Origin: Bifidobacterium xylocopae
GTDB lineage: Bacteria > Actinomycetota > Actinomycetes > Actinomycetales > Bifidobacteriaceae
Direction of reading: 5' to 3'
Length of the DNA stretch: 64,000 nt
Assembly: GCF_003315615.1 (NCBI RefSeq)
Contig: NZ_PDCH01000001.1
Location: forward strand, 186,001 to 250,000
Under the pieces are notes generated by a model that saw only the letters and a list, made by a program, of their open reading frames with translations, had not been told where the DNA came from and did not search any database. Position numbers and translations under genes: made by a program. Numbering within the stretch: the first letter of the stretch is position 1; every line of letters starts with the position of its first letter. Below are positions 1-64,000 of this stretch, piece after piece.

Positions 1-108
1 ATCATCCGCACCCATGATCGCTCCTTCACTCAGTCACCGATGACAGCACCAACATAGCAGACACAACGATACGGACAGGAGAAGCCTGCTCTAACCCGTG
101 GGGCGTCG

Positions 109-1011
109 TTAAATTCCTAGAAGCCTGCTTTTCGCCGCACTGAATTCTGCGTTGCTCAACGCTCCAGAAAAATGTAATTCCGACAGCTGTTCTAGTTGTT
201 TCCCGAGATTGCTCGTAGCTGGATTCGGTGGGGCTAGTGTAGCGCTTATCTGGTGAGCGGTCTCGTATTGCCTGACGGCGTTGTTCACTTTGCCCGCGAA
301 CTTCGCCGCCGCAGAGATTAACCCCTCTCCGGCTTCCACTGTCCAGACAAAGTCTGGGCCTTCTATGACTACGAACTGGCTCCCCTGGACTTGCTTTTTA
401 GCGGCCAGGGCAAGCACGCCCAAAGCCAGGACTCGGCCGGCCGACACTTTCTTGTGTGCCTCTTCCCCGTTGGCAAGGTACGCGTGGACACCTTCAAGTT
501 TCTTGTCGAATGAGCCGTCACTTATATGGTCCACATACAGGATGATGGTCGTGCGGTCTTCACCGATGAACGCATCGATACGTCCGTCGCTCTTGAACTG
601 ATCGGATAGCTTGGCCTTATACCTGCGAGCCACCCTGAGAGATTCCGGTAAAGGCAGTGGTGAAACTGGCAGCATCGGCGAAAGCTCATTAACGAAACGA
701 TCGGCCGCTTTTTTCCTCAGCATTGGCAGTGGAAGCGTGTACGGGTTCTTTGGGGTGAGTTTCGCGTCCGATCTTGAGCCATCCTGAAACGTGGTGGAGA
801 AGACGAGGTACTTGGTGCCTAAATGCGAACGTATGCTAATGCTTGACAGGCAACGAATCGGAATCGATGCAGTAGGTAAAGAAAACTCGTTCTTACATGA
901 CCATGAGAACAATATGCGAACCGCTTCATCCTCAATGGATACAGTGCCAGAGCTTGTTTTAACAGATACCATGCTGACGCCTTTCCTGGCTACTATGCCT
1001 TGCGTAATCAT
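109..1011 (-). CDS. SHOCT-domain protein, function unknown
   Basis: Protein of about 300 aa. The last 30 residues (LEQLSELHFSGALSNAEFSA, then AKSRLLGI) match the SHOCT oligomerisation motif found at the C-terminus of many bacterial and phage proteins. The N-terminal half is beta-rich with no recognised catalytic motif. I chose ATG at 1011, because upstream codons in this frame belong to a repeat remnant. It is the leftmost gene of the visible prophage and divergent from the K+ channel. SHOCT genes are common near integrases in actinobacterial prophages, but the role is unknown. Confidence 0.6.
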   Translation of the reverse strand: MITQGIVARKGVSMVSVKTSSGTVSIEDEAVRILFSWSCKNEFSLPTASIPIRCLSSISIRSHLGTKYLVFSTTFQDGSRSDAKLTPKNPYTLPLPMLRKKAADRFVNELSPMLPVSPLPLPESLRVARRYKAKLSDQFKSDGRIDAFIGEDRTTIILYVDHISDGSFDKKLEGVHAYLANGEEAHKKVSAGRVLALGVLALAAKKQVQGSQFVVIEGPDFVWTVEAGEGLISAAAKFAGKVNNAVRQYETAHQISATLAPPNPATSNLGKQLEQLSELHFSGALSNAEFSAAKSRLLGI

Positions 1012-1038
1012 GATACCCCGCTCGGTCCACGCACTTAC

Positions 1039-1078
1039 GAGCACATCCTCGCTCCAATCGTGCCTTTACGGCTGGATG
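1039..1078 (-). repeat. Degenerate copy 1 of a 40-bp repeat (RHDWSEDVL remnant)
   Basis: About 40 bp matches positions 4121-4160 with a few substitutions. Read leftward, both copies encode IQP(Y)RHDWSEDVL. Here the Tyr codon is a stop. It abuts the SHOCT start and the K+ channel start, so it looks like a recombination seam left by a former gene 3' end. Confidence 0.6.
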
Positions 1079-1082
1079 CCGG

Positions 1083-1868
1083 TTGGTAGAGTTGTTGTCT
1101 GTGAGACTTGAGAAGTGGGAGAAGGCCACCGAATGGCCTTTGACTGTACTGTCCGTGGTGTTCATAGCCATCTATGCATGGCAGATCCTGGCCGAGCCGA
1201 CCGGGTGGATGGGCGCGCTCGCGGACTGGTCGATGAACGCGCTATGGGTTATTTTCGCCTTGGATTACCTGGTATCGCTGGCTCTGGCCCCCCGCAGGTG
1301 GGAGTGGATCAAGCATCATCTGTTCGACCTGGCGGTGGTGCTGCTGCCCATGATCCGCCCCTTAAGGGTGTTGCGGGTCCTGTCGGCCTTGAATGTGCTG
1401 CATCGCACGGGCGGCATGGCCTTACGCGGCAGGATCGTCATGTACGCGGCGGCCTCGGTACTGATGCTGGTCCTGGTCGGCGGGCTCGCGGTCCTGGATG
1501 CCGAACGGTACGCGCCGGGCTCCTCGATTAAGTCGTACGGCGAGGCGTTGTGGTGGGCGTTCGTGACGATCACAACGGTCGGGTACGGGGATTACTCGCC
1601 GGTGACACCCACCGGCCGCATCATCGCATTCGCGTTGATGCTGGCCGGCATCGCCCTGATCGGCGTGGTGACCGCCACCCTGGCGTCCTGGATCGTGGGT
1701 GAGGTCAGCGCCGACGAGCAAAGGGCCACTGAAGTCACCCGCGAACAAGTCGAAGCAGTGTCTAAAAGGCTCGAACGCATCGAACGCCGGCTCGGTGTGC
1801 TCGCGGCGGGGGAGGCGGATCGAGGGCAAGTCGTAAGCTCTAACGACGACGAAGACCCGGACGATTAG
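1083..1868 (+). CDS. Voltage-gated-like potassium channel
   Basis: A 261-aa six-transmembrane protein of the Kv/KvAP-like family. An S4-like segment carries spaced arginines (RPLRVLRVL). The pore loop holds the K+ selectivity filter TVGYGD (in TTVGYGDY), followed by the last helix and a charged C-terminal tail with a short coiled coil. The start is uncertain: TTG 1083, TTG 1095 or GTG 1101 are all possible. It lies between an upstream 40-bp repeat remnant and an immA 3' remnant, so it behaves as cargo of the prophage immunity region. It could alter host membrane potential or act in exclusion, but that is inference. Confidence 0.85.
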   Translation: MVELLSVRLEKWEKATEWPLTVLSVVFIAIYAWQILAEPTGWMGALADWSMNALWVIFALDYLVSLALAPRRWEWIKHHLFDLAVVLLPMIRPLRVLRVLSALNVLHRTGGMALRGRIVMYAAASVLMLVLVGGLAVLDAERYAPGSSIKSYGEALWWAFVTITTVGYGDYSPVTPTGRIIAFALMLAGIALIGVVTATLASWIVGEVSADEQRATEVTREQVEAVSKRLERIERRLGVLAAGEADRGQVVSSNDDEDPDD

Positions 1869-2010
1869 CTCGCCGACACAGATGTCTCATCCCAATCGAC
1901 CCGCAGGGGCATGGACCTCCCGTATTCATCGAGCATGTCCGGTAGTCGGTGACGACCTGGAGAGTAACGTCGAGTTCGCAGGCGATTGTGTGGGTGTCGC
2001 TGATGCATGA
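1865..2010 (-). pseudogene. immA 3'-end remnant, copy 1 (frameshifted)
   Basis: Read leftward, two frames together give ACELDVTLQVV and then MLDEYGRSMPLR. These parallel the C-terminus of the intact ImmA at 4965-5405 (ACELGVTVQVLKDYQQFLDEY, then TPLRGRW). The nucleotide match covers about 140 bp. It is frameshifted and has no protease motif. It sits directly after the K+ channel stop, as full-length immA sits after the gene at 4206-4961. Confidence 0.7.
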
Positions 2011-2150
2011 GCCTAAATGTGTCTGGCGTTCGCTTAAACCCTCCTATTCGTGCATAGTAAAAGTCGCAACTGTTATGATTCCTTATGTACGCAGCGGTAT
2101 GCGGGGAATCTCCATTACGGGGGACTGGCCCGGTGAGGAAAGAGTCGACT

Positions 2151-3272
2151 ATGGATTTCGAGGAAAGCATCAGCCAGGTTGCGGCCAAGGTCCGGGATCT
2201 TAAGGGGGGTGTCGAGACTGAGGAGGCGACTAAAAACGCCTTTATCTTGCCTTTCATCGGTCAGGTCCTTGGCTATGACGTGTTCAATCCGAATGAGGTG
2301 ATTCCCGAATTCACTGCCGATGTCGGGCTGAAGAAGGGTGAAAAGGTCGATTATGCCCTGGTCCGGGATGGGAAGGTCCAGATACTGATTGAGTGCAAGA
2401 AGGTCAGTTGTCCACTGAGCTTGGAAAACGCTAGTCAGTTGTACCGGTATTTCGCCGTCACCGATGCCAGAATCGCTGTACTGACCAATGGCCAGGTATG
2501 GAATTTCTATATGGATATTGATGAGCCGAATCGTATGGACTCCAAACCATTCTTGGTCCTGGATCTTCTTGATGCCGATCCCACTGTGTTCCCGGCTTTG
2601 CAGAAATTGACCAAACCTGATTTCGACCTTGATTCCATAGCCAGCAGCGCCGAGGAGCTTAAGTATGTTGGTCCCCTGAAACGGGCCATAGGCGAGGAGT
2701 TCAAGGATCCGTCCCCGGATTTCGTCAAGCTGCTCGCGGGTCATGTGTATGAGGGTGCGTTCTATGCGTCGGTCATGGAGAAGTTCCAGCCGTTGGTGGC
2801 CAAGGCGCTGAAGCAATTCCTATCCGATCAGGTCAACGACCGTCTTAAGACCGCATTGGGTGCTGACGATGTTAAGGCCGGTGTGACGTCCACGGCCCTT
2901 GACGACGCTGCAGGGGCGGCTTCTGTCGATGAAGATGATGGCGAAGATGATGGCGAAGATGGTGGGGATGGGGCTCGGGACGGTGTGGTGACGACCGAAG
3001 AGGAGCTTGACGCGTATCACATCATCAAGGCAATAGCCTGCTCGAATGTGGATCCGTCAAGAATCACCTTGCGTGACGCGAAAGCCTATTGTGCCATATT
3101 CCTCGACGACAACAACCGGAAACCGATCGCTAGATTATATTTCAACACCAAACAGAAGTATCTCGGCCTATTCGGCGAAGACAAGCAATGTGAGAGGGTG
3201 CCCATCGAGACCCTGGATGGAATCTATGCCTATGCCGACCGGATCAGGCAGGAAGTGGACAGGGTCATATGA
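2151..3272 (+). CDS. Solitary HsdR N-terminal-type (PD-(D/E)xK) nuclease protein
   Basis: A 373-aa protein resembling the type I restriction HsdR N-terminal domain. An early acidic helix is followed by KVDYAL (Asp67) and ILIECKK (Glu81-x-Lys83), a PD-(D/E)xK nuclease core, then LTNGQVWNFY. No helicase motor follows and no hsdM or hsdS is nearby. An acidic linker (EDDGEDDGED) leads to a small C-terminal domain. ATG 2151 has GAGGAAAG about 8 nt upstream. A TATGAT -10 at 2074-2079 may drive it. It lies between two immA remnants. Such solitary proteins recur in prophages and may serve defence, but this is not shown here. Confidence 0.7.
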   Translation: MDFEESISQVAAKVRDLKGGVETEEATKNAFILPFIGQVLGYDVFNPNEVIPEFTADVGLKKGEKVDYALVRDGKVQILIECKKVSCPLSLENASQLYRYFAVTDARIAVLTNGQVWNFYMDIDEPNRMDSKPFLVLDLLDADPTVFPALQKLTKPDFDLDSIASSAEELKYVGPLKRAIGEEFKDPSPDFVKLLAGHVYEGAFYASVMEKFQPLVAKALKQFLSDQVNDRLKTALGADDVKAGVTSTALDDAAGAASVDEDDGEDDGEDGGDGARDGVVTTEEELDAYHIIKAIACSNVDPSRITLRDAKAYCAIFLDDNNRKPIARLYFNTKQKYLGLFGEDKQCERVPIETLDGIYAYADRIRQEVDRVI

Positions 3273-3350
3273 TCATCCAACCGTTGTGGTTGAGGGAGGG
3301 TAAAGTTGTCTCCTCAGCCGCAACGATCGTGCATAGGTATGCTTCGCCCA

Positions 3351-3569
3351 TCACGCATAGGCACAGTTGCGGCCGGTCGGATTGAGCTTGACCTTTTCCT
3401 CCAGCAGTTGTTGATAGTCCCGGGTGACTTGGAGGGTAACGTCGAGTTCGCAGGCTATCTGGTAGGCGTCGCCGTCGTAGATGCGTTCGGCGATCCGGTA
3501 TTCGGTCGGGGAGATGAGAAGCTGTGCTGTCTGCCTGCGTGTGCGCCGCTCCGCCCTGCACCCTTGCAA
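3351..3569 (-). pseudogene. immA 3'-end remnant, copy 2
   Basis: About 72 codons align with the C-terminal half of the intact ImmA: AERRTRRQTAQLLISPTEYR, then RIAE, then ACELDVTLQVTRDYQQLL. The HExxH metal-binding helix and the N-terminus are absent, so it cannot be a working protease. Similarity fades at about 3,570. It follows the HsdR-like gene in the same way copy 1 follows the K+ channel. Confidence 0.7.
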
Positions 3570-3654
3570 GCCCCCGCTCGTCGTGCATGCAGGGCTGGCC
3601 CCCGCGGTATGTGAAAAGCCTCGCCGGAGCGGTGCAGGGAATTGCGGGAGTGGG

Positions 3655-4035
3655 CTAATCGATTGCGCCGAACTCCTCCAGCTTGGGTGACCCCTCCGTC
3701 CCGCTCACTTCGCACCTGAGCGTCTGCGTCCTGGTCGAACCGAAGGCGGTTCCGATCTTCGCGTTGTTGAAGGTGATGACCACATTGCCGCCCTCGTGGG
3801 TGATGTCGGTGTCTAATGTGCTTGTCTCGACCCCGTATTTGGCTTCGGACTTCGCCTCCTTCTTGCACAGGACCAAGGCGGTCGAATCCTTGACAGGCCC
3901 CGTCTTCGATGACGAGCTTCCAGTGCAGCCTGTAAATACCCAGGCAATCAATGTCACCAATATAGCCGCCACGATGATATAGCCGGCACTCGATCCGGTG
4001 GACTGATTTCTTTGCTGAGGCTTTTCCGCTGCCAT
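3655..4035 (-). CDS. Small membrane-anchored or lipoprotein-like hypothetical protein
   Basis: A 126-aa protein. It has a short charged N-terminus, one hydrophobic segment (YIIVAAILVTLIAWVFTGC) and then a polar exported-looking domain with two further Cys. The TGC after the hydrophobic stretch resembles a lipobox only weakly. I recognise no family. SD-like AGGAG lies upstream of ATG 4035. It is cargo between an immA remnant and the 40-bp repeat, and would be expressed on the lysogeny strand. Confidence 0.6.
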   Translation of the reverse strand: MAAEKPQQRNQSTGSSAGYIIVAAILVTLIAWVFTGCTGSSSSKTGPVKDSTALVLCKKEAKSEAKYGVETSTLDTDITHEGGNVVITFNNAKIGTAFGSTRTQTLRCEVSGTEGSPKLEEFGAID

Positions 4036-4108
4036 TGTGGTGCTCCTTCGCCTCCTCCGGCACGCAATGCCCGGTACAATACCCTCAAAACCCTAGCGCG
4101 TGGTCGGG

Positions 4109-4192
4109 TCATGCGCCGGCGAGCACGTCCTCGCTCCAGTCATGCCGGTAGGGCTGGATGATGTGCAGCTCGTCGAGCAGGAGCTGTGGTTG
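4109..4192 (-). pseudogene. Gene 3' remnant with copy 2 of the 40-bp repeat
   Basis: Read leftward, the open frame gives QLLLDELHIIQPYRHDWSED and VLAGA, then stop. Bases 4121-4160 repeat 1039-1078. The parent family is not recognised. The fragment overlaps the promoter of the following rightward gene, which suggests it is a leftover end rather than a working gene. Confidence 0.5.
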
Positions 4193-4193
4193 G

Positions 4194-4199
4194 TATGAT
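4194..4199 (+). promoter_or_regulatory. -10 element of a leaderless promoter
   Basis: TATGAT lies 6 nt before GTG 4206. That spacing puts the transcription start at the start codon. The -35 region is weak. Confidence 0.45.
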
Positions 4200-4205
4200 T
4201 CGGTT

Positions 4206-4961
4206 GTGAAAAAGGTTGGGTACATAGTCGTAGGGCTCCTTTTCGCATGCTTGGTGATAGCCAGTCCGGCCGTAGGCTTCATCGCGGCGCTGCTTATATT
4301 CGGCGTCTACTGCCTGGTGCAGGCCATCAAGAGGAGTGGCAAGCGGGCAAAAGGCAAGCACGGCAGCGAAGGGCGGTCACCGGAGGATGGCGGGCGTCCT
4401 GACGAACATCCGGGCCGTCTGGGCTACAGGGTGGAGCCAAGGCCCGACCATGAGGAGAGCGTCGAGGAGCAGGAGGCACGGTTCCGTCGCAGTTACCGGG
4501 CCGCTTTCGACTGCGAGCCCTGCAACATGCGGCCCGCCGGCGACCTGATCGCCGACATCGAGGAATGCGCCGGCGTGGACGTGGCGAAACGTGGGAAGCA
4601 CCAGGAGCAGTTCGCCCGCTACGGCAAGGGCGCGTGGATGTGGGTCATCGTAACCCGCGAGCACATCCGGAAGGGCCGCTACGAGGGCTGGCCTACGATC
4701 GAAGTGTGGCTGGACGGTGAGTCGGCCGGCTATCTCACACCGTTGCAGACCTCACGCCACTACTTCCAGGTGCCGGAAGGCGGCGGGGTGACCCAGGCGC
4801 ACATCCAGCAGGACAACAAAACCGGTGTCTACCACATGCGCGTGGAGCTTCCGCCCAAGCATGATGAGATCTTCCTGGAGCCCTTCATCGAGCGCCATCC
4901 TGTCGCACGCCCGGTCCCACGGCTGTCGGCTGGACCGCCTCCACCGCCACCGAGCATGTAA
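4206..4961 (+). CDS. Hypothetical protein with two N-terminal membrane segments
   Basis: A 251-aa protein. Residues 1-45 form two hydrophobic segments (VGYIVVGLLFACLVIASPAV and GFIAALLIFGVYCLVQAI). A charged linker and a soluble domain with CEPCN and GWPTIEVWLDGESAGYLTPL follow, ending in a proline-rich tail. GTG 6 nt after a TATGAT box suggests a leaderless message. It ends 3 bp before the convergent immA stop. The soluble part resembles HIRAN-like or substrate-binding folds only vaguely; I do not assign a function. Confidence 0.6.
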   Translation: MKKVGYIVVGLLFACLVIASPAVGFIAALLIFGVYCLVQAIKRSGKRAKGKHGSEGRSPEDGGRPDEHPGRLGYRVEPRPDHEESVEEQEARFRRSYRAAFDCEPCNMRPAGDLIADIEECAGVDVAKRGKHQEQFARYGKGAWMWVIVTREHIRKGRYEGWPTIEVWLDGESAGYLTPLQTSRHYFQVPEGGGVTQAHIQQDNKTGVYHMRVELPPKHDEIFLEPFIERHPVARPVPRLSAGPPPPPPSM

Positions 4962-4964
4962 GCG

Positions 4965-5405
4965 TCAGCAGACGTAGACATCATCGCGCCAGCGACCGCG
5001 CAGGGGAGTGGTCTTCTCGTATTCATCAAGGAACTGCTGGTAATCCTTGAGGACCTGGACGGTGACGCCCAGCTCGCAGGCCATTTTCCAGGACTGTCCT
5101 TCGTATTCGGCTTCGGCAATCCTATATTCGAGCGGGGTTATCAGTCGGCATGCGGTTTCTCTCCTGGTCCTGCGCTCGGCCTTGCGTATTAGGGATGATA
5201 GGCTGCATCCCTGGTCTCCATGCTCCGCGTGAATGAGCTCATGCTGGAGGGCGCACAATTGCTGCCGCTGGTTCATGCGTGGGTCAAGGCAAATCATCTT
5301 TGATTTGTCGTCGTAGATGCCTTGGCAGCCTGCCGGCAGGTAGGCTTCCTGGACGTTGAGCCCCATTCGGTCCGCCTGTGCGAACAGATCCTCGATCTTG
5401 GGCAT
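4965..5405 (-). CDS. immA: ImmA/IrrE-type metallopeptidase
   Basis: A 146-aa protein with the zinc-protease signature HELIH (His55, Glu56, His59) followed by AEHGD. ImmA/IrrE proteases cleave or inactivate the partner phage repressor after DNA damage. It lies 23 bp downstream of the cI-like gene on the same strand, the usual immA-cI arrangement. ATG 5405 (MPKIEDLF) fits family N-termini; the longer frame to 5525 would enter the repressor gene. Its C-terminal half is the parent of the two upstream remnants. Confidence 0.88.
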   Translation of the reverse strand: MPKIEDLFAQADRMGLNVQEAYLPAGCQGIYDDKSKMICLDPRMNQRQQLCALQHELIHAEHGDQGCSLSSLIRKAERRTRRETACRLITPLEYRIAEAEYEGQSWKMACELGVTVQVLKDYQQFLDEYEKTTPLRGRWRDDVYVC

Positions 5406-5428
5406 CGATCCCCTCTTTGTTGGTTTGC

Positions 5429-5842
5429 TTATTCGTCCGGTGTGTTTGCTTCGGCATCCTTGTCCGGGTTCATGTTGGCCACAATCCCCAGGTCTTCGGG
5501 ATTGAACGTGATGGGCGATTCCCACCGTTGGTTCCTGGCTGCGGCTCCGTTGGCGAGGCGCCGGGCCATCTCATCCATGAGCTCATCGTCGCTCGCGTTC
5601 CGCAGGGCCTTTTCCGTGCCGGCGCTGGCCGGTTCATCGGGTCGAAGGTATCCGAACGCGACAAGAGCGGATACTGGGTTCTTGCGGTATGCGCGGGCTA
5701 TGAGGATGACGTTCTCGGCGGTGAAGCCGAGGGCGTTGTTGTATTGCCTCCAGGCTGTCGCCGATGAGATGCCGGCCTTGGTCGCCATCTCGTTGACGCT
5801 ATCGTCGCCCATTGCTTTGGCTAGCCATTCGTCTTTGTTCAT
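5429..5842 (-). CDS. cI-like prophage repressor
   Basis: A 137-aa protein with an N-terminal helix-turn-helix (DDSVNEMATKAGISSATAWR) and an acidic C-terminus. It has no S24 autoprotease domain, consistent with inactivation through ImmA. ATG 5842 lies 7 nt after a CATAAT -10, so the message is probably leaderless. A longer start at 5851 is possible. It is divergent from the cro-like gene across an operator-rich 138 bp and probably represses the early rightward operon. Confidence 0.82.
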   Translation of the reverse strand: MNKDEWLAKAMGDDSVNEMATKAGISSATAWRQYNNALGFTAENVILIARAYRKNPVSALVAFGYLRPDEPASAGTEKALRNASDDELMDEMARRLANGAAARNQRWESPITFNPEDLGIVANMNPDKDAEANTPDE

Positions 5843-5849
5843 AGTTTTC

Positions 5850-5878
5850 ATTATGAAATACACTGCTCTTCATGTCAA
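5850..5878 (-). promoter_or_regulatory. cI promoter
   Basis: On the minus strand, TTGACA (5878-5873), a 17-bp spacer and CATAAT (5855-5850) form a near-consensus promoter. The start codon of the repressor follows the -10 by 7 nt. Confidence 0.8.
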
Positions 5879-5900
5879 GACACGCCGGCGTGTTTTCGTA

Positions 5901-5930
5901 TTGACATTCTCCTTTTCATAATGATATGTT
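5901..5930 (+). promoter_or_regulatory. Early rightward (cro-side) promoter
   Basis: TTGACA (5901-5906), an 18-bp spacer and TATGTT (5925-5930) point rightward. The promoter is interleaved with operator sites 2 and 3. Confidence 0.7.
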
Positions 5931-5980
5931 GGTATTCATAACGAAGTGGATTTCTTCACTATGAATACAGGGAGGTGGAT

Positions 5981-6238
5981 TTGAGCTACCAAATGGTTTT
6001 CAAGGATGGGTTCCTTGAACGGGCAAAACGCATGAGCGGGCTGAAAACGGAGAGCGCATTCGCCGGGGCGCTTGGGGTAAGCGAAAGCGCCCTGAGCAAA
6101 GCCAAGCGAACAGGCGTGGCTTCCCCGATATTGATTGTCGGACTCTACAGTGCATTCGGCTTTACACCGGGGGAGGTCGCGACGGTCAAGGAAGTACCTG
6201 ATGCGCCAGTCGCTTCTTCCCAGCGTCTGACGGCTTAG
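5981..6238 (+). CDS. Cro-like HTH protein
   Basis: An 85-aa protein with a helix-turn-helix (TESAFAGALGVSESALSKAK). It is the first gene of the rightward operon, divergent from the repressor. GGAGG at 5971-5975 lies 5 nt before TTG 5981; GTG 5975 overlaps that SD and is less likely. By position it is the Cro counterpart and probably binds the same 11-bp operators. A role as an early activator cannot be excluded. Confidence 0.7.
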   Translation: MSYQMVFKDGFLERAKRMSGLKTESAFAGALGVSESALSKAKRTGVASPILIVGLYSAFGFTPGEVATVKEVPDAPVASSQRLTA

Positions 6239-6250
6239 GGGGTGGTGGGA

Positions 6251-6466
6251 ATGGGTAATCGGCTTATCGGATTCCAGGTGCGTAGGACGTTGCGTTCACT
6301 TAAGAGGGCTGATGCGCAGCTCACCGGCTTGTGGTCTGCCTTAAAGGATTCGGACCGGCAGTATGTCCGTCGATTGAGTGACCAACTGCTGCGTTCCAAC
6401 ACCGAGGACCTGGCCGATGACGTGCGAGACATCTGGGAATTGGTCAGCGAGAAAGGGGGTGAGTGA
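6251..6466 (+). CDS. Small hypothetical early protein
   Basis: A 71-aa mostly helical, charged protein (QVRRTLRSLKRADAQ, DLADDVRDIWELV). It has no recognised domain. It follows the cro-like gene by 12 bp and its TGA overlaps the next ATG, so it belongs to the early operon. ATG 6251 is preferred over GTG 6242. Confidence 0.6.
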   Translation: MGNRLIGFQVRRTLRSLKRADAQLTGLWSALKDSDRQYVRRLSDQLLRSNTEDLADDVRDIWELVSEKGGE

Positions 6467-6786
6467 TGGAGAAAGAGGAGGTGGTGAAGGTAAACAACAA
6501 CATGGGGTACGTCACCGCTGATCAGATTGGGGCGATTGCTCGGGCGCAGGATCGTGCTGCTTTTCAGTTTGCCTATACCGTTCAATCCCCGATGGAGAGA
6601 TGGTGTCGGACGGTAGTGGTATTTGCGTCTGTTGCAATGCTGCTGTATATCCTGCTGTTCCTAGATCTCTTGTTAGGGAGTATGACAGCTTCCACTTTCC
6701 TGGGCCCAACGGCTTGTTGTGTTCTGCTTGTAGTTGCTTCCGGATTCTGGTTCGTTGCATTTCTGCTGATGCTCTGTCTGCGGTGA
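6466..6786 (+). CDS. Hypothetical membrane protein, two TM segments
   Basis: A 106-aa protein. The polar N-terminus (MEKEEVVKVNNNM) is followed by two hydrophobic helices (VVVFASVAMLLYILLFLDLL and CCVLLVVASGFWFVAFLLML). ATG 6466 follows a purine-rich AAAGGGGGTGAG. It is antisense to the last 90 or so codons of the leftward gene at 6512-7204. Function unknown; exclusion-type roles are typical of such early membrane proteins. Confidence 0.6.
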   Translation: MEKEEVVKVNNNMGYVTADQIGAIARAQDRAAFQFAYTVQSPMERWCRTVVVFASVAMLLYILLFLDLLLGSMTASTFLGPTACCVLLVVASGFWFVAFLLMLCLR

Positions 6787-7204
6787 CCAGTGGTGACTGA
6801 TCGCTCGTACTCAGCCATTCGGAGAACAGTTTTCCTCTGTTTTCCGCCGATATCCAGTAAATGAGAATCCAGGTCTGCGCGGGGTCGTAGTTCTCCAGTT
6901 CGAAGTTCAGGACGGTCCCTTGCTGTAAGACCCACGACGGGACGAGTTCGGTGCCGTCGGTGTACACGGTGGCGTGCGCGAAGACGATTGCGGACAGGAG
7001 GGCGGTTCCTTTGCCGAGATTGGTTATGGACACCCGTTGCGTAGTGCGTCCGTCCGAGTACTGGTCGGTTCCCCAGGTGTACGCGATCCATGAGAAGTCT
7101 GCTACGGACCGCAGTCTTTTGATCCATTCGGCCAGGACGAACGAGAACGTGGCTATCGAGATGAGCGTTCCGAGGATGGTTGCCGCTGCTACGAGATCGT
7201 GCAT
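6512..7204 (-). CDS. Hypothetical protein, one N-terminal membrane helix
   Basis: A 230-aa reading frame. An N-terminal membrane helix (LVAAATILGTLISIATFSFV) is followed by a soluble beta-rich region (TTQRVSITNLGKGTALLSAI). The last 90 or so codons lie antisense to the rightward membrane gene and read as low-quality Arg/Gln/Pro-rich sequence. The functional protein may thus be the first 135 residues plus read-through tail. It is a leftward gene inside a rightward operon, so probably a lysogenic-conversion (moron) gene. Confidence 0.55.
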   Translation of the reverse strand: MHDLVAAATILGTLISIATFSFVLAEWIKRLRSVADFSWIAYTWGTDQYSDGRTTQRVSITNLGKGTALLSAIVFAHATVYTDGTELVPSWVLQQGTVLNFELENYDPAQTWILIYWISAENRGKLFSEWLSTSDQSPLVTADRASAEMQRTRIRKQLQAEHNKPLGPGKWKLSYSLTRDLGTAGYTAALQQTQIPLPSDTISPSGIERYRQTEKQHDPAPEQSPQSDQR

Positions 7205-7276
7205 AACAAAGATTTTCCCACAACAAAGTAAATGCCGCCGATTGCAGCGGCGGCGATGACAAAGAAAGGTGAATCA

Positions 7277-8038
7277 ATGTCATCTACAACATTAACACCC
7301 CGGCCCTTCGAGTTCGAGGGGCACGCGGTCAGGACCCTGACGTTCGAGACGGGACTGACCTGGTGGGTGCTTTCGGACGTGGCCAAAGCGTTGGAAGTGC
7401 AAAATGCCTCCGATCTGGCTAAACGGCTGGACCAGGACGAACGGTCTAGATTCAATCTAGGTCGTCAAGGCGAGGCCTGGATTGTCAACGAGTCCGGCCT
7501 GTACAAGATCGTCCTCCGGTCGGATAAGCCGGAGGCCAAGCGTTTCCAGCGGTGGGTCACCCACGATGTGCTGCCGCAGATCCGCCGCACTGGCGGCTAC
7601 ATCCCGCAGGCCGAGTCGCCGTCGGAGACGATGGCGCGGGCGGTGCTGATCGCGCAGCGCACCATCGAGCAGCAGGAGCGCAAGCTGGCGGCCCAGGAGC
7701 CCAAGGTGCTGTTCGCCGACGCGGTCACCGCTTCCGACTCCAACATCCTGGTCGGGGTGATGGCGAAGATCCTCCGCCAGAACGGCGTTCCCGGCATGGG
7801 GCAGAACCGTTTCTTCAAATGGCTTCGGGAGCACGGGTATTTGAGCGGGCGTAAGGGCGGGGATTGGAACATGCCCACGCAGCGGAGCGCGGACATGGGC
7901 CTGTTCTTCGTCAAGGAGACGCCGGTGGCGCACCGTGACGGGCATACGAGCGTCGAGCGCACGACGCTGGTGACGCCCAAGGGGCAGATGTACTTCGTGA
8001 ACCGGTTTCTGGACCCCAAGCTGAAGGAGGCGGCGTGA
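7277..8038 (+). CDS. Phage antirepressor (BRO-N plus KilAC/ANT domains)
   Basis: A 253-aa protein. A BRO-N domain occupies the first 110 residues (WWVLSDVAKALEVQNASDLA, then RWVTHDVLPQIRRTGGY). A KilAC/ANT domain follows (ILRQNGVPGMGQNRFFKWLR, then VTPKGQMYFVNRF). Such antirepressors bind or displace the lysogeny repressor or regulate early genes. GAAAGGTG lies 5 nt before ATG 7277. The next gene overlaps its stop by 4 nt. Confidence 0.9.
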   Translation: MSSTTLTPRPFEFEGHAVRTLTFETGLTWWVLSDVAKALEVQNASDLAKRLDQDERSRFNLGRQGEAWIVNESGLYKIVLRSDKPEAKRFQRWVTHDVLPQIRRTGGYIPQAESPSETMARAVLIAQRTIEQQERKLAAQEPKVLFADAVTASDSNILVGVMAKILRQNGVPGMGQNRFFKWLREHGYLSGRKGGDWNMPTQRSADMGLFFVKETPVAHRDGHTSVERTTLVTPKGQMYFVNRFLDPKLKEAA

Positions 8039-8259
8039 CGAAGCGGGAGAAGGTCGTGAACGTCGTGCCGTTCGAACTGCTGAGCGAGGAGAAGGCACGG
8101 GGGCGCACACCGTTCGGGGAGAAACTGTTCCGCGAACACTTCGGACACTTGTACCACGCACCTAAGAAAGGCAGGAAAGGCGGGTACCTGGCAACGGACT
8201 TACAAGCCGCCATCGAAGCCTGGCCGATCGAATCTCGCGATCCAAGGGACAGGCAATGA
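8035..8259 (+). CDS. Small DNA-binding-like hypothetical protein
   Basis: A 74-aa basic protein starting at GTG 8035, overlapping the antirepressor stop. The segment LFREHFGHLYHAPKKGRKGG followed by a Leu/Ala-rich helix suggests a short HTH or excisionase-like fold, but no motif is diagnostic. It sits in the early operon with ATGA overlap to the next gene. Confidence 0.55.
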   Translation: MTKREKVVNVVPFELLSEEKARGRTPFGEKLFREHFGHLYHAPKKGRKGGYLATDLQAAIEAWPIESRDPRDRQ

Positions 8260-8482
8260 CCGCCCGCGAATGGTTTGCCGCGCTCGTGGCCGCGGTGGCT
8301 GCGCTGGCGGCTTGCTGGGCGGCTGTGTGGCTGCGCTGGCGGCTTGCTGGGCGGCTGTGTGGCTGCTGGCGGGCCTGGTGCATGGGGTGGTGAGCGTGCT
8401 GCATCTGCTGGTCCTGCTGGCGGCTGTGCCGTCGGCGGGACGGGCTTTGAACGGATTGGAGGATGTGCCATGCGGGTTCTGA
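8256..8482 (+). pseudogene. Small hydrophobic protein disrupted by a 32-bp tandem duplication
   Basis: ATG 8256 begins an Ala/Leu/Trp-rich membrane peptide. With only one copy of the 32-bp repeat the frame would stay open to 8482 (64 aa, ending GLEDVPCGF). Because 32 is not a multiple of 3, the second copy shifts the frame to a TGA at 8391-8393, giving 45 aa with an Arg/Trp-rich end. Its overlap of the upstream stop (ATGA) and run into the next gene indicate a genuine operon member. Confidence 0.65.
8296..8359. repeat. Perfect tandem duplication, 2 x 32 bp
   Basis: Bases 8296-8327 are identical to 8328-8359. The unit begins TGGCTGCGCTGG and ends GCGGCTGTG. It lies inside a small membrane-protein gene and breaks its frame. 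Perfect identity points to a recent slippage event or an assembly artefact. Confidence 0.9.
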
Positions 8483-8748
8483 CTCCCAGGGACATCAACC
8501 GCGCGGATTTCGATCTGCGTTGGATGGGCCGCGGCTATGACACGGACCAGGTGGATGCGGTGCTGGACGAGTGCGCGTACACGGTGCGCCTGGTGGGTAT
8601 GGAGTGCCTGCGCCTGACGGCGCAGACGCGACGGCAGGCGGCGTGCCTGTCCTCCCATCGGGTCGCGTCGGCCGGATCGAGGGTCTCGTACCGGGGGCGG
8701 ACGGTCGGCCCGCGGGGAAGGCGGGTGAGCCCGTGGGCCAGCAGGTAG
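8470..8748 (+). CDS. DivIVA N-terminal-domain protein
   Basis: A 92-aa protein. LTPRDINRADFDLRWMGRGY followed by DTDQVDAVLDE matches the DivIVA membrane-binding and dimerisation motif (LTP-D...F...GRGYD..VDA.LD). The usual long coiled coil is missing. After residue 55 the sequence is Arg/Ser/Gly-rich. DivIVA (Wag31) directs polar growth in actinobacteria, so a phage version might bind or compete with host DivIVA; that is inference. ATG 8470 lies inside the end of the preceding frame. Confidence 0.7.
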   Translation: MRVLTPRDINRADFDLRWMGRGYDTDQVDAVLDECAYTVRLVGMECLRLTAQTRRQAACLSSHRVASAGSRVSYRGRTVGPRGRRVSPWASR

Positions 8749-8813
8749 TGGCCTTCGTGCTGATGGGGCTGGCCGTGTGGGTCAGCTGGATGAACAACAA
8801 ACTCGGAAAGTGA
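8733..8813 (+). CDS. 26-aa single-pass membrane peptide
   Basis: GTG 8733 with GAAGGCGGG 8 nt upstream encodes MGQQVVAFVLMGLAVWVSWM plus NNKLGK. It is a hydrophobic helix with a basic tail. It overlaps the end of the DivIVA-like gene and ends 11 bp before the next start. Tiny membrane peptides are common in phage early operons. Confidence 0.5.
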   Translation: MGQQVVAFVLMGLAVWVSWMNNKLGK

Positions 8814-8824
8814 AAGGAAGACAA

Positions 8825-9448
8825 GTGAGCGAATGGTATGAGGGCCTGACAGGCGAGGAGCTTTCGGGCAAACATGTGCGTGTGGTCACCCGGGACGGTG
8901 CCCTCCTGGAGGGCCGTCTTGATGGTCGAGGTCAGCTGGTGCTGACGAAGGCTGGTGAGTCGCTTTGGTTGTTTGACCGTAGCGACGGTGGTTGGAGGTC
9001 GCGTTCCTTCGCGCAGTCCGTATCCCTGGTGTGGGACGAGCGCGACTGGGAGCAGATAAGCCTGGATGACGTGCGCCCTGGTGACTCGCTGGTGGTGTCG
9101 GGCGCCTTGTACGAGGTGGCGACCGTGGGCGACGGGGACGCTTCGCGCCGCTTCCTGGTGGCTGGCGGGGATGCCGTGGTAATCGCCGACATGGTGTCCT
9201 GTGCGCTACGTCGCAAGCAGCAGGTACCGGAGGAGCCGGGATACTACAGGGACAATGATGGTGAACTTTGGAAGATGCGCCTCTATTACGGCATGCCTGT
9301 ATGGCAGCCGATGCTTGTGACTATCGGCGAGGTCTGCCATATGAACTCCGAAGATGAGATGTACAGGCTGCTGCCGCTGATTCCGGTCCATTTCGAGGAC
9401 GGGCCAGCCAAGACAAGCGACAACAGCAATGCCAAGGAGGGTAAGTGA
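8825..9448 (+). CDS. Hypothetical early protein
   Basis: A 207-aa protein starting at GTG 8825 after GAAAGGAAG. Repeated beta-strand-like segments occur (GKHVRVVTRDGALLEGRLDG and DDVRPGDSLVVSGALYEVAT), suggestive of small barrel folds. The C-terminus is acidic. No family is recognised. TGA overlaps the next ATG. Confidence 0.6.
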   Translation: MSEWYEGLTGEELSGKHVRVVTRDGALLEGRLDGRGQLVLTKAGESLWLFDRSDGGWRSRSFAQSVSLVWDERDWEQISLDDVRPGDSLVVSGALYEVATVGDGDASRRFLVAGGDAVVIADMVSCALRRKQQVPEEPGYYRDNDGELWKMRLYYGMPVWQPMLVTIGEVCHMNSEDEMYRLLPLIPVHFEDGPAKTSDNSNAKEGK

Positions 9449-9975
9449 TGGGTAAGAGTATCCAGGATCAGCTGGCGGACGGGGATTTGACGCCGTATGA
9501 GGCGAGCGAGCAGCTCACGATGGCGACGGCGATGCAGAAGGTGCTCAAGGAGCGGGTGGACGCGCTGAAGAGGTATGTGGCCGGTGAGTTGGATCCCAGG
9601 GAGCATCTGACCACGAGCACGGGCGTGGTGACGGCCAAGCGTGGATCGGAGCCCAAGTGGAGGGTGAAGGACCCGCAGGCGTACGCGCGCTGGCTGGACG
9701 CACATGGCGAGGGCGGCAGCGTGGAGGAGACGCTCATGCCGGTGGACGTGGTCACCAGGCACGATGCGATCGAGCACCTGATCCGTCAGTTCGAGGGCGA
9801 GGTGCCGGACGGCGTGGAGATGTCGAAGGGCACGTTGGACACGGTGGCGGTCAGCAAGGTCAAAGCCTGGGCCGACATCTTCGGTGACGCGGAGCTGGTC
9901 GGCCTGGCGCGGCAGGTGCTGGGCATCGAGGCCGGCAGCGATGGAGCGGAGGACGAAAAGGATGAGTGGGCATGA
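9448..9975 (+). CDS. Hypothetical protein upstream of recombination genes
   Basis: A 175-aa protein: an N-terminal helical part (QLTMATAMQKVLKERVDALK), a central segment resembling phage Gam-like or host-nuclease-inhibitor proteins (SEPKWRVKDPQAYARWLDAH) and an acidic C-terminus. Its position just before recT/bet is typical for a recombination accessory protein. Assignment is tentative. Confidence 0.55.
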   Translation: MGKSIQDQLADGDLTPYEASEQLTMATAMQKVLKERVDALKRYVAGELDPREHLTTSTGVVTAKRGSEPKWRVKDPQAYARWLDAHGEGGSVEETLMPVDVVTRHDAIEHLIRQFEGEVPDGVEMSKGTLDTVAVSKVKAWADIFGDAELVGLARQVLGIEAGSDGAEDEKDEWA

Positions 9976-10493
9976 GGGCGATTGACTTGACCGGGGCTCG
10001 GTTCGGGCGTCTCACCGTCATTGCCAAAGCTCCCAATACGTCCTATGGGACGACCCAGTGGCGGTGCAGATGCAGTTGTGGCAAAGAGACGATATCCTCG
10101 ACCTCCCATCTGAGGTGCGGGGACACCAGGAGCTGCGGCTGCCTGCATGCCGAGGTGACAGCCGGGATCAATTACAAGCACGGCGAATCCTACGGGCACG
10201 GTTCCAGGACGCGCCTTTACCGGATCTGGACGAACATGCACCAGAGGTGCGGGAACCGCAGGAACCCGGACTTCCGCAATTACGGGGCTCGTGGCATACG
10301 GGTTTGCGAGAAGTGGGCGGAATACCGCGAGTTCCGTGACTGGGCCCTCGGACACGGGTACAGGGACGATCTGACGATTGACCGGATAGACAACGATTCC
10401 GGGTATTCGCCTTCCAACTGCCGGTGGGCCGACAGGTTCACCCAGGCACGCAATAAACGCAGGACTACCAAGCATCTAAGGAGGGTCGCATGA
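9972..10493 (+). CDS. HNH-type homing endonuclease (free-standing)
   Basis: A 173-aa protein. A Cys-rich N-terminal zinc region (WRCRCSCG, CGDTRSCGCLH) precedes an HNH-like catalytic region (YRIWTNMHQRCGNRRNPDFR, YGARGIRVCEKW, TIDRIDNDSGYSPSNCRW). This layout is seen in free-standing phage homing endonucleases. It is inserted between the upstream gene and recT with 4-nt overlaps at both ends, consistent with a mobile gene that adapted to the operon. Confidence 0.8.
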   Translation: MRAIDLTGARFGRLTVIAKAPNTSYGTTQWRCRCSCGKETISSTSHLRCGDTRSCGCLHAEVTAGINYKHGESYGHGSRTRLYRIWTNMHQRCGNRRNPDFRNYGARGIRVCEKWAEYREFRDWALGHGYRDDLTIDRIDNDSGYSPSNCRWADRFTQARNKRRTTKHLRRVA

Positions 10494-11323
10494 GCAGCGA
10501 TTTGACGATTACCGAAAAGCAGGATGGTTTCACACAGAACCAGGTCGCGGCCCTGCGGCAGATGGGTGTGCAGAACGCCTCCCAGGGTGACCTTGCCGTG
10601 TTTTTCCATCAGGTGCAGCGGACGGGGCTGGACCCCTTCGCCAGGCAGATCTACATGATCAGCCGTGCAGGTAAGCAGACCATCCAGACCGGCATCGATG
10701 GATTCCGGCTGATTGCCAGGCGGGCCGCCGAGCGCAGTCATGAGACCTTCGGTGAGCCGGAGACCGTGTGGTGCGGGGAGGATGGCCGGTGGCGCGATGT
10801 GTGGCTTGACCCTCAGAATCCACCTGTGGCTTCCAAGGTCGTGGTGCAGCGCGGTCAGGGCACTTTCGTAGGAGTGGCGACGCTGGCCGAGTACGTGGGA
10901 CGCAAGAAAGACGGGAGTCTGACCAGCATGTGGGCCAGCAAGCCGGCCGTCATGCTGTCCAAGTGCGCGGAAGCTCTGGCCTTGCGCAAGGCGTTCCCCC
11001 AGGATCTGAGCGGTCTTTACACGGCCGACGAGATGCAGGACGACGAAGCTAGACAGCAGTCGTCCACCGCCGCCGGGCATGAGAATCATGTCCGCGTTGA
11101 TGTGATGGCGCCGAAGGAGCAGCAGCAGGAGATCGCCGCCCTCATGAAGCAGGGTGGCGTGTCCAGCAGTGCTCAGGCTGGTAGGGCATTCGGCGTTTTG
11201 GTCGGTAAGCAGCTCACCAGTACCAGCCAGTTGACCCTGGCCGATGCCGAGACGCTGCTGAGCGCCCCGGAGCTGGTGGTCTCGCGCACCAGGGAGGCCC
11301 TGGCGGGGGAGGTGTCGGCGTGA
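10490..11323 (+). CDS. bet: RecT/Bet-family single-strand annealing recombinase
   Basis: A 277-aa protein of the phage Bet/RecT type. LAVFFHQVQRTGLDPFARQI, QTGIDGFRLIARRA and KPAVMLSKCAEALALRKAFP are the conserved blocks. It anneals complementary strands during phage recombination, usually with an exonuclease and SSB. No exonuclease was recognised nearby; SSB lies 700 bp downstream but is frameshifted. The C-terminal third (from residue 190) is variable. Confidence 0.92.
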   Translation: MSSDLTITEKQDGFTQNQVAALRQMGVQNASQGDLAVFFHQVQRTGLDPFARQIYMISRAGKQTIQTGIDGFRLIARRAAERSHETFGEPETVWCGEDGRWRDVWLDPQNPPVASKVVVQRGQGTFVGVATLAEYVGRKKDGSLTSMWASKPAVMLSKCAEALALRKAFPQDLSGLYTADEMQDDEARQQSSTAAGHENHVRVDVMAPKEQQQEIAALMKQGGVSSSAQAGRAFGVLVGKQLTSTSQLTLADAETLLSAPELVVSRTREALAGEVSA

Positions 11324-11487
11324 TTGCGGCTGATGATCTGCTGCGGGGTGCGGTCCGCAGGTGCGAGCATTGCGGCCGGCCTGATGTGGGGGCGTGGCGC
11401 TGCCCCCACGCGATTGACAAGCGCTGCACCTGCCCGAACTGGAAGATGCCGAAACATCTGAGTGACGCGATGAAGAGAGGACTTTGA
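11320..11487 (+). CDS. Small zinc-finger-like protein
   Basis: A 55-aa protein from GTG 11320 (GTGA overlap with bet). It contains CEHCG, CPH and CTC spaced as possible zinc ligands and a basic C-terminus (WKMPKHLSDAMKRGL). No further assignment. Confidence 0.55.
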   Translation: MIAADDLLRGAVRRCEHCGRPDVGAWRCPHAIDKRCTCPNWKMPKHLSDAMKRGL

Positions 11488-11488
11488 T

Positions 11489-11998
11489 ATGAGACTGATT
11501 AAGACACTGGACTATAAAGGCGACTACTGGCTGGGCGTGTACGAGTGCGAGACTTGCCATGGTCACTACTTCGACCGCAAGGCGAATCCTCTTCCCGCCC
11601 CACAGTGCGGTCGGACGGTCGAGGGCTTGGAGTGCGCGCTGTGCGACAGCGGCTCACCATTGTCTGAACGGTACTGGATGGCGCTATGCACGGTGGCGTG
11701 GGCCTGTCAGCCCCACGGCGATTTTGTGCATACGAAGCGTTACGGGTTCCCGTCGTTCTGGTACGTGTATACAGATGAGCACGACATCCGCTCCATCTGT
11801 ATCCGATTTGACTACAACGGGAAGTCCGTCGAAGTGGGCCCTCGTTGGATTATGACGGGAGAGGGTACCCAAGCCGACTTTGAATATCTGCTCGACGCCG
11901 ACAGTGATGAGTTCGACCAGCGCTCTTTGGCGCAAGTGGCGGTGAATTTGTGCCTGCATGACTTGCTGGGTATGGACGATGGCAAGGAGGCTGAGTGA
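11489..11998 (+). CDS. Hypothetical protein with Cys pairs
   Basis: A 169-aa protein. CETCHGHYF and a later CALCDSG suggest a zinc-binding N-terminal part. The rest is acidic and mixed, with two aromatic strands (KRYGFPSFWYVYTDEHDI). Not recognised. The stop overlaps the SSB start (ATGA). Confidence 0.55.
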   Translation: MRLIKTLDYKGDYWLGVYECETCHGHYFDRKANPLPAPQCGRTVEGLECALCDSGSPLSERYWMALCTVAWACQPHGDFVHTKRYGFPSFWYVYTDEHDIRSICIRFDYNGKSVEVGPRWIMTGEGTQADFEYLLDADSDEFDQRSLAQVAVNLCLHDLLGMDDGKEAE

Positions 11999-12518
11999 TG
12001 GCGGGAGAGACGACGATCACGATTGTCGGCAATCTTACGGCGGACCCGGAGGTGCGGGTGACTGGCAGTGGGGGGACGGTGGCGAACTTCACGATCGCAT
12101 CGACCCCGCGCCAGTACAACCGCCAGTCGGGCCAATGGGAGGACGGTGAGGCCCTGTTCCTGCGCTGTTCGGTCTGGGATTCCCAGTACACGCCCCTGGC
12201 TTCGAACGTGCAGGCCAGCCTGGGCAAGGGCATGCGGGTGATCGCCCGCGGCAACCTGGCGCAGCACGACTGGCAGGACCGGGACGGCAACAAGCGCACC
12301 GGCTACGAGATGCATGTGTCGGAGATCGGGCCGGCCTTGTCCCGTGCACGGCCCAGGTGACCCGCAACCCCCGGCAGGGGCAGGGCCAGTCGCAGGGCGA
12401 CCAGTGGGGCCGGCAGCAGGAAGCGGCGGGCCAGCGTCCGCCGGCCCGTCAGCAGCCGGCCGGCGACCCGTGGGGCGCGCAGGACTTCAGAGGAGGCAGC
12501 GATGAGCCGGAGTTCTGA
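11998..12518 (+). pseudogene. ssb: Single-stranded DNA-binding protein, frameshifted
   Basis: The OB-fold is intact (ITIVGNLTADPEVRVTGSGG, VRVIARGNL-type core, GYEMHVSEIG). The frame then stops at 12360. One added base near 12345 would restore the usual ATAQVTRNP, a Gln/Gly-rich linker and the acidic tip DEPEF ending at 12518. As written the protein is 120 aa and lacks the tip that recruits partner proteins. This is either a real one-base deletion or a sequencing error. It sits between recT and rusA, as expected for a phage SSB. Confidence 0.85.
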
Positions 12519-12545
12519 CCGGGGACACGGGACAGGGGGCCTGTC

Positions 12546-12677
12546 ATGAGACCGTTCTGTGCGGCATGGGACGGGCCGGAGACACCGCCCGAACCCGAGT
12601 ACTGCCAATGGTGCGGCGGGCCCCTCAACGCCATGCACGAATGCCACTGCCACGGGTACGAGGAGAGTTTCCTATGA
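12546..12677 (+). CDS. Small Cys/His-rich protein
   Basis: A 43-aa protein: CQWCGG, then HECHCHG, probable zinc ligands. ATG 12546; TGA overlaps the rusA start. Similar mini-proteins are frequent between phage replication genes; function unknown. Confidence 0.55.
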   Translation: MRPFCAAWDGPETPPEPEYCQWCGGPLNAMHECHCHGYEESFL

Positions 12678-13078
12678 GCGCTGACAAGGCCCTGTTCCGG
12701 TTGGCGATCGACGTGCCCAAGAGCCTGCTGCTCAAGAGCAACGGGTCCCAGGGCAGCATCTACGCCAATACCTCCAAGTCCAACGAGCTGCGACGCCTGG
12801 GATGCATCATGGCCCGAAGACTGCGCCTGGAAGGGCCGGTGGGGGAGCGCATCGACCTGCTGACCGTGGTGCGCTACCCACGGCGCACCGCCAAGGCCGA
12901 CGCCCCCAACCTTTACCCGACTGTCAAGCACTTGGAGGACGGGCTGGTGGACGCGGGCGTACTGGTGGACGACTCCTACCAGTACATCCGCCGCCACGCC
13001 TTCCAGGTTGGCGAGCCGACCGGCAGGCCGGGCGTGTGGCAGGTCGTCGTCAGCGGCCACCGGATCAAGGAGGAGTGA
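12674..13078 (+). CDS. rusA: RusA-family Holliday junction resolvase
   Basis: A 134-aa protein of usual RusA length. The conserved acidic core is visible: TAKADAPNLYPTVKHLEDGL then VDAGVLVDDSYQYI. RusA dimers cleave Holliday junctions and process phage recombination intermediates. Start ATG 12674 overlaps the upstream stop. Fits the recombination module. Confidence 0.85.
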   Translation: MSADKALFRLAIDVPKSLLLKSNGSQGSIYANTSKSNELRRLGCIMARRLRLEGPVGERIDLLTVVRYPRRTAKADAPNLYPTVKHLEDGLVDAGVLVDDSYQYIRRHAFQVGEPTGRPGVWQVVVSGHRIKEE

Positions 13079-13404
13079 TGTTCGACACTGATAAGGCCGT
13101 CAACAAGTACCGGGACTACCTCGCGGAGTATGAGGAATACGAAGACGAGGATGCGCACGCTGAAAGTCTTGAGGACTTTCGACTCGGTTACGAGCAGGCG
13201 CGGAATGACGTCTGGCTGACCGTGGACAGCATCGACGCGATGGCGAAAGTGGTCCACGAGTCGCTGCGCGATAGGGGGCTCAGCACTGCTGATGACGACT
13301 GGGATAGTGAATACGAGATAGTTCAAGACCACTACCGTGATGCCATTGAAGCAGCACTGAGGAATTACCTCTACGGTGAGAAGCCAGGAGTAAAGGAATC
13401 ATGA
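13078..13404 (+). CDS. Acidic hypothetical protein
   Basis: A 108-aa, strongly acidic and helical protein (YLAEYEEYEDEDAHAESLED). ATG 13078 overlaps the rusA TGA and its stop overlaps the next start. No family recognised. Its charge could suggest DNA mimicry, but nothing else supports that. Confidence 0.55.
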   Translation: MFDTDKAVNKYRDYLAEYEEYEDEDAHAESLEDFRLGYEQARNDVWLTVDSIDAMAKVVHESLRDRGLSTADDDWDSEYEIVQDHYRDAIEAALRNYLYGEKPGVKES

Positions 13405-14033
13405 GTGAGACGATACCAGTTTCATATCTGGTTGAATCAGGTCAATGTTCTTCGGCATGTCTACTGGCTTTAAGTAGTGATACTACCTGCTGTTCTTGTA
13501 AGTGTGGTGGAGCTTATCACGGGTCACTATCTGATGCGTTAGTTAAGCGGAACAAGGTGGCTGGACTCTGGTACGAACCTCAGGACGTAGTCATGCTTGG
13601 TAGTGATGAATTCGTTGATTTTGAACGTGGTGGAGTGAATGAGTTTAACCGTGTATACAGGCTCTCTCATGGAACATTCGGTGCTGTTATCAAACGAGGG
13701 AATCGTGATTACCAGGTTGAATTCGACCACCAGGATTCAAGAAGCGTGGCAAGTATAGAGCGCTGGGAGCACTTCTGCCGGTTCTGTGATGCTTTGCTTC
13801 TTTCCGCTCGGGTGAGATCAATTGTTTATCCGACGAGGCCGTTTGGGGAATATGAATTCTTCTTCTCTGCAACAGGTATTCCATCGTTAAAAGAGGCGAC
13901 GGTCATTCATGACGCTGCATTGAATCTCAGATATGACACTTTGAGCGACTGGACGGACAGGTTTACGCAGCGTCTGGTTCCACTGATTCAAAGAAAGGAG
14001 GTGTGCAATGACTTGGTTCAAAGTGGACGATAA
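13401..14033 (+). CDS. Hypothetical protein with N-terminal Cys cluster
   Basis: A 210-aa protein. The N-terminus has CSSACLLALSSDTTCCSCKC GGAYH-type cysteines, then an aromatic mixed domain. Its codon use is more A+T-rich than its neighbours, which suggests separate acquisition. It overlaps the next gene by 26 bp. Not recognised. Confidence 0.55.
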   Translation: MSETIPVSYLVESGQCSSACLLALSSDTTCCSCKCGGAYHGSLSDALVKRNKVAGLWYEPQDVVMLGSDEFVDFERGGVNEFNRVYRLSHGTFGAVIKRGNRDYQVEFDHQDSRSVASIERWEHFCRFCDALLLSARVRSIVYPTRPFGEYEFFFSATGIPSLKEATVIHDAALNLRYDTLSDWTDRFTQRLVPLIQRKEVCNDLVQSGR

Positions 14034-14856
14034 TTTGCCGCGTAACCCGAAGATGATCCAGGCGAGCTTGAGCGCGATTGGCCTGTGGGTTGAAGCAGGT
14101 GCTTGGGCTTCTGCTTCGCAAACTGATGGGCAGGTGCTTAAGCGGGTGCTTCGCACTTTGCACCCCGATGCGACCGAAGAGGACGCGCAGACACTCGTCG
14201 ATGTCGGACTGTGGGAAGACAACGGCGACTACTGGCAGATCCACGATTTTCTCGACTACAACCCGTCGAAAGATGAGGTCGAGGCGGAAAAAGCCCGGAA
14301 AACTGCGGCTGGCAAGCTCGGCGGGATTCGTTCAGGCAAGTCGAGGCGAAGCAGAAAGCAAGCAGACGCTAAAGCACCTGCTTCAGCACCTGCTCAAGCA
14401 AGTGCCCAAGCAGAACCTCAAGCAGAAACGAAGCCCGTACCCGTACCCCTATTTATATCTAAAGATATAAATATAGTGCGAGATTCAAATCCAGAAATCG
14501 TCAGCCTATGCGAACGCCTCCAGGAGTGGGTCGTACGCAACGGATCCAAGAAGCCGACCATCACGCAACGCTGGCTGGACGCAGCACGCCTCATGCTCGA
14601 CACGGACAAGCGTGACCCCATCGAGGCGGCACAGCTCATCGACTGGTGCCAGCGGGACAGCTTCTGGAAGGGCAACATCCTCTCCATGCCCAAGTTCCGA
14701 GCCAAATACGATCAGCTGCGCCTGCGGGCCCAAAGCAGCAGCCAAGGAACGGCCCGTACGCAGGCCAACCAGGACGCCAACGCCGCTCTCGTCGCCCGCT
14801 ACATGGCCGAGGAGCAATCAATGCCCCATGAGGGCAGGAAGGGGATCGGATCGTGA
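14008..14856 (+). CDS. Phage replication initiator / replisome organiser
   Basis: A 282-aa protein. The N-terminal winged-helix part (TWFKVDDNLPRNPKMIQASL, YWQIHDFLDYNPSKDEVEAE) matches phage replisome organisers. An Ala/Gln/Pro-rich linker and a C-terminal helical domain follow (ITQRWLDAARLMLDTDKRDP). The linker codons contain AGCA/CCTGCT repeats and an A+T-rich palindrome, as in lambdoid O genes where the origin lies inside the gene. It works with the gene that follows. Confidence 0.78.
   Translation: MTWFKVDDNLPRNPKMIQASLSAIGLWVEAGAWASASQTDGQVLKRVLRTLHPDATEEDAQTLVDVGLWEDNGDYWQIHDFLDYNPSKDEVEAEKARKTAAGKLGGIRSGKSRRSRKQADAKAPASAPAQASAQAEPQAETKPVPVPLFISKDINIVRDSNPEIVSLCERLQEWVVRNGSKKPTITQRWLDAARLMLDTDKRDPIEAAQLIDWCQRDSFWKGNILSMPKFRAKYDQLRLRAQSSSQGTARTQANQDANAALVARYMAEEQSMPHEGRKGIGS
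14345..14475. other. Candidate phage replication origin inside the initiator gene
   Basis: Between 14345 and 14440 AAGCA/CAAGCA and GCACCTGCT units repeat. Bases 14452-14471 hold TTTATATCT-AA-AGATATAAA, a perfect A+T palindrome in an otherwise G+C-rich gene. Iterons next to an A+T unwinding element are the layout of lambda-type origins. The repeats could instead just reflect an Ala/Gln linker. Confidence 0.45.
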
Positions 14857-15347
14857 GCCTGAACCTTGCGGAGAGCACGCTGGTGCTGGCGAAGATCCGC
14901 GCCCACCACGGCAACGCCACCATCACCGACCTGGAGGCCAGGACCTTCCAGGAGGAACTCAGGGCGGACGCGACCCTGGCCGACGCGATGGAGGCCGTCA
15001 GGCGCTTCTACGCGGACAACACCACCGGCCGGTGGATGGGCTCGGGTGATGTGAACGCTGGTATCAAGGTGTTGCGTAAGTCGCGTATCCCGGAGGCTGC
15101 TGAGCGTGAGCGTCTCATCGCCTCCACCGGTCACCTCCTGGACAATGGTGCCGCGTATGTCACCTACCGGCAGCAGCTCAACCAGAGCTTGGCGCAAGGG
15201 CGGACGCTAGAGCAGGCGCACACGATAGCCGTGCAAGCCGCCCAGCAGCTCGCTATCGAGCCAGCCAAGCCAGACGACCGTAAACCCCTGAGGAGCGGGC
15301 AGAGCAGGCTCGGCGCAATGAGTATCAAACAGATTGTTGGGAAGTAG
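14853..15347 (+). CDS. Hypothetical replication-associated protein
   Basis: A 164-aa protein from GTG 14853 (GTGA overlap). Helical, with a conserved-looking block (AVRRFYADNTTGRWMGSGDV NAGIK). It always-follows position behind the initiator suggests a helicase-loader or accessory role, but no motif confirms it. Confidence 0.55.
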   Translation: MSLNLAESTLVLAKIRAHHGNATITDLEARTFQEELRADATLADAMEAVRRFYADNTTGRWMGSGDVNAGIKVLRKSRIPEAAERERLIASTGHLLDNGAAYVTYRQQLNQSLAQGRTLEQAHTIAVQAAQQLAIEPAKPDDRKPLRSGQSRLGAMSIKQIVGK

Positions 15348-15352
15348 GAAGC

Positions 15353-15523
15353 ATGGGCAAGAAAACAACACTGAGAATTATCGTGACTGACCAGACAGGA
15401 GCGGAAGCTTCTGCTGCTCTTGAGAACACGGCGGCTCTCACTGTAAAGGACTTAGCGCTCACGATGCGCCTTTTCAACGACAGTGACGCTATCAACGCTA
15501 TTAGCCTCACGGAGGATGTATGA
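15353..15523 (+). CDS. Small hypothetical protein
   Basis: A 56-aa protein (MGKKTTLRIIVTDQTGAEAS start). ATG 15353 sits 5 bp after the upstream stop with GGAAG before it; its TGA overlaps the next ATG. No known motif. Confidence 0.5.
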   Translation: MGKKTTLRIIVTDQTGAEASAALENTAALTVKDLALTMRLFNDSDAINAISLTEDV

Positions 15524-15918
15524 ACGCGACGAGAGCAAAACGAATGTCAAAAAAAGGGTTGAGAGAAGCCATGGCAAAAGCATGGCAAGAAGGATGGGAG
15601 GCTAGGCGTCGTCAGTCTCCTGGTACCTCGATCGACTATGCGAATCACAACCCGTACACCGAGAAAAGTTTCAGCGAGCGCTATCCACGCGAGATTGCCG
15701 ATCTTGAATCGGATTACCGGTGCAACGAGGATACGATTCTCCAGAAGATACAATTCTCTAGGCCTCCGCTCATCCCCACCTTCGTGGTCAGCAAGCAACC
15801 GGAAGACATCGAATTGAAATTAACTACCGGTTTTGCTTCTACATGGACATTCCTCCCAGACCGGTTGGCATGCAGGCTTGGTCTATGGCTGATTAACCAT
15901 ACCGAGGAGGAGTCATGA
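15520..15918 (+). CDS. Hypothetical protein
   Basis: A 132-aa protein with a basic N-terminus (RAKRMSKKGLREAMAKAWQE) and a later aromatic strand. It is translationally coupled on both sides (ATGA). Not recognised. Confidence 0.5.
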   Translation: MNATRAKRMSKKGLREAMAKAWQEGWEARRRQSPGTSIDYANHNPYTEKSFSERYPREIADLESDYRCNEDTILQKIQFSRPPLIPTFVVSKQPEDIELKLTTGFASTWTFLPDRLACRLGLWLINHTEEES

Positions 15919-16076
15919 GCAGGCAGAGTAGGCAGGCCCACGCTTTGCAGGACATCAGGGACGGTGCCGACGATGGGACGATACGCGCAAAGTACGGGTA
16001 TCCGCCGGCCGTCATCCAAGCCATGAGGGACACCGTTAGGCGTGAAGTCGGATATGAGGAAGGACCGGAGTTTTGA
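15915..16076 (+). CDS. Small HTH-like protein
   Basis: A 53-aa protein. ALQDIRDGADDGTIRAKYGY then PPAVIQAMRDTVRRE reads like a short helix-turn-helix of the kind that follows DNA-entry proteins. ATG 15915 overlaps the upstream TGA; its stop overlaps TTG 16073. Confidence 0.5.
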   Translation: MSRQSRQAHALQDIRDGADDGTIRAKYGYPPAVIQAMRDTVRREVGYEEGPEF

Positions 16077-16813
16077 CCAGAGACTGCCCAGTGTGCATCG
16101 GGGCCCCACGCGGACCACTGTGCAAGGAGCACCGCCACCAGCTCGCCCGCACCCTTCACGAGCTGCGCCTGAGCATGTACGAGCTCAAGGACGCGGCCGA
16201 CCGTAAAGTCAGGCTCGGACGCCGTGGCGGGGGAGCGCGGCCAGCGTTCGCGCCCACGCCCATGGATCTGAGCGCCGCCGACCTGTACGACCAGGTGGAG
16301 GACATCATCCAGGACGTGGCCGGTGACATCGGACTGTGGGGTGGCAGGGCACCGCAGGTCCTACGCAAGCTGACCGCCAGGATCGGGCGCCTGTACGACG
16401 CGCCAAACTCGGGCCGCGACTACCGGGAGCTGGCGGACGCTTTGCGCAGGGTCGGCGAGCGCGTGTCCGCGCCAGGCGAGCGTGTCGTGTACGGACGCTG
16501 CCTCAACCCCATGTGCAAAACGGTGCTCAGTGGGCCTCCTGACGGGTTGGCAGCCACCTGCCCTGAGTGCGGGTCCACCTGGACCGTGAAAGCCCTCACA
16601 GAGGCCCGCGTGGACACTCTCAGGGGTCAGACCATCACCTGCACGCCCAAAGCTGCCGGCCAGTGGCTGGAATGGAAGACCGGCAAACGGGTGACACGCA
16701 ACCGGGTGGACATGTGGCTGCGCCGAGGCCGGCTCCCCAGTGCGCAAAGGACGGACGGGCCCGGACGTTGGACGTTTGACACGGGCGAGCTGCTGGAATG
16801 CCTGGGAGCGTAA
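16073..16813 (+). CDS. Zinc-finger plus HTH phage regulator
   Basis: A 246-aa protein starting at TTG 16073 (coupled). It has an N-terminal CPVC...CKEH cluster, a central CLNPMCKTVL...CPECGS zinc ribbon and a C-terminal MerR/excisionase-like helix-turn-helix (VTRNRVDMWLRRGRLPS). That HTH is similar to the one in the gene at 17367-17639 (VTRKNITHWIERGQMPS). Its place at the end of the early operon suggests a late-gene regulator; that is inference. Confidence 0.65.
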   Translation: MTRDCPVCIGAPRGPLCKEHRHQLARTLHELRLSMYELKDAADRKVRLGRRGGGARPAFAPTPMDLSAADLYDQVEDIIQDVAGDIGLWGGRAPQVLRKLTARIGRLYDAPNSGRDYRELADALRRVGERVSAPGERVVYGRCLNPMCKTVLSGPPDGLAATCPECGSTWTVKALTEARVDTLRGQTITCTPKAAGQWLEWKTGKRVTRNRVDMWLRRGRLPSAQRTDGPGRWTFDTGELLECLGA

Positions 16814-16920
16814 TCCCGGCTTGCATTGCAGAGGTTGTTACGCTATTTTGGATATAGTTGATTTTAGTGTAAGGGTCGGGCCGCAAGGTCCGGCCCTTCG
16901 CCGTTCCCGGGGGTGGTGCG
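16814..16920 (+). promoter_or_regulatory. Short non-coding gap with G+C hairpin
   Basis: An A+T-rich stretch (TTTTGGATATAGTTGATTTT) is followed by an imperfect inverted repeat around 16872-16900 (AAGGGTCGGGCC / GGTCCGGCCCTT). No T-run follows, so it may be a processing or attenuation hairpin, or a promoter for the next gene. Confidence 0.35.
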
Positions 16921-17370
16921 ATGAAGCGGGAAACCGTCACCTGCACCGCCTACGAACTGCCGGGCTGGCTGCGCCGGTACGCCGAATGGCGGCATTACAA
17001 GCGCTGGACCATTACCAAGGACAAAAAGCAGGACGACACCAGCCAGGCTGAGGCCGTCACCGAAGGAACCACTAGAGAGACCGTTGAAATTCCGGATAGC
17101 GCGGAGGAGCTCCGGTACAAGGAACGGGAACGCACCCGTGATCTCCTCACCGACAAATGGAGGGACCGGATCTGCCCGGTCTGCGGCGGTCGCGACTTCC
17201 AGGCCGGCGACACCATGGTTCTGCGCGACCGCTCCTACACCAGCTTCATGCCCGTCTGCCAGGTCATCTGCCTGGCGTGCGGGCACACGATGCTCTTCAA
17301 CGCGCTCGTCCTGGGCGTTAAGACCGCCCAGGACTACACCGCACGACGAATGGACGGAGACAGGGTGTGA
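16921..17370 (+). CDS. Hypothetical zinc-ribbon protein
   Basis: A 149-aa protein. The last 60 residues hold CPVCGG and CLACGH, four cysteines of a zinc ribbon. The N-terminal half is charged (ELRYKERERTRDLL). ATG 16921 follows GGGGGTGGTGCG. Its stop overlaps GTG 17367. Confidence 0.55.
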   Translation: MKRETVTCTAYELPGWLRRYAEWRHYKRWTITKDKKQDDTSQAEAVTEGTTRETVEIPDSAEELRYKERERTRDLLTDKWRDRICPVCGGRDFQAGDTMVLRDRSYTSFMPVCQVICLACGHTMLFNALVLGVKTAQDYTARRMDGDRV

Positions 17371-17639
17371 ACGTCGAAACGAGCGCTATGGACATCCGAG
17401 ACATCACATTCGGTCGTATCGCGGTCGGGCCGGTCACCCAGGGCGACATCGCCGTGCCCGGCATCAAGGTCACGAGGAAGAACATCACCCACTGGATCGA
17501 GCGAGGGCAAATGCCCAGCCTTAAGTCGTTGGAGGAGGGCTGGTATGAGTTCAGCATCGGCGAGCTAGTGGCTTTGGCTGAGAAGCTTGATGCGAGGCGG
17601 TTGCTTGCGGGCCGCGCCGACCGTATCACTGCAAGATAG
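17367..17639 (+). CDS. MerR/excisionase-like HTH protein
   Basis: A 90-aa protein starting at GTG 17367 (coupled) or at ATG 17388. KVTRKNITHWIERGQMPS followed by FSIGELVALAEKL is a winged HTH. It is paralogous to the C-terminus of the 16073-16813 product. It is the last rightward gene before the accessory island. Confidence 0.65.
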   Translation: MNVETSAMDIRDITFGRIAVGPVTQGDIAVPGIKVTRKNITHWIERGQMPSLKSLEEGWYEFSIGELVALAEKLDARRLLAGRADRITAR

Positions 17640-17670
17640 GCATAGGTGTTACGCACTTGTGCATGTATAG

Positions 17671-17934
17671 TTATATCGACATACTGGTGTTGGTCATTCT
17701 GCAGAAGCCGTGCCAACTATCATGAAACCCGATCATCAGCGTTTCAAAGTCGTCTCTGGTGATGCGTCCTTGGAGGTTTGTGAATGTGCTTATTGGGTGC
17801 CAGTCGTGAAGGATCGCTTGACAAAACAGACAGTTATATTTTAGGTTTACATTGCTCTCATTAAGTGTGGGGATGGTTGTGAATGGCAGTCTTATTAATT
17901 GTCCTAGTGCCGCGAGGTGTGTGATTTGATGCGT
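17671..17934 (-). pseudogene. Protein-like 3' fragment at the left edge of the accessory island
   Basis: About 88 codons are open leftward to TAA 17671-17673 and read as plausible protein: LGQLIRLPFTTIPTLNESNV, NLKYNCLFCQAILHDWHPIS, RITRDDFETLMIGFHDSWHG. There is no ATG, GTG or TTG near its 5' end, and it stops being open where the sce7726-type gene begins. It looks like the tail of a leftward gene truncated by the island. The family is not recognised. Confidence 0.5.
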
Positions 17935-18585
17935 TCAGCAAGCGCTGAGAGAATGCATGACGCCGATGTCCGGCAGGCCACATGGGCTATGATTAATCGC
18001 TGCAAAAGCAACAATGGGCCCGACGTACTCAAACTTGATGAGTTCGCCCTATGTAGTGAAGTTCGGGCCGACATCACTGTCATCAACGGGCATATGACCG
18101 GATACGAGCTGAAAAGTGCGAGCGATAATCTTAAGAGGCTACCCAAACAGGTATCCTTCTATTCGAAGGTGCTGGATTACTGCAATCTAGTGGTTGCAGA
18201 GAATCATTTCGATAGAGCTCTTCAGTTGTTACCCTCATCGTGGGGGATTTATATAGCAAAGGGCACAAAGAAGGGTTCTCTTCATATTCGCAGATACAGG
18301 ACTGCACGGATTGATAGAAGCATGTTTGACGCGAGGCTGGCAGTGGAGCTACTCTGGCGCGACGAAGCCTTGGACATACTCACCCAGTATGGATATGACA
18401 GAGGGGTCAGATCTCTGACGAGACCTTTCATCTGGGATAGGATGGTAGAACGATTCACCCCATCCCAGATCAGACAACTTGTACGGCATCAGCTCAAATC
18501 ACGCCAGCATTGGAGAGTTGTCTCACCACATATGCCAGATGATGAGAGCTGCTCCACTTCAGCCACTGACTGCCTGAACCGGTAG
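17929..18585 (+). CDS. sce7726-family protein, PD-(D/E)xK-like nuclease
   Basis: A 218-aa protein. RADITVINGHMTGYELKS (Asp48, Glu60-x-Lys62) followed by RLPKQ (Gln74) is a PD-(D/E)xK nuclease pattern, and the whole length resembles the uncharacterised sce7726 family. ATG 17929 has GAGG about 11 nt upstream; GTG 17917 is possible. It converges on the Beta-family gene, overlapping it by 92 bp at the 3' ends. Its codon use is more A+T-rich than the phage genes. I infer a defence or exclusion role together with the convergent gene. Confidence 0.75.
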   Translation: MRSASAERMHDADVRQATWAMINRCKSNNGPDVLKLDEFALCSEVRADITVINGHMTGYELKSASDNLKRLPKQVSFYSKVLDYCNLVVAENHFDRALQLLPSSWGIYIAKGTKKGSLHIRRYRTARIDRSMFDARLAVELLWRDEALDILTQYGYDRGVRSLTRPFIWDRMVERFTPSQIRQLVRHQLKSRQHWRVVSPHMPDDESCSTSATDCLNR

Positions 18586-19630
18586 GGATGGGGACTTTTT
18601 TGGCACTGATAGCAGCAGGATAGTCATATTGCGCAGCCAAATGGAATTTCGAATCCCCTTCAGAAAATTGAGGATTGTCAACTATCCTTGTTTTTATCAA
18701 CTGATTCGAAATTTTATATATGCCGGTTCCGGGGTGATACTTATTTGAACTTTTCCCCCTAACCAACACCCATCTATCATCTTGAGTATAGCGGATATTG
18801 GGAGCTGGGCTTCCGAACGAGTTATTACTCATCTTTGGGTTGAAGACCGAGTAATCACCGTAAAGAATGGCATTGTATTTATTCCTTATGCTTTTCCAGA
18901 CTGCGTATTCACGGCGGAAATGGAATGCCATATTGCCTAAAGGGAGTCCTCCAGGTGGCGGCACTCGAGCAGTATCTTTGACGAAAGAAATCTGTTGTGG
19001 GAATGATCCACCAAGCATGAAAATCTGATAAAACCTATCAATCAGTTGATGAGTTGATAATTCTTTCAATATATTCATGCACAAGCGGCCCGCTTCTAAT
19101 ACGACGCTCTCATTCGCGCAGTCATTCCCAGAGTCAGTTTTCGTGTCATGACCATGGATATAACCTAAGTCAAGGATCAGACTAACTGGCATACCTGATT
19201 TAACAGTCGTCTTATTCAATAAGCTTTGCAGGTCTCGGACTAAAGCATTCGGCACTTGCCGGCCACTCAACTTCACGCGAACCGCCACGAAAGAAGGCTT
19301 TAACGTGGATGTGATCGTGGAGAAATCGCCCGGGGAAGTACCCAAAGGCATGCTAATCCCAAAGCTGTTCTGCATTTGACTGGGGACGCTCAAGTCCTTG
19401 ATGATGCTTATCGATTTCGGAGTGATGGTATCCCCGAGATCCACGCACAGATTTACTTGATTATTCGTTTTCAGCAGCCTTGTAAGGTTATTAAAAGTAT
19501 CGGAAACTCTACCATCGGACAAGACAAGAGCGATAATTTTGTCAAGCTCACTTTGTTTAAGGTCATTAAGCGCACCTAGCTCGCTTGCTCTGGGATGTAC
19601 AGCTGATAAATATGCTTTTTGCCGGATCAT
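18494..19630 (-). CDS. Beta-family protein (partner of sce7726-type gene)
   Basis: A 378-aa protein. SLILDLGYIHGHDTKTDSG, FHFRREYAVWKSIRNKYNAI LYGDY-type blocks and a late GTGIYKISNQ region fit the Beta protein family (as I recall, Pfam Beta_protein). ATG 19630 has a strong AAAGGAGA SD. It is A+T-rich relative to its surroundings and transcribed against the late genes. Beta-type and sce7726-type genes are commonly found together; the joint function is undescribed to my knowledge. Confidence 0.72.
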   Translation of the reverse strand: MIRQKAYLSAVHPRASELGALNDLKQSELDKIIALVLSDGRVSDTFNNLTRLLKTNNQVNLCVDLGDTITPKSISIIKDLSVPSQMQNSFGISMPLGTSPGDFSTITSTLKPSFVAVRVKLSGRQVPNALVRDLQSLLNKTTVKSGMPVSLILDLGYIHGHDTKTDSGNDCANESVVLEAGRLCMNILKELSTHQLIDRFYQIFMLGGSFPQQISFVKDTARVPPPGGLPLGNMAFHFRREYAVWKSIRNKYNAILYGDYSVFNPKMSNNSFGSPAPNIRYTQDDRWVLVRGKSSNKYHPGTGIYKISNQLIKTRIVDNPQFSEGDSKFHLAAQYDYPAAISAKKVPIPTGSGSQWLKWSSSHHLAYVVRQLSNAGVI

Positions 19631-20110
19631 GCTTCTCCTTTGATAGTAGGACCACAACAACTCCTATCTTAGGGCACAGTGCTTCATCACTCCATTCTGA
19701 TCAGATAGGCGCTTCGCAATCCTCTACGACGACTGCGTGACCGAGTTTATGAGCGCGCACATAACAGGCAACCCGAAGGGGCCACTGCGAATCTCATTGC
19801 CAGAATCACATACATGGAACGACCTGATGATGTAACTTAGGATGCGACCCGCGCCGCGGGCATGCCCACCCACGACTATCTGACCCCGCCTCACGGCACG
19901 GCTACATCCCCTGGCTCCCCACCCAGGTCGAGCTCCTGTCCGACCAGTGGCAGCTCTGCGACGCGACCGGCAAGCCCATCGGCTGACCAACACTTGCCCG
20001 CAGTCCTTCACTTACTTCCCCGCGGGCACCCCGCTTGCGCGGCGGCCTCCACGGCGAGAGGCAGGCCAAACCGAAAGCCGTGGACGGGTGTCCAAGCCTT
20101 CCACGCCGTG
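19631..20110. other. Non-coding stretch with two gene remnants
   Basis: No intact gene is visible in these 480 bases. Rightward, 19701-19835 is open and ends RISLPESHTWNDLMM. At 19862-19986 two frames joined by a -1 shift give MPTHDYLTPPHG and then YIPWLPTQVELLSDQWQLCD plus ATGKPIG. Both look like 3' ends of phage genes damaged when the island was acquired. Nothing was recognised in 19987-20110. Confidence 0.5.
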
Positions 20111-20299
20111 CTACCGCTTGCGAGGTCTTCCACCATGGCCAGGACGCTGAGAGTCCCAAGCCTCGATGGTGTGGGGCTCCCACCCACGGATTGTGCCTAT
20201 GGTCGCGTCCGGGGGTGGGAGCTTGTAGCCCGCGAGCGCGCTTTTGCTGATGCCCAGCTGCTGAGCCACTTGGGTGAGGGAGAGGTAGTGTCTGGTCAC
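20111..20299 (-). CDS. Small HTH protein
   Basis: A 62-aa protein from GTG 20299. LSLTQVAQQLGISKSALAGY is a clear helix-turn-helix, and the C-terminus is basic (GRPRKR). Its start overlaps the stop of the upstream 52-aa gene (GTGA), so the two are coupled. It may regulate its leftward operon or the late promoter region. Confidence 0.65.
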   Translation of the reverse strand: MTRHYLSLTQVAQQLGISKSALAGYKLPPPDATIGTIRGWEPHTIEAWDSQRPGHGGRPRKR

Positions 20300-20454
20300 T
20301 GGTGTGGGTCCTTGTGGATGGATGTTGCGAGTCCGAAGCCTCCCGCTGCGAGCGCGAAGAGCCCACCGCTCCAGGGCACTGATCCGAGCGAACAGATGAG
20401 GCCTGCGATCCCGCAGGCGAGGCTGGCGATACCCATATAGGTTTTACTTGTCAT
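20296..20454 (-). CDS. 52-aa membrane protein
   Basis: ATG 20454 opens MTSKTYMGIASLACGIAGLI, then a second hydrophobic segment (GGLFALAAGGFGLAT). It has two short membrane helices. It is translationally coupled to the downstream HTH gene. Function unknown. Confidence 0.55.
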   Translation of the reverse strand: MTSKTYMGIASLACGIAGLICSLGSVPWSGGLFALAAGGFGLATSIHKDPHQ

Positions 20455-20480
20455 AGTGTGCCATGAGATAGGATTGGGGC

Positions 20481-20518
20481 GGGGTTCCGGATACTAGGTT
20501 TATTCGGAACCCCTTTTG
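20481..20518 (+). terminator. Rho-independent terminator (rightward)
   Basis: GGGGTTCCG and CGGAACCCC form a perfect 9-bp stem with a 15-nt loop and TTTT after it. It would stop rightward read-through from the early region before the packaging genes. Confidence 0.7.
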
Positions 20519-20519
20519 G

Positions 20520-20618
20520 TTACTTGCCTTGGTGGGTGATGTCGTGTATGAGCACGGCCACGGCTATGAGCGTGGTTATCACCGAGCTGACGGCTTGTAT
20601 CCAATCCGTTATCTTCAT
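20520..20618 (-). CDS. 32-aa membrane peptide
   Basis: ATG 20618 has a full AGGAGGTG SD 4 nt upstream. The product is MKITDWIQAVSSVITTLIAV plus AVLIHDITHQGK, a single hydrophobic helix. It is leftward and just upstream of the two other leftward small genes, though a rightward terminator separates them. Confidence 0.6.
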   Translation of the reverse strand: MKITDWIQAVSSVITTLIAVAVLIHDITHQGK

Positions 20619-20703
20619 GTTCACCTCCTTTCTTTGCTGACATTAATATAATAACTCAGTTCTGTAATTAAGGCAAGGCGACACGACAGAAAGAACGGGA
20701 AAC

Positions 20704-20916
20704 ATGCCGGAACCAGCACTCAGAAAACATATCGTCGAGCCACCAGCAAACAACCAGCTACACGGCATCGAGCATCAGCTCACGCGCATAGCCGACACCA
20801 TGTCAGGCCAAAGCATGCAAATCGACCGCGACGATGCACTCAAAGCCTGGCCGCTGCGCGTCTACCAAGACGAATACTTAAGAGCCTTGCAAGACCTAGG
20901 CATTGAGCTGCTCTGA
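20704..20916 (+). CDS. Small hypothetical protein upstream of HNH
   Basis: A 70-aa helical protein (EHQLTRIADTMSGQSMQIDR). It is coupled to the HNH gene by ATG-TGA overlap at 20914-20918. In many siphophages such a gene begins the late operon. No domain. Confidence 0.55.
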   Translation: MPEPALRKHIVEPPANNQLHGIEHQLTRIADTMSGQSMQIDRDDALKAWPLRVYQDEYLRALQDLGIELL

Positions 20917-21305
20917 TGCCCATAAGGCCACAAGGCAGGTGCACCAAGGCAGGCTGCAAAGCCAAAGCCGTCACGATGGGGCGCTGCGCCGACCATCAGC
21001 CCAAACCATGGGCCAGGCCATCCGCGCACACACAGACCATCGACCACGCAAGATGGAGCGTCGCCAGGCAGGCCGCACTAGCCAGGGACGGACGCCAATG
21101 CGTGCGTTGCGGGGCCAAAGCCACCGAGGTCGACCACATCTGGGAGGTCGCCGACGGCGGCAGCCTCTACGGCACAAGCAACCTACAGTCACTGTGCCAT
21201 GCATGCCACCAAGCCAAGACAGCCATCGCCAGACGCAGACGCGCCGGCGACACCGGTGAGCCAAGCCTCGCGGCTCGCCTGTTCGACCAAATCGAAGGCG
21301 ACTGA
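20916..21305 (+). CDS. HNH endonuclease next to terminase
   Basis: A 129-aa protein with CVRCGAKATEVDHIWEVADG and NLQSLCHACH, the CxxC...DH...N...CxxC HNH core. An HNH protein beside terminase is characteristic of HK97-like phages, where it supports specific DNA cleavage by terminase at cos sites. An N-terminal zinc cluster (CTKAGC, CADH) is also present. Confidence 0.88.
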   Translation: MPIRPQGRCTKAGCKAKAVTMGRCADHQPKPWARPSAHTQTIDHARWSVARQAALARDGRQCVRCGAKATEVDHIWEVADGGSLYGTSNLQSLCHACHQAKTAIARRRRAGDTGEPSLAARLFDQIEGD

Positions 21306-21312
21306 CCCCAAG

Positions 21313-21391
21313 TTATCCACAATCCCAAGAATGGCGTAATTGCAACGATTCTAAGGGGTATGGGGTAATTATCAACAAAAATTGTGGATAA
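21313..21391. other. Inverted perfect DnaA boxes around an A+T-rich core
   Basis: TTATCCACA at 21313-21321 and TGTGGATAA at 21383-21391 are perfect consensus DnaA boxes in opposite orientation, part of a 17-bp inverted repeat (CCCCAGTTATCCACAAT with one extra A in the left arm). TTATCAACA at 21369-21377 is one mismatch away. The gap lies between HNH and terminase, so this may be a phage origin or the cos region. Confidence 0.55.
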
Positions 21392-21467
21392 CTGGGGCGC
21401 CGCCGAAACTGCTTTTTTCGCGTCTCAGGTTTCCCAAATCGTTTTTCGCCTGACAGGGGGTGCCACC

Positions 21468-21947
21468 ATGGGTCAGCGGGGTCCGATGAAGGCGCCGACC
21501 AAGCTGCGACTGATCAACGGGAGGGGTGAAGGCCGTGACTCCGGGGGACGCAAGGTCGAGAAGGAAATCGGATTCGAGCGAGACAAGCCCAGGATGCCGT
21601 CCTATCTGCCAGAAGGGGCCAAGACCGTGTGGAAGAGCGTTGTCGAGACGCTGGATGGACTCGGCATCCTCAAGAAAGTGGACGGTCCGAGCCTGGAGGC
21701 GTACTGCACGGCTGTTTGGCAGATGCGTGAGTCCATGAAGCAGCTCCTGGAAGAAGGCATGACGGTCGAGACATCCCAGGGGGTGCCCAAACCACATCCA
21801 GCTGTGGCCGCGTTGAAGGCGGCCAGGGCCGACGTGCACACATTCGCGCGTGACTTCGGGCTCAATCCAGCGGCGGAAGGACAGATACAGGGGCTAGGTG
21901 AGGACGATGGCGACCAGGAAGCAAACCCCTTCGCCATCGGAGACTGA
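21468..21947 (+). CDS. Terminase small subunit (P27 family)
   Basis: A 159-aa protein starting MGQRGPMKAPTKLRLINGRG, the typical P27-family start, with a helical middle (YCTAVWQMRESMKQLLEEGM) and HPAVAALKAARADVHTFARD FGL. It recognises phage DNA for packaging. ATG 21468 was chosen over the longer frame because of the family start. Overlaps terL by 41 bp. Confidence 0.88.
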   Translation: MGQRGPMKAPTKLRLINGRGEGRDSGGRKVEKEIGFERDKPRMPSYLPEGAKTVWKSVVETLDGLGILKKVDGPSLEAYCTAVWQMRESMKQLLEEGMTVETSQGVPKPHPAVAALKAARADVHTFARDFGLNPAAEGQIQGLGEDDGDQEANPFAIGD

Positions 21948-23670
21948 AACCATCGAACTTCCCTCCGATCAGGAGCTGGAACGGCTGAAGATCTCACCTG
22001 AGGTCGCCTGGTACATGCTCTCCCGCGGGCTGGAGCTGCCCAAGGAATGGCAGACCCCCAAGATCAAGACCTCCGAGCCCAGGGACATGGAGGGGGCCAG
22101 CTTCGACCCGTCCCGTGTGGACCGCGTCCTGGCCTCCTTCCACGTGCTGCGCCACACGCAAGGCAAATGGGCCGGACAGCCGCTGGACCCGGCCCCCTGG
22201 CAGGTCGCCTGGATCCTCGCTCCCGTCTTCGGGTGGGTCCACGAGAACGGCGACGGCCAGATCGTGCGCGTCATCAACGACCTGTACGTGGACGTACCCC
22301 GCAAGAACGGCAAGTCCACGCTTTCGGGCGGCATCGCCGTCTACATGCTCGGCGCCGACGGAGAGGAAGGCGCACAGGTCGTGTGCGCCGCCAGCACCGA
22401 ACACCAAGCCGGTTTCGTCTTCCAACCTGTCAAGCAACTGGTGGAGAAGACACCGGCCCTCAAGGGCGTGATGAAAGCCCACCAGAAACGCATCGTCCAC
22501 AACGCCTCCGGCAGCTACATGGAAGTCATCAGCTCCGCCGCCGACGCCGCCCACGGCATGAACCTCCACTGCTTCATCTGCGACGAGCTTCACGTGTACA
22601 AGACCCCTGACCTGGTACGCACACTGGAGACCGGTCGCGGCTCGCGCTCGCAGCCTCTCGGCGTGCGGATCACCACGCCTGACGCGGGGAAGTCGGGCAC
22701 GATCTACGACGAGACCCGTCATTATGTGGAGCAGCTTGCAGCCGGCACCATCGAGGACAGTTCATGGTACGGGGTGGTGTGGGGGGCCGATGAGGACGAT
22801 GACCCGTTCGCGGTGAAGACGCAGATGAAGGCAAATCCGGGCTATGGGGTCCCTCCCGGTGCCGACTACCTTGCCAAGGTCGCAACCAGGGCTAGGAACT
22901 CACCCGCCGAGCTGGCCAACTACCTTCGCCTGCACTTGGGCATCCGCACCAAGCAGGAGACCAGGTTCATCACCCTGAAGGCATGGGACCGCAACGCCGG
23001 GACCGTGGACGATAAGAAGCTGGAGCGCAGGGAATGCTATGGCGGCTGGGACCTGGGCTCCGTATCAGACCTTACGGCCTGGTGCCTGCTTTTCCCCCAA
23101 GGTGAGGGGTACCGGTGCCGCATGCGCTTCTGGTGCCCGGAGGCCGCTCTGGACGAGCTGGACAAACGCACTTCCGGCAACGCGAGCGTGTGGGTGAGGC
23201 AGGGCTTCCTGACGCCCACGCCTGGTGACGTGACCGATTACTCGTACATCGAGCAGCAGATCCGCGCCGACCTTGAGACGTACGACATCCGCAGCATCGG
23301 CTACGACCCATGGAACGCCACACAGGTGGTCAACGACCTGGAGGAGTCGGGTTTAAGCGATGAACGCCTGACTCCGGTGCGCCAAGGATTCAAGACCCTC
23401 TCGCCGGTGCTCAAGGAGCTGCAGCGCCTATTGCTGACCGGTAGCGAGGACCATCCGCTCTTCCAACATGGCGGAAACCCCGTTCTGCGCTGGAACGTTG
23501 ACAATTTGGCGGTTAAATCCGATGAGAACGGCAACGTGCAGCCCAGCAAGAAGGACTCACGGGACAAGATCGACGGCGTGGCCGCCATCTGCGACGCCCT
23601 CTCCGAGGCCATGACCCGCAAGACGACCCTCAAAGACAACCCGTACGCCTCGCACGGGCTGTACGCATGA
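21907..23670 (+). CDS. Terminase large subunit
   Basis: A 587-aa packaging motor. YVDVPRKNGKSTLSGGIAVY is the Walker A (with R-K-N-G-K-S), CFICDELHVYKT the Walker B, and YGGWDLGSVSDLTAWCLLF with VVNDLEESG...KKDSRDKIDGVAA the nuclease Asp residues. It cuts concatemers and drives DNA into the prohead. ATG 21907 is used; GTG 21898 is an alternative. Confidence 0.95.
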   Translation: MATRKQTPSPSETETIELPSDQELERLKISPEVAWYMLSRGLELPKEWQTPKIKTSEPRDMEGASFDPSRVDRVLASFHVLRHTQGKWAGQPLDPAPWQVAWILAPVFGWVHENGDGQIVRVINDLYVDVPRKNGKSTLSGGIAVYMLGADGEEGAQVVCAASTEHQAGFVFQPVKQLVEKTPALKGVMKAHQKRIVHNASGSYMEVISSAADAAHGMNLHCFICDELHVYKTPDLVRTLETGRGSRSQPLGVRITTPDAGKSGTIYDETRHYVEQLAAGTIEDSSWYGVVWGADEDDDPFAVKTQMKANPGYGVPPGADYLAKVATRARNSPAELANYLRLHLGIRTKQETRFITLKAWDRNAGTVDDKKLERRECYGGWDLGSVSDLTAWCLLFPQGEGYRCRMRFWCPEAALDELDKRTSGNASVWVRQGFLTPTPGDVTDYSYIEQQIRADLETYDIRSIGYDPWNATQVVNDLEESGLSDERLTPVRQGFKTLSPVLKELQRLLLTGSEDHPLFQHGGNPVLRWNVDNLAVKSDENGNVQPSKKDSRDKIDGVAAICDALSEAMTRKTTLKDNPYASHGLYA

Positions 23671-24947
23671 GCAAGGAGGACGGCATGATCTGGCCATTCA
23701 CCAGGCGCAAGCAGGTCGAGAAGTCCGTCCAGGACTTCCAGGCCGGCACCGTGAGGGGACGCTGGTACGTCGTGGACCCGGGCATGCCCCTGTCCGCCAA
23801 TTCCGAGGCGCTCTCCGTGTTCTCCACACAGCCGTCCGTGCGCAAGACCGTGGAGTTCGTGGCCCGCAACGCGGCCCGCATCCCCATGAAGGTCTACCGT
23901 CGCGACGGGGACAACGACCGGCCTGTGGTCACCAGCGGTCCACTCTACGACCTGGTGAAATACCCCACCCGGTACCACGGTGCCTACCGGTTCTGGTACG
24001 ATCTGATCTGCGACCTGCTAATCTATGACCGCTTCGCCATCAAGCTCCTGCCTAGCGCATCAACCCGCAGCGGCTACGAGCTCTACCGCCTGCCCGCCTA
24101 CTCGTGGACCTTCACCTGGAGCGGCTACGAGGATGTCCACGGCATCCAGCTGTCCACCGCCGACAGCCACTCCGCCACCATCGGCCTGGACGGCATCCTG
24201 TGGGACAAGGGCTACGGCAGCGCCAACGGCGTGAGTCCCATGCGGACCCTCTCCCAGACCTTGCGCGAATACGCCGAATCGGTCAAATGGCGGCAGGCCA
24301 TCTGGCAGAACGGTGCCCGCATCCCCGGCATCTTCGCCATGGATGCCGACATGAAGCCACTGGAACGCGGCGATCAGAAACGGCTTGAGACCGACATCAA
24401 CGACTATCTGGAGAACGGCGGCCACGAGGGGCGCTCCCCGGTCCTTCAGGGCATCCATTGGGAGAAGGTCGAGTCCTTCAGCCCCAAGGACGCCCAGGAG
24501 GTCGAGGGCCGGACCCTGGCCGACATCGAGGTGGCCTCCGCATACCACGTACCGCCCGAGATGGTGGGGGCCAGGGAGGCCGACTACTCCTCGACCCAGG
24601 CGTTCCGCGACAGCCTGTACAAGGAGACCCTCGGACCCCTGTTCACCCAGTTGGAGCAGGCCTTCAATGCACAGATCGTGCCCCTGGTGTCCACCGATCC
24701 CCGCGAATACGTCGAGTTCGACCTCAACGCCGCCCTGCGCGGCTCCTTCCTCGAGCAGGCCGAGATCCTGCAGAAGGCCGTCGGAGGTCCTTACCTGAGC
24801 ATCAACGAGGGCCGCAAGGAGCAAGGCTTCCCAGGATTGGGTCCCGAATATGACCAGATCATCGACCTGCTGAACACCGTGCGCGGGGGAGGCCCGCAGG
24901 CAGACCCCACCGACTCAGGGTCACAGAACATAGGAGGAAGCCAATGA
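23667..24947 (+). CDS. Portal protein (HK97 family)
   Basis: A 426-aa HK97-type portal: TVEFVARNAARIPMKVYRRD, SANGVSPMRTL, ASAYHVPPEMVGAREADYSS and YVEFDLNAALRGSFLEQAEI are family hallmarks. It forms the ring through which DNA passes. ATG 23667 overlaps the terL stop by 4 nt. Confidence 0.95.
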   Translation: MSKEDGMIWPFTRRKQVEKSVQDFQAGTVRGRWYVVDPGMPLSANSEALSVFSTQPSVRKTVEFVARNAARIPMKVYRRDGDNDRPVVTSGPLYDLVKYPTRYHGAYRFWYDLICDLLIYDRFAIKLLPSASTRSGYELYRLPAYSWTFTWSGYEDVHGIQLSTADSHSATIGLDGILWDKGYGSANGVSPMRTLSQTLREYAESVKWRQAIWQNGARIPGIFAMDADMKPLERGDQKRLETDINDYLENGGHEGRSPVLQGIHWEKVESFSPKDAQEVEGRTLADIEVASAYHVPPEMVGAREADYSSTQAFRDSLYKETLGPLFTQLEQAFNAQIVPLVSTDPREYVEFDLNAALRGSFLEQAEILQKAVGGPYLSINEGRKEQGFPGLGPEYDQIIDLLNTVRGGGPQADPTDSGSQNIGGSQ

Positions 24948-25738
24948 AGCAGCACACCCTCAAACGCTCCACCGGGGCAACGCTCAAAAGTGTCGGTGAC
25001 GAGGGAAGCCTGGGTGACGGCAGGTTCAGCGCCCTGGTGAGCGTCTTCGGCAACGTCGACTCCCTGGGCGAGGTGGTCATGCCTGGGGCCTTCACGGAGA
25101 CACTGTCCAAATGGAAGGCCTCGGGCGATCCCATCCCCGTGGTCTGGTCCCACGACTGGCGCAACCCCATGAGCCACATCGGCGAGGTCCTCGAGGCCAA
25201 GGAGACCGACATGGGCCTGGAGGTCACGGCGCAGCTGGACATGACCAACCCCACCGCCGTGCAGGTCTTCAAACTCCTCAAGGACCGCAGGGTCAAGGAG
25301 TTCTCCTATTCGGGGGTCGAGTCCGACTTCAACGTCGTGGCCGGACCCGACGGCGACCCCATCTACCAGGTCGGCAAGGTCGACCTCATAGAGCTGGGCC
25401 CGTGCATGAAGGGAGCCAACCCAGCTACCGTGCTGCTCTCCACCAAGGCCGACCAGGTCGAAGTGGACGCCGAAACCGTGGAGGATGCAGATCCACAAAC
25501 CGAATACGGTGCCGGAGATGACGGCGGTCGGACAGATGACGTGTTGGAGCCTGACGAGGGCCTGCGCGAACTGGTCCGCCAGACCGTGCTCCAAGAACTT
25601 GCCTCACGATCCGAGCCCCAAGGCGAGGAAGAGGAGGGACAGGACGGCGCGGATGACATCGCGAAGTCCTGGACAGTGCCCGAAACCACCGCCTGGGCAG
25701 CGGAAACGGAAATCAACCTCATGGAAGGAACACTATGA
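24944..25738 (+). CDS. Prohead protease (HK97 family)
   Basis: A 264-aa caseinolytic-type prohead protease: GRFSALVSVFGNVDSLGEVV MPGAF, PVVWSHDW (catalytic His) and VKEFSYSG (catalytic Ser). It matures the head after assembly. The last 90 residues are acidic and low complexity, which may act as scaffold. Overlaps both neighbours by 4 nt. Confidence 0.92.
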   Translation: MKQHTLKRSTGATLKSVGDEGSLGDGRFSALVSVFGNVDSLGEVVMPGAFTETLSKWKASGDPIPVVWSHDWRNPMSHIGEVLEAKETDMGLEVTAQLDMTNPTAVQVFKLLKDRRVKEFSYSGVESDFNVVAGPDGDPIYQVGKVDLIELGPCMKGANPATVLLSTKADQVEVDAETVEDADPQTEYGAGDDGGRTDDVLEPDEGLRELVRQTVLQELASRSEPQGEEEEGQDGADDIAKSWTVPETTAWAAETEINLMEGTL

Positions 25739-26958
25739 GCCTGCAAAACGAACTGAAGGACATCCTCGCCCAGACGAACACCCTGGCGAAGAAAGCCCAG
25801 GAGGAGAAGCGCGAATTCACTCCCGAGGAGAACGACCTGATCCTCGAATGGAAGCAGAAAGCCGACGACCTTCGCGAGCGGATTAGGAAGGCCGACGAGG
25901 CCGCCGAGGCCTTCAAGAGCCTAGCCGGTGGCGACGGCGAGGACAGCGCCTCCCCCGTGGAGCAGTCCAGGAGCGTCACGGCTAAGTCCTACGGCCAGGC
26001 GTTCACCGCCACGGAGGCCTACAAGAGCTTCCAGGCTGACCAGCCCCACGGCACCCCCGTGTCCATCACCGCCCGGAACCTGCGCGTCAAGGCAGACCCC
26101 GACCCGCTGTCCACCGCACTGCCCGGTGCCATCGTCCCCCAGATGTTGCCCGGGGTAGCCGACCTGACCTACCCGCAGCCCAACACCTTCCTGTCCCTGA
26201 TTACCCTGGGCACCACCACAAGCCAGTTCCTCAAGTACCGGCAGCTGGTCTCCGTGACCAACAACGCCAAGAAGGTCAAGGAGGGCGAGCTCAAGCCCCT
26301 GAGCACTCTATCCACCGCCTTGGCCGAGGCCCACGCCTTCACGGTGGCCGACGGCACCAAGGTCACCAACCAGGAGCTGGCCGACGACGGGGTGATCAGC
26401 TCCCTGATCGATTCAGTCCTGACCCGCAACCTTTCCGCCTACAAGGAGAACCTGGTTCTCAACGGCCTGGGCGGCACCGACGAGCCCAAGGGCATCCTGA
26501 ACACCCCCGGCACCCTGCAGATCCCCTTCGACACGGATGTGGTCACCACCGTGTCTCACGCCATCACCCAGCTCCAGCAGGCGGTCTCCGGGATAGGCGT
26601 GCAGGCCGTGGTCATGAACCCGGCCGACAACGAGGCCCTGAACCTCATGAAGGACAAGAACGACCGCTACCTGTCCAACGCTCCCTTCGCCACCGGCCCC
26701 TTCACCCTGTTCGGCGTGCCCCGCATCACCTCCAGCATCGTGCCGCAGGGCAAGGTCCTGGTCGGCGACTTCCACTCGGTGCAGCTCCTGCAGAAGACCC
26801 CGCTGTCCATCCTGGCCTTCAACCAGAACGAGGACGACGCGCGACACAACCTCACCTACGTGAGGGCCGAGGAGGAGTACCTGCTCATGATCCGTGAACC
26901 ACGCCGCATCGCCGTGGCCACCATCGCCGGAGCCCCCTCCGGCAACGGCAGCCACTGA
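25735..26958 (+). CDS. Major capsid protein (HK97 family)
   Basis: A 407-aa HK97-fold capsid protein. An N-terminal charged coiled-coil (delta) region of about 80 residues precedes the E-loop and core (TTTSQFLKYRQLV, VTNQELADDGVISSLIDSVL, GLGGTDEPKGILNTPGTLQI, RIAVATIAGAPSG). Cleavage of the delta region by the prohead protease is expected near residue 110. Confidence 0.95.
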   Translation: MSLQNELKDILAQTNTLAKKAQEEKREFTPEENDLILEWKQKADDLRERIRKADEAAEAFKSLAGGDGEDSASPVEQSRSVTAKSYGQAFTATEAYKSFQADQPHGTPVSITARNLRVKADPDPLSTALPGAIVPQMLPGVADLTYPQPNTFLSLITLGTTTSQFLKYRQLVSVTNNAKKVKEGELKPLSTLSTALAEAHAFTVADGTKVTNQELADDGVISSLIDSVLTRNLSAYKENLVLNGLGGTDEPKGILNTPGTLQIPFDTDVVTTVSHAITQLQQAVSGIGVQAVVMNPADNEALNLMKDKNDRYLSNAPFATGPFTLFGVPRITSSIVPQGKVLVGDFHSVQLLQKTPLSILAFNQNEDDARHNLTYVRAEEEYLLMIREPRRIAVATIAGAPSGNGSH

Positions 26959-26976
26959 CACCGATAGGAGGCCGCA

Positions 26977-27516
26977 ATGAGCGAGCTGACGGAAACCAGG
27001 ACGTTGGCGGCGGCCGAGGACCTGGCCATGCGCATCGGCTGCAAGGCCGATGACGGCAAGCTGCTGCTCTCCCTGCGCCTGGCCTCCGACCGGTTCGCCG
27101 GCCAAAGCCACAACCCCATCGCCAAGGTCGAGCATGAGGAGATCGTCCTGGATGCCACCGGCACCAGGAGCGTGCGCCTTCCCCTGTGGCCGGTCCTCGC
27201 CGTCGACCGGGTGCTGCTTTCAGGCACGCTGGTCGACTTCGAGTGGTCGGCCGACGGCATGCTGCGCTTCGAGCGCCCACTGCCCGACAGGTGGCGGGCG
27301 CTGATGGTCACCTATTCGCATGGCTATGACCCCATCCCCGGGGACGTGTCCGACGCTGTCCTGGAGCAGGCGGCCGCCATCTACCAGGTGCTGCCGGGCC
27401 TTGCCTCCTACACCACGGGGGCGGAGTCACGCACCTACAGCCTGGCCCTGAGCGTGGGCACCTCGGCGGCCTGGTCAGCTGCGGTGGACAAGTACCGGAT
27501 CGGACTGGCCTCATGA
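26977..27516 (+). CDS. Head-tail connector protein
   Basis: A 179-aa protein. Helical N-terminus (LAAAEDLAMRIGCKADDGKL), SVRLPLWPVLAVDRVLLSGT and VTYSHGYDPIPGDVSDAVLE fit the phage gp6/gp19-like head-tail connector of HK97-type phages. ATG 26977 after GATAGGAGG. Sits directly after capsid. Confidence 0.8.
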   Translation: MSELTETRTLAAAEDLAMRIGCKADDGKLLLSLRLASDRFAGQSHNPIAKVEHEEIVLDATGTRSVRLPLWPVLAVDRVLLSGTLVDFEWSADGMLRFERPLPDRWRALMVTYSHGYDPIPGDVSDAVLEQAAAIYQVLPGLASYTTGAESRTYSLALSVGTSAAWSAAVDKYRIGLAS

Positions 27517-27857
27517 TCGGCACGCACGGGGAGGCCATCACCGTCCAGCGCAGGACACTGGGCGAGCCCGACGTGGATGGCGAGCAGACGGAGACAGTCA
27601 CCGAGACCATGGTGGAAGGGTGCGGCGTCCAGCCGGTCATGGACATGGGCCAGGCCCTGTTCGAGCAGACCGTCATCGTGCCGCGCTGGAAAGTAATAGG
27701 CCCATACGGCCAGTACTTGTCCACGCTGATCGACGGCAACAGCCGCATCCTATGGCGAGACAAGGCGTACAAGCCCACTGGCCCGGTGCAGGACTATCGG
27801 ACAGCCGACCGCCTGGGCGACCATAGCGAGTTCTACATGCTGGAGGAGGGGCGATGA
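27513..27857 (+). CDS. Head-tail adaptor / head-closure protein
   Basis: A 114-aa beta-rich protein (HGEAITVQRRTLGEPDVDGE, VIGPYGQYLSTLIDGNSRIL WRDK). Size and position between the connector and the gp10-like gene fit a head-closure (stopper) protein. ATG 27513 overlaps the previous stop. Confidence 0.65.
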   Translation: MIGTHGEAITVQRRTLGEPDVDGEQTETVTETMVEGCGVQPVMDMGQALFEQTVIVPRWKVIGPYGQYLSTLIDGNSRILWRDKAYKPTGPVQDYRTADRLGDHSEFYMLEEGR

Positions 27858-28174
27858 GCAGCGGAGCCATGGTGGATGACGAGTGGATCGACCGCAACAT
27901 CCTGCATAACCCGGAGGTCAGGGGGGCGCTCGTGGGCACAGCCAAACGACTGCTGCCCATCTGCCAGCGGCTCGCCATCCAGGAGGGATGCACCGAATTC
28001 GCCGACTCCCTGCGCATCGAACAGGGCACCCGCCCCGGCACCAAATCGCCCACCGGCATCAAACGCCCCTACGCGCGCGTCATCGCCGGCAGCGAGGACG
28101 CCGCCGAACAGGAGCACGGATCCCTGCGCTACCCGCGCCACGCCTTCTTCAACCGCGCCACCGCCCAACTCTAA
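27854..28174 (+). CDS. HK97 gp10-like tail-completion protein
   Basis: A 106-aa protein. An N-terminal helix and ADSLRIEQGTRPGTKSPTGI KRPYARVI with HGSLRYPRHAFFNRATAQL give the pattern of HK97 gp10-like neck proteins. ATG 27854 overlaps the upstream stop. Confidence 0.7.
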   Translation: MSSGAMVDDEWIDRNILHNPEVRGALVGTAKRLLPICQRLAIQEGCTEFADSLRIEQGTRPGTKSPTGIKRPYARVIAGSEDAAEQEHGSLRYPRHAFFNRATAQL

Positions 28175-28184
28175 GGAGGCCGGC

Positions 28185-28574
28185 ATGGATCCGATCCAAT
28201 GGCCGCAGCACCTGCGGCTGGTCAACCAATGGCTGGCCGACCGCACGGGGATGAAACCATACACGCGCGTGCCCGACAAGCCCGCGGCCATGCTGCCCCT
28301 CATCCACACCGGCCTCGCACCATCGGGCAGCCTCGGCCGCGTCGAACGCTCCGTGAGCGTCGACATCGACGTGCTGGCCGACGGGTGGAAGAGCATGAAC
28401 CCGCTCATCCAACAGGTCGACTCGGCCATGGCCGCGCTCGCAGGCAACGGCAACCAATACGGGTACGTGGACGACCTCGCCGGCACCGCCTTCGCCGACG
28501 TGCCCTGGGGCGACCCCTCCATCCTGCGCTGCACGGCCACCTTCACCCTGACCATGCGGCCCATCAGCCAATAA
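28185..28574 (+). CDS. Tail terminator-like protein
   Basis: A 129-aa protein with AAGGAGG 6 nt before ATG 28185. GRVERSVSVDIDVLADGWKS MNPLIQQVDSAM and a C-terminal beta strand (RCTATFTLTMRPISQ) suit the tail terminator that precedes the tube gene. Confidence 0.65.
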   Translation: MDPIQWPQHLRLVNQWLADRTGMKPYTRVPDKPAAMLPLIHTGLAPSGSLGRVERSVSVDIDVLADGWKSMNPLIQQVDSAMAALAGNGNQYGYVDDLAGTAFADVPWGDPSILRCTATFTLTMRPISQ

Positions 28575-28591
28575 CCACCAACCCAGACGCA

Positions 28592-28622
28592 AAGCCATCC
28601 CAATCCCGGGGTGGCTTCTTTT
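28592..28622 (+). terminator. Hairpin plus T-run before the tail tube gene
   Basis: AAGCCATCCC and GGGGTGGCTT form a stem followed by CTTTT. A close relative (GCCATCCCgATCCCC GGGGTGGC) sits at 40421-40444. Such a partial terminator between connector and tube genes could tune tube protein levels. Confidence 0.6.
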
Positions 28623-28637
28623 ATAAGGAGTGAAATC

Positions 28638-29321
28638 ATGCCCGATACCATGCCCGACATCACACCGCTGGACGGCGGGGCCCCGACTCCGCCGCAGACC
28701 ATCGCGGACCTCCAGTCCTACATGGACCTGGCGCCATCGAACGTGCGCAAGCACGGCACCATGCTCATGGCCATCGCCGACTACTCCACGAAGGCGCCGG
28801 AGAAGTTCTTCGGCGAGGACGGCCTGCCTCTGCGCCTGCCCGAAGGGTACAAGCAGATGGGCTACATCACCACCAAGGGCATCGTGGAGAAACGCGCCGT
28901 CAAGACCGACGACACCACCATGATGCAGGACCTGGAGCCGGTGCGCAGCGATCTGAGCTCCTCCACCCGCGACCTGGACGTCACCTTCGGCGAGGCCAAC
29001 GCATGGACCGAGTCCCTGCGCGCCGGCCTGCCCGTCTCCGCCTGGCCTGCCGACAAGAACTCCAAGACCTGGTCCATCGACGAGAAAAGCATGAGCGAGA
29101 TGCCCAAGTACCGCATCTACCTCATCGCCCAGGACGGCGTGGGCGCCGACGCCGTCTACCGCGTCGAATTCGCCTACAAGGCCTCCATCAGCGGCTTCGG
29201 CGACCGCACCATGGACCGCGCCGACAGCGAGGACCTGGGCTTCACCTTCGCCTGCCTGACCGACGAGAAGACCGGTGGCAAGCAGTACACCAAGAAGTCC
29301 AGCACCAAGACCACCGCCTGA
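28638..29321 (+). CDS. Major tail (tube) protein
   Basis: A 227-aa protein by position and composition the tail tube subunit: FFGEDGLPLRLPEGYKQMGY, ITTKGIVEKRAVKTDDTTM MQ, and YRVEFAYKASISGFGDR. TAAGGAG lies 8 nt upstream of ATG 28638. It precedes the G/GT chaperones and tape measure, as expected. Confidence 0.82.
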   Translation: MPDTMPDITPLDGGAPTPPQTIADLQSYMDLAPSNVRKHGTMLMAIADYSTKAPEKFFGEDGLPLRLPEGYKQMGYITTKGIVEKRAVKTDDTTMMQDLEPVRSDLSSSTRDLDVTFGEANAWTESLRAGLPVSAWPADKNSKTWSIDEKSMSEMPKYRIYLIAQDGVGADAVYRVEFAYKASISGFGDRTMDRADSEDLGFTFACLTDEKTGGKQYTKKSSTKTTA

Positions 29322-29375
29322 CCGGCGGACAGCCGCCATCCGGATAACCACATCAGCAATTAAGGAGCAACCACC

Positions 29376-29711
29376 ATGCCCACCAAGTACTCATTGCACG
29401 CCGTCCGCCAGAAGTACAAGGAGACCCACCCCGGCGTCGATGACACCATCGGCTTCACCATCAGCGATGAACCAATGTCCACCGTCTACCACATCGAGCA
29501 CCCGCTCATGCAGACCAACAAGACCAAGCGTGCCCTCGCCGCGGCGCAGAAGGACGGCAGCGACTACGACCTGGCCAAGGCGCTACTGGGTGACCAGTGG
29601 GGCCAGTTCGAGGATGACGGAGGCCAGGCTTCGGATGTGCTCCTGCTCATCAATCAGATTACCGAGGAGCTGACAGACACCATGCCCGACGGGTCCCCTA
29701 CTCAGCGCTAG
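29376..29711 (+). CDS. Tail assembly chaperone (G-like)
   Basis: A 111-aa protein (KYSLHAVRQKYKETHPGVDD start). It lies between the tube and tape measure genes, where siphophages code the G and GT chaperones. The stop at 29709-29711 lies inside the -1 frame that continues to 29983. Confidence 0.75.
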   Translation: MPTKYSLHAVRQKYKETHPGVDDTIGFTISDEPMSTVYHIEHPLMQTNKTKRALAAAQKDGSDYDLAKALLGDQWGQFEDDGGQASDVLLLINQITEELTDTMPDGSPTQR

Positions 29712-29983
29712 ACCTCCTGGAAGCGAGCGGGCACCCGGAGGAGCTGGAAGCGGCGCTGTGCGCCCAGTACAGCCCCCGGGACCCCATTGCGGAGTTCTGG
29801 CGCGGAGACATCACACTGCGCGCGCTGCGCGTCCTGGTCATGGGACTGACCGAACCCAACGCGCTCGCCTCGGCCCTGGCACGGGACCGGAGGGAGGCGG
29901 AGACCCGAAAACCCGAGGACCGTCTCGCACCTCGGCAGAAGCAGGAGATGGACGCTTTGGCGTCACGGCTAGCAGGAGGATGA
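29699..29983 (+). CDS. Tail assembly chaperone C-terminal part, probably made by -1 frameshift
   Basis: From about 29660 to TGA 29981-29983 the -1 frame relative to the G-like gene is open. It encodes YSALDLLEASGHPEELEAAL CAQYSPRDPIAEFWRGDITL and an acidic/basic end. It has no start codon of its own near the overlap, so it is most likely reached by ribosomal -1 slippage around GGGTCCCCT (29691-29699). No classical heptamer is present, so the site is uncertain. Confidence 0.7.
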   Translation, partial: YSALDLLEASGHPEELEAALCAQYSPRDPIAEFWRGDITLRALRVLVMGLTEPNALASALARDRREAETRKPEDRLAPRQKQEMDALASRLAGG

Positions 29984-29984
29984 C

Positions 29985-32900
29985 ATGGCCACGAAGCCCG
30001 TATTCGTCGATGTGCTGCCCAATCTGGCGGGCTTCGGCTCCCTGCTCCTGGGAGGGACCACGGACGCGGCCAGCAAGGCGGGTCGTTCGGCCGGCGACGC
30101 CTGGTCGAGGTCCATGGCCGCCGCGTCCAAGAGCGACGTGCTCAAAAGCCAGGTGGCCGCGCTGCAAGAGGCGGAATCCAAGGCGAAGAGGGCCGTCCAG
30201 GACGCCACCAGGGACATCGCCAAGGCTCGGGATGCCGCCGCCGTGGCCGCCAAGAACGAGCAGGCAGCCGAGAAGCGGCTGGACGAGCAGGTCGAGAAAT
30301 ACGGCCCATCATCCTCGCAGGCCATCAAGGCTGAGGCACAACTGGAAGCCGCGCGGGCCAAGGTCCGTCAGACCACCGAGCGGGTAGACGCCTCCGAGAA
30401 AGCGCTCAAGGCCTCCAAGAACGCCACCAAGGAGACCACCGAGCAGCTCACCAAGGCCAACAAGGAACTGGCCAAGGCCACAGAGGAGCAGCCATCAAGG
30501 TGGGCGAGTTTCGGCAGTTCGCTTGAAGGGGTGAACGCCAAAAGCGGCATGCTGCGCCGGACCTGGGACAAGGCGCGCGGAAGCCTCAAGCTGCTGGGGG
30601 TCGGGATCGGGGCCGTGGGCCTGGCCCAGTGGATGAAGACCAGCGCCGACGCCACCGAGACCTTCCAGAAGCAGATGAACCTGCTGGTCACCGCCGGCGG
30701 CGAGTCGACCAGCCAGCTGGGCCGTGTCGAGCAGGGCATCAAGGACATCGCGGTTCAGACCGGCATCAGCACAAGCCAGCTGGCCGAAGGCATGTACACG
30801 ATGGAAAAGGCCCAACTGCGAGGAGCCGACGGTCTCAAGGTCCTCAAGGCCGCCGCCCAGGGCGCCACCGACGAACAGGTGGACCTCGGTGTCATGACGA
30901 ATGCGCTGACCTCCATCATGCGTTCCTACAACATCCCTGCCGGTAAGGCTTCCAGCGTGACCAACCAGCTTGTCGCGGCCAGCGGGGAAGCCAAGACCAC
31001 GATGCAGGAATTCGCAGGATCGCTGTCAACCGTGCTGCCCGTGGCTTCGGCCGCCGGCATCAGCTTCGACCAGGTGGGCGGCGCCATCGCCACCCTCACC
31101 TCGCACGGCACCAGCGCACAGGAGTCCACCCAGGAACTATCCAATACGATCCGCAGCCTTCAGGCCCCCAACCAGGTGGCAGTCAAGGAGATGCAGCAGT
31201 TCGGCATCAGCAGCGTGGACGTGGCCCAGAATCTGGGCAAGCGAGGCCTGACCGGCACGATCGGCTACCTGAGCGAGACGATCCTGCAGAAGATGGGGCC
31301 ATCCGGCACCGTCCTCCTGGACGCCTTCAACCAATCGAAGTTCGCGGCCCAGGACGCAGCGACAATGTTCGGCAAGCTTACCGGCAAGTCCAAGGAGCTC
31401 GCCAAAGGTGTAATGGACGGGTCAGTGACCCTCCAGGACTACCGGCAGGGGCTGAAGGCCCTGCCCGACCAGCAGGCCGCCCTGGTGCGCCAGTGGGAGC
31501 AGATGTACACCAAGAGCAAGGGCTTCAACGACCAGCTCAAGCAGGGTTCGCCGCAGGCGCAGACCTACACCGAGGCACTGAAGAAGATCATGGGCGGCGC
31601 CACCGGTATGAACACCGCCCTGATGCTCTCCGGTGGATCAACCAAGACGTTCGCCAACAACGTCAAGGGCATTTCCGACGCGGCCAAGCAGAACGGACAG
31701 GACATCAGCACCTGGGCCGAGACGCAGAAGACTGCCAAGGTGCAGACCGACCGTTTCAATCAGGTCCTCGACACCAGCCGCATCACCATGGCATCGAAGT
31801 TCCTTCCTGCCATCACCAACACCATGCGTGGCCTGACTAACGGAGCGGTCGCTATAGGTGACTTCACCTCCAAGCATAAGGTCCTCGTCGGTGCAATGGG
31901 AGGAGTTGCCGGTGCCCTGGCCCTCACTGTCGCCGGCGTGAAGGCGTATATAGCAATCACAAAGGCCGGGACGGCGGCCAACATCATCTTCACCAATGGA
32001 ATGAAACTCCTGAAAGCTGCTTTCATCAGCAGCCCCTGGGGGTGGGTCGTCATTGTCATCGGTGCGATCGTCGCCGCCATCATAGCGGCATATAACCACA
32101 TCAAGCCGTTCCACGATTTCGTGAACAAGATGTTCTCGGGGATCAAGAACATCGCCATGAGCGTGGGCAAGTGGTTCTCCGGTCCGTTCGTGAACTTTTT
32201 CAAGAGCGCGTGGGGAGCAATCAAGGCAGGAGCGCAGGGGTTCTGGAACTTCCTGAAAATCGTGTTCAACGGCATAGGGAAGATTTTCAAGTTCGCCATC
32301 ACCCTGTATGGGACCATCTTCTTCACGCCGTTCGTCATCGCGTTCAACCTGCTGAAGAAACCGGTCATGGACCTGTGGCACAAGGTCATCCAACCGGCGT
32401 TCGTGGGTATCAAGGACATCATGCATGCGGAATGGGGCTGGATAGACGCGCATGTGCTCAAGCCCTTCAAGGACGGCCTGAGTATGTTGGGCAAGTCCAT
32501 GAGTGCGGTATGGAACGAGACCATTCGACCCGTGTGGGATTGGATTCGGGACAAGTTCTCGACCACTTGGAACTGGATCAAGGACCACGTCATCACCGCG
32601 TGGAACAACGAGATCCGTGGATGGGCCCGCATCTTCCATTGGTTGTACGACAACGCCATCAGCCCTGTCTGGGATTGGATTCGGGACAAGTCGAGCGCTG
32701 CGTGGAACTGGATCAGCGAGCATGTGTTCGCACCTTTCAAACAGGGCATCCACGACATCGGCCAGGCCTTCGAGACGACGAAGGACTGGATAGGACGCTC
32801 CTGGGACATGATCAAGGACGCGGCTGCCAAGCCCGTGCACTGGGTTGTAGACACCGTGTACACCAAGGGCATACAGGGTGTGTGGAACACGATCGCCGGG

Positions 32901-34016
32901 AAGGTTGGCCTCGACCTGAAACTGCCTGACGCGCCCATGTTCGCGGACGGCGGCATCAATCCCGGTTACGCCCCCGGCCAGGACTCGATCCTGGCGCTCA
33001 CCTCGCCTGGTGAGGCGTGGATGGTGCCTGAGTGGACACGCGCCGTGGGAGCCGACAACATCAACCGTTGGAACCGTCTGGCACGCCAGGCGGGGCCGGC
33101 CGCCGTGCGTGCGGACATGGGCTTCTCCGTCGGAGGGGTCGTACAAGGTTTCGACCTGGGTGGCATCGTGGACTCCGCCAAGGACTGGCTGTCCAACGCC
33201 GCCCATAACGTTGCTGACTTCTTCGCCGACCCGGGTGGCGTCATCAGCCGGATGATCCTGGACCCTGTACGCAACGCCATAAAAGGCGCTGCCGGCGGGG
33301 ACTGGGGGCAGTTGGTCGGGCAGATGCCGATCAAGGTGGCCGGACAGCTCGTGCAGAAGGCCAAGGACGCCGTTTCCAAGCTGCTTAACGCCGGCGGAGG
33401 TGGCGGAGGAGTGGAACGCTGGCGCCCTCTGGTATCCCAGGCGCTGCGGATGCTGGGCCAGCCCGACAGCTGGACCGACACCGTGTTGCGACGCATGAAC
33501 CAGGAGAGCGGCGGCAACCCCGGCGCAATCAACAAGTGGGATTCGAACGCGAAGGCCGGCATGCCCTCACAAGGGCTCATGCAGGTTATACCGCCCACCT
33601 TCGCCGCTTACTCGGGCCCGTTCGCAGGCAAGCCGATCACCGATCCGTTGGCCAACATCTACGCCGGATTGAATTACGCGATCCACCGGTACGGAAGCTT
33701 ATCCGCCCTGGACAGGCCCGGCGGATACGCCGACGGCGGCGTGGTGCCCAGCCTGTACGACAAGGGCGGCTGGCTCCGACCGGGCACCACGGTTGTCAGC
33801 AACCAGACCGGCAGTCCCGAACTGGTGCTCACTCCCGAACAGCAGTCGCGCCTGTTCGACAAGGATGACCGCAGCCGGGAGACCAACGTGGAGCGCACTG
33901 CGCCGATGATTGTCAACATCACCAATAACGGGGTCAAAGACCCCTACGTGACCGGGACGATCACCGGAAGGACGGCGGCCCGCCAGTTGCGCGCGTCGAA
34001 GATGGGGGTGTCATGA
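29985..34016 (+). CDS. Tape measure protein with lytic transglycosylase domain
   Basis: A 1,343-aa protein. The N-terminus is a long coiled coil (residues 45-170). The middle has hydrophobic segments (LTVAGVKAYIAITKAGTAAN, WGWVVIVIGAIVAAIIAAYN) and Trp-rich near-repeats (VWDWIRDKFSTTWNWIKDH, PVWDWIRDKSSAAWNWISEH). Around residues 1145-1240 an SLT domain is visible (RMNQESGGNPGAINKWD, GLMQVIPPTF). It sets tail length and helps pierce peptidoglycan. ATG 29985 follows AGGAGGATGAC. Confidence 0.95.
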   Translation: MATKPVFVDVLPNLAGFGSLLLGGTTDAASKAGRSAGDAWSRSMAAASKSDVLKSQVAALQEAESKAKRAVQDATRDIAKARDAAAVAAKNEQAAEKRLDEQVEKYGPSSSQAIKAEAQLEAARAKVRQTTERVDASEKALKASKNATKETTEQLTKANKELAKATEEQPSRWASFGSSLEGVNAKSGMLRRTWDKARGSLKLLGVGIGAVGLAQWMKTSADATETFQKQMNLLVTAGGESTSQLGRVEQGIKDIAVQTGISTSQLAEGMYTMEKAQLRGADGLKVLKAAAQGATDEQVDLGVMTNALTSIMRSYNIPAGKASSVTNQLVAASGEAKTTMQEFAGSLSTVLPVASAAGISFDQVGGAIATLTSHGTSAQESTQELSNTIRSLQAPNQVAVKEMQQFGISSVDVAQNLGKRGLTGTIGYLSETILQKMGPSGTVLLDAFNQSKFAAQDAATMFGKLTGKSKELAKGVMDGSVTLQDYRQGLKALPDQQAALVRQWEQMYTKSKGFNDQLKQGSPQAQTYTEALKKIMGGATGMNTALMLSGGSTKTFANNVKGISDAAKQNGQDISTWAETQKTAKVQTDRFNQVLDTSRITMASKFLPAITNTMRGLTNGAVAIGDFTSKHKVLVGAMGGVAGALALTVAGVKAYIAITKAGTAANIIFTNGMKLLKAAFISSPWGWVVIVIGAIVAAIIAAYNHIKPFHDFVNKMFSGIKNIAMSVGKWFSGPFVNFFKSAWGAIKAGAQGFWNFLKIVFNGIGKIFKFAITLYGTIFFTPFVIAFNLLKKPVMDLWHKVIQPAFVGIKDIMHAEWGWIDAHVLKPFKDGLSMLGKSMSAVWNETIRPVWDWIRDKFSTTWNWIKDHVITAWNNEIRGWARIFHWLYDNAISPVWDWIRDKSSAAWNWISEHVFAPFKQGIHDIGQAFETTKDWIGRSWDMIKDAAAKPVHWVVDTVYTKGIQGVWNTIAGKVGLDLKLPDAPMFADGGINPGYAPGQDSILALTSPGEAWMVPEWTRAVGADNINRWNRLARQAGPAAVRADMGFSVGGVVQGFDLGGIVDSAKDWLSNAAHNVADFFADPGGVISRMILDPVRNAIKGAAGGDWGQLVGQMPIKVAGQLVQKAKDAVSKLLNAGGGGGGVERWRPLVSQALRMLGQPDSWTDTVLRRMNQESGGNPGAINKWDSNAKAGMPSQGLMQVIPPTFAAYSGPFAGKPITDPLANIYAGLNYAIHRYGSLSALDRPGGYADGGVVPSLYDKGGWLRPGTTVVSNQTGSPELVLTPEQQSRLFDKDDRSRETNVERTAPMIVNITNNGVKDPYVTGTITGRTAARQLRASKMGVS

Positions 34017-34894
34017 GCTACCAGCCAACCTATGCGGTCCTGTATTACCGGGACCGGTCGGTGCGTTTCAGCGGCAGCAAGACCCAACCCATCCCCGAAG
34101 ACCTGGGCATCAGCCAGGAAGGCATCGAGGGCTGGCGCAGCACACCCGAGGCGAAGGTCACGCTCACAGAGCGGGCATCCGGCAACGGTGCGCACGACAT
34201 CAACCCCGACGCCATTCTCTACTCCGCACGCACCGTCACCCTGCACTGGGTGGCGTTGGGTGATGAACGCGTCCAGGTCCTCGCCGCACTGGACAGAGCC
34301 CTCGCATCGGCCGGTACCGTGGTCAGGCTGCGGGTCGTGGACGGATCCGATGACACGTACGTGTCCGGCTACGCGAGCGTCAGCGCTGACCAGGCATGGC
34401 ACCAGGGCACCATGACCGGCACCCTTACGGTCGTGTGCCCGCGCCCGGAGCGTCTGGCTTGGGATGCGCAGTCCGCGCAGCTGATGGCCCCGAGCTCCAC
34501 GTCGGGCGGCTTGTCGTATGGGTCGGCGGGCAATGGGCTTGTGTATCCGCTGGATTACGGGGCGGCGTCGGCTGACCAGTCCCAGATGCTGCTGCGCAAC
34601 AGCGGCACGTCCCGGGCGTATCCGGTGCTGACCGCGTCGGGTGACTGGCCTGAGGGGGTGCTGCTCATGTGGGGCGAGGGCCGGGCATTGGAGTGGCGGG
34701 GCCGGGTGTGGCCCGGCGTGCCGCTGGAGCTGGACTGCCGCTCGCAGACCGCGTCGATGGGCGGTGTGGACGTGTCCCGCGGCCTGGTGCGTCGTGGCTT
34801 CCCCCGGATCGAGCCGGGGTCCGACATCATGCTGCGCCTGCTTTCCGCCGGTGGCGGCTGGGTGACGTGCGAGACGCGCGACACATACATCTGA
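34013..34894 (+). CDS. Distal tail protein
   Basis: A 293-aa protein directly after the tape measure with 4-nt overlap: SYQPTYAVLYYRDRSVRFSG start, ARTVTLHWVALGDERVQVLA and late NSGTSRAYPVLTASGDWPEG. This fits the Dit-like hub that joins tube to tip. No carbohydrate-binding insertion was noticed. Confidence 0.72.
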   Translation: MSYQPTYAVLYYRDRSVRFSGSKTQPIPEDLGISQEGIEGWRSTPEAKVTLTERASGNGAHDINPDAILYSARTVTLHWVALGDERVQVLAALDRALASAGTVVRLRVVDGSDDTYVSGYASVSADQAWHQGTMTGTLTVVCPRPERLAWDAQSAQLMAPSSTSGGLSYGSAGNGLVYPLDYGAASADQSQMLLRNSGTSRAYPVLTASGDWPEGVLLMWGEGRALEWRGRVWPGVPLELDCRSQTASMGGVDVSRGLVRRGFPRIEPGSDIMLRLLSAGGGWVTCETRDTYI

Positions 34895-34925
34895 TTGATT
34901 TTCATGTCGTTTTAGGAGGCTTGTC

Positions 34926-35828
34926 ATGGTGACGGCTTTGGGGGTGGCCCGGGATGAGCATGGCGTGGGCATGGACGCGCTCACGCACCGGCGGATCCTG
35001 GGGGCGTATTGGGAGAATCTCGGCGTGGTGTCCGGCTTGGAGGTGTCCGGCGCTGCCGGACTGCGCTACCAGGCGTCGGCCGGGGTGGCTGTGTGCTCGA
35101 CGGGAGGGTCGGACGGCTCGGTGGAGGCGTACTGGCCGGGTGGCGTGACGGTGGAGGCGGTGCGGGCCGGCGACGGCGCGTATCCGCGTATCGACTTGGT
35201 GTATCTGCTGGCCGACACGAGTGCCGGCGGGCAGGTGTCGCTGCATGTGGCGCAGGGCGTGCCTGCCGCGTCGCCGTCGCCTCCCGCGCTGCCTGCCGGC
35301 GGCCTGCGCCTTCGGGACCTGTCGGTGCCGGCGGGCGCGTCCTCGACGCAGTCGGCCACGCCGGTGGGCAGTGTGGACTACGCGATCCCGTACGGGGCGA
35401 GCCTGGGCCGGCTGGGCATCTATGAGGACAAGCGGTCCCTGGATGCGGTGGGCACCGAGGTGCGCCGCTGGTATCCCGAGTATGACACGGCTTTTTACGT
35501 GCCCACCGACCGTCTGATCGAGCTGGTCTATGACACCGATGTGATCTGCCGCGGCGGCTCGTGGCTGAGCTGGGCGTCGACCTTCCAGCTGGACGGTCAG
35601 GACGTGCCGAACAGCTCGATGGAGACCGAGGCGAGCAGCCGGGTGTCGGCGCACCAGCATAACTCGAGGATTCTGGAGGTGTCGCAAGGCAACCACGTAG
35701 CCAGGGTCAAGCACGGTATGGCCGCCGGTGAGGGCCATCCCTATTTCCATTACGGCATGCAGCCGGAGAATGGGCTGACATACCCGGGCCGGACCCTGCA
35801 GGTGTGGGACCGGGGGCCGGCGAAGTGA
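34926..35828 (+). CDS. Tail tip / baseplate protein
   Basis: A 300-aa Gly/Ala/Val-rich, beta-dominated protein: TALGVARDEHGVGMDALTHR start and PSPPALPAGGLRLRDLSVPA in the middle. ATG 34926 after TTTAGGAGG. Position between Dit and a Tal-like gene suggests a baseplate component in contact with the cell surface. The exact role is not clear. Confidence 0.65.
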   Translation: MVTALGVARDEHGVGMDALTHRRILGAYWENLGVVSGLEVSGAAGLRYQASAGVAVCSTGGSDGSVEAYWPGGVTVEAVRAGDGAYPRIDLVYLLADTSAGGQVSLHVAQGVPAASPSPPALPAGGLRLRDLSVPAGASSTQSATPVGSVDYAIPYGASLGRLGIYEDKRSLDAVGTEVRRWYPEYDTAFYVPTDRLIELVYDTDVICRGGSWLSWASTFQLDGQDVPNSSMETEASSRVSAHQHNSRILEVSQGNHVARVKHGMAAGEGHPYFHYGMQPENGLTYPGRTLQVWDRGPAK

Positions 35829-37036
35829 GCTGGCGGCACTGGATATGCGACGCCAGGGACGGGCGGCTCATCTGTCCCATCGACATCCCGTCCTTCAGCT
35901 GGGACATGGGTATCGGCGACTTCGGCTTCTCCACCACCGACAAGGGTGCGGGCAAGATCGACGAGAGCGGGCTTACGCTGCCGTGGGCGGCCATACCAGC
36001 GAGCACGCCCGACGAGCGATCGGCGATGCTTGATTCCCAACGCCGCGCCATCGTCACCACATGGGCGGCAAGTGACGACCCGGAGGACAAGGGAACTCCC
36101 CTGTTCTGGGGTAAGATCACGGGGCGGGACGACACTTGGCTGGACACGAGCTTCGGCCTGGAGAGCCCGATGGCCATCCTTTCAAGTCGGTATGCGGTGC
36201 GTGATGGGGCGTTCAAGGACGGGCACAGTTCCGATAGCATAGCCTTCACCGGCATGTCCTATCGAGGCATTTGCAGTGAGCTGGGCAGAATTGCGACCGA
36301 TGGCAAGCAGGGAGGCGAGCTGCCTTTCGACTGGACCTATACGGGCGAACGTGGCTCGCATGACCGTACCGACTACCAGGCGTGGAATGTCCAAAATCTC
36401 GCCGTTGACCAGCTGCTCACTAACATCGCCAACTGCCAGGGCGGACCGGACATCGCTTTCCGTCCTTACTGGGCCGACGAACAGCACATACGCGTGCGGT
36501 TCCTGGCCGGTAGTGACGCTGATGTCTATCTGGACATGGATCATTCGCCTGTCTGTCTCAGCAGCTTCCCCGATGGCGGCAGTCTTGAGGACATCCATGT
36601 GTCATATCAGGATGGCTATCACCGCTGGTATGCCACCGGTGCGGGCACCGACCAGGGTACGCTGACCTGCTACGTCGAGAGCATGGCTCCTATCACTCAA
36701 TCCATGGACCCCCCCGTGCTCCGCGAGGCGGTCTACGGCGACACTGACACCGACAACCTCGACTTGCTGCGTCGGCATGTGGGAGGAGTTGCCCAGAACA
36801 ACTCGGGGAAACTCATGCAGATAACCGGGAGCATCGACTTCGGCGATACGGATCAGTTCGGTGTCCCCCTGCACCCTCTTGGCTCTATGTGGCCGGGAGA
36901 AAGCGTGACGCTTTCAATTGCAGGTTTCCCCACCCTGCCAGACGGAGACTACGGACTGCGGCTCATGGAGATGAGCGGAGACCAGGGAAGCAAGGCTGAT
37001 TTGAAATTCGACGTGCTCGAAGCACCTTTCCAATGA
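35825..37036 (+). CDS. Tail-associated (Tal-like) protein
   Basis: A 403-aa protein from GTG 35825, overlapping the upstream stop. It opens SWRHWICDARDGRLICPIDI, and later EDIHVSYQDGYHRWYATGAG, MWPGESVTLSIAGFPTLPDG. This resembles phage minor tail proteins that form the tail tip hub. No hydrolase motif is visible. Confidence 0.65.
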   Translation: MSWRHWICDARDGRLICPIDIPSFSWDMGIGDFGFSTTDKGAGKIDESGLTLPWAAIPASTPDERSAMLDSQRRAIVTTWAASDDPEDKGTPLFWGKITGRDDTWLDTSFGLESPMAILSSRYAVRDGAFKDGHSSDSIAFTGMSYRGICSELGRIATDGKQGGELPFDWTYTGERGSHDRTDYQAWNVQNLAVDQLLTNIANCQGGPDIAFRPYWADEQHIRVRFLAGSDADVYLDMDHSPVCLSSFPDGGSLEDIHVSYQDGYHRWYATGAGTDQGTLTCYVESMAPITQSMDPPVLREAVYGDTDTDNLDLLRRHVGGVAQNNSGKLMQITGSIDFGDTDQFGVPLHPLGSMWPGESVTLSIAGFPTLPDGDYGLRLMEMSGDQGSKADLKFDVLEAPFQ

Positions 37037-37049
37037 ATAAGGACCGGAT

Positions 37050-39900
37050 ATGGCTTATCACGCAGACATCACTCCCAAGGATCGCATCGAAACGGCACAG
37101 GACCTGGCATGGTTGGCGCTCCGCAAATCTCGGGAGCAGCAAACAAAGAAGGCGGCGAGCATCGTCATACCTAATGCTGATGGCACCAGCACCATAGCCG
37201 GCGACATGGCAGGTGAGCAGGGTGTAGCCCTGTGGGTGGGGGACACCACGCCTCCGGGCCGTCCTTTGGGGATTTCGGTCACGAGCCGGAACGCGGCGGT
37301 GTGGGTGGAGTGGGATGGCCGTCTGGAGGGCGGCGTCCCGGCTGATTTCCATCATGTGGAGATCACGGCTTCCGTGAAGGGTCGGTCCATCGACCTGGGG
37401 TCCCTGCGTGAGGCGGGTCATGTGACGGCGGCCGACCTGCCGGTGGGTGAGACGGTGGTGGTGTCGGCCGTGGCGTTTGACGACGCGCACGCGCAGGACG
37501 GGTCGCCCGCCCCGAACGCGTCCGTCCCGTCCGAACCGGTGAGTGTGGTGGTGGCCAGTGCGGTGGACCCCGGCGAGCTCAAGCAGCTGCGTGAGAACAT
37601 GGACCGTCTGGACAAGGACACGCTGCCCGCGCTCAGGCAGGACCAGGCCAGGCTAGGGGAGGACCAGGCGAGGCTGGGCGGGGACCTGGCGGGAGCGAAG
37701 GATGACCTCAGGGGCCTGGCGGCCAGGCAGGACGAGACGGCGGAGGCCGTGGGCGTGGTGGACCAGGCGGTCGGCAGGCTGGACAAGGAGACGATACCTG
37801 GCCTGAGGGAGACGCAGGACAGGCTCGGCTCTGACCTCTCGGCCGCGAAGGCGGATCTCGCCGCCTCGAGGGATGACATCAAAACCATCGATGAGGATCT
37901 CGACCAGGCCAGGTCCGATATCGCCGGTATCGGGAGGAAGGCCGACGAGGCCAGTGGCGTGGCCGAGGCCGCGCAACGGTCGGCCGATGGGAAGAACCGG
38001 ATCGTATACTCCTATGACGACCCGTCGGATACGGCGGGGCACGCGAGGGGTGACGTGTGGTATAGGCTCGGCCGGTCGGGTGGCGGCTTGGTGGCGGCGA
38101 TGTGGATATTCGACGGCGATGCCTGGTCGCAGAAGCTTATGGACAACCAGGTCATCGGCAGCCTTGACGCGGGGAAGATAACAGCCGGCGCTCTGGACGC
38201 GGCCCGTATCGGGGCGCATAGCATATCGGCGGACAAGCTGGTCATCGGGGATGCCGCCAATCTGTGGAAGAACCAGCGGTTTGATCCGGATGGCGATCTG
38301 CTTGGGGCCGCGTCTTCGGCCAAGGCACCGGTCGGGTCGGCCCGACTTTTGGCTCTTAGGGATCATTACGGTACGCCGGACACGTCTTGGGAGGTGTCGG
38401 CCGGGGACCAATATGTGATCGAGGCGACCGTCAAGCGTACGCAAGGGGATATCCCTCTGCGAGCCGGATTGTATTACACCAAGCTGACTTCCGGGAATGC
38501 GTGGGACACGCTTGTGTACGGGCAAGGCACGGGCGTCACGTATCCGGACGGCTGGGAGCGGGTGCGCTGGGTGGTCACCGTCCCCAGCGGGAAAAGCAAG
38601 GCGGTTGTCTACTTCCAGATCGATCAGGACGGGGCCGACGGTCCCGGTCACACGCATTGGCTGGTGTCCGACCTGGTGGTCCGCCGCCGTTCGGGCGGTG
38701 AGCTGATCGTGGACGGGTCGGTCGACGCCTCGAAGCTGACGGCCGGCGCGGTGACGGCCGGCAAGATAGCGGCCGGCGCGGTGGGGGCGGACCAGATTAA
38801 GGCGCATTCGATCGGCGCTGACAAGCTGCAGGCGCATTCGATCGGCGCGGACCAGCTGGTCGCTTTGAGCATCGGCGCGGACCAGATCGCCGCGAACGCC
38901 ATCGACGCGGGCAAGCTGCGCGCCAATTCGGTGACGGCCGGGAAGCTGGCCGCCGGGGCCGTGACCGCGGACAAGGTGGACGCCGGTTCCGTCAGCGCCG
39001 CCCTCGTCAGATCCGGCGCTTTCAAGACACCGGACGGGCTGACCGGCTTCGACGATTCGGGCTTCTGGGTCAAGGGCCCAGACGGCAGCAAGCGGTTCCA
39101 GGCGTCCTCGAAGGGGGTGCAGGCGGTGGGGGGGTTCGCCACGGCCGCCTCCGGCAACCGGATCGTGCTGAGCCAGCGGCTGGTCAAGGGGTCGAGGATC
39201 GGTGGCGTGCAGGGCATGGAGGGCGAGGACGAGTCCTCGCTGATCTGGTTCATCTGGGGGTACGGCAGCAAGGCCGATTCGACGGGCCAGACGCTGCAGA
39301 TGGGGGTGAGCCCGCAGGCCCCGGAGTTCCAGGCGCAGGTGGGCGGGCCGGCCGGCGGCAACTACGCGGCCGTCGTGGCCTCGCGCGCGGCGGTGGTGGG
39401 CAGCCGCACGCTGGACCTGCAGTCCGACGCTCTGGATGTGCAGGCCGCCCGGGTCAAGGTGCGCGGCACGGGCCTGCCGCTGGCGGGCATGGCCTTCGAT
39501 CCCGAGGGCCGGTCCGGCTGGCGGGAGTTCACGTTCCGCCAGGTGTCCAGCCCGTACGAAGGCCCCCGGTTCACGCTGGCCGTGTCGGCGGGCACCAGCG
39601 GGCTGCGCATCCCGGTGTCCGGCTGGTACCAGGTGGGCGGGTGCGCCAACCTGTGCTACGCGAGCGGGGACCTGACCTGCCTGGTCGCCGGCTGCAACCC
39701 CGGCAAGGGCCAGGCCTGGCAGGACCTGGGCTGGCCGTGGCATGATGCAGACCTCCGTGTCGGCCAACCACTGGGTGTGCCAGACGCTGCCCGAGCAGGT
39801 GCTTCGCCTGGAGGAGGGCGACATCGTCACCCTGCGCTGCAACGACAGCTACGACATCGGGGCCGGCACGCAGATCCGCGCGACCCTTCTGCCCTACTAA
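37050..39900 (+). CDS. Tail fibre / receptor-interaction protein, frameshifted near its 3' end
   Basis: About 950 aa. A coiled-coil region (residues 170-320), ARIGAHSISADKLVIGDAAN-type repeats and a run of repeated IGADQ/AGK units (residues 560-660: AHSIGADKLQAHSIGADQLV) precede a C-terminal beta domain. The frame then runs wrongly into the next gene. Bases 39742-39900 in the +1 frame give the natural end (MMQTSVSANHWVCQTLPEQV, LRCNDSYDIGAGTQIRATLL PY). A one-base insertion (or two-base loss) between about 39700 and 39742 explains this. The shift may be real or an assembly error. Confidence 0.8.
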
Positions 39901-39911
39901 AGGAGGTCCTG

Positions 39912-40394
39912 ATGGCATTGTCCGAGCTGTTGATGGACAGGGACCTGCTGCTGGTGCTGCTGCCCGCGGTCGTGGGGTCCGGGGCGTTGAGCGCCCTGGT
40001 GACGGTGTGGGCCGGGCGGCGTCAGAGGAGGGCGCAGGCGGGCCAGGCGGACGCGACCAGCGAGCAGCTGGCGGTGCAGGCGGCGCACGAGGCCAGCCAG
40101 ATCCTGCGCGACGACATCATCGCCCCCCTGCGCGAGCAGGTGGAGGCGCAGGAACGCCAGATCCGCGACCTGCAGGCCCGTCAGGCCAAGCAGGTGGCCG
40201 AGCTGCGCCGCCTGCGCGACGGGCAGGCCCAGTACCGGGTCGCCATCCGCTACATCCGCCGTCTGTGCCACTGGCTGGACCCGGCGGTCACGGCCATGGA
40301 TCCCGGGTACATGGCCAGGCACCCCAAGCCGCACCTGCCCGACGAGCTCAGGGGGCAGATCGCCCCGGAGAGCCTGGGCGGGCCGCCCGGCTGA
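39912..40394 (+). CDS. Membrane-anchored coiled-coil protein of the lysis module
   Basis: A 160-aa protein. AAAGGAGG lies before ATG 39912. An N-terminal membrane helix (LLLVLLPAVVGSGALSALVT) precedes a coiled coil (LREQVEAQERQIRDLQARQA). It is falsely fused to the fibre gene in the uncorrected frame. It precedes the lysin and may be a holin- or spanin-like accessory; not certain. Confidence 0.65.
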   Translation: MALSELLMDRDLLLVLLPAVVGSGALSALVTVWAGRRQRRAQAGQADATSEQLAVQAAHEASQILRDDIIAPLREQVEAQERQIRDLQARQAKQVAELRRLRDGQAQYRVAIRYIRRLCHWLDPAVTAMDPGYMARHPKPHLPDELRGQIAPESLGGPPG

Positions 40395-40420
40395 CCGGCC
40401 GGCGGTCAACGAACCCACGG

Positions 40421-40446
40421 CCATCCCGATCCCCGGGGTGGCTTTA
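40421..40446 (+). terminator. Hairpin related to that at 28592
   Basis: GGCCATCCC and GGGGTGGC form a stem with GATCCCC loop; a short TTT follows. It is nearly the same hairpin as the one before the tail tube gene, and each lies in the leader of a downstream gene. Confidence 0.5.
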
Positions 40447-40479
40447 CGCATGCCCTTCGGGGCGGATAGGAGACACATC

Positions 40480-40608
40480 ATGGACGAGACGATTCGTGAG
40501 GCGGGCGTCGCGCAGCCGCAGGGGGGTTCCCTGCCGCCGGAGGCTTCCGTCAAGCCCCTGTCGCAGGACGAGCTGATCGGCCTGCTGCAAGGCGGCGCTG
40601 ATGCCTAG
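40480..40608 (+). CDS. 42-aa hypothetical protein
   Basis: ATG 40480, ATAGGAG about 11 nt upstream. The sequence is acidic and Pro/Gly-rich (QPQGGSLPPEASVKPLSQDE). It ends 8 bp into the lysin gene. Unknown. Confidence 0.5.
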   Translation: MDETIREAGVAQPQGGSLPPEASVKPLSQDELIGLLQGGADA

Positions 40609-41281
40609 CCTGGAACGTTTCGAGGCGCGGATGCGCTACTGGTGCGACGAGGCCGACATGGGCTACTCGCAGGCCGACCGGTGGGACTTCAACCCCCTGG
40701 GCGGCAACTGCGACTGCAGCTCCCTGGTGATCCACTGCCTGCGGGAGGCGGGCTTCGACACGGGTGGGGCGACCTACACCGGCAACCTCAGCGGCGAGCT
40801 GACCGCCCGGGGGTGGGTCAGGGTCGCCGTCTCGGGCGACCCGCTGCCCGGCGACATCCTGCTCAACGACTCGGACCATGTGGCCGTGTGCGTGGGCGGG
40901 GGGCTGCTGTGCCAGGCGTCGATCAGCGAGACGGGGGGCGCGGCCGGCGCTGCCGGCGACCAGACCGGCGGCGAGACCAACACCTCACCCTATTACGACT
41001 ACCCGTGGGACTGCTACCTGCGCTATGTGGGCCCCTCCGACGGCGCAACCACCCAAGACGGCACGAATGACAAAAGGAAGAAAATGGAAGCGATCATACA
41101 GATCAACGACGAGCCCGGCCTGTACTACTTCGACGGTGCCAGGCTCCACCAGCTCCACCACCCCGACGAGCTCAAGGCGCTGCAGATGGTGGCCCAGCAA
41201 TGCGGCCGCGACCTGCCGGCCTTCAAGCTCGGCTCCGGGGACGCGCCCTGGGGCACCCGGCTGATGGAGGCCCTGCGATGA
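40601..41281 (+). CDS. Endolysin, Amidase_5/NlpC-P60-type peptidase
   Basis: A 226-aa protein. ARMRYWCDEADMGYSQADRW DF then GGNCDCSSLVIHCLREAGFD carries the catalytic Cys (in DCSS), and LNDSDHVAVCVGGG the catalytic His. This is the phage peptidoglycan amidohydrolase/Amidase_5 layout. A C-terminal region (from about residue 150) may bind the wall. Coupled to the holin gene by ATGA. Confidence 0.85.
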   Translation: MPSLERFEARMRYWCDEADMGYSQADRWDFNPLGGNCDCSSLVIHCLREAGFDTGGATYTGNLSGELTARGWVRVAVSGDPLPGDILLNDSDHVAVCVGGGLLCQASISETGGAAGAAGDQTGGETNTSPYYDYPWDCYLRYVGPSDGATTQDGTNDKRKKMEAIIQINDEPGLYYFDGARLHQLHHPDELKALQMVAQQCGRDLPAFKLGSGDAPWGTRLMEALR

Positions 41282-41556
41282 GCGGGACCGGCATCGGCGA
41301 CACCCCTCCTTCACCGCCGGACCGGACGTCCTGCCTGTCCGACTGGGTCAGGGCCGCCGCCGTGCGCGCCGTGAAGACCGCCGCCCAGGCGGCCGTAGCC
41401 GCCGTACCCGCCAGCGCCGCCACCATCGGCACCGTGGACTGGCCCCTGGTGGCCGGCACCGCCGCCCTGGCCGCCCTCATGAGCCTGCTCACCAGCATCG
41501 CCGGCCTGCCCGAGGTCGACTCCGGGGCCAGCGTCCGGCGTATCGCCGGCAAGTAG
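41278..41556 (+). CDS. Holin
   Basis: A 92-aa protein with AVRAVKTAAQAAVAAVPASA and a second helix (PLVAGTAALAALMSLLTSIA GLP), the r1t/class II holin layout. It follows the lysin and precedes a strong terminator, ending the late operon. Confidence 0.85.
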   Translation: MSGTGIGDTPPSPPDRTSCLSDWVRAAAVRAVKTAAQAAVAAVPASAATIGTVDWPLVAGTAALAALMSLLTSIAGLPEVDSGASVRRIAGK

Positions 41557-41643
41557 CTGTGTAACATCCGGGCGAATATTTTTCCACCAGCATCCATGTG
41601 GCATCCATGTGGTGAGTATTGAGCCTGGTTACTGCATTAATGA

Positions 41644-41685
41644 GCGCCCCCGCCTCCGGAAGACCGGAGAGCGGGGGCGCTTTTT
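41644..41685 (+). terminator. Strong Rho-independent terminator of the late operon
   Basis: GCGCCCCCGC...GCGGGGGCGC with inner CTCCGG/CCGGAG and TTTTT at 41681-41685. Confidence 0.9.
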
Positions 41686-41756
41686 CGTGTTTCCAAAACC
41701 AGTCCTGTTTAGCGGAATTCCCGTTGAAGAAATTTGCTTAATGTCAAAAGTTACAC

Positions 41757-42086
41757 TCATCTAAAGAAGGTTAGGCAAAGTGCGGCTATGGACAGATAGT
41801 AGCCTGCTACTGCCAATACCTTATTGCTTGAGTACTCCTTGCTACCTTTGAAAGCCAACCACGTGTCTACAACGGCTATGAGCAGTGCGAGTACGGTAAG
41901 TGCGATGTCAACATATCGAGTTTTTGTGCAGATTCTGATGCTGACGCAAATAAGGATGATTAATATTGAGATTAGGGTTTCAGCCACAAACCAGTTCCTT
42001 TTGAAAAAACTCGGTTCGGATTGTTGAGGTGATTCTGGGCCCTTATCCTCAGTATTGCCTGGTTGGTCACAGTCAGTAGTGGTCAT
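41757..42086 (-). CDS. Small three-TM membrane protein (moron-like)
   Basis: A 109-aa protein. The polar N-terminus (TTTDCDQPGNTEDKGPESPQ) is followed by three hydrophobic segments (ISILIILICVSIRI, IALTVLALLIAVVDTWLAF, VLAVAGYYLSIAALCLTFF). It is A+T-rich, leftward and outside the late operon. This fits a lysogenically expressed gene, perhaps superinfection exclusion. No family recognised. Confidence 0.6.
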   Translation of the reverse strand: MTTTDCDQPGNTEDKGPESPQQSEPSFFKRNWFVAETLISILIILICVSIRICTKTRYVDIALTVLALLIAVVDTWLAFKGSKEYSSNKVLAVAGYYLSIAALCLTFFR

Positions 42087-42257
42087 TTATATAACCCCCG
42101 TTCTTGAATGTCCTATTAGGCGTGCGTCATTATAGTAACGTTTATTTTCGCATTATCGTTTCTTGACCAATGTGAAAGTTGGATTTAAAAACGATAGATT
42201 GAAATCAAAGCTGATTAAGAATCATCGAACGGGTGATGATGGGCAGATTTTAGAGAC
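42087..42257. other. A+T-rich gap between membrane gene and integrase
   Basis: 171 bases, markedly A+T-rich, with no convincing ORF. It probably holds the promoter of the membrane gene at 41757-42086. Confidence 0.4.
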
Positions 42258-43577
42258 CTATGAAAGAGGCGTTACCCCGCGTTTGCGGGCTGTTATCTCG
42301 CTGAGCCCCAGGCTCTCGTCCAGGGTCTCCATGGCCTTGAGGCGCTCGGCGTCGTCTGCGTGCCGGTAATGCTCAACCATCGCGTCGCTAGAATGCCCGA
42401 CGATCTCCTTGATGAGCTGGAAGTCCACGCCCTGTGCGGCCAGGAGGGTGACCACGCTGTGCCTGGTCTCATGGCCCGTGTGCGTACTGGGGTCGATGCC
42501 AGCTTGGCGCATGAGGTCGTGGAAGGCCACCGAATCCTCGTGGGGTTTGATGGGTGATCCGTCCGGTCTTCTGAAGATGAGCCCGTATGGGTTGGGACGG
42601 TCCCGTGTCGCCGCCCGGTATCTATCCATGACCATCCGCAGAGGTGGGACGACGGGGACGACTCTTCCGGTCTGAGACTTTGGTCTGGTGAGTGCCAGGC
42701 CTCGGCTCATTTCCCGCATCGCGAAACCAGCTGGCACACGCCAGACCGCTTCCGGGCAGTTCCTTGCGCTGCTGTAACCGCAGGGCCATTCACCGCCGCT
42801 TTTCGGCCCGCACCCGTGGATGCGGGGGAGGGGCTGCGCCTGCCAGTTGACGGTATATGTGTGGGCTTTGGAATTGTAATCCTCCCACAGCGCGCCGATG
42901 ATCTCCCCTTGCCGCATGCCGGTCAGAAGGCGCCACCACCAGATGGCCCCATCCTCCACCGGCATGCGGGATGCCACGTCGAGCATGGACTTGAGCTCCG
43001 GTATGCTGAAGGCCGTGCGTCGCATCTCCTTGTCCTTACGTTTTGGTGCGGGTACCGCCAGTACGGGGTTCGACGGGATGAGCCTGTCGGCGAGCGCTGA
43101 CTGCATGATCTGGTTGAGGCAGGATCGAATCTGCCCTTTGAGGACGAATCCGGCCTCTCCCGTGGTTTCGCCGTTCCGGTCGTGTCGTTTGGCGTTGTCG
43201 ATGATTTTTCGGATGGTGGAGGGGACCATATCGCCTATCGGTATCCATGAGTAGTCGGCGAGGTGCTTGTTGACGATGGTGTTGTAAAGCTTGTAGGAGT
43301 TCGGGTCGAGCTCGTTCCTTCTTCCGGTGAGCCATTGGTGCGCGTATTCCCCTAGCCTGACGTGCCGATTTATGGGTGCGCCGTTCCCGCGGATCTCGTC
43401 GGTGAGGTCCTTCAGTTTTTGCTTGCATGCCCGGTATGTGGCTGCGGTCACGGTCTTTCGGCGTCGTTTTCCGTCCTCGCTGACTCCAAGGTCGATGCTG
43501 GCCATCCAGCGTTGTTCGCCGCGGCTGGTGGTGTACCTGTATGGCTCTCTGACTCCGTTGCCTCTTTTGCGTGGCAT
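42258..43577 (-). CDS. int: Tyrosine site-specific integrase
   Basis: A 439-aa phage integrase. An N-terminal arm-binding domain (SRGEQRWMASIDLGVSEDGK) and SAM-like core-binding domain (LGEYAHQWLTGRRNELDPNS) precede the catalytic domain: LLTGMRQGEI (Arg), HETRH (His-x-x-Arg), VGHSSDAMVEHYRH (His and Tyr nucleophile). An unusual Cys-containing insertion (CGPKSGGEWPCGYSSARNCP) sits in the middle. AAGGAGG precedes ATG 43577. It inserts and, with an excisionase, removes the prophage. Confidence 0.95.
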   Translation of the reverse strand: MPRKRGNGVREPYRYTTSRGEQRWMASIDLGVSEDGKRRRKTVTAATYRACKQKLKDLTDEIRGNGAPINRHVRLGEYAHQWLTGRRNELDPNSYKLYNTIVNKHLADYSWIPIGDMVPSTIRKIIDNAKRHDRNGETTGEAGFVLKGQIRSCLNQIMQSALADRLIPSNPVLAVPAPKRKDKEMRRTAFSIPELKSMLDVASRMPVEDGAIWWWRLLTGMRQGEIIGALWEDYNSKAHTYTVNWQAQPLPRIHGCGPKSGGEWPCGYSSARNCPEAVWRVPAGFAMREMSRGLALTRPKSQTGRVVPVVPPLRMVMDRYRAATRDRPNPYGLIFRRPDGSPIKPHEDSVAFHDLMRQAGIDPSTHTGHETRHSVVTLLAAQGVDFQLIKEIVGHSSDAMVEHYRHADDAERLKAMETLDESLGLSEITARKRGVTPLS

Positions 43578-43667
43578 GGTGCCTCCTTGTGTAAGCCATG
43601 TGTAAGCCAAACGACTGCCCGGTTATCGCCGGGTGATCGTTAGCAGACTACCGCAAAAACGTTGCAA

Positions 43668-43716
43668 TTTCAACACTTTGAATGATTCTTTGTTGTCATT
43701 TCAACTATCTTGAATG
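43668..43716. repeat. Possible integrase arm-type direct repeats
   Basis: TTTCAACACTTTGAATG (43668-43684) and ATTTCAACTATCTTGAATG (43698-43716) are imperfect direct repeats between the integrase start and the host junction, where arm sites of attP are expected. Confidence 0.45.
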
Positions 43717-43817
43717 GCCGTAGACGATATGAAGGAGTTGGCGTCGGCCAGCACATACTGGGGAGTCAGGCGCGTATGCCCGCGGCGGTGGCAGGAGCCG
43801 GTGATCGGTTCAGGCAT
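43701..43817 (-). pseudogene. umuC: umuC (Y-family polymerase) 5' fragment cut by the prophage
   Basis: A 38-codon chimeric ORF. ATG 43817 overlaps the umuD stop by 8 nt, and residues 19-27 read QYVLADANSF, matching the N-terminal strand of UmuC-type Y-family polymerases (catalytic Asp). Then the sequence changes to ISSTAIQDS and stops. The rest of the gene is not in the window and should lie beyond attL. The assignment rests on this short motif plus its place after umuD. Confidence 0.6.
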
Positions 43818-44505
43818 GATCCTCCCAGCCGCGGGAGGGATAGGGGGAGCGTCGTTCCTGGTCGGGGTCAGCCGACTGGTGGGTTTTCCTGGTCTCCGGC
43901 CGGGTTTGGAGCGGGCGGCGTTTGCCGGTATGGGCACCTGGCTGGGGATAGGTCACCTCCGGTGCGTTCTGACGCCCGGTCTTCGTAGGGCACTCCTCCC
44001 GCTGCCGGTGATAGCTGCCGGTCACCACCCCCCAGATGACTAGGACTTCGTCCTCCTGGGGGCGAAAGTCGGGGTAGGCCGGGTTCTCGGCCTGCAACCA
44101 GGTCCGTCCGTCCCCACTGCGTAGCCGTTTGACGGTCAGCTCGTCGTTCAGGATGGCGATGACCACATCCCCGTCGCAGGGGTCCAGTGCCCTGTCCACA
44201 ACCAGGAGGTCGCTGTCGAAGATGCCGGCCCCGGTCATCGAATCGCCGGCGACCTTGACCACGAACGTGGAATCGGGATGGACGAAGACGTGCTCGTCGA
44301 AGGAGAAATCACCTGAGAAGTAGTCCTGCGCCACGGAGGGAAAACCCGCATGGACCGCCTCCAGGGCGATCGGGACTTTCCGAGGCCTGGCCGCAGCCGA
44401 CCGGATGGAGGCCACTGTGGAAACCCCCGCGGGGCCCTCACGTCCCCTCTGCTCCGCTGTTTGCCGTTGCTGGGGCGCCACCCCGGTTCGTCGTCCCATT
44501 GTCAT
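43810..44505 (-). CDS. umuD: UmuD-like S24 peptidase
   Basis: A 231-aa protein. AVHAGFPSVAQDY gives the Ala53-Gly54 self-cleavage site; GDSMTGAGI (Ser89) and DELTVKRL (Lys126) form the catalytic dyad. UmuD' activates error-prone polymerase V. A perfect LexA box lies 17 bp upstream. The last 70 residues are unusually long and Arg/Pro-rich for UmuD. ATG 44505 has GAGGTG in front. Confidence 0.88.
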   Translation of the reverse strand: MTMGRRTGVAPQQRQTAEQRGREGPAGVSTVASIRSAAARPRKVPIALEAVHAGFPSVAQDYFSGDFSFDEHVFVHPDSTFVVKVAGDSMTGAGIFDSDLLVVDRALDPCDGDVVIAILNDELTVKRLRSGDGRTWLQAENPAYPDFRPQEDEVLVIWGVVTGSYHRQREECPTKTGRQNAPEVTYPQPGAHTGKRRPLQTRPETRKTHQSADPDQERRSPYPSRGWEDHA

Positions 44506-44521
44506 CACCTCATCGGCAGAT

Positions 44522-44541
44522 ATTCGAACATATGTTCGAAT
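44522..44541. promoter_or_regulatory. LexA SOS box of umuD
   Basis: ATTCGAACATATGTTCGAAT is a perfect 20-bp palindrome containing the actinobacterial LexA consensus TCGAAC-N4-GTTCGA. It sits between umuD and the histidine kinase 3' end and should control umuD/umuC. Confidence 0.9.
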
Positions 44542-44568
44542 TAGTATGGACCGACGGGCGGACAAGGG

Positions 44569-45708
44569 TCAGGGTCGCCGACGCGGCTCCTCGTCCTCTT
44601 CCTGCTCAATGTGGTACTTGGGAAGGGTGATTTCGAAATCGGCCCCGCGTGTGTCGTCGACGACGTGGATCTGTCCGCCGTGGAGCTGGGCGGCCCAGCG
44701 GGCGATGGACAGACCCAGGCCGGTGCCGCCGGACTCGGTGCCGGGCCGGGAGCGCCCCTTGACGAAGCGACGGAAGATGTCGGAACGGGCCTCGGGCGGA
44801 ATCTGCGAGCCGAAGTTCACCACATTGGTCACGATCGTGCCCTCCGTCTCATCCTCATGGGCTTCGATCAGGACCGTTGATCCGTCGACCGAGTGTTTCA
44901 GGGCGTTGGAGATGACATTGGTGAACAGCTGGCGCAGACGGTTCTGGTCGCCCTCCATGGTTATACCGGCGGGCATGTCGATATGGATGTCGTGGGCGTG
45001 CCCGGCGTCCGCAATCTCGAGGGGACCGACCGTGTCGTCGATGAAGTCGGCGAAGTTGAACCGCTCGATCTCCAGGCTGGCGGCGCCGGCCTCCATGCGG
45101 GAGAGGTCCAGCAGGAAGGCGATCAGGTCGGACAGACGGTGGGTCTGGTCCAGGATTCCTTCCAGGTTGGCGCTCGTAGGTTCGGTCACCCCATCGGCCA
45201 TATTCTCCACCATGGCTTGCAGTGCCGAGACCGGCGTGCGCAGCTCATGGGAGACGTTGGCCACCATGTCCCGGCGCATCTGGTCGGCGTGCTCAAGCTC
45301 TTCCGCCATCTCATTGAAGGAACGCGCCAGGAGTCCGACCTCGTCATGGGACCCTTCGGCGGACTGGACCCGGACCGTGTAATCCCCGTCGGCCATGGCT
45401 TCGGCCGCGTCCCGCATCTGACGCAGGGGGGCGGTCAGGCCCCGGGAGAAGTAGTAGGTGATGCCCAGGGCCACAACCAGGGTCAGGGGCATGGCGATCC
45501 AGCCCGACCAGCCCATCTTGAGCAGGAACCAGGCCATCACGAAGGCGATGGCGGTTGAGATCGTGATCAGGACGGACAGCTCCATCTTCAGGGAGGAGAA
45601 TATGCCTATGGGTCGTCCGCCGCTGGCTTGGGAGCCTACGGCGGAGGTGAGCCCACCCACTGCGCCCTTGCCAGCCGCCTTCGGGCGGCGTGCGTTGCGT
45701 TCCTTCAT
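44569..45708 (-). CDS. Sensor histidine kinase (two TM, HAMP)
   Basis: A 379-aa kinase. Two adjacent membrane segments (residues 45-90, with only a short loop between) are followed by a HAMP domain (LTAPLRQMRDAAEAMADGDY) and the H-box ANVSHELRTPVSAL (phospho-His). N, G1 and G2 boxes of the ATPase domain follow (NVISNALKHS, GTGLGLSIARW). No extracellular sensor domain is evident. Forms an operon with the response regulator 14 bp upstream. Confidence 0.93.
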   Translation of the reverse strand: MKERNARRPKAAGKGAVGGLTSAVGSQASGGRPIGIFSSLKMELSVLITISTAIAFVMAWFLLKMGWSGWIAMPLTLVVALGITYYFSRGLTAPLRQMRDAAEAMADGDYTVRVQSAEGSHDEVGLLARSFNEMAEELEHADQMRRDMVANVSHELRTPVSALQAMVENMADGVTEPTSANLEGILDQTHRLSDLIAFLLDLSRMEAGAASLEIERFNFADFIDDTVGPLEIADAGHAHDIHIDMPAGITMEGDQNRLRQLFTNVISNALKHSVDGSTVLIEAHEDETEGTIVTNVVNFGSQIPPEARSDIFRRFVKGRSRPGTESGGTGLGLSIARWAAQLHGGQIHVVDDTRGADFEITLPKYHIEQEEDEEPRRRP

Positions 45709-45722
45709 TGGGCCGTTCCCGT

Positions 45723-46463
45723 TCAGGCCTGAACGCCGTCCTGGCCCTCCTCGGGCGGTTCGAAGGCATACCCCACCCCGTGAACGGTGCGGATGAGGTG
45801 GGCGCCCAGTTTGTGGCGCAGGGCCTTGACATGGGAGTCGACGGTACGGGTGCCGGAGGCGTCCACCCAGTCCCAGACCTCCTCCAAAAGCTTTTCGCGC
45901 GTCAGGACGGACTTGGGCTTGCGGGCCAGTGTGGCCAGCAGGTCGAACTCGGTGGGGGTCAGGTGAATCTGTTCACCCTTCTGGGTCACGATCCGCTGGG
46001 CCGGGTCGATGACCAGGGAGCCGAAGTCCAGCAGCTTCTCATTCTCGGAGTTCTTGGCGATGACCTTGGCCCGTTCTACGCGGCGCAGGAGGGCCTTGCA
46101 ACGGGCGATAAGCTCGCGCATGGAGAAGGGCTTGGTCATGTAGTCGTCGGCTCCGGCTCCAAGGCCGGTCACCTTGTCGGCCTCGTCGTCGCGGGCGGTC
46201 AGGATCAGGACCGGCACCGGCCGCTCTGCCACGATGCGCTTGGTGGCCTCCAGGCCGTCCATGACCGGCAGCATGATGTCCATGATTACCAGGTCGGGTC
46301 TGAACTGGGAGGCCGCCTGGACCGCGCTGGCACCGTCCGAGGCCACCCTCGCCGACCAACCCTCGGCTGTGATTCGCTGGGCGATGGCCGTGGCCAGTGT
46401 CGGCTCGTCCTCGACCACCAGGACTGTGGCCGTCACCGATTGGCGGTTCGTGTTCTTTAACAT
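45723..46463 (-). CDS. OmpR/PhoB-family response regulator
   Basis: A 246-aa regulator. The receiver domain has VLVVEDE, the phospho-acceptor Asp62 (DLVIMDIMLPVMDG) and Lys in DDYMTKPF. A winged-helix output domain follows (LTPTEFDLLATLARKPKSVL, GTRTVDSHVKALRHKLG). ATG 46463 (MLKNTNRQS) is chosen over the longer frame. Divergent from carD. MtrA/RegX3-like; the exact orthologue is not certain. Confidence 0.92.
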   Translation of the reverse strand: MLKNTNRQSVTATVLVVEDEPTLATAIAQRITAEGWSARVASDGASAVQAASQFRPDLVIMDIMLPVMDGLEATKRIVAERPVPVLILTARDDEADKVTGLGAGADDYMTKPFSMRELIARCKALLRRVERAKVIAKNSENEKLLDFGSLVIDPAQRIVTQKGEQIHLTPTEFDLLATLARKPKSVLTREKLLEEVWDWVDASGTRTVDSHVKALRHKLGAHLIRTVHGVGYAFEPPEEGQDGVQA

Positions 46464-46690
46464 GCTCGCTTCTGCCTTTACTGCCTGGACTGACGCGTGT
46501 GCTGACGCGATAAACGTAAACCCTCCTACCAAGAATAGTCATAGGGCCGAAGAAGTGTGCCGCCGCCCTGTCCGGCGCGATTATCGCAGGGGCGTACGTC
46601 CACGGTCAATGCGAGGATACTGGGGTATTGGTATGCGTGCTACGCGCCGGGCTGCATCATCGGTCCTGTCGGCGCGGCGATGGAGGGTAC

Positions 46691-47323
46691 ATGGGATATA
46701 AGGTCGGCGATATGGTGGTCTATCCGCGGCACGGTGCCGCCCGGGTGGATGCCTTGCGGGAGCGGACCGTTAAAGGGGTCACCCGCCAGTACCTCCAGCT
46801 CTCCGTCCTCTCCTCGGATGGTCTGGTCATCGACGTGCCGGTCGAGAACGCCAAGAAGGTCGGTGTACGGGACATCGTCGACGGCAAGGCGGTGGCCAAG
46901 GTCTTCCAGATCCTGCGCACCCCCATCGTCGAGGAGAAGGAGATGAACTGGTCCCGGCGCTACAAGCTCAACGTGGAGAAGATAGCGACCGGCGACGTCA
47001 ACAAGATCGCAGAGGTGGTCAGGGATCTCTCCCAGCGCGACGTGGACGAACACGGTCTGTCGGCGGGGGAGAAGCGGATGCTGGGCAAGGCCCGCTCCAT
47101 CCTGACTTCCGAGATCGCCTTGTCGGAGAAGATCGCTGAGGACGAAGCCCAGCGGCTGCTGGACGTCAACCTGGGATATCAGGGTCCCCGCCCGGGTGAT
47201 GAGAAGCACCACAGTAAGGTTCCCAAGGAGCCCGCCGATCAGACCCTGGCCAGGGTGGCCGAGCAGGCCAAGTCCAAGACGGCTAAGCCGAAGGCCAAGC
47301 CCAAAGCCAAGGCCAAGAAGTAG
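46691..47323 (+). CDS. carD: CarD-family transcriptional regulator
   Basis: A 210-aa protein. KVGDMVVYPRHGAARVDALR is the RNA polymerase-interacting domain, and KLNVEKIATGDVNKIAEVVR DL with QRDVDEHGLSAGEKRML the DNA-binding helical domain. CarD stabilises open complexes, especially at rRNA promoters. A Lys/Ala-rich tail (AKPKAKPKAKAKK) extends it beyond the usual 160 aa. GGAGGGTAC precedes ATG 46691. Confidence 0.92.
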   Translation: MGYKVGDMVVYPRHGAARVDALRERTVKGVTRQYLQLSVLSSDGLVIDVPVENAKKVGVRDIVDGKAVAKVFQILRTPIVEEKEMNWSRRYKLNVEKIATGDVNKIAEVVRDLSQRDVDEHGLSAGEKRMLGKARSILTSEIALSEKIAEDEAQRLLDVNLGYQGPRPGDEKHHSKVPKEPADQTLARVAEQAKSKTAKPKAKPKAKAKK

Positions 47324-47423
47324 GCGCTGGAACGGTTCGACGGTAGTGCGGGACGGATGCGGGCGGATGCCCGGCCGTCCCATTGTCGTACGGGTGGCCC
47401 CCACTCGGTCGGTTCCGCCCCGC

Positions 47424-48266
47424 TCAGCCTCGCGCACGCCTGGCCGACAGCTTGCTGCCGCCCATGGCCAGTCCCCACATCAGTGTGGAAAGGGTCACGA
47501 TGATGAAGGAGGGCGGAGCGGGGAACATGGCTGACAGGATCAGACCTCCCCAGATCGAGACCAGGCAGTCCAGGCCCGAGACCGCCATGGCCTTGATGGG
47601 GGAAGCCACCAGGATGTTGGCGGTGGCTGCAGGGGTCACGATAAGGGCGAAGATCAGCAGGGTGCCCACCGCGGGCACTGCGATTGTGATGACTCCGGCC
47701 ATCAGCGCCATATAGATCAGGTTCATCACGCCAATCGGCACGCCCTTGGCCTGGGCCACCTGTTCGTCCAGCGACGAGAAGAGCAGGGGGTGGTAGACCA
47801 GGGCCAGGGCGGCTACTAGGGCCAGGTCGAAGATAGCGAAACCGACGACCTGCCCGGAGGTGACGGTCAGGATCGATCCGAACAGGATGGCCTGCATCTG
47901 CTGGGACGCCGACGAGGACAGGCGGGCGAAGAAGAGGCCCAGACCGGTGGCGAAGGCCAGTACCGTGCCCGTTGCGATCTCCCGCTCGGATGCCTTTTTG
48001 CCCAGGGCGCCGATGACCAACGCGCCGCCTAGGGCGAACAGGCCCAGTCCGGCCGAGACCGGCAGTCCCAGCAGGACCGCGCCGGTGGCGCCGGGCAGAC
48101 CGATATGTGCCAGGGCGTGCGCCGCGAAAGTGGAGTGACGGGCGATGGTGAAGTATCCCATGGCACCGGCGGCGACCGCGATCAGGGCCCCGGCGATCAG
48201 GGCTTTGAGCATGAAGGGTGATCCAAGGGTCTCGAGCCAGTGGGAATCGAAGAAAAAGACGTTCAT
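47424..48266 (-). CDS. Metal ABC transporter permease (ZnuB/MntB family)
   Basis: A 280-aa membrane protein with seven to nine helices. HSTFAAHALAHIGLPGATGA and AVPAVGTLLIFALIVTPAAT A are family motifs. With the ATPase upstream it imports Zn2+ or Mn2+. No substrate-binding protein is adjacent. ATG 48266 overlaps the ATPase stop. Confidence 0.88.
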   Translation of the reverse strand: MNVFFFDSHWLETLGSPFMLKALIAGALIAVAAGAMGYFTIARHSTFAAHALAHIGLPGATGAVLLGLPVSAGLGLFALGGALVIGALGKKASEREIATGTVLAFATGLGLFFARLSSSASQQMQAILFGSILTVTSGQVVGFAIFDLALVAALALVYHPLLFSSLDEQVAQAKGVPIGVMNLIYMALMAGVITIAVPAVGTLLIFALIVTPAATANILVASPIKAMAVSGLDCLVSIWGGLILSAMFPAPPSFIIVTLSTLMWGLAMGGSKLSARRARG

Positions 48267-49135
48267 GCCTGTGCTCCCGTCCGCCGTCCATGGCGGTGTT
48301 CGTTGACGATTTCCGAGCTGCTGTGGAGGTCGTGCCGCCCCTGGTCGGGCGCGTCTGCACTGGGTTGGATGAACATCTCACCCTGGGGGGTGGTGACCAC
48401 TTCCACCTGGGTGCCGTACAGGTGGGTCAGCAGTCCCGAGTCCATCACCTCGTGGATGCCGGCGTAGTGGGGGTGTCCGTCCAGCAGGTAGACGGCCCCG
48501 TCCAGGATGGGCAGGAGCATGTTCAGGTCATGGGCGACCACTTGGATGGTCATGCCCAGCTCCCGGTTGAGTCGGGCCAGGACATGTACGATCTCCCGTT
48601 GGCTGGCCAGGTCCAGGTTGGCCAGGGGCTCGTCCAGCATCAGCAGTCTCGGGCGCCCGGCCAAAGCCTGGGCGATGGCCGCCCGCTGCCGCAGCCCGCC
48701 GGAGAGTTCGGAGAGCCGGGCCTCTGATCTGTCCCCTATCCCGGTGAAGGCCATGGCCCGTCGGGCATGGTCCCGTTCTGTCGGGCTTGTGCGTCTCGGT
48801 CCGAAGCGGGTGCCGTTGACTCCCAGAAGGACGTACTGTCCGACACTCAGGTCGGCATCGACCTCGCTGGTGTAGGACTGGGGCACGTAGCCGATCAGCC
48901 TGGTCGCCGCGCCCGCTGGCCGGTCCAGGACCCGCACGCTCCCGCCGCTCAGGGACAGCAGTCCCAGCTCGGCCTTCATCAGGGTGGTCTTGCCGGCGCC
49001 GTTGGTCCCCACGATTGCGGTCACGCTGCCTGTGGGGATGGCGAAGGTTCCCCGGGACCAGATGGTGCGCCCGCCACGCGCAATCGACGCGTCGGTCAGG
49101 ACGATGGCGTCCTTCCCCCGCTTGTCCGCTGGCAT
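48263..49135 (-). CDS. Metal ABC transporter ATP-binding protein (ZnuC family)
   Basis: A 290-aa ATPase: AIVGTNGAGKTTLMKAELG (Walker A), LSELSGGLRQRAAIAQALA (signature), PRLLMLDEPLANLDLAS (Walker B) and VVAHDLNML (H-loop). The C-terminal 60 residues hold His/Asp-rich segments. First gene of the operon; a Fur/Zur-like box lies 80 bp upstream. Confidence 0.9.
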   Translation of the reverse strand: MPADKRGKDAIVLTDASIARGGRTIWSRGTFAIPTGSVTAIVGTNGAGKTTLMKAELGLLSLSGGSVRVLDRPAGAATRLIGYVPQSYTSEVDADLSVGQYVLLGVNGTRFGPRRTSPTERDHARRAMAFTGIGDRSEARLSELSGGLRQRAAIAQALAGRPRLLMLDEPLANLDLASQREIVHVLARLNRELGMTIQVVAHDLNMLLPILDGAVYLLDGHPHYAGIHEVMDSGLLTHLYGTQVEVVTTPQGEMFIQPSADAPDQGRHDLHSSSEIVNEHRHGRRTGAQA

Positions 49136-49212
49136 GGGTCAATCCCGCCTTTCCGTGGTCATGGTCTGCAGCCGGTTCCGGAGTCATCGTACGGCTCCTG
49201 GCCGCTCCTCTT

Positions 49213-49231
49213 ATTGATTATGATTCTCAAT
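49213..49231. promoter_or_regulatory. Fur/Zur-family operator
   Basis: ATTGATTATGATTCTCAAT is a 9-1-9 imperfect palindrome typical of Fur-superfamily sites. It lies between the leftward metal ABC genes and rightward folD, and most likely controls the transporter. Confidence 0.65.
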
Positions 49232-49325
49232 ATAGACATATGGCCGGGAGGCTTCCGGTCGGCGGTGCCGGTGGCTAGGCTTGGTGAACATGACAACCGT
49301 CGGAATCGAGCGGGAAGGCGGCCGT

Positions 49326-50210
49326 ATGGCTTTGAAACTGGATGGCAATGCGCAGGCCGAACGGATCAAGTGCGAGCTGAAGGCACGGGTCTCGGCGCTC
49401 GCCGACCAGGGACTGCGACCAGGTTTGGGAACCCTGCTGGTAGGGGAGGATCCTGGCTCACTCAAGTATGTGGAGGGCAAACACCGGGATTGCGCCCAGG
49501 TGGGCATTCGCTCCATCCGGCGGCAGTTGCCTGCGTCGGCGGACACCCGGGAGGTCGTCAATGCGGTGGAGGCGCTGAACGCCGACCCTGCCTGCACTGG
49601 CTTCATCGTCCAGCTCCCCCTGCCCAGAGGAGTAAATCAGAACACTGTCATCGAGGCGGTCGATCCGGCCAAGGACGCCGACGGGATGCACCCGGTCAAC
49701 CTGGGCCAGCTGGTCCTGCGCACCTCGGGCCCCCTGGCGTCCCCGCTGCCCTGCACCCCCCGCGGGGTGCTGGCCCTGTTGGACGCCTACGGGATCGACC
49801 TGTCCGGCAAGGATGTCTGCGTCCTGGGCCGGGGGTTGACGGTGGGCCGTACGATCGGTCTCCTGCTCACCAGGCGGGAGGTCAACGCCACGGTCACCCT
49901 GTGTCACACAGGCACCCGGAACCTGTCCGACCATTTGCGCCGGGCCGACGTGGTCGTCGCGGCCGCCGGCAGTGCGGGGCTGGTGCGCGCCGAGGACGTC
50001 AAGCCGGGTGTGGTCCTGGTCGATGTCGGCGTCAGCCGCGTCTGGGACGGGGGCCAGGGGCGCTGGCGGATCAAGGGCGACATCGATCCGGGGGCTAGAC
50101 GGTCCGCCGCCGCCTATACGCCCAACCCGGGAGGGGTGGGACCCATGACCCGTGCCATGCTCCTGGCCAATGTGGTCGAGGCCGCGGAGCGGGAGGCCCG
50201 GCACCGGTGA
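49326..50210 (+). CDS. folD: Bifunctional methylene-THF dehydrogenase/cyclohydrolase
   Basis: A 294-aa protein: [12 protein letters not shown] (Tyr and Lys of the active site), [34 protein letters not shown] (NADP site) and [11 protein letters not shown]. It interconverts methylene-, methenyl- and formyl-THF. ATG 49326 (MALKLDG) has GGAAGGCGG upstream; the longer frame from 49281 lacks support. Confidence 0.95.
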
Positions 50211-50365
50211 CGACACGCCCGGAGGCCGTCGGCTGATTTGACCGCCCCGTCCCTTATGATGAAGAGGACTAGTCATATGCGGCAGCGTATGCTGGCCGAT
50301 AATTCAAGATCCATAACTGAATATGGCCGGAAATCATTCACCAACTATAAGAAAACAACTCATTA

Positions 50366-51883
50366 ATGGCAGAGAATACACAGGAAGTCCCGCAGGTCGC
50401 TATCAACGACATCGGCTCCACAGAGGACTTCATCAAGGCAGTCGATTCCACGATCAAGAACTTCGATGACGGCGATTTGGTGCAGGGCACCGTTGTCAAG
50501 ATCGATCACGATGAGGTGCTGCTGGACATCGGTTATAAGACCGAGGGCGTGATCCCCTCCCGCGAGCTTTCCATCAAGAAGGACGTGGACCCGGACGAGG
50601 TTGTCCAGGTTGGCGATGAGGTCGAAGCCCTCGTCGTGACCAAGGAGGACAAGGAAGGCCGTCTGATCCTCTCCAAGAAGCGGGCCCAGTACGAGCGCGC
50701 CTGGGGCGACATCGAGAAGATCAAGGATTCCGATGGCGTGGTCGAGGGTACTGTCATCGAGGCTGTCAAGGGCGGCCTGATCGTAGACATCGGCCTGCGC
50801 GGCTTCCTGCCGGCTTCCCTGGTCGAGATGCGCCGTGTGCGCGATCTGTCCCCCTACATCGGCCAGAAGATCCAGGCTAAGATCCTGGAGCTTGACAAGA
50901 ACCGCAACAATGTGGTCATCTCCCGCCGCCAGTACCTGGAGGAGACTCAGTCCGAGGTGCGCGAGACCTTCATGGCCCAGCTCAAGAAGGGCCAGATCCG
51001 CGAGGGTACGGTCTCTTCGATCGTCAACTTCGGCGCGTTCGTCGATCTGGGTGGTGTGGACGGCCTGATTCACGTCTCCGAACTCTCCTGGAAGCACATC
51101 GACCACCCCTCCGAGGTCGTCAAGGTCGGTCAGAAGGTCACGGTCGAGGTCCTGGATGTCGATATGGACCGCGAGCGTATCTCCCTGTCGCTCAAGGCCA
51201 CCCAAGAGGATCCATGGCAGCGTTTCGCCCGCACCCACGTGCCCGGGCAGATCGTCAAGGGCAAGGTCACCAAGATCGTGCAGTTCGGCGTCTTCGTCTC
51301 CGTCGACGACGGTATCGAGGGTCTTGTCCACATCTCCGAACTGGCCAACCGCCACGTGGAGAACCCCGAGACCGTGGTCAAGCAGGGCGAGGAGATCTTC
51401 GTCAAGGTCATCGACGTCGATCTGGATCGTCGCCGCATCTCCCTGTCCCTCAAGCAGGCCGACGATTCGGTCGATCCGGCCTCCGAGGACTTCGATCCGG
51501 CGATTTACGGCATGCCCGCCGAATATGATGACGAAGGCAACTACAAGTACCCCGAGGGCTTCGACCCGGAGACCAACGAGTGGATCGCCGGTTACGAGAA
51601 GCAGCGCGAGGAATGGGAGGCCCAGTATGCGGCCGCTCACGACCTGTGGGAGCAGCACAAGGCCTTTGTAGTCAAGGAGTTGGAAAACGCCGAGGCCTCC
51701 GCGGCCGAGGACGCCAAGAGCGCCGAGGCGTCCACCCCCAGCCCCTCCGCCGGTAAGGGCAACCGTCAGTCCGCCGAGGGCTCCTCGACCAACTACACTT
51801 CCGAGGCTTCCTCGGAAGGCACTCTGGCCTCCGATGACCAGCTGGCCGCCCTGCGCGAGCAGCTCCTGAAGGAGAAGCACTGA
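50366..51883 (+). CDS. rpsA: 30S ribosomal protein S1
   Basis: A 505-aa protein with four S1 domains starting near residues 35, 125, 210 and 295 (for example GQIREGTVSSIVNFGAFVDL, GQIVKGKVTKIVQFGVFVSV) and an acidic, Ser/Ala-rich tail of about 100 residues. It helps mRNA bind the ribosome. Its codon use is strongly biased to common codons, as in highly expressed genes. The 155-bp leader (50211-50365) holds the promoter. Confidence 0.97.
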   Translation: MAENTQEVPQVAINDIGSTEDFIKAVDSTIKNFDDGDLVQGTVVKIDHDEVLLDIGYKTEGVIPSRELSIKKDVDPDEVVQVGDEVEALVVTKEDKEGRLILSKKRAQYERAWGDIEKIKDSDGVVEGTVIEAVKGGLIVDIGLRGFLPASLVEMRRVRDLSPYIGQKIQAKILELDKNRNNVVISRRQYLEETQSEVRETFMAQLKKGQIREGTVSSIVNFGAFVDLGGVDGLIHVSELSWKHIDHPSEVVKVGQKVTVEVLDVDMDRERISLSLKATQEDPWQRFARTHVPGQIVKGKVTKIVQFGVFVSVDDGIEGLVHISELANRHVENPETVVKQGEEIFVKVIDVDLDRRRISLSLKQADDSVDPASEDFDPAIYGMPAEYDDEGNYKYPEGFDPETNEWIAGYEKQREEWEAQYAAAHDLWEQHKAFVVKELENAEASAAEDAKSAEASTPSPSAGKGNRQSAEGSSTNYTSEASSEGTLASDDQLAALREQLLKEKH

Positions 51884-51917
51884 ACCGTCCGCCCGTCTGA
51901 CGGGTGGTGGTGAGACA

Positions 51918-51954
51918 GGCGAGGCCCGGTTCCCCGATGGGGGCCGGGCCTCGC
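51918..51954 (+). terminator. Hairpin after rpsA
   Basis: GGCGAGGCCCGG and CCGGGCCTCGCC form a perfect 12-bp stem with a CCCC/GGGG inner part. TTGT follows, a weak T-run. Confidence 0.7.
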
Positions 51955-51993
51955 CTTGTACGCACTGTCGACAATGCGGATGGAGGTTTTGTT

Positions 51994-52620
51994 GTGTTGA
52001 GGGTCGGACTGACCGGGGGCATAGCCGCCGGCAAAAGTACTGTCTCCGGACACTTGGCCGACCTTGGGGCGCGAATCATCGACTACGATGCGATAGCCCA
52101 CCGGATCATGGAGCCCGGCGGTGAGGCCGTGGGCCCAGTTCGTGAGGCTTTCGGTCCACGGGCCATAAGGGTTGACGGGTCGGTGGACCGCCCATGGTTG
52201 GCCCGCCTGGTCTTTTCGGATGACCGGAATCGCCGCAGGCTCAATGCCCTTACCCACCCTTTGATTGTGGAACTTGCCTGTCGGCAGGATGCGGCCTGGG
52301 GCCACCAAGCCGAGGTGGTGGTGCATGACATCCCCCTGTTGGCGGATGTGCGGGGGGCCATTCCTTTCACTTTCGCGCATGTGATCACCGTTGAGGCGCC
52401 CGCGGAGGTCAGGATTGCGCGCATGGTGAACGAGCGGCATATGACCCGCGACCAGGCGGTTGCAAGGGTGGAGAGCCAGGCAGTGGCCGAGGACCGGGAG
52501 CGCCTGGCTGACATTGTCATCGACTCATCCGTGCCTATCGAACAGATGTTCGAGCGGCTTGATACCATATATGAAGACCTGCGACGGCAGGCGGCGGGGG
52601 AGTCGGACCTGGCTCTGTGA
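51994..52620 (+). CDS. coaE: Dephospho-CoA kinase
   Basis: A 208-aa protein. [20 protein letters not shown] is the P-loop; DYDAIAH, THPLI and VVHDIPLL are family motifs. It does the last step of CoA synthesis. GTG 51994 has GGAGG 8 nt upstream. Near its end the codons for [10 protein letters not shown] form a perfect LexA box. Confidence 0.95.
52538..52553. promoter_or_regulatory. LexA SOS box inside coaE, upstream of uvrB
   Basis: TCGAACAGATGTTCGA matches the actinobacterial LexA consensus TCGAAC-N4-GTTCGA perfectly. It lies 105 bp before ATG 52659 of uvrB. A possible -10 (CATATAT, 52566) follows. It is coding sequence of coaE as well. Confidence 0.8.
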
Positions 52621-52658
52621 ACGTCAGCGTCCCGTACCGGCGGAGGAAGAGGAACAGC

Positions 52659-54770
52659 ATGGGGTTCAATATCGAGCGCACTGACAAGCCCTTCGTGGTC
52701 AAGTCGCCTTACTGGCCTTCGGGTGATCAGCCCCAGGCCATCGACGAGCTGGCACGTCGTATCGAGAACGGCGAGAACGACGTGGTTCTTATGGGTGCCA
52801 CAGGCACCGGTAAGACGGCTACGACGGCCTGGCTGATCGAGAAGCTCCAACGTCCGACGCTGATCCTGGAGCCGAACAAAACCCTCGCTGCCCAATTGTG
52901 TGCGGAGTTCCGCGAGCTCATGCCCGACAATGCGGTCTCGTATTTCGTCTCCTACTATGACTATTACCAGCCGGAAGCCTATATCCCCCAGACGGACACC
53001 TACATCGAGAAGGACTCGAACATCAACGACGACGTGGAGCGACTTCGCCATGCCGCCACAGCCAACCTGCTGACCCGCCGTGACTGTGTGGTCGTGGCCA
53101 CGGTCTCCTGCATCTACGGCCTCGGCACGCCGGAGGAGTACGCCGGTCGGATGCTTTTCCTGCGCGAGGGCCAGCAGATCTCCCGCGAGGACCTTCTGCA
53201 CAAGTTCGTCGATATGCAGTACAAGCGCAATGACATAGCCTTCACCAGAGGCACGTTCAGGGTGCGCGGCGATACGGTCGAGATAATACCCGTTTACGAG
53301 GAGCTTGCTGTCCGTATCGAGTTCTTCGGGGATGAGATAGACCGCATATCCACGTTGCATCCGTTGACCGGCGATGAGATTGCCCATGAGACGCAGGTGC
53401 ACATCTTCCCCGCCTCCCACTATGTGGCCGGACCTGAGCGTATGCAACGCGCCCTGAAGACCATCAAGGAGGAACTGGACTGGCGCACCGGCCAGCTGCG
53501 CAAGGAAGGCAAGGAGCTGGAGGCCCAGCGCCTGACCATGCGAACCACCTATGACCTGGAGATGCTCACCCAAATCGGCACCTGCTCTGGAGTGGAGAAC
53601 TACTCGCGGCATTTCGACGGGCGTGAGCCCGGCACCGCCCCCCACACACTCCTGGATTTCTTCCCGGACGACTTCCTCCTGGTCATCGATGAATCACATG
53701 TGACCGTGCCCCAGATCGGTGCCATGTACGAAGGTGATGCCTCGCGCAAACGAACCCTGGTCGACCATGGCTTCCGGCTGCCCTCGGCCATGGACAACCG
53801 CCCTCTCAAGTGGCCTGAATTTCTGGAGAAAGTCGGTCAGACCGTCTACTTGTCGGCGACCCCGGGCGACTATGAGATGGGCCTGTCTGACGGGGTTGTC
53901 GAGCAGATCATCCGCCCCACCGGGCTGCTGGACCCCAAGATCGAGGTCCGCCCGGTCAAAGGCCAGGTGGACGATCTACTGGCCGAAATCAAGGATCGCG
54001 TGGCCAGGCATGAACGGGTGCTGGTCACCACCTTGACGAAGAAGATGGCCGAGGACCTTACTGATTACCTGCTTGAGCGGGACATCAAAGTGGAGTATCT
54101 GCATTCTGACGTGGACACCCTGCGTAGGGTGGAGCTCCTGCGTGAGCTTCGCGAAGGCAAGATTGACGTGATCGTCGGCATCAACCTCCTGCGCGAGGGC
54201 CTGGATCTGCCTGAGGTCTCACTGGTCGCCATACTGGATGCCGACAAGGAAGGCTTCCTGCGTTCCTATCGCTCCCTGATCCAGACGATTGGACGAGCCG
54301 CCAGGAACGTCTCCGGGACCGTGATCATGTATGCGGACGAGCGGACGGACTCGATGACGAAGGCCATCGACGAGACGAATCGCCGACGGGCCAAGCAGAT
54401 CGCCTACAACGAGGAGCATGGACTCGATCCCAAGCCCCTGATTAAAAAGATCTCCGACGTCAACGACATGCTGGCCAAAGAGGATGTGGACACCCAGACC
54501 CTGCTGGAGGGCGGATACCGTAATGCCGGCAAGGCCGGCAATTCCCACTTGGGCGTTCCCTCCTTCGACAAGGACGAAGCGGACAAACGACATCAGGAGA
54601 TTCTGCAGGCGGGTCTGCCGGCCCAGGACCTGGCCGATCTGATCCGTCAGCTGAGCGACCAGATGCATACGGCCGCGGAACAGCTCCAGTTCGAACTGGC
54701 AGCCCGCTTGCGTGATGAGATCCGGGATCTGAAGAAAGAGCTGCGGCAGATGGCCGAGGCGAGCAAATGA
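52659..54770 (+). CDS. uvrB: Excinuclease ABC subunit B
   Basis: A 703-aa protein. [14 protein letters not shown] (Walker A), [22 protein letters not shown] (beta hairpin), VIDESHV (DEAD-like box), RAARNVSG (motif VI) and a C-terminal UVR domain ([22 protein letters not shown]). It verifies damage in nucleotide excision repair. ATG 52659 follows GGAGGAAGAGG. It is likely SOS-controlled. Confidence 0.97.
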
Positions 54771-54820
54771 ATGCGCTAAAATCACCGCGGCAGGAGCGCA
54801 AACCTGTCGTAAACGGCCGA

Positions 54821-54826
54821 TACAGT
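54821..54826 (+). promoter_or_regulatory. -10 of a probably leaderless terC promoter
   Basis: TACAGT lies 7 nt before ATG 54834, so transcription should start at or next to the start codon. Confidence 0.5.
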
Positions 54827-54833
54827 GGGCTGC

Positions 54834-55835
54834 ATGTCTGAGACCCCACTTGTTTTCATGGTCGTCACACTGGCTTTCCTGGCGGTGTTCATCGTGGTCG
54901 ACCTGTTCGTCATCGGACGCAGGCCTCACGTCCCCTCCACCAAGGAGTGCGCCCGGCACATCGCTTTCTTCGTAGGTGCTGCCCTGGTCTTCGGCGGCCT
55001 GCTTTGGCTGGTCGCCGGCCCGAAGCCGGCCATCGAGTTCTACTCGGGCTGGCTGACGGAGTACTCCCTGTCCATCGACAACCTCTTCGTGTTCGTGATC
55101 ATCATGGGGGAGTTCGCGGTCCCCAGGCTCCTGCAAAAGTATGTGCTCAGTGTGGGCATCGCCATCGCCCTGGTCCTGCGCGGTGTGTTCATCCTGGTTG
55201 GAGTCAGCCTGATAGACCGGTTCACTTGGATCTTCTTCATCTTCGGTGCCTTTCTGCTCTACACGGCCTGGAAGGTGGCCCGCGGGCAGGACGAGGAGGA
55301 GTACAAGGAGAACCGCCTGGTGGCCAGCCTGAGACATGTCATGCGCATCAGCGACGAGTACGACGGGGAGCGCCTGCGGGTCAGCAAGGACGGTGTCTCC
55401 TATTTCACGCCGATGCTGATTGTCTTCCTGGCCATAGGCACCACCGATGTGATGTTCGCCTTCGACTCGATCCCGGCCATTTTCGGCCTGACGCGCGACC
55501 CCTTCATCGTCTTCACTTCCAATGTGTTCGCCCTCCTGGGTCTCCAGCAGCTCTACTTCCTTCTGGGTGCCATGCTCGATAAGCTTGCTTACTTGCCGGT
55601 CGGGCTTTCGATTGTGCTGGCTTTCATAGGCGTCAAGCTGATTCTGGAAGCCCTGCATGGCAACTCGCTGCCGTTCATCAACGGCGGCGAACCGATTGCA
55701 GCGGTGCCTGAAATACCCACATGGCTCTCCCTGGCGGTCATCGTGGTGGCCATCGGTGGTGCCGCCGTGGCCTCTCTGGTCAAAGCCCGCAGGCAGGGGC
55801 TCAAACTCTCCAGACGCGATCCCGGGGAGGACTGA
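54834..55835 (+). CDS. TerC-family integral membrane protein
   Basis: A 333-aa protein with nine or so helices. EYSLSIDNLFVFVIIM (Asp pair motif), TDVMFAFDSIPAIFGLTRDP and GAMLDKLAYLPVGLS are TerC hallmarks. TerC proteins help load metals, especially Mn2+, onto exported proteins or expel them; tellurite resistance is the historic name. ATG 54834 appears leaderless. Confidence 0.93.
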   Translation: MSETPLVFMVVTLAFLAVFIVVDLFVIGRRPHVPSTKECARHIAFFVGAALVFGGLLWLVAGPKPAIEFYSGWLTEYSLSIDNLFVFVIIMGEFAVPRLLQKYVLSVGIAIALVLRGVFILVGVSLIDRFTWIFFIFGAFLLYTAWKVARGQDEEEYKENRLVASLRHVMRISDEYDGERLRVSKDGVSYFTPMLIVFLAIGTTDVMFAFDSIPAIFGLTRDPFIVFTSNVFALLGLQQLYFLLGAMLDKLAYLPVGLSIVLAFIGVKLILEALHGNSLPFINGGEPIAAVPEIPTWLSLAVIVVAIGGAAVASLVKARRQGLKLSRRDPGED

Positions 55836-55861
55836 GGAGGAGATTCCTTGCCGTGCAATGA

Positions 55862-55877
55862 CTGTTAGCGCTAACAG
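55862..55877. promoter_or_regulatory. LacI-family (AraQ-like) operator before pyk
   Basis: CTGTTAGCGCTAACAG is a perfect 16-bp palindrome with the AGCGCT core used by LacI-family regulators. In bifidobacteria AraQ is reported to bind such sites before central-carbon genes. A TAGACT -10 at 55908-55913 lies 30 bp downstream. Confidence 0.7.
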
Positions 55878-55984
55878 GAATTTTCCCCGTCCGTCGGCTG
55901 AGCCGAGTAGACTGGCCATGTGAGCGCCCCGGGACATACCTGGAGGCAAGAACAAGCACCAAGGAAAAGGTAGGCAGGCAGCAC

Positions 55985-57427
55985 ATGCGCAAAGCCAAGA
56001 TCGTAGACACCATCGGACCGGCCTCGGAGTCCCTGGAGGAGATCACGAAGCTGGTCGAGTCCGGCATGGACGTGGCCCGGCTCAACCGCTCCCACGGTAC
56101 CCCCGAGGATCATCTGAAGGTCTACAACAATCTGCGCCAGGCCGGTAAGACGACCGGCCGCAACGTGGCGGCCCTGGTCGACCTGCAAGGGCCGAAGATT
56201 CGGTGTGGCTGGTTCAAGAAGAACGCCGAGGGCGAGGACAAGGTCCAGCTCAAGGAGGGCCAGGAGTTCGTCATCACCACTGATGACATCGAAGGCGACG
56301 AGCACATCACCTCCACCACCTTCAAGGGTCTGCCCGGCGACTGCCACAAGGGCGATCCGATTCTGATCGATGACGGCAAGGTCCGCCTGGAGGTCACCGA
56401 GGTCGAAGGCAACAACGTCCACACCAAGGTCATCGTGGCCGGTCCCGTCTCCTCGCACAAGGGCATCAACCTGCCCGGCGTGGCCGTGAGCCTGCCCGCT
56501 TTGACCGAGAAGGACGAGGCAGACCTGCGCTGGGGCATCCAGACCGGTGCCGACATCATCGCCATGTCCTTCGTCCGCTTCGCCACCGATATCGACCGCG
56601 CCCATGAGATCATGGACGAGGAGGGCCGCCGCATCCCGATCGTGGCAAAGATCGAGAAGCCCCAGGCCGTTGAGAATCTGGAGGAAATCGTCAAGGCCTT
56701 CGATGGCATCATGGTCGCACGCGGTGACATGGCCGTCGAGATGCCGTTCGAAGAGGTTCCGCTGGTCACGAAGCGGTGCATCGAGTTGGCGCGTCAGTAC
56801 GCCAAGCCGGTGATTGTGGCCACTGAGGTCCTGGGTTCAATGGTCCATTCTCCGATTCCCACCCGCGCGGAGGCCTCTGACTGCGCCAACGCCGTCCTGG
56901 ACGGCGCCGACGCGACCATGACTTCGAATGAGACCGCTGTCGGCGACTACCCAGATGTGACCGTCTCCACGATGGCCCGCATCTCAGGCTACGCCACCGC
57001 CCATGGTTTCGATCGCATTCCGGTCATGAAGGACCTGGATATGTCCAACTCCGGTGCGGTCTCCTCCGCCGCCGTGGATCTGGCTGACAAGCTCAATGCC
57101 AAGGCTATCGTGGCCTTCACCCAGTCCGGTGATACCGTCCACCGTGTCTCCCGCGAGCGTCCGGCAGCTCCGATTTACGCATTGACCAACAGCGAGCACA
57201 CCTTCCATTGGCTGGCTCTGTCCTGGGGCACTGAGGCCTTCCTGTGCGAGCAGGATTACCATGGGCTGACGCGCGAGGCCCTGATGGCCTACCTCGACAG
57301 GATCCTCAAGGGTGCCGGCAAGCTCTCCGACGGCGATAAGGTCGTCGTACTGTCCTGCGGTCAGGGTGAGCATGAGCCCGGTTCCACAGATTCCATCTAC
57401 GTCCACACCGTCGGCAAGGCCGAATGA
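55985..57427 (+). CDS. pyk: Pyruvate kinase
   Basis: A 480-aa protein: KIVDTIGPAS, MDVARLNRSHGTPEDH, VDLQGPKIR, VAKIEKPQAVENLEEIV and IMVARGDMAVEMPFEEVP (substrate and Mg sites). It converts PEP and ADP to pyruvate and ATP, the last step of the bifid shunt. Codon use suggests high expression. Confidence 0.97.
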   Translation: MRKAKIVDTIGPASESLEEITKLVESGMDVARLNRSHGTPEDHLKVYNNLRQAGKTTGRNVAALVDLQGPKIRCGWFKKNAEGEDKVQLKEGQEFVITTDDIEGDEHITSTTFKGLPGDCHKGDPILIDDGKVRLEVTEVEGNNVHTKVIVAGPVSSHKGINLPGVAVSLPALTEKDEADLRWGIQTGADIIAMSFVRFATDIDRAHEIMDEEGRRIPIVAKIEKPQAVENLEEIVKAFDGIMVARGDMAVEMPFEEVPLVTKRCIELARQYAKPVIVATEVLGSMVHSPIPTRAEASDCANAVLDGADATMTSNETAVGDYPDVTVSTMARISGYATAHGFDRIPVMKDLDMSNSGAVSSAAVDLADKLNAKAIVAFTQSGDTVHRVSRERPAAPIYALTNSEHTFHWLALSWGTEAFLCEQDYHGLTREALMAYLDRILKGAGKLSDGDKVVVLSCGQGEHEPGSTDSIYVHTVGKAE

Positions 57428-57460
57428 GCGGAAGCTGACAGCACCCGCTGACCAGCTGGC

Positions 57461-57500
57461 AAGGGCCCTTCAACCTCTCCAGGGAGGTTGAAGGGCCCTT
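57461..57500. terminator. Bidirectional terminator between pyk and Nudix gene
   Basis: AAGGGCCCTTCAACCT and AGGTTGAAGGGCCCTT make a perfect 16-bp stem with an 8-nt loop between two convergent genes. Confidence 0.88.
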
Positions 57501-57526
57501 GCCCATCCATATCGTGCACAACCGCC

Positions 57527-58120
57527 TCAGCCCAGGTCGGTCAGTCCGATCCTCATCCTGAGTATGGCGATGACGGTCTTCGCGTCCAGAATCGTGCCTG
57601 CGATGACCATCCGGTAGGCTTCGTCCACACTGAACAGGCGCACATCCTGATGGGGCGTCTCCGGGCCCAGACTTCCGCGCTTCACGGGCGTCAGGCTCTG
57701 GGCATAGAAGAGGGAGGTGTAGTGGCTGGAGAAGGACGGGGTGTTGATGAAACGGGCGAACTGGCGGAAGGACTTGGCTTCGTAACCGGCCTCCACCCGT
57801 AGCTTGCGGGCCGCTACATCCACCGGTCTTTCCTTGTCGCTGACGGGGTGGCCGGCCGGTAATTCCAGGGTCCATCGGTGGGTGGGGAGGCGGTATTGCT
57901 CCACCAGCGGAATCCTGTCGTCCTCTGTCATCGCCAGGACCGCTATGGTGTCACCGTTCTTCTCGTGGACGATCGAACGCTTGAACCGCTCCGCGTCGAC
58001 GGAGACATAGCTGACTTCGTCCACACCGAAATAGTGGCTGTCCATGGTCTCATGACGGTCCACCTCCTGTACGGGGGAAGGCCGCCAGGGATCGAAGCGC
58101 CGGTAAGATTGCGTGCTCAT
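57527..58120 (-). CDS. Nudix-fold protein with degenerate Nudix box
   Basis: A 197-aa protein of the ADP-ribose pyrophosphatase type by fold (VLAMTEDDRIPLVEQYRLPT, WTLELPAGHPVSD). At the Nudix box, where GX5EX7REUXEEXGU is expected, it reads AARKLRVEAGYEA: the Arg-Glu is Arg-Lys and one of the two metal-binding Glu is Val. It may therefore be inactive or have a different role. ATG 58120 fits. Confidence 0.75.
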   Translation of the reverse strand: MSTQSYRRFDPWRPSPVQEVDRHETMDSHYFGVDEVSYVSVDAERFKRSIVHEKNGDTIAVLAMTEDDRIPLVEQYRLPTHRWTLELPAGHPVSDKERPVDVAARKLRVEAGYEAKSFRQFARFINTPSFSSHYTSLFYAQSLTPVKRGSLGPETPHQDVRLFSVDEAYRMVIAGTILDAKTVIAILRMRIGLTDLG

Positions 58121-58254
58121 AGTGCCCTCCTTAGCCAGATTGGTGGCATCCTTGCCTGCGCTCTCATTCTAGGCCACGCATGTCGTCGGGGCCAAGCAAC
58201 GCGGGGGTGTGCGTCGTCTCGGACGTGTGCTAGATTCTACCAAGGATGCCATTG

Positions 58255-58328
58255 GCCCCCGTATCCCAATTGGTAGAGGAAACGGCCTCAAAATCCGTGC
58301 AGTGTGAGTTCGAGTCTCACCGGGGGCA
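58255..58328 (+). tRNA. tRNA-Leu (CAA)
   Basis: Acceptor GCCCCCG/CGGGGGC with discriminator A, D-arm with AATTGGTA, anticodon loop CTCAAAA (anticodon CAA), and T-arm GTGAG-TTCGAGT-CTCAC. CCA is not encoded. Total 74 nt. The region between anticodon and T stems is only about 5 nt, whereas bacterial tRNA-Leu normally has a long variable arm. The anticodon stem also has a C-U mismatch at its base. Confidence 0.8.
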
Positions 58329-58402
58329 CGACGCACGCGAGTTCCCGTCCGGCACTTCAGCTGGCAGGCCACATGGCGGGAAGATACAGAAACGAGGTTA
58401 CA

Positions 58403-59017
58403 TTGGCTTCTGAGAGTAAGACCTATGACGATGAATCCGCCGGACGCACGGTCGTGGTGGCGGAGGATGAGGCCCTGATCAGACTCGACACTGTCGAGGC
58501 TCTTGAGGATGCCGGCTATGAGGTGGTCGGGCAGGCCGCCAGCGGTCAGGAGGCCGTCGATCTGACACGTGAGCTCAAGCCCGACGTGGTGGTCATGGAT
58601 GTGAAGATGCCAGGTAAGGACGGTATCGAGGCAGCCACCGAGATAGGCCAGGAGAATCTGGCGCCGGTGGTCATGCTGACAGCCTTCTCCCAGCAGAGTC
58701 TGGTCGAGAAAGCGGCGGATGCGGGCGCCATGGCATACGTGGTCAAGCCGTTCGCTCCAGAAAAGCTTCTGCCGGCAATAGAGGTGGCCATCTCTCGCTA
58801 TGACCAGATCAACGCCCTCAAGGACGAAGTCTCCGACATGAAGGCCAGGTTCGAGGCCCGAAAGCGGGTTGACCGCGCAAAGGGGCTGCTGATGGAGAAC
58901 ATGGGGCTGACCGAGTCCGAGGCCTTCCGTTGGATTCAGAAGACCTCGATGGACAGGCGGCTGACCATGCAAGAGGTGGCCGACGCCGTCATCGCGCAGA
59001 TGCAGGGCGACGACTAG
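58403..59017 (+). CDS. ANTAR-domain response regulator
   Basis: A 204-aa protein. Receiver domain: VVVAEDEALIRLDTVEALED, VVVMDVKMPGKDG (phospho-Asp), VMLTAF, VVKPF. ANTAR domain: RKRVDRAKGLLMENMGLTES EAFRWIQ. It resembles PdtaR-type antiterminators that bind RNA hairpins. TTG 58403 has ACGAGG 6 nt upstream; ATG 58373 is an alternative. Confidence 0.88.
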   Translation: MASESKTYDDESAGRTVVVAEDEALIRLDTVEALEDAGYEVVGQAASGQEAVDLTRELKPDVVVMDVKMPGKDGIEAATEIGQENLAPVVMLTAFSQQSLVEKAADAGAMAYVVKPFAPEKLLPAIEVAISRYDQINALKDEVSDMKARFEARKRVDRAKGLLMENMGLTESEAFRWIQKTSMDRRLTMQEVADAVIAQMQGDD

Positions 59018-59044
59018 GGCGGTTACACGAATGGGGCGGCGAGC

Positions 59045-61945
59045 ATGAGCGAAGCGGACAAACAGAAGAACGGCAAGGGCCCCCTGCTGGTGGTGGACGG
59101 TCACTCGCTGGCTTTCAGGGCCTATTATGCCCTCCCGGTCGAGTCGTTCACGACTTCGAAAGGCGAGGCCACCAACGCGGTCTGGGGCTTCGCGATAATG
59201 CTTTCGGAAGTGATCGCCGCCGAGCAGCCCACGCGGATGGCTGTGGCGTTCGATATGGCTGGCGGGACCTTCCGCAATGAGATGCTTTCCGGTTATAAGG
59301 GCACACGCCAGGCCGCCCCCGAGGAGTTGATCGACCAGCTGCCCAAACTGCAGCACTTCCTGGAGACACTTGGGGTCACTTATATCGAGAAGCAGGGTTA
59401 TGAGGGTGACGACATCATCGGGACCCTGGCCACGATGGGTGAGGAAGCAGGATACCGGACACTGGTGCTTTCTGGCGACCGGGATGCCTTCCAGCTGGCG
59501 GATGAGTCGGTCACGGTCCTGTTCCCCGGCTACCACTTCCGCCAGCTCAAGCGGATGACCCCGGAAGCGATCGAGGAAAAATACCACGTCGGCCCTCGTC
59601 TGTATCCCGACCTGGCGGCTCTGAGAGGCGAGCAGTCCGACAACATCCCGGGTGTCCCAGGGGTGGGGGATGCGTACGCCGCGCGCTGGCTCAATGAGTA
59701 CGGCAGCCTGGAGGGTGTCCTGGCAAGTGCCGATGCCATCAAGGGCAAGAAGGGCCAGGCCTTGCGAGATAGCATCGAACAGGTCAGGCTGAACCGCCGG
59801 GTCAACGCGTTGGTGCGTGATCTGGACCTGGGTGTACAGGTCGAGGACCTGACTTTCGGCAAGATTCACACCGATGAGGTCAATGCGCTCTTCAATCAGT
59901 TGGAATTCGGTTCCCACACCCGCAACAAGATCCTCAAGGGATTCAACTGCGTGGAGGGTTATGATGATTCGACCGGAACCGGCCAAGATGCCGGTGCCAG
60001 TGAGGAGATGGAGTTCGAGCTGCCCTCGTTGGATCCGGTCAAGGATGCCGAGGCGTTCACCGCCTGGTGTGAGAGCCACCTGCCCACCGTGGAGGATTCA
60101 CGAACGATGGCCGAGGCCATGCCGGATTCCGGTCCGGTCATCACGGCGGCTGGCGATGGCGTGAAAGCCGCTCAAGAGCAGGCTGTGGCTTGCCCCGATC
60201 TGGCCGAGAACTCCTGGTATCTCTACGCCGAGGGGGACGACAAGCCCGGTGCCGCGAAGATGGAGCGGCTGGTCATACTGGCTCCTGATTCCCACGCAGT
60301 TATGCTGGACGCCCAGGCAGTGGCCGACGACATGCTCCAGGCGGTACAGCAAGCGATAACTGCGCGTATAGCAACCTGCACCGTCCACGGGTACAAGGAG
60401 CATGTCCATCTGCTGGGCGCGATTGGCCTGCAGCTGGCTATGCCGTTGTTCGACACCAAGCTGGCCGGTTACCTGGTCGAGCCGGACTTCCATGCCTCCA
60501 ACCTGGACAAGGCCTTCACCCACTTCCTTAAGATCTCCCTGGACGAGAAGCCCGAAGTGGAGCAGGGGGCCCTCGATTTCGGCGGCGATGGCAAGGACGA
60601 ACCGCACACCCTGACGAAAGAGGAGACCATCCTGCGAAGGGTGGAATCCGTCAGACTCCTGGCTGCTCATCTGGAATCGTTGATCGAGGAACGCAAACAG
60701 TTCAACCTCCTGCGAGTCATCGAAATGCCGACCTCGACGGTCCTGTCCGGCATGGAGGATCAGGGAGCCAAGGTTGACCTGGAACGCCTGCGCACCATGG
60801 GGGACCAGTTCGAGGCCGAGGCGCAGCAGGCCGAAGCCATTGCCTGGGACAGAGCGGGGGCAAAGGTCAATCTGCAAAGCCCCAAGCAGCTGCAGAAGAT
60901 CCTCTTCGAGGACATGGGGCTCAAACCGGTCCAGCGTACCAAGCGCGGGTCCTACTCGACCAATGCGGCTTCGCTCCAGCGGCTGTACGTCAGTTCGGTC
61001 GGCAATGAACGGGCCAACGACTTCCTCGGGGCCCTCCTCAAGCACCGGGAAACCAACAAACTCAAGCAGATTGTCAACTCATTGATGGAGTCGGTCAATC
61101 CAAATGACGGGCGCATCCATACCACCTTCGAGCAGACCGTGGCGGCGACCGGTCGATTAAGCTCGGTCGATCCGAATCTGCAAAACATACCAAACAAGAA
61201 CGCGGCCGGCCGCGAGATCCGCTCGGCGTTCGTGCCTGGCGAAGGGTTCGAATCCCTGCTCAGCTGCGACTACTCTCAGGTCGAGCTGCGCATCATGGCC
61301 GACCTGTCCGGGGACGAGGCGCTGATCGAGGCCTTCAAGTCCGGTACCGACTTCCACAAATACGTAGCCTCTCTGGTATATGGAATCGGTGTGGATGAGG
61401 TTTCCTCCGACCAGCGCTCCCACGTCAAGGCCATGAGCTACGGCCTGGCCTACGGGCTGTCCACATACGGACTCGCCCAGCAGCTCGATGTCAGTCCCGC
61501 TGAGGCTGATGTCTTGAAATCCCAGTACTTCTCCACGTTCGGCAAGGTGCACGACTACCTGGAATCCCTGGTCGAAGATGCCCGTGTCAAGGGATACACC
61601 GAGACGATCTTCGGACGGCGTCGCTACTTCCCTGGACTGAAGTCCAAGCGGCGGCCCACCCGTGATGCAGCAGAACGTGCCGCGCTGAATGCACCTATCC
61701 AGGGGTCCGCCGCCGACATTATGAAGATAGCGATGATAAAGGCCCAACACACCATGAGTGAGGCTGGCTGCCGAAGCCGCATCGTACTGCAGATCCATGA
61801 TGAACTCGTGGTGGAGATCGCCGCGGGTGAGGAGAAACAGGTGGCCGCCTTGGTCAAGGAAGCCATGGAGCATGCGGTCAGGCTGGCCGTGCCTTTGGAC
61901 GTCTCCACCGGCATAGGCGGGGATTGGCAACAAGCAGCCCACTGA
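59045..61945 (+). CDS. polA: DNA polymerase I
   Basis: A 966-aa protein. The N-terminal 5'-3' nuclease has VVDGHSLAFRAYYAL and YEGDDIIGTLA. The middle 3'-5' exonuclease-like domain lacks the Asp-x-Glu metal site, as in many Gram-positive PolA. Polymerase motifs A (SCDYSQVELRIMADLSGD), B (RSHVKAMSYGLAYGLSTYGL) and C (LQIHDELVVEI) are intact. It acts in Okazaki fragment and repair synthesis. Start ATG 59045. Confidence 0.97.
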   Translation: MSEADKQKNGKGPLLVVDGHSLAFRAYYALPVESFTTSKGEATNAVWGFAIMLSEVIAAEQPTRMAVAFDMAGGTFRNEMLSGYKGTRQAAPEELIDQLPKLQHFLETLGVTYIEKQGYEGDDIIGTLATMGEEAGYRTLVLSGDRDAFQLADESVTVLFPGYHFRQLKRMTPEAIEEKYHVGPRLYPDLAALRGEQSDNIPGVPGVGDAYAARWLNEYGSLEGVLASADAIKGKKGQALRDSIEQVRLNRRVNALVRDLDLGVQVEDLTFGKIHTDEVNALFNQLEFGSHTRNKILKGFNCVEGYDDSTGTGQDAGASEEMEFELPSLDPVKDAEAFTAWCESHLPTVEDSRTMAEAMPDSGPVITAAGDGVKAAQEQAVACPDLAENSWYLYAEGDDKPGAAKMERLVILAPDSHAVMLDAQAVADDMLQAVQQAITARIATCTVHGYKEHVHLLGAIGLQLAMPLFDTKLAGYLVEPDFHASNLDKAFTHFLKISLDEKPEVEQGALDFGGDGKDEPHTLTKEETILRRVESVRLLAAHLESLIEERKQFNLLRVIEMPTSTVLSGMEDQGAKVDLERLRTMGDQFEAEAQQAEAIAWDRAGAKVNLQSPKQLQKILFEDMGLKPVQRTKRGSYSTNAASLQRLYVSSVGNERANDFLGALLKHRETNKLKQIVNSLMESVNPNDGRIHTTFEQTVAATGRLSSVDPNLQNIPNKNAAGREIRSAFVPGEGFESLLSCDYSQVELRIMADLSGDEALIEAFKSGTDFHKYVASLVYGIGVDEVSSDQRSHVKAMSYGLAYGLSTYGLAQQLDVSPAEADVLKSQYFSTFGKVHDYLESLVEDARVKGYTETIFGRRRYFPGLKSKRRPTRDAAERAALNAPIQGSAADIMKIAMIKAQHTMSEAGCRSRIVLQIHDELVVEIAAGEEKQVAALVKEAMEHAVRLAVPLDVSTGIGGDWQQAAH

Positions 61946-62042
61946 CTCGCCGTGCACCGTGCCGGACCAGGTCGGAACAAGTCCGGAAGCTTATCCAGGG
62001 TGCTCGGTGCGGGTTGGACTGTCACAGGGAAGGGAGGTCGGC

Positions 62043-62978
62043 ATGGCACAGTCTTCGCTGCAGTCCCGGGCGTCAACCGTGGTTTTGGCGGATGTGGTCA
62101 AGGTCCTGGAAGAGCTGTATCCACTCTCGTATGCCGAGGAATGGGACCACCCCGGATTGATTGTAGGTGGTCTGGGGTGGCCGGTCAGCCGTGTCTTCTG
62201 CGCGGTGGACCCGACCGTGGAAGTGGTCGAGGAGGCCATCCGAGCCGGGGCGCAACTGTTGATCTGCCATCATCCTCTGTTCTTCCGTCCGGTTCATGAG
62301 GTGGGCGGTCGCGGCTTCCGTGGAGCCATCGTCACCCGGCTGATGGAGGCGCATTGTGGCTTGTGGGTGGGGCACACGAACGCCGATGCCGCTGTGCGGG
62401 GTGTCGCCCAGGCAGCGGCCGACCTCCTGGGGCTTACCGGGCAGCGGCCTTTGGAACCAATTCAGGTGGATCCGTCGGATTGGCATGCCATGCACGGTGA
62501 GAGCGGGTTCGCGGTCGGATTGGGACGGGTAGGCCGGTTGCCTGCGCCCATTCGTTTCGGTGACTTCGTCGAGCGCGTCGCTGGTCTCCTTCCCCGAACC
62601 GAGCTTGGTGTCCAGGCAGCAGGTGAACCGGATGCCGGAATAAGCACCGTGGCCATCCTTCCCGGATCAGGCGACTCCATGTTCGAACAGGTCCGTGCCA
62701 GCGGCGTGGATGTCTATGTGACCAGCGATCTGCGCCACCATCCAGCCACAGACGCCTATCAGCAGGCCCGCTATGAGGCGGAACTGCGAGCCCGGGCAGG
62801 CGGCGACGGGGCAGTGAGACCCATGCTTGTCAACACACCGCACTCGGCCATCGAAAGTCTGTGGTTCGCTTATGCCGGTCAGGACATCCCCAAGGCCATC
62901 GAGGAGGAGACCGGGGTGCATGTGGATTTGCGGGTCATCGATCATTCGACGGACCCTTGGACATTCTCCGTCAAATAG
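62043..62978 (+). CDS. NIF3/YbgI-family dinuclear-metal protein
   Basis: A 311-aa protein: AEEWDHPGLIVGG, LLICHHPLFF (metal His pair), VGHTNADAAVRGVA and TSDLRHHPATDA. Some members are called GTP cyclohydrolase type 1 NIF3, but the biochemical role is unclear. GGGAGG precedes ATG 62043. Confidence 0.88.
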   Translation: MAQSSLQSRASTVVLADVVKVLEELYPLSYAEEWDHPGLIVGGLGWPVSRVFCAVDPTVEVVEEAIRAGAQLLICHHPLFFRPVHEVGGRGFRGAIVTRLMEAHCGLWVGHTNADAAVRGVAQAAADLLGLTGQRPLEPIQVDPSDWHAMHGESGFAVGLGRVGRLPAPIRFGDFVERVAGLLPRTELGVQAAGEPDAGISTVAILPGSGDSMFEQVRASGVDVYVTSDLRHHPATDAYQQARYEAELRARAGGDGAVRPMLVNTPHSAIESLWFAYAGQDIPKAIEEETGVHVDLRVIDHSTDPWTFSVK

Positions 62979-63098
62979 GGCCACAAGGAGCCTGGGCCGG
63001 CCTGGATCCATGGTGGGCTGGCGGCTAGCTGGCGCGGAGGGATGCGTAAGCTACCTGTGGGGCTGGATGTATGGGAAGCAGGGGGTAGGACATTGACC

Positions 63099-63734
63099 AT
63101 GAATCGAAGCGGAGCAACAGGCAATCAGCGTCGGCTCTTCACGGCAGGCACGGATGGGGTGGATATGGACATACCCGTCGATGAGCTGGGCAGTCGCACC
63201 CTCTTCAAAGGGCCGATATTCACCATTGAGGACAAACGGATAGCTCTGGCAAGAATCGACGGGGGCCGTACCGTCATCCGCCGGCAGCTGGTGCATCATG
63301 CGCCCTGCGTCGTCATGCTGGCCCACGACACGGCCCGGGACCTGTACCTGGTGGAGCGGGAATACCGGGTAGGCGTCGGTGGTTATACCTTCGGTCTGCC
63401 GGCTGGATTCATCGATGCCGGGGAGGATCCGAAGGCCGCGGCTTTGCGCGAGCTGCGCGAAGAGACCGGTGTGGTTCCCGGCGGGCCTCAGGCCTATCGG
63501 ATCGAGCCTGTGGCCGACTGCTATTCCTCCGAGGGGATGAGTGATGAGCTGGTTCACATCATGGTCGTACGGCTGGATTCCTGGACCCAGGTTCAAACCC
63601 GCTTCGATCCCGACGAACATGTCCAGTCCGCCTGGCTGGAATGGTCGGCCCTTCGGACGCTGCCCATCACGGCTTCCAATGCTGTGATTGCCGTACAGTC
63701 TGAGGCCCTGCATCGCTTGGCGGGGGTCCACTAG
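63099..63734 (+). CDS. Nudix hydrolase, ADP-ribose pyrophosphatase type
   Basis: A 211-aa protein. The Nudix box is canonical: GEDPKAAALRELREETGVVP. Upstream YTFGLPAGFIDAG and downstream CYSSEGMSDELVH are as in ADP-ribose pyrophosphatases. ATG 63099 has TAGGA 9 nt upstream; an earlier frame start at 63042 is less likely. Confidence 0.9.
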   Translation: MNRSGATGNQRRLFTAGTDGVDMDIPVDELGSRTLFKGPIFTIEDKRIALARIDGGRTVIRRQLVHHAPCVVMLAHDTARDLYLVEREYRVGVGGYTFGLPAGFIDAGEDPKAAALRELREETGVVPGGPQAYRIEPVADCYSSEGMSDELVHIMVVRLDSWTQVQTRFDPDEHVQSAWLEWSALRTLPITASNAVIAVQSEALHRLAGVH

Positions 63735-63758
63735 TCCGAGCTGGTGCTACAGGCACAG

Positions 63759-64000
63759 TCATGCTGGGGTGGCGGCCTTGGCGAACACGCCTGTGCGGGC
63801 GTACAGCCCGGTCGATAGCGCGATCATGAGCGCCGCGAAGCATCCGATGCCGGTATAGCCCGTATAGCGATCGATAAGGGGGCCGCCTATGATTCCAGCC
63901 AGTGTCTGTCCAAGATACATGGCGGCGTTGGAGAGCGAGGAGATGGTGGATCTGGCTTGGCTGACGCTTGATTGCAGGGTGGTCATGAAGAGCGGGAAGA
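63759..64000 (-). CDS. MFS transporter, C-terminal part (runs off the window)
   Basis: The leftward frame is open to the window edge. SSLSNAAMYLGQTLAGIIGG and PLIDRYTGYTGIGCFAALMI ALSTGLYAR form the last two helices of a major-facilitator transporter. The substrate cannot be judged from this piece. Confidence 0.75.
   Translation of the reverse strand, partial: FPLFMTTLQSSVSQARSTISSLSNAAMYLGQTLAGIIGGPLIDRYTGYTGIGCFAALMIALSTGLYARTGVFAKAATPA

Follow-up and report, generated by a model that had tools for sequence, protein, structure and literature searches.

A prophage of Bifidobacterium xylocopae carries two intact, convergent genes, overlapping at their 3' ends, for an sce7726-family PD-(D/E)xK nuclease and a Beta-family protein, the families of cII and beta in the gop-beta-cII system of phage P4. 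Since gop is absent from the window (the whole 64,000-nt stretch analysed, from contig NZ_PDCH01000001.1), the pair would be a two-gene variant of the gop-beta-cII kind and, by analogy with that system, it is probably a prophage-borne superinfection defence module of the beta-cII type.

Two convergent genes share 92 bp

The nuclease gene (ORF A, 17929-18585, plus strand) encodes 218 aa and the Beta gene (ORF B, 19630-18494, minus strand) 378 aa. Their tail-to-tail overlap spans 92 bp (18494-18585), with the Beta stop at 18494-18496, written by the codons for Leu189-Lys190 of the nuclease and located 8 nt before its invariant Arg192 codon. The longest open frames start with GTG for ORF A (17917-18585, plus) and TTG for ORF B (18494-19660, minus), but ATG 17929, behind GAGGTG, and ATG 19630, behind AAAGGAG, are likelier starts than GTG 17917 and TTG 19660. 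The G+C content is 0.43-0.50 over the pair and mostly 0.58-0.71 in the flanks, in agreement with a previous examination of the DNA letters (hereafter, the sequence-only reading) that had described A+T-richer genes facing each other and sharing 92 bp at their 3' ends. This low G+C is not unique, because the flanks contain other dips at about 13.0-14.7 kb (0.48-0.56), 15.25-16 kb (0.52) and 20.25-21 kb (0.53). An A+T-richer ORF of 210 aa (13401-14033, plus; G+C about 0.48), between recombination and replication genes, gave no PHROGs match. No terminator was listed in the 92-bp overlap, the counts of promoter-like and terminator-like motifs being close to shuffled levels, and no RNA family reached its gathering threshold between positions 10000 and 30000.

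ORF A matched the sce7726 profile NF033832 with 147.7 bits (cut-off 70; profile positions 1-183 of 184) and the PADLOC model cll at 9.5e-20. Residues E38, D48, E60, K62 and Q74, numbered from 17929, did not vary among 91 aligned sequences, that of the window included; the PD-(D/E)xK residue test for sce7726 membership, which is our own criterion and not the curators', thus found E38, D48, E60-x-K62 and Q74 in ORF A, and restriction-endonuclease-like entries were also matched. The PD-(D/E)xK pattern and the sce7726 assignment proposed from the letters were therefore borne out. Sequence comparisons returned no relative of solved structure for the nuclease, and our literature search found no paper with a function for sce7726 in its title. 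The nuclease tail past residue 200, wholly coded in the overlap, was predicted with low confidence; on the nuclease side, the overlap may therefore be passive.

ORF B matched PF14350 (Beta_protein) with 87.3 bits (gathering cut-off 27; profile positions 1-342 of 342), in support of the earlier suggestion of a Beta-family resemblance, and the PADLOC models PD-Lambda-2_C (6e-22) and beta (3e-5). Matches to Sa_NUDIX, Tox-REase-9 and Specificity_I fell below their cut-offs and were ignored as weak. Beta is predicted to fold as a TIM barrel. Residues D154, D259 and H364 were invariant in the alignment, and D64, P95 and R239 nearly so; in the model, D64, P95 and D259 lie at strand ends, R239 after a strand and D154 inside one. 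A barrel with these conserved positions would suit an enzyme producing or degrading a small-molecule signal that the nuclease senses, in a CBASS-like logic. We regard this reading as unlikely: no solved-structure relative of Beta was found by sequence, with just two weak matches to designed proteins, the structure matches of the barrel were numerous and unspecific, and profile searches recognised no signal-binding domain on the nuclease.

Relationship to gop-beta-cII and PD-lambda-2

According to Rousset 2022 (PMC9122126), gop-beta-cII confers protection on E. coli against lambda and P1 when the genes are cloned as a set; the paper also describes gop, citing Ghisotti 1990, as toxic without beta, and beta as countering Gop toxicity. 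The P4 record (NC_001609) annotates cII as 'sce7726 family' and beta as 'beta family', with both genes convergent and gop before beta, and the P4 proteins match the same PADLOC models as the window pair. The claim that the function of the pair had not been described is thus not sustained at the level of the families, because sce7726 corresponds to P4 cII and Beta to P4 beta, and PMC9122126 presents gop-beta-cII as tested against phages. Conversely, the defence or exclusion role proposed in the sequence-only reading appears right by analogy, both families matching the tested system.

The window pair resembles that of P4 in its two families, which are adjacent and convergent, and in being mobile-element cargo, a site type that PMC9122126 describes for P4. 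It differs in lacking gop, in its 92-bp overlap as compared with a 27-bp gap, and in residing in a prophage and not in a satellite phage; identities are only 24% for cII and 21% for beta. P4 cII is, moreover, much extended at its C terminus relative to the window nuclease. Within the family P4 (L002:1-2540) is itself an outlier, on account of its gap, its extended cII and its extra gop.

The absence of gop could alternatively mean that the system is incomplete, a gop-beta-cII remnant minus its Gop effector that is inactive alone or needs an unlinked effector. Indeed, it is to Gop that toxicity has been ascribed (PMC9122126), and Gop is missing from the whole genome, where the best match (E 0.076) covered a 38-residue stretch of a 737-aa frame; the fetched flanks of the window locus contained no gop either. 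However, neither ORF is interrupted, the catalytic-type residues are all in place, and gop-less pairs are the common form in our survey. There, Gop was detected at a single fetched locus among 175, that of P4, with flanks reaching 5 kb at most and often far less, making an incomplete system decidedly unlikely.

PD-lambda-2 comprises a HigB-like protein, a HigA/peptidase protein and a P4-antitoxin-related protein, the C component, which is needed for lambda-vir defence and not for toxin neutralisation, according to Vassallo et al. 2022 (PMC9519451). The window Beta belongs to the family of this C component, but no A-like or B-like gene was found upstream of it, and it faces a convergent nuclease, of a kind absent from the three components given in PMC9519451. 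The cII/beta pair of the Rac-SA53 prophage (KU052037) is likewise convergent and overlapping, with no gop annotated nearby or found and a nuclease 40% identical to that of the window, although its overlap is of 41 bp, its host is E. coli and its genes are annotated as hypothetical. The same pair occurs in Gordonia phages DumpsterDude and Powerball and in Mycolicibacterium phage Mycofy1, with overlaps of 89, 89 and 107 bp, respectively, but their Beta proteins are 17-18% identical to ours and their neighbours include lysis, HicAB-like or integrase genes. We found no paper on a gop-less beta-cII pair or its phenotype in the literature searched, preprints and most subscription papers being outside its scope.

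The pair is cargo of a prophage

The prophage genes follow a rightward order, from RecT-like (10490) and replication initiator (14008) genes to HNH (20916), terminase (21898) and tail-like (37050) genes. This prophage is also represented in IMG/VR, by a contig of 44,476 bases (L096), with 100% identity over the 10,666 bases compared, which maps to approximately -898 to 43577 of the window. On the left, the pair is flanked by a conserved gene of unassigned function (16073-16813, plus), recognised by its match to phrog_908 and by its presence in sister prophages; on the right, the conserved flank is the HNH endonuclease gene preceding the terminase (20916-21305, plus; PF01844, 37.6 bits), colinear in the sister prophage of genome G405. 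Two sister prophages, in G405 and G396, align with the window to 16898 and resume at 20758 and 20738, respectively, with 0.51-0.55 kb in place of 3.8 kb; from this and from the start of the gene remnant described below, at about 19831, the accessory insertion would extend over approximately 16899-19830. Judging by these alignments, the pair is prophage cargo, with a site occupied in some sister prophages and unoccupied in others, and the earlier view of an accessory element interrupting the rightward phage order holds.

The segment 19831-19977 (plus), of about 50 C-terminal codons, had DNA-level matches in G414, G410 and G409 and aligned with the C-terminal part of the gene that immediately follows phrog_908 in G410 and G409 (43% and 40% identity, respectively; E 2e-7); the last two genomes, whose gene order departs from that of the window past the remnant gene on the right, served solely to identify it. 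As this segment is the 3' end of the gene after phrog_908, the remainder of that gene was apparently lost to the insertion, the module taking the place of part of a prophage gene. The truncated remnants proposed for both sides were hence recovered on the right, whereas the left one (17671-17934, minus) is unproven, searches of Pfam, PHROGs, the phage collection and 26 other genomes of the genus having returned nothing for it. Only short repeats bound the insert.

Three small ORFs occupy the minus strand between the pair and the HNH gene (20111-20647): one for a 62-aa HTH protein (phrog_597, 2.1e-20, profile positions 108-173 of 200), another for a DUF4190-like membrane protein of about 54 aa (below cut-off), and a third for a hydrophobic peptide of about 33 aa. 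At the same cargo site and also against phage transcription, the G405 sister prophage contains a 115-aa ORF with a hydrophobic stretch (L189:10458-10805, plus), whose start resembles, by eye, the peptide of about 33 aa.

The location of the pair between replication and packaging genes raises the alternative that it contributes to recombination, packaging or host take-over by the prophage itself, and not to defence. PD-(D/E)xK enzymes often act in recombination, and the annotation in Powerball reads 'exonuclease'. We nevertheless consider phage housekeeping very improbable, given that the two sister prophages lack the pair at the same place, that Beta runs against phage transcription, that a related pair (L016, see below) lies near a methylase gene, and that P4 beta and cII are called non-essential in PMC9122126.

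Beta and sce7726 genes are joined tail to tail

Among genome contigs, a pattern scan seeded with sce7726 alone yielded at least 519 relatives, and among viral contigs 160; we retained the best 80 of each, sets that favour sce7726 proteins close to that of the window; Beta neighbours were sought with an iterated Beta profile. Beta adjoined sce7726 in 71 of the best 80 genome loci and 77 of the best 80 viral loci, that is, in 148 of 160, so that the co-occurrence in other genomes on which the sequence-only reading depended was indeed found. All 148 adjacent pairs of the best-80 sets were convergent, one of them (L096) being this same prophage. Among the 12 loci without Beta, four were at a contig end (L034, L047, L065 and L167), with a Beta fragment in L047. 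This leaves 8 of 160 loci, none at a contig end, with no detectable Beta; two of these 8 probably belong to a single Xenorhabdus contig.

From 175 fetched loci, 158 contained both genes (17 were dropped) and collapsed at 60% Beta identity into 97 clusters, including that of the window. The genes overlap in 93 clusters, are separated by a gap in three, P4 among them, and stand in tandem in one (L009). The median overlap was 53 bp, and its length equalled 2 modulo 3, a single frame, in 87 of the 96 convergent clusters. Relative to the codon for the invariant C-terminal Arg of the nuclease, the Beta stop fell at +8 nt in 40 of 95 clusters, +2 in 18, +20 in nine, -12 in six and +14 in five, the other 17 being scattered between -276 and +59. 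The paired loci presumably represent Actinomycetota, Pseudomonadota, Bacteroidota, Bacillota, Acidobacteriota, Myxococcota, Nitrospirota, Planctomycetota, Gemmatimonadota, Chloroflexota, Elusimicrobiota, Gastranaerophilales and a CPR MAG, as taken from record titles, with possible MAG binning errors. A convergent overlap that keeps its frame over so many phyla would seem unusual in itself. Together, the shared frame and stop position point to one ancestral junction, which would have been kept as the pair moved among lineages. Distances between nucleases correlated with those between Beta proteins (r = 0.53 over 87 pairs, a value reached in 0 of 1000 permutations), a correlation that would also arise from joint inheritance alone.

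Solo copies of both genes exist and count against tight pairing. A Beta-seeded search of 398 genomes from the phylum of L020 (Aeromonas) was positive in 13 genomes; excluding the seed genome, there were 15 Beta places in 12 genomes, 10 with a convergent sce7726 and five without, two of these five being fragments. Among 396 Actinomycetota genomes, our own included, sce7726 appeared in five and Beta in three. The four other sce7726 places comprised one with a convergent Beta, one with a tandem Beta-like gene, detected with our own profile only and with no Pfam or PADLOC match as Beta, and two with none, one at a contig end. Within the genus, sce7726 was present in 2 of 27 genomes, the other being G408, with a 59% identical protein, no Beta and an integrase-like ORF (named by eye) downstream. 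Phages Mx4 and MT835757 also contain sce7726 ORFs without detectable Beta. These solo copies could suggest two independent genes that merely travel together, but the convergence of every adjacent pair in the best-80 sets, the overlap in 93 of 97 clusters and its single frame in 87 of 96 make this extremely unlikely. With respect to the criterion for type II toxin-antitoxin systems, sce7726 genes without an adjacent Beta do exist (Beta was sought at the locus only), and a strict toxin-antitoxin reading is weakened by the solo copies in G408, in 8 of the 160 loci, and in Mx4 and MT835757.

Third genes accompany some pairs

A PD-lambda-2 B-like gene was found upstream of Beta in 11 of the 97 clusters, six of them with a second, A-like small gene. 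In the examples scanned, L083 contained PD-Lambda-2_B with Peptidase_M78 and L076 contained PD-Lambda-2_A with HigB_toxin, and the Beta and nuclease of L083 scored as PD-Lambda-2_C and cll. By these matches, some PD-lambda-2-type operons include the convergent nuclease, at a frequency that is not derivable from our sce7726-seeded set. In L096, neither a B-like gene (within 600 bp) nor an A-like gene (within 2.5 kb) was found upstream of Beta, and the small ORFs upstream of the window Beta match other families or nothing.

Small membrane proteins, considered as Gop analogues, were not enriched upstream of Beta: by crude hydropathy and gene calls, a transmembrane gene of up to 200 aa lay within 250 bp upstream in 3 of 96 clusters, one being Gop, against a background of 98 in 773 small ORFs. 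Other recurrent neighbours within 2.5 kb of 96 representatives, named by eye, were small Xre-type regulators (seven), integrase-like (six) and resolvase-like (six) genes, which we did not count as parts because they are in keeping with mobile elements and show no fixed link to the upstream side and strand of Beta. Smaller neighbour families recur in three to five loci each. In Bifidobacterium sp. ESL0784 (L016, 78-8976), the nearest named relative with Beta (55%), the pair is bordered on one side, beyond a single intervening ORF, by a gene for an SNF2-type helicase and on the other by one for an Eco57I-type methylase.

Discussion

We infer that the sce7726/cII protein would act as the effector, a PD-(D/E)xK nuclease that presumably cleaves DNA. 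Beta, with its predicted TIM barrel, may be a sensor or regulator keeping the nuclease inactive until another phage infects or, alternatively, may make or bind a signal that activates it upon infection. This division of labour between an effector nuclease and a sensing or controlling Beta is conceivable at somewhat less than even chances, and its strict toxin-antitoxin form is the weakest part of the mechanism, given the solo nucleases. As the genes converge, each needs its own promoter; the common 3' end would keep them together, and their transcripts may damp each other.

Since Gop was found only in P4 among the 175 loci and B-like genes in 11 of 97 clusters, beta-cII looks like a core that has gained toxin genes. 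More tentatively, beta-cII might be a self-sufficient two-gene immune core that occurs in roughly a dozen phyla and is ancestral to gop-beta-cII and PD-lambda-2, both of which would have originated when toxin genes were added, with a TIM-barrel sensor or enzyme governing the nuclease and the overlap itself functional through antisense coupling of effector and regulator.

Both families were already known through gop-beta-cII and PD-lambda-2; what is new here is the adjacency and tail-to-tail geometry of Beta and sce7726, the frame of their overlap, and the restriction of gop to P4 among 175 loci. The separately named gop-beta-cII and PD-lambda-2 share their Beta component, some PD-lambda-2-type operons, at least, also carry a gene for a cII-type nuclease, and gop is rare. 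The role of cII, for which our literature search yielded no test, thereby becomes directly testable, and we suggest that convergent 'sce7726 family' and 'Beta family' pairs be annotated as likely defence loci.
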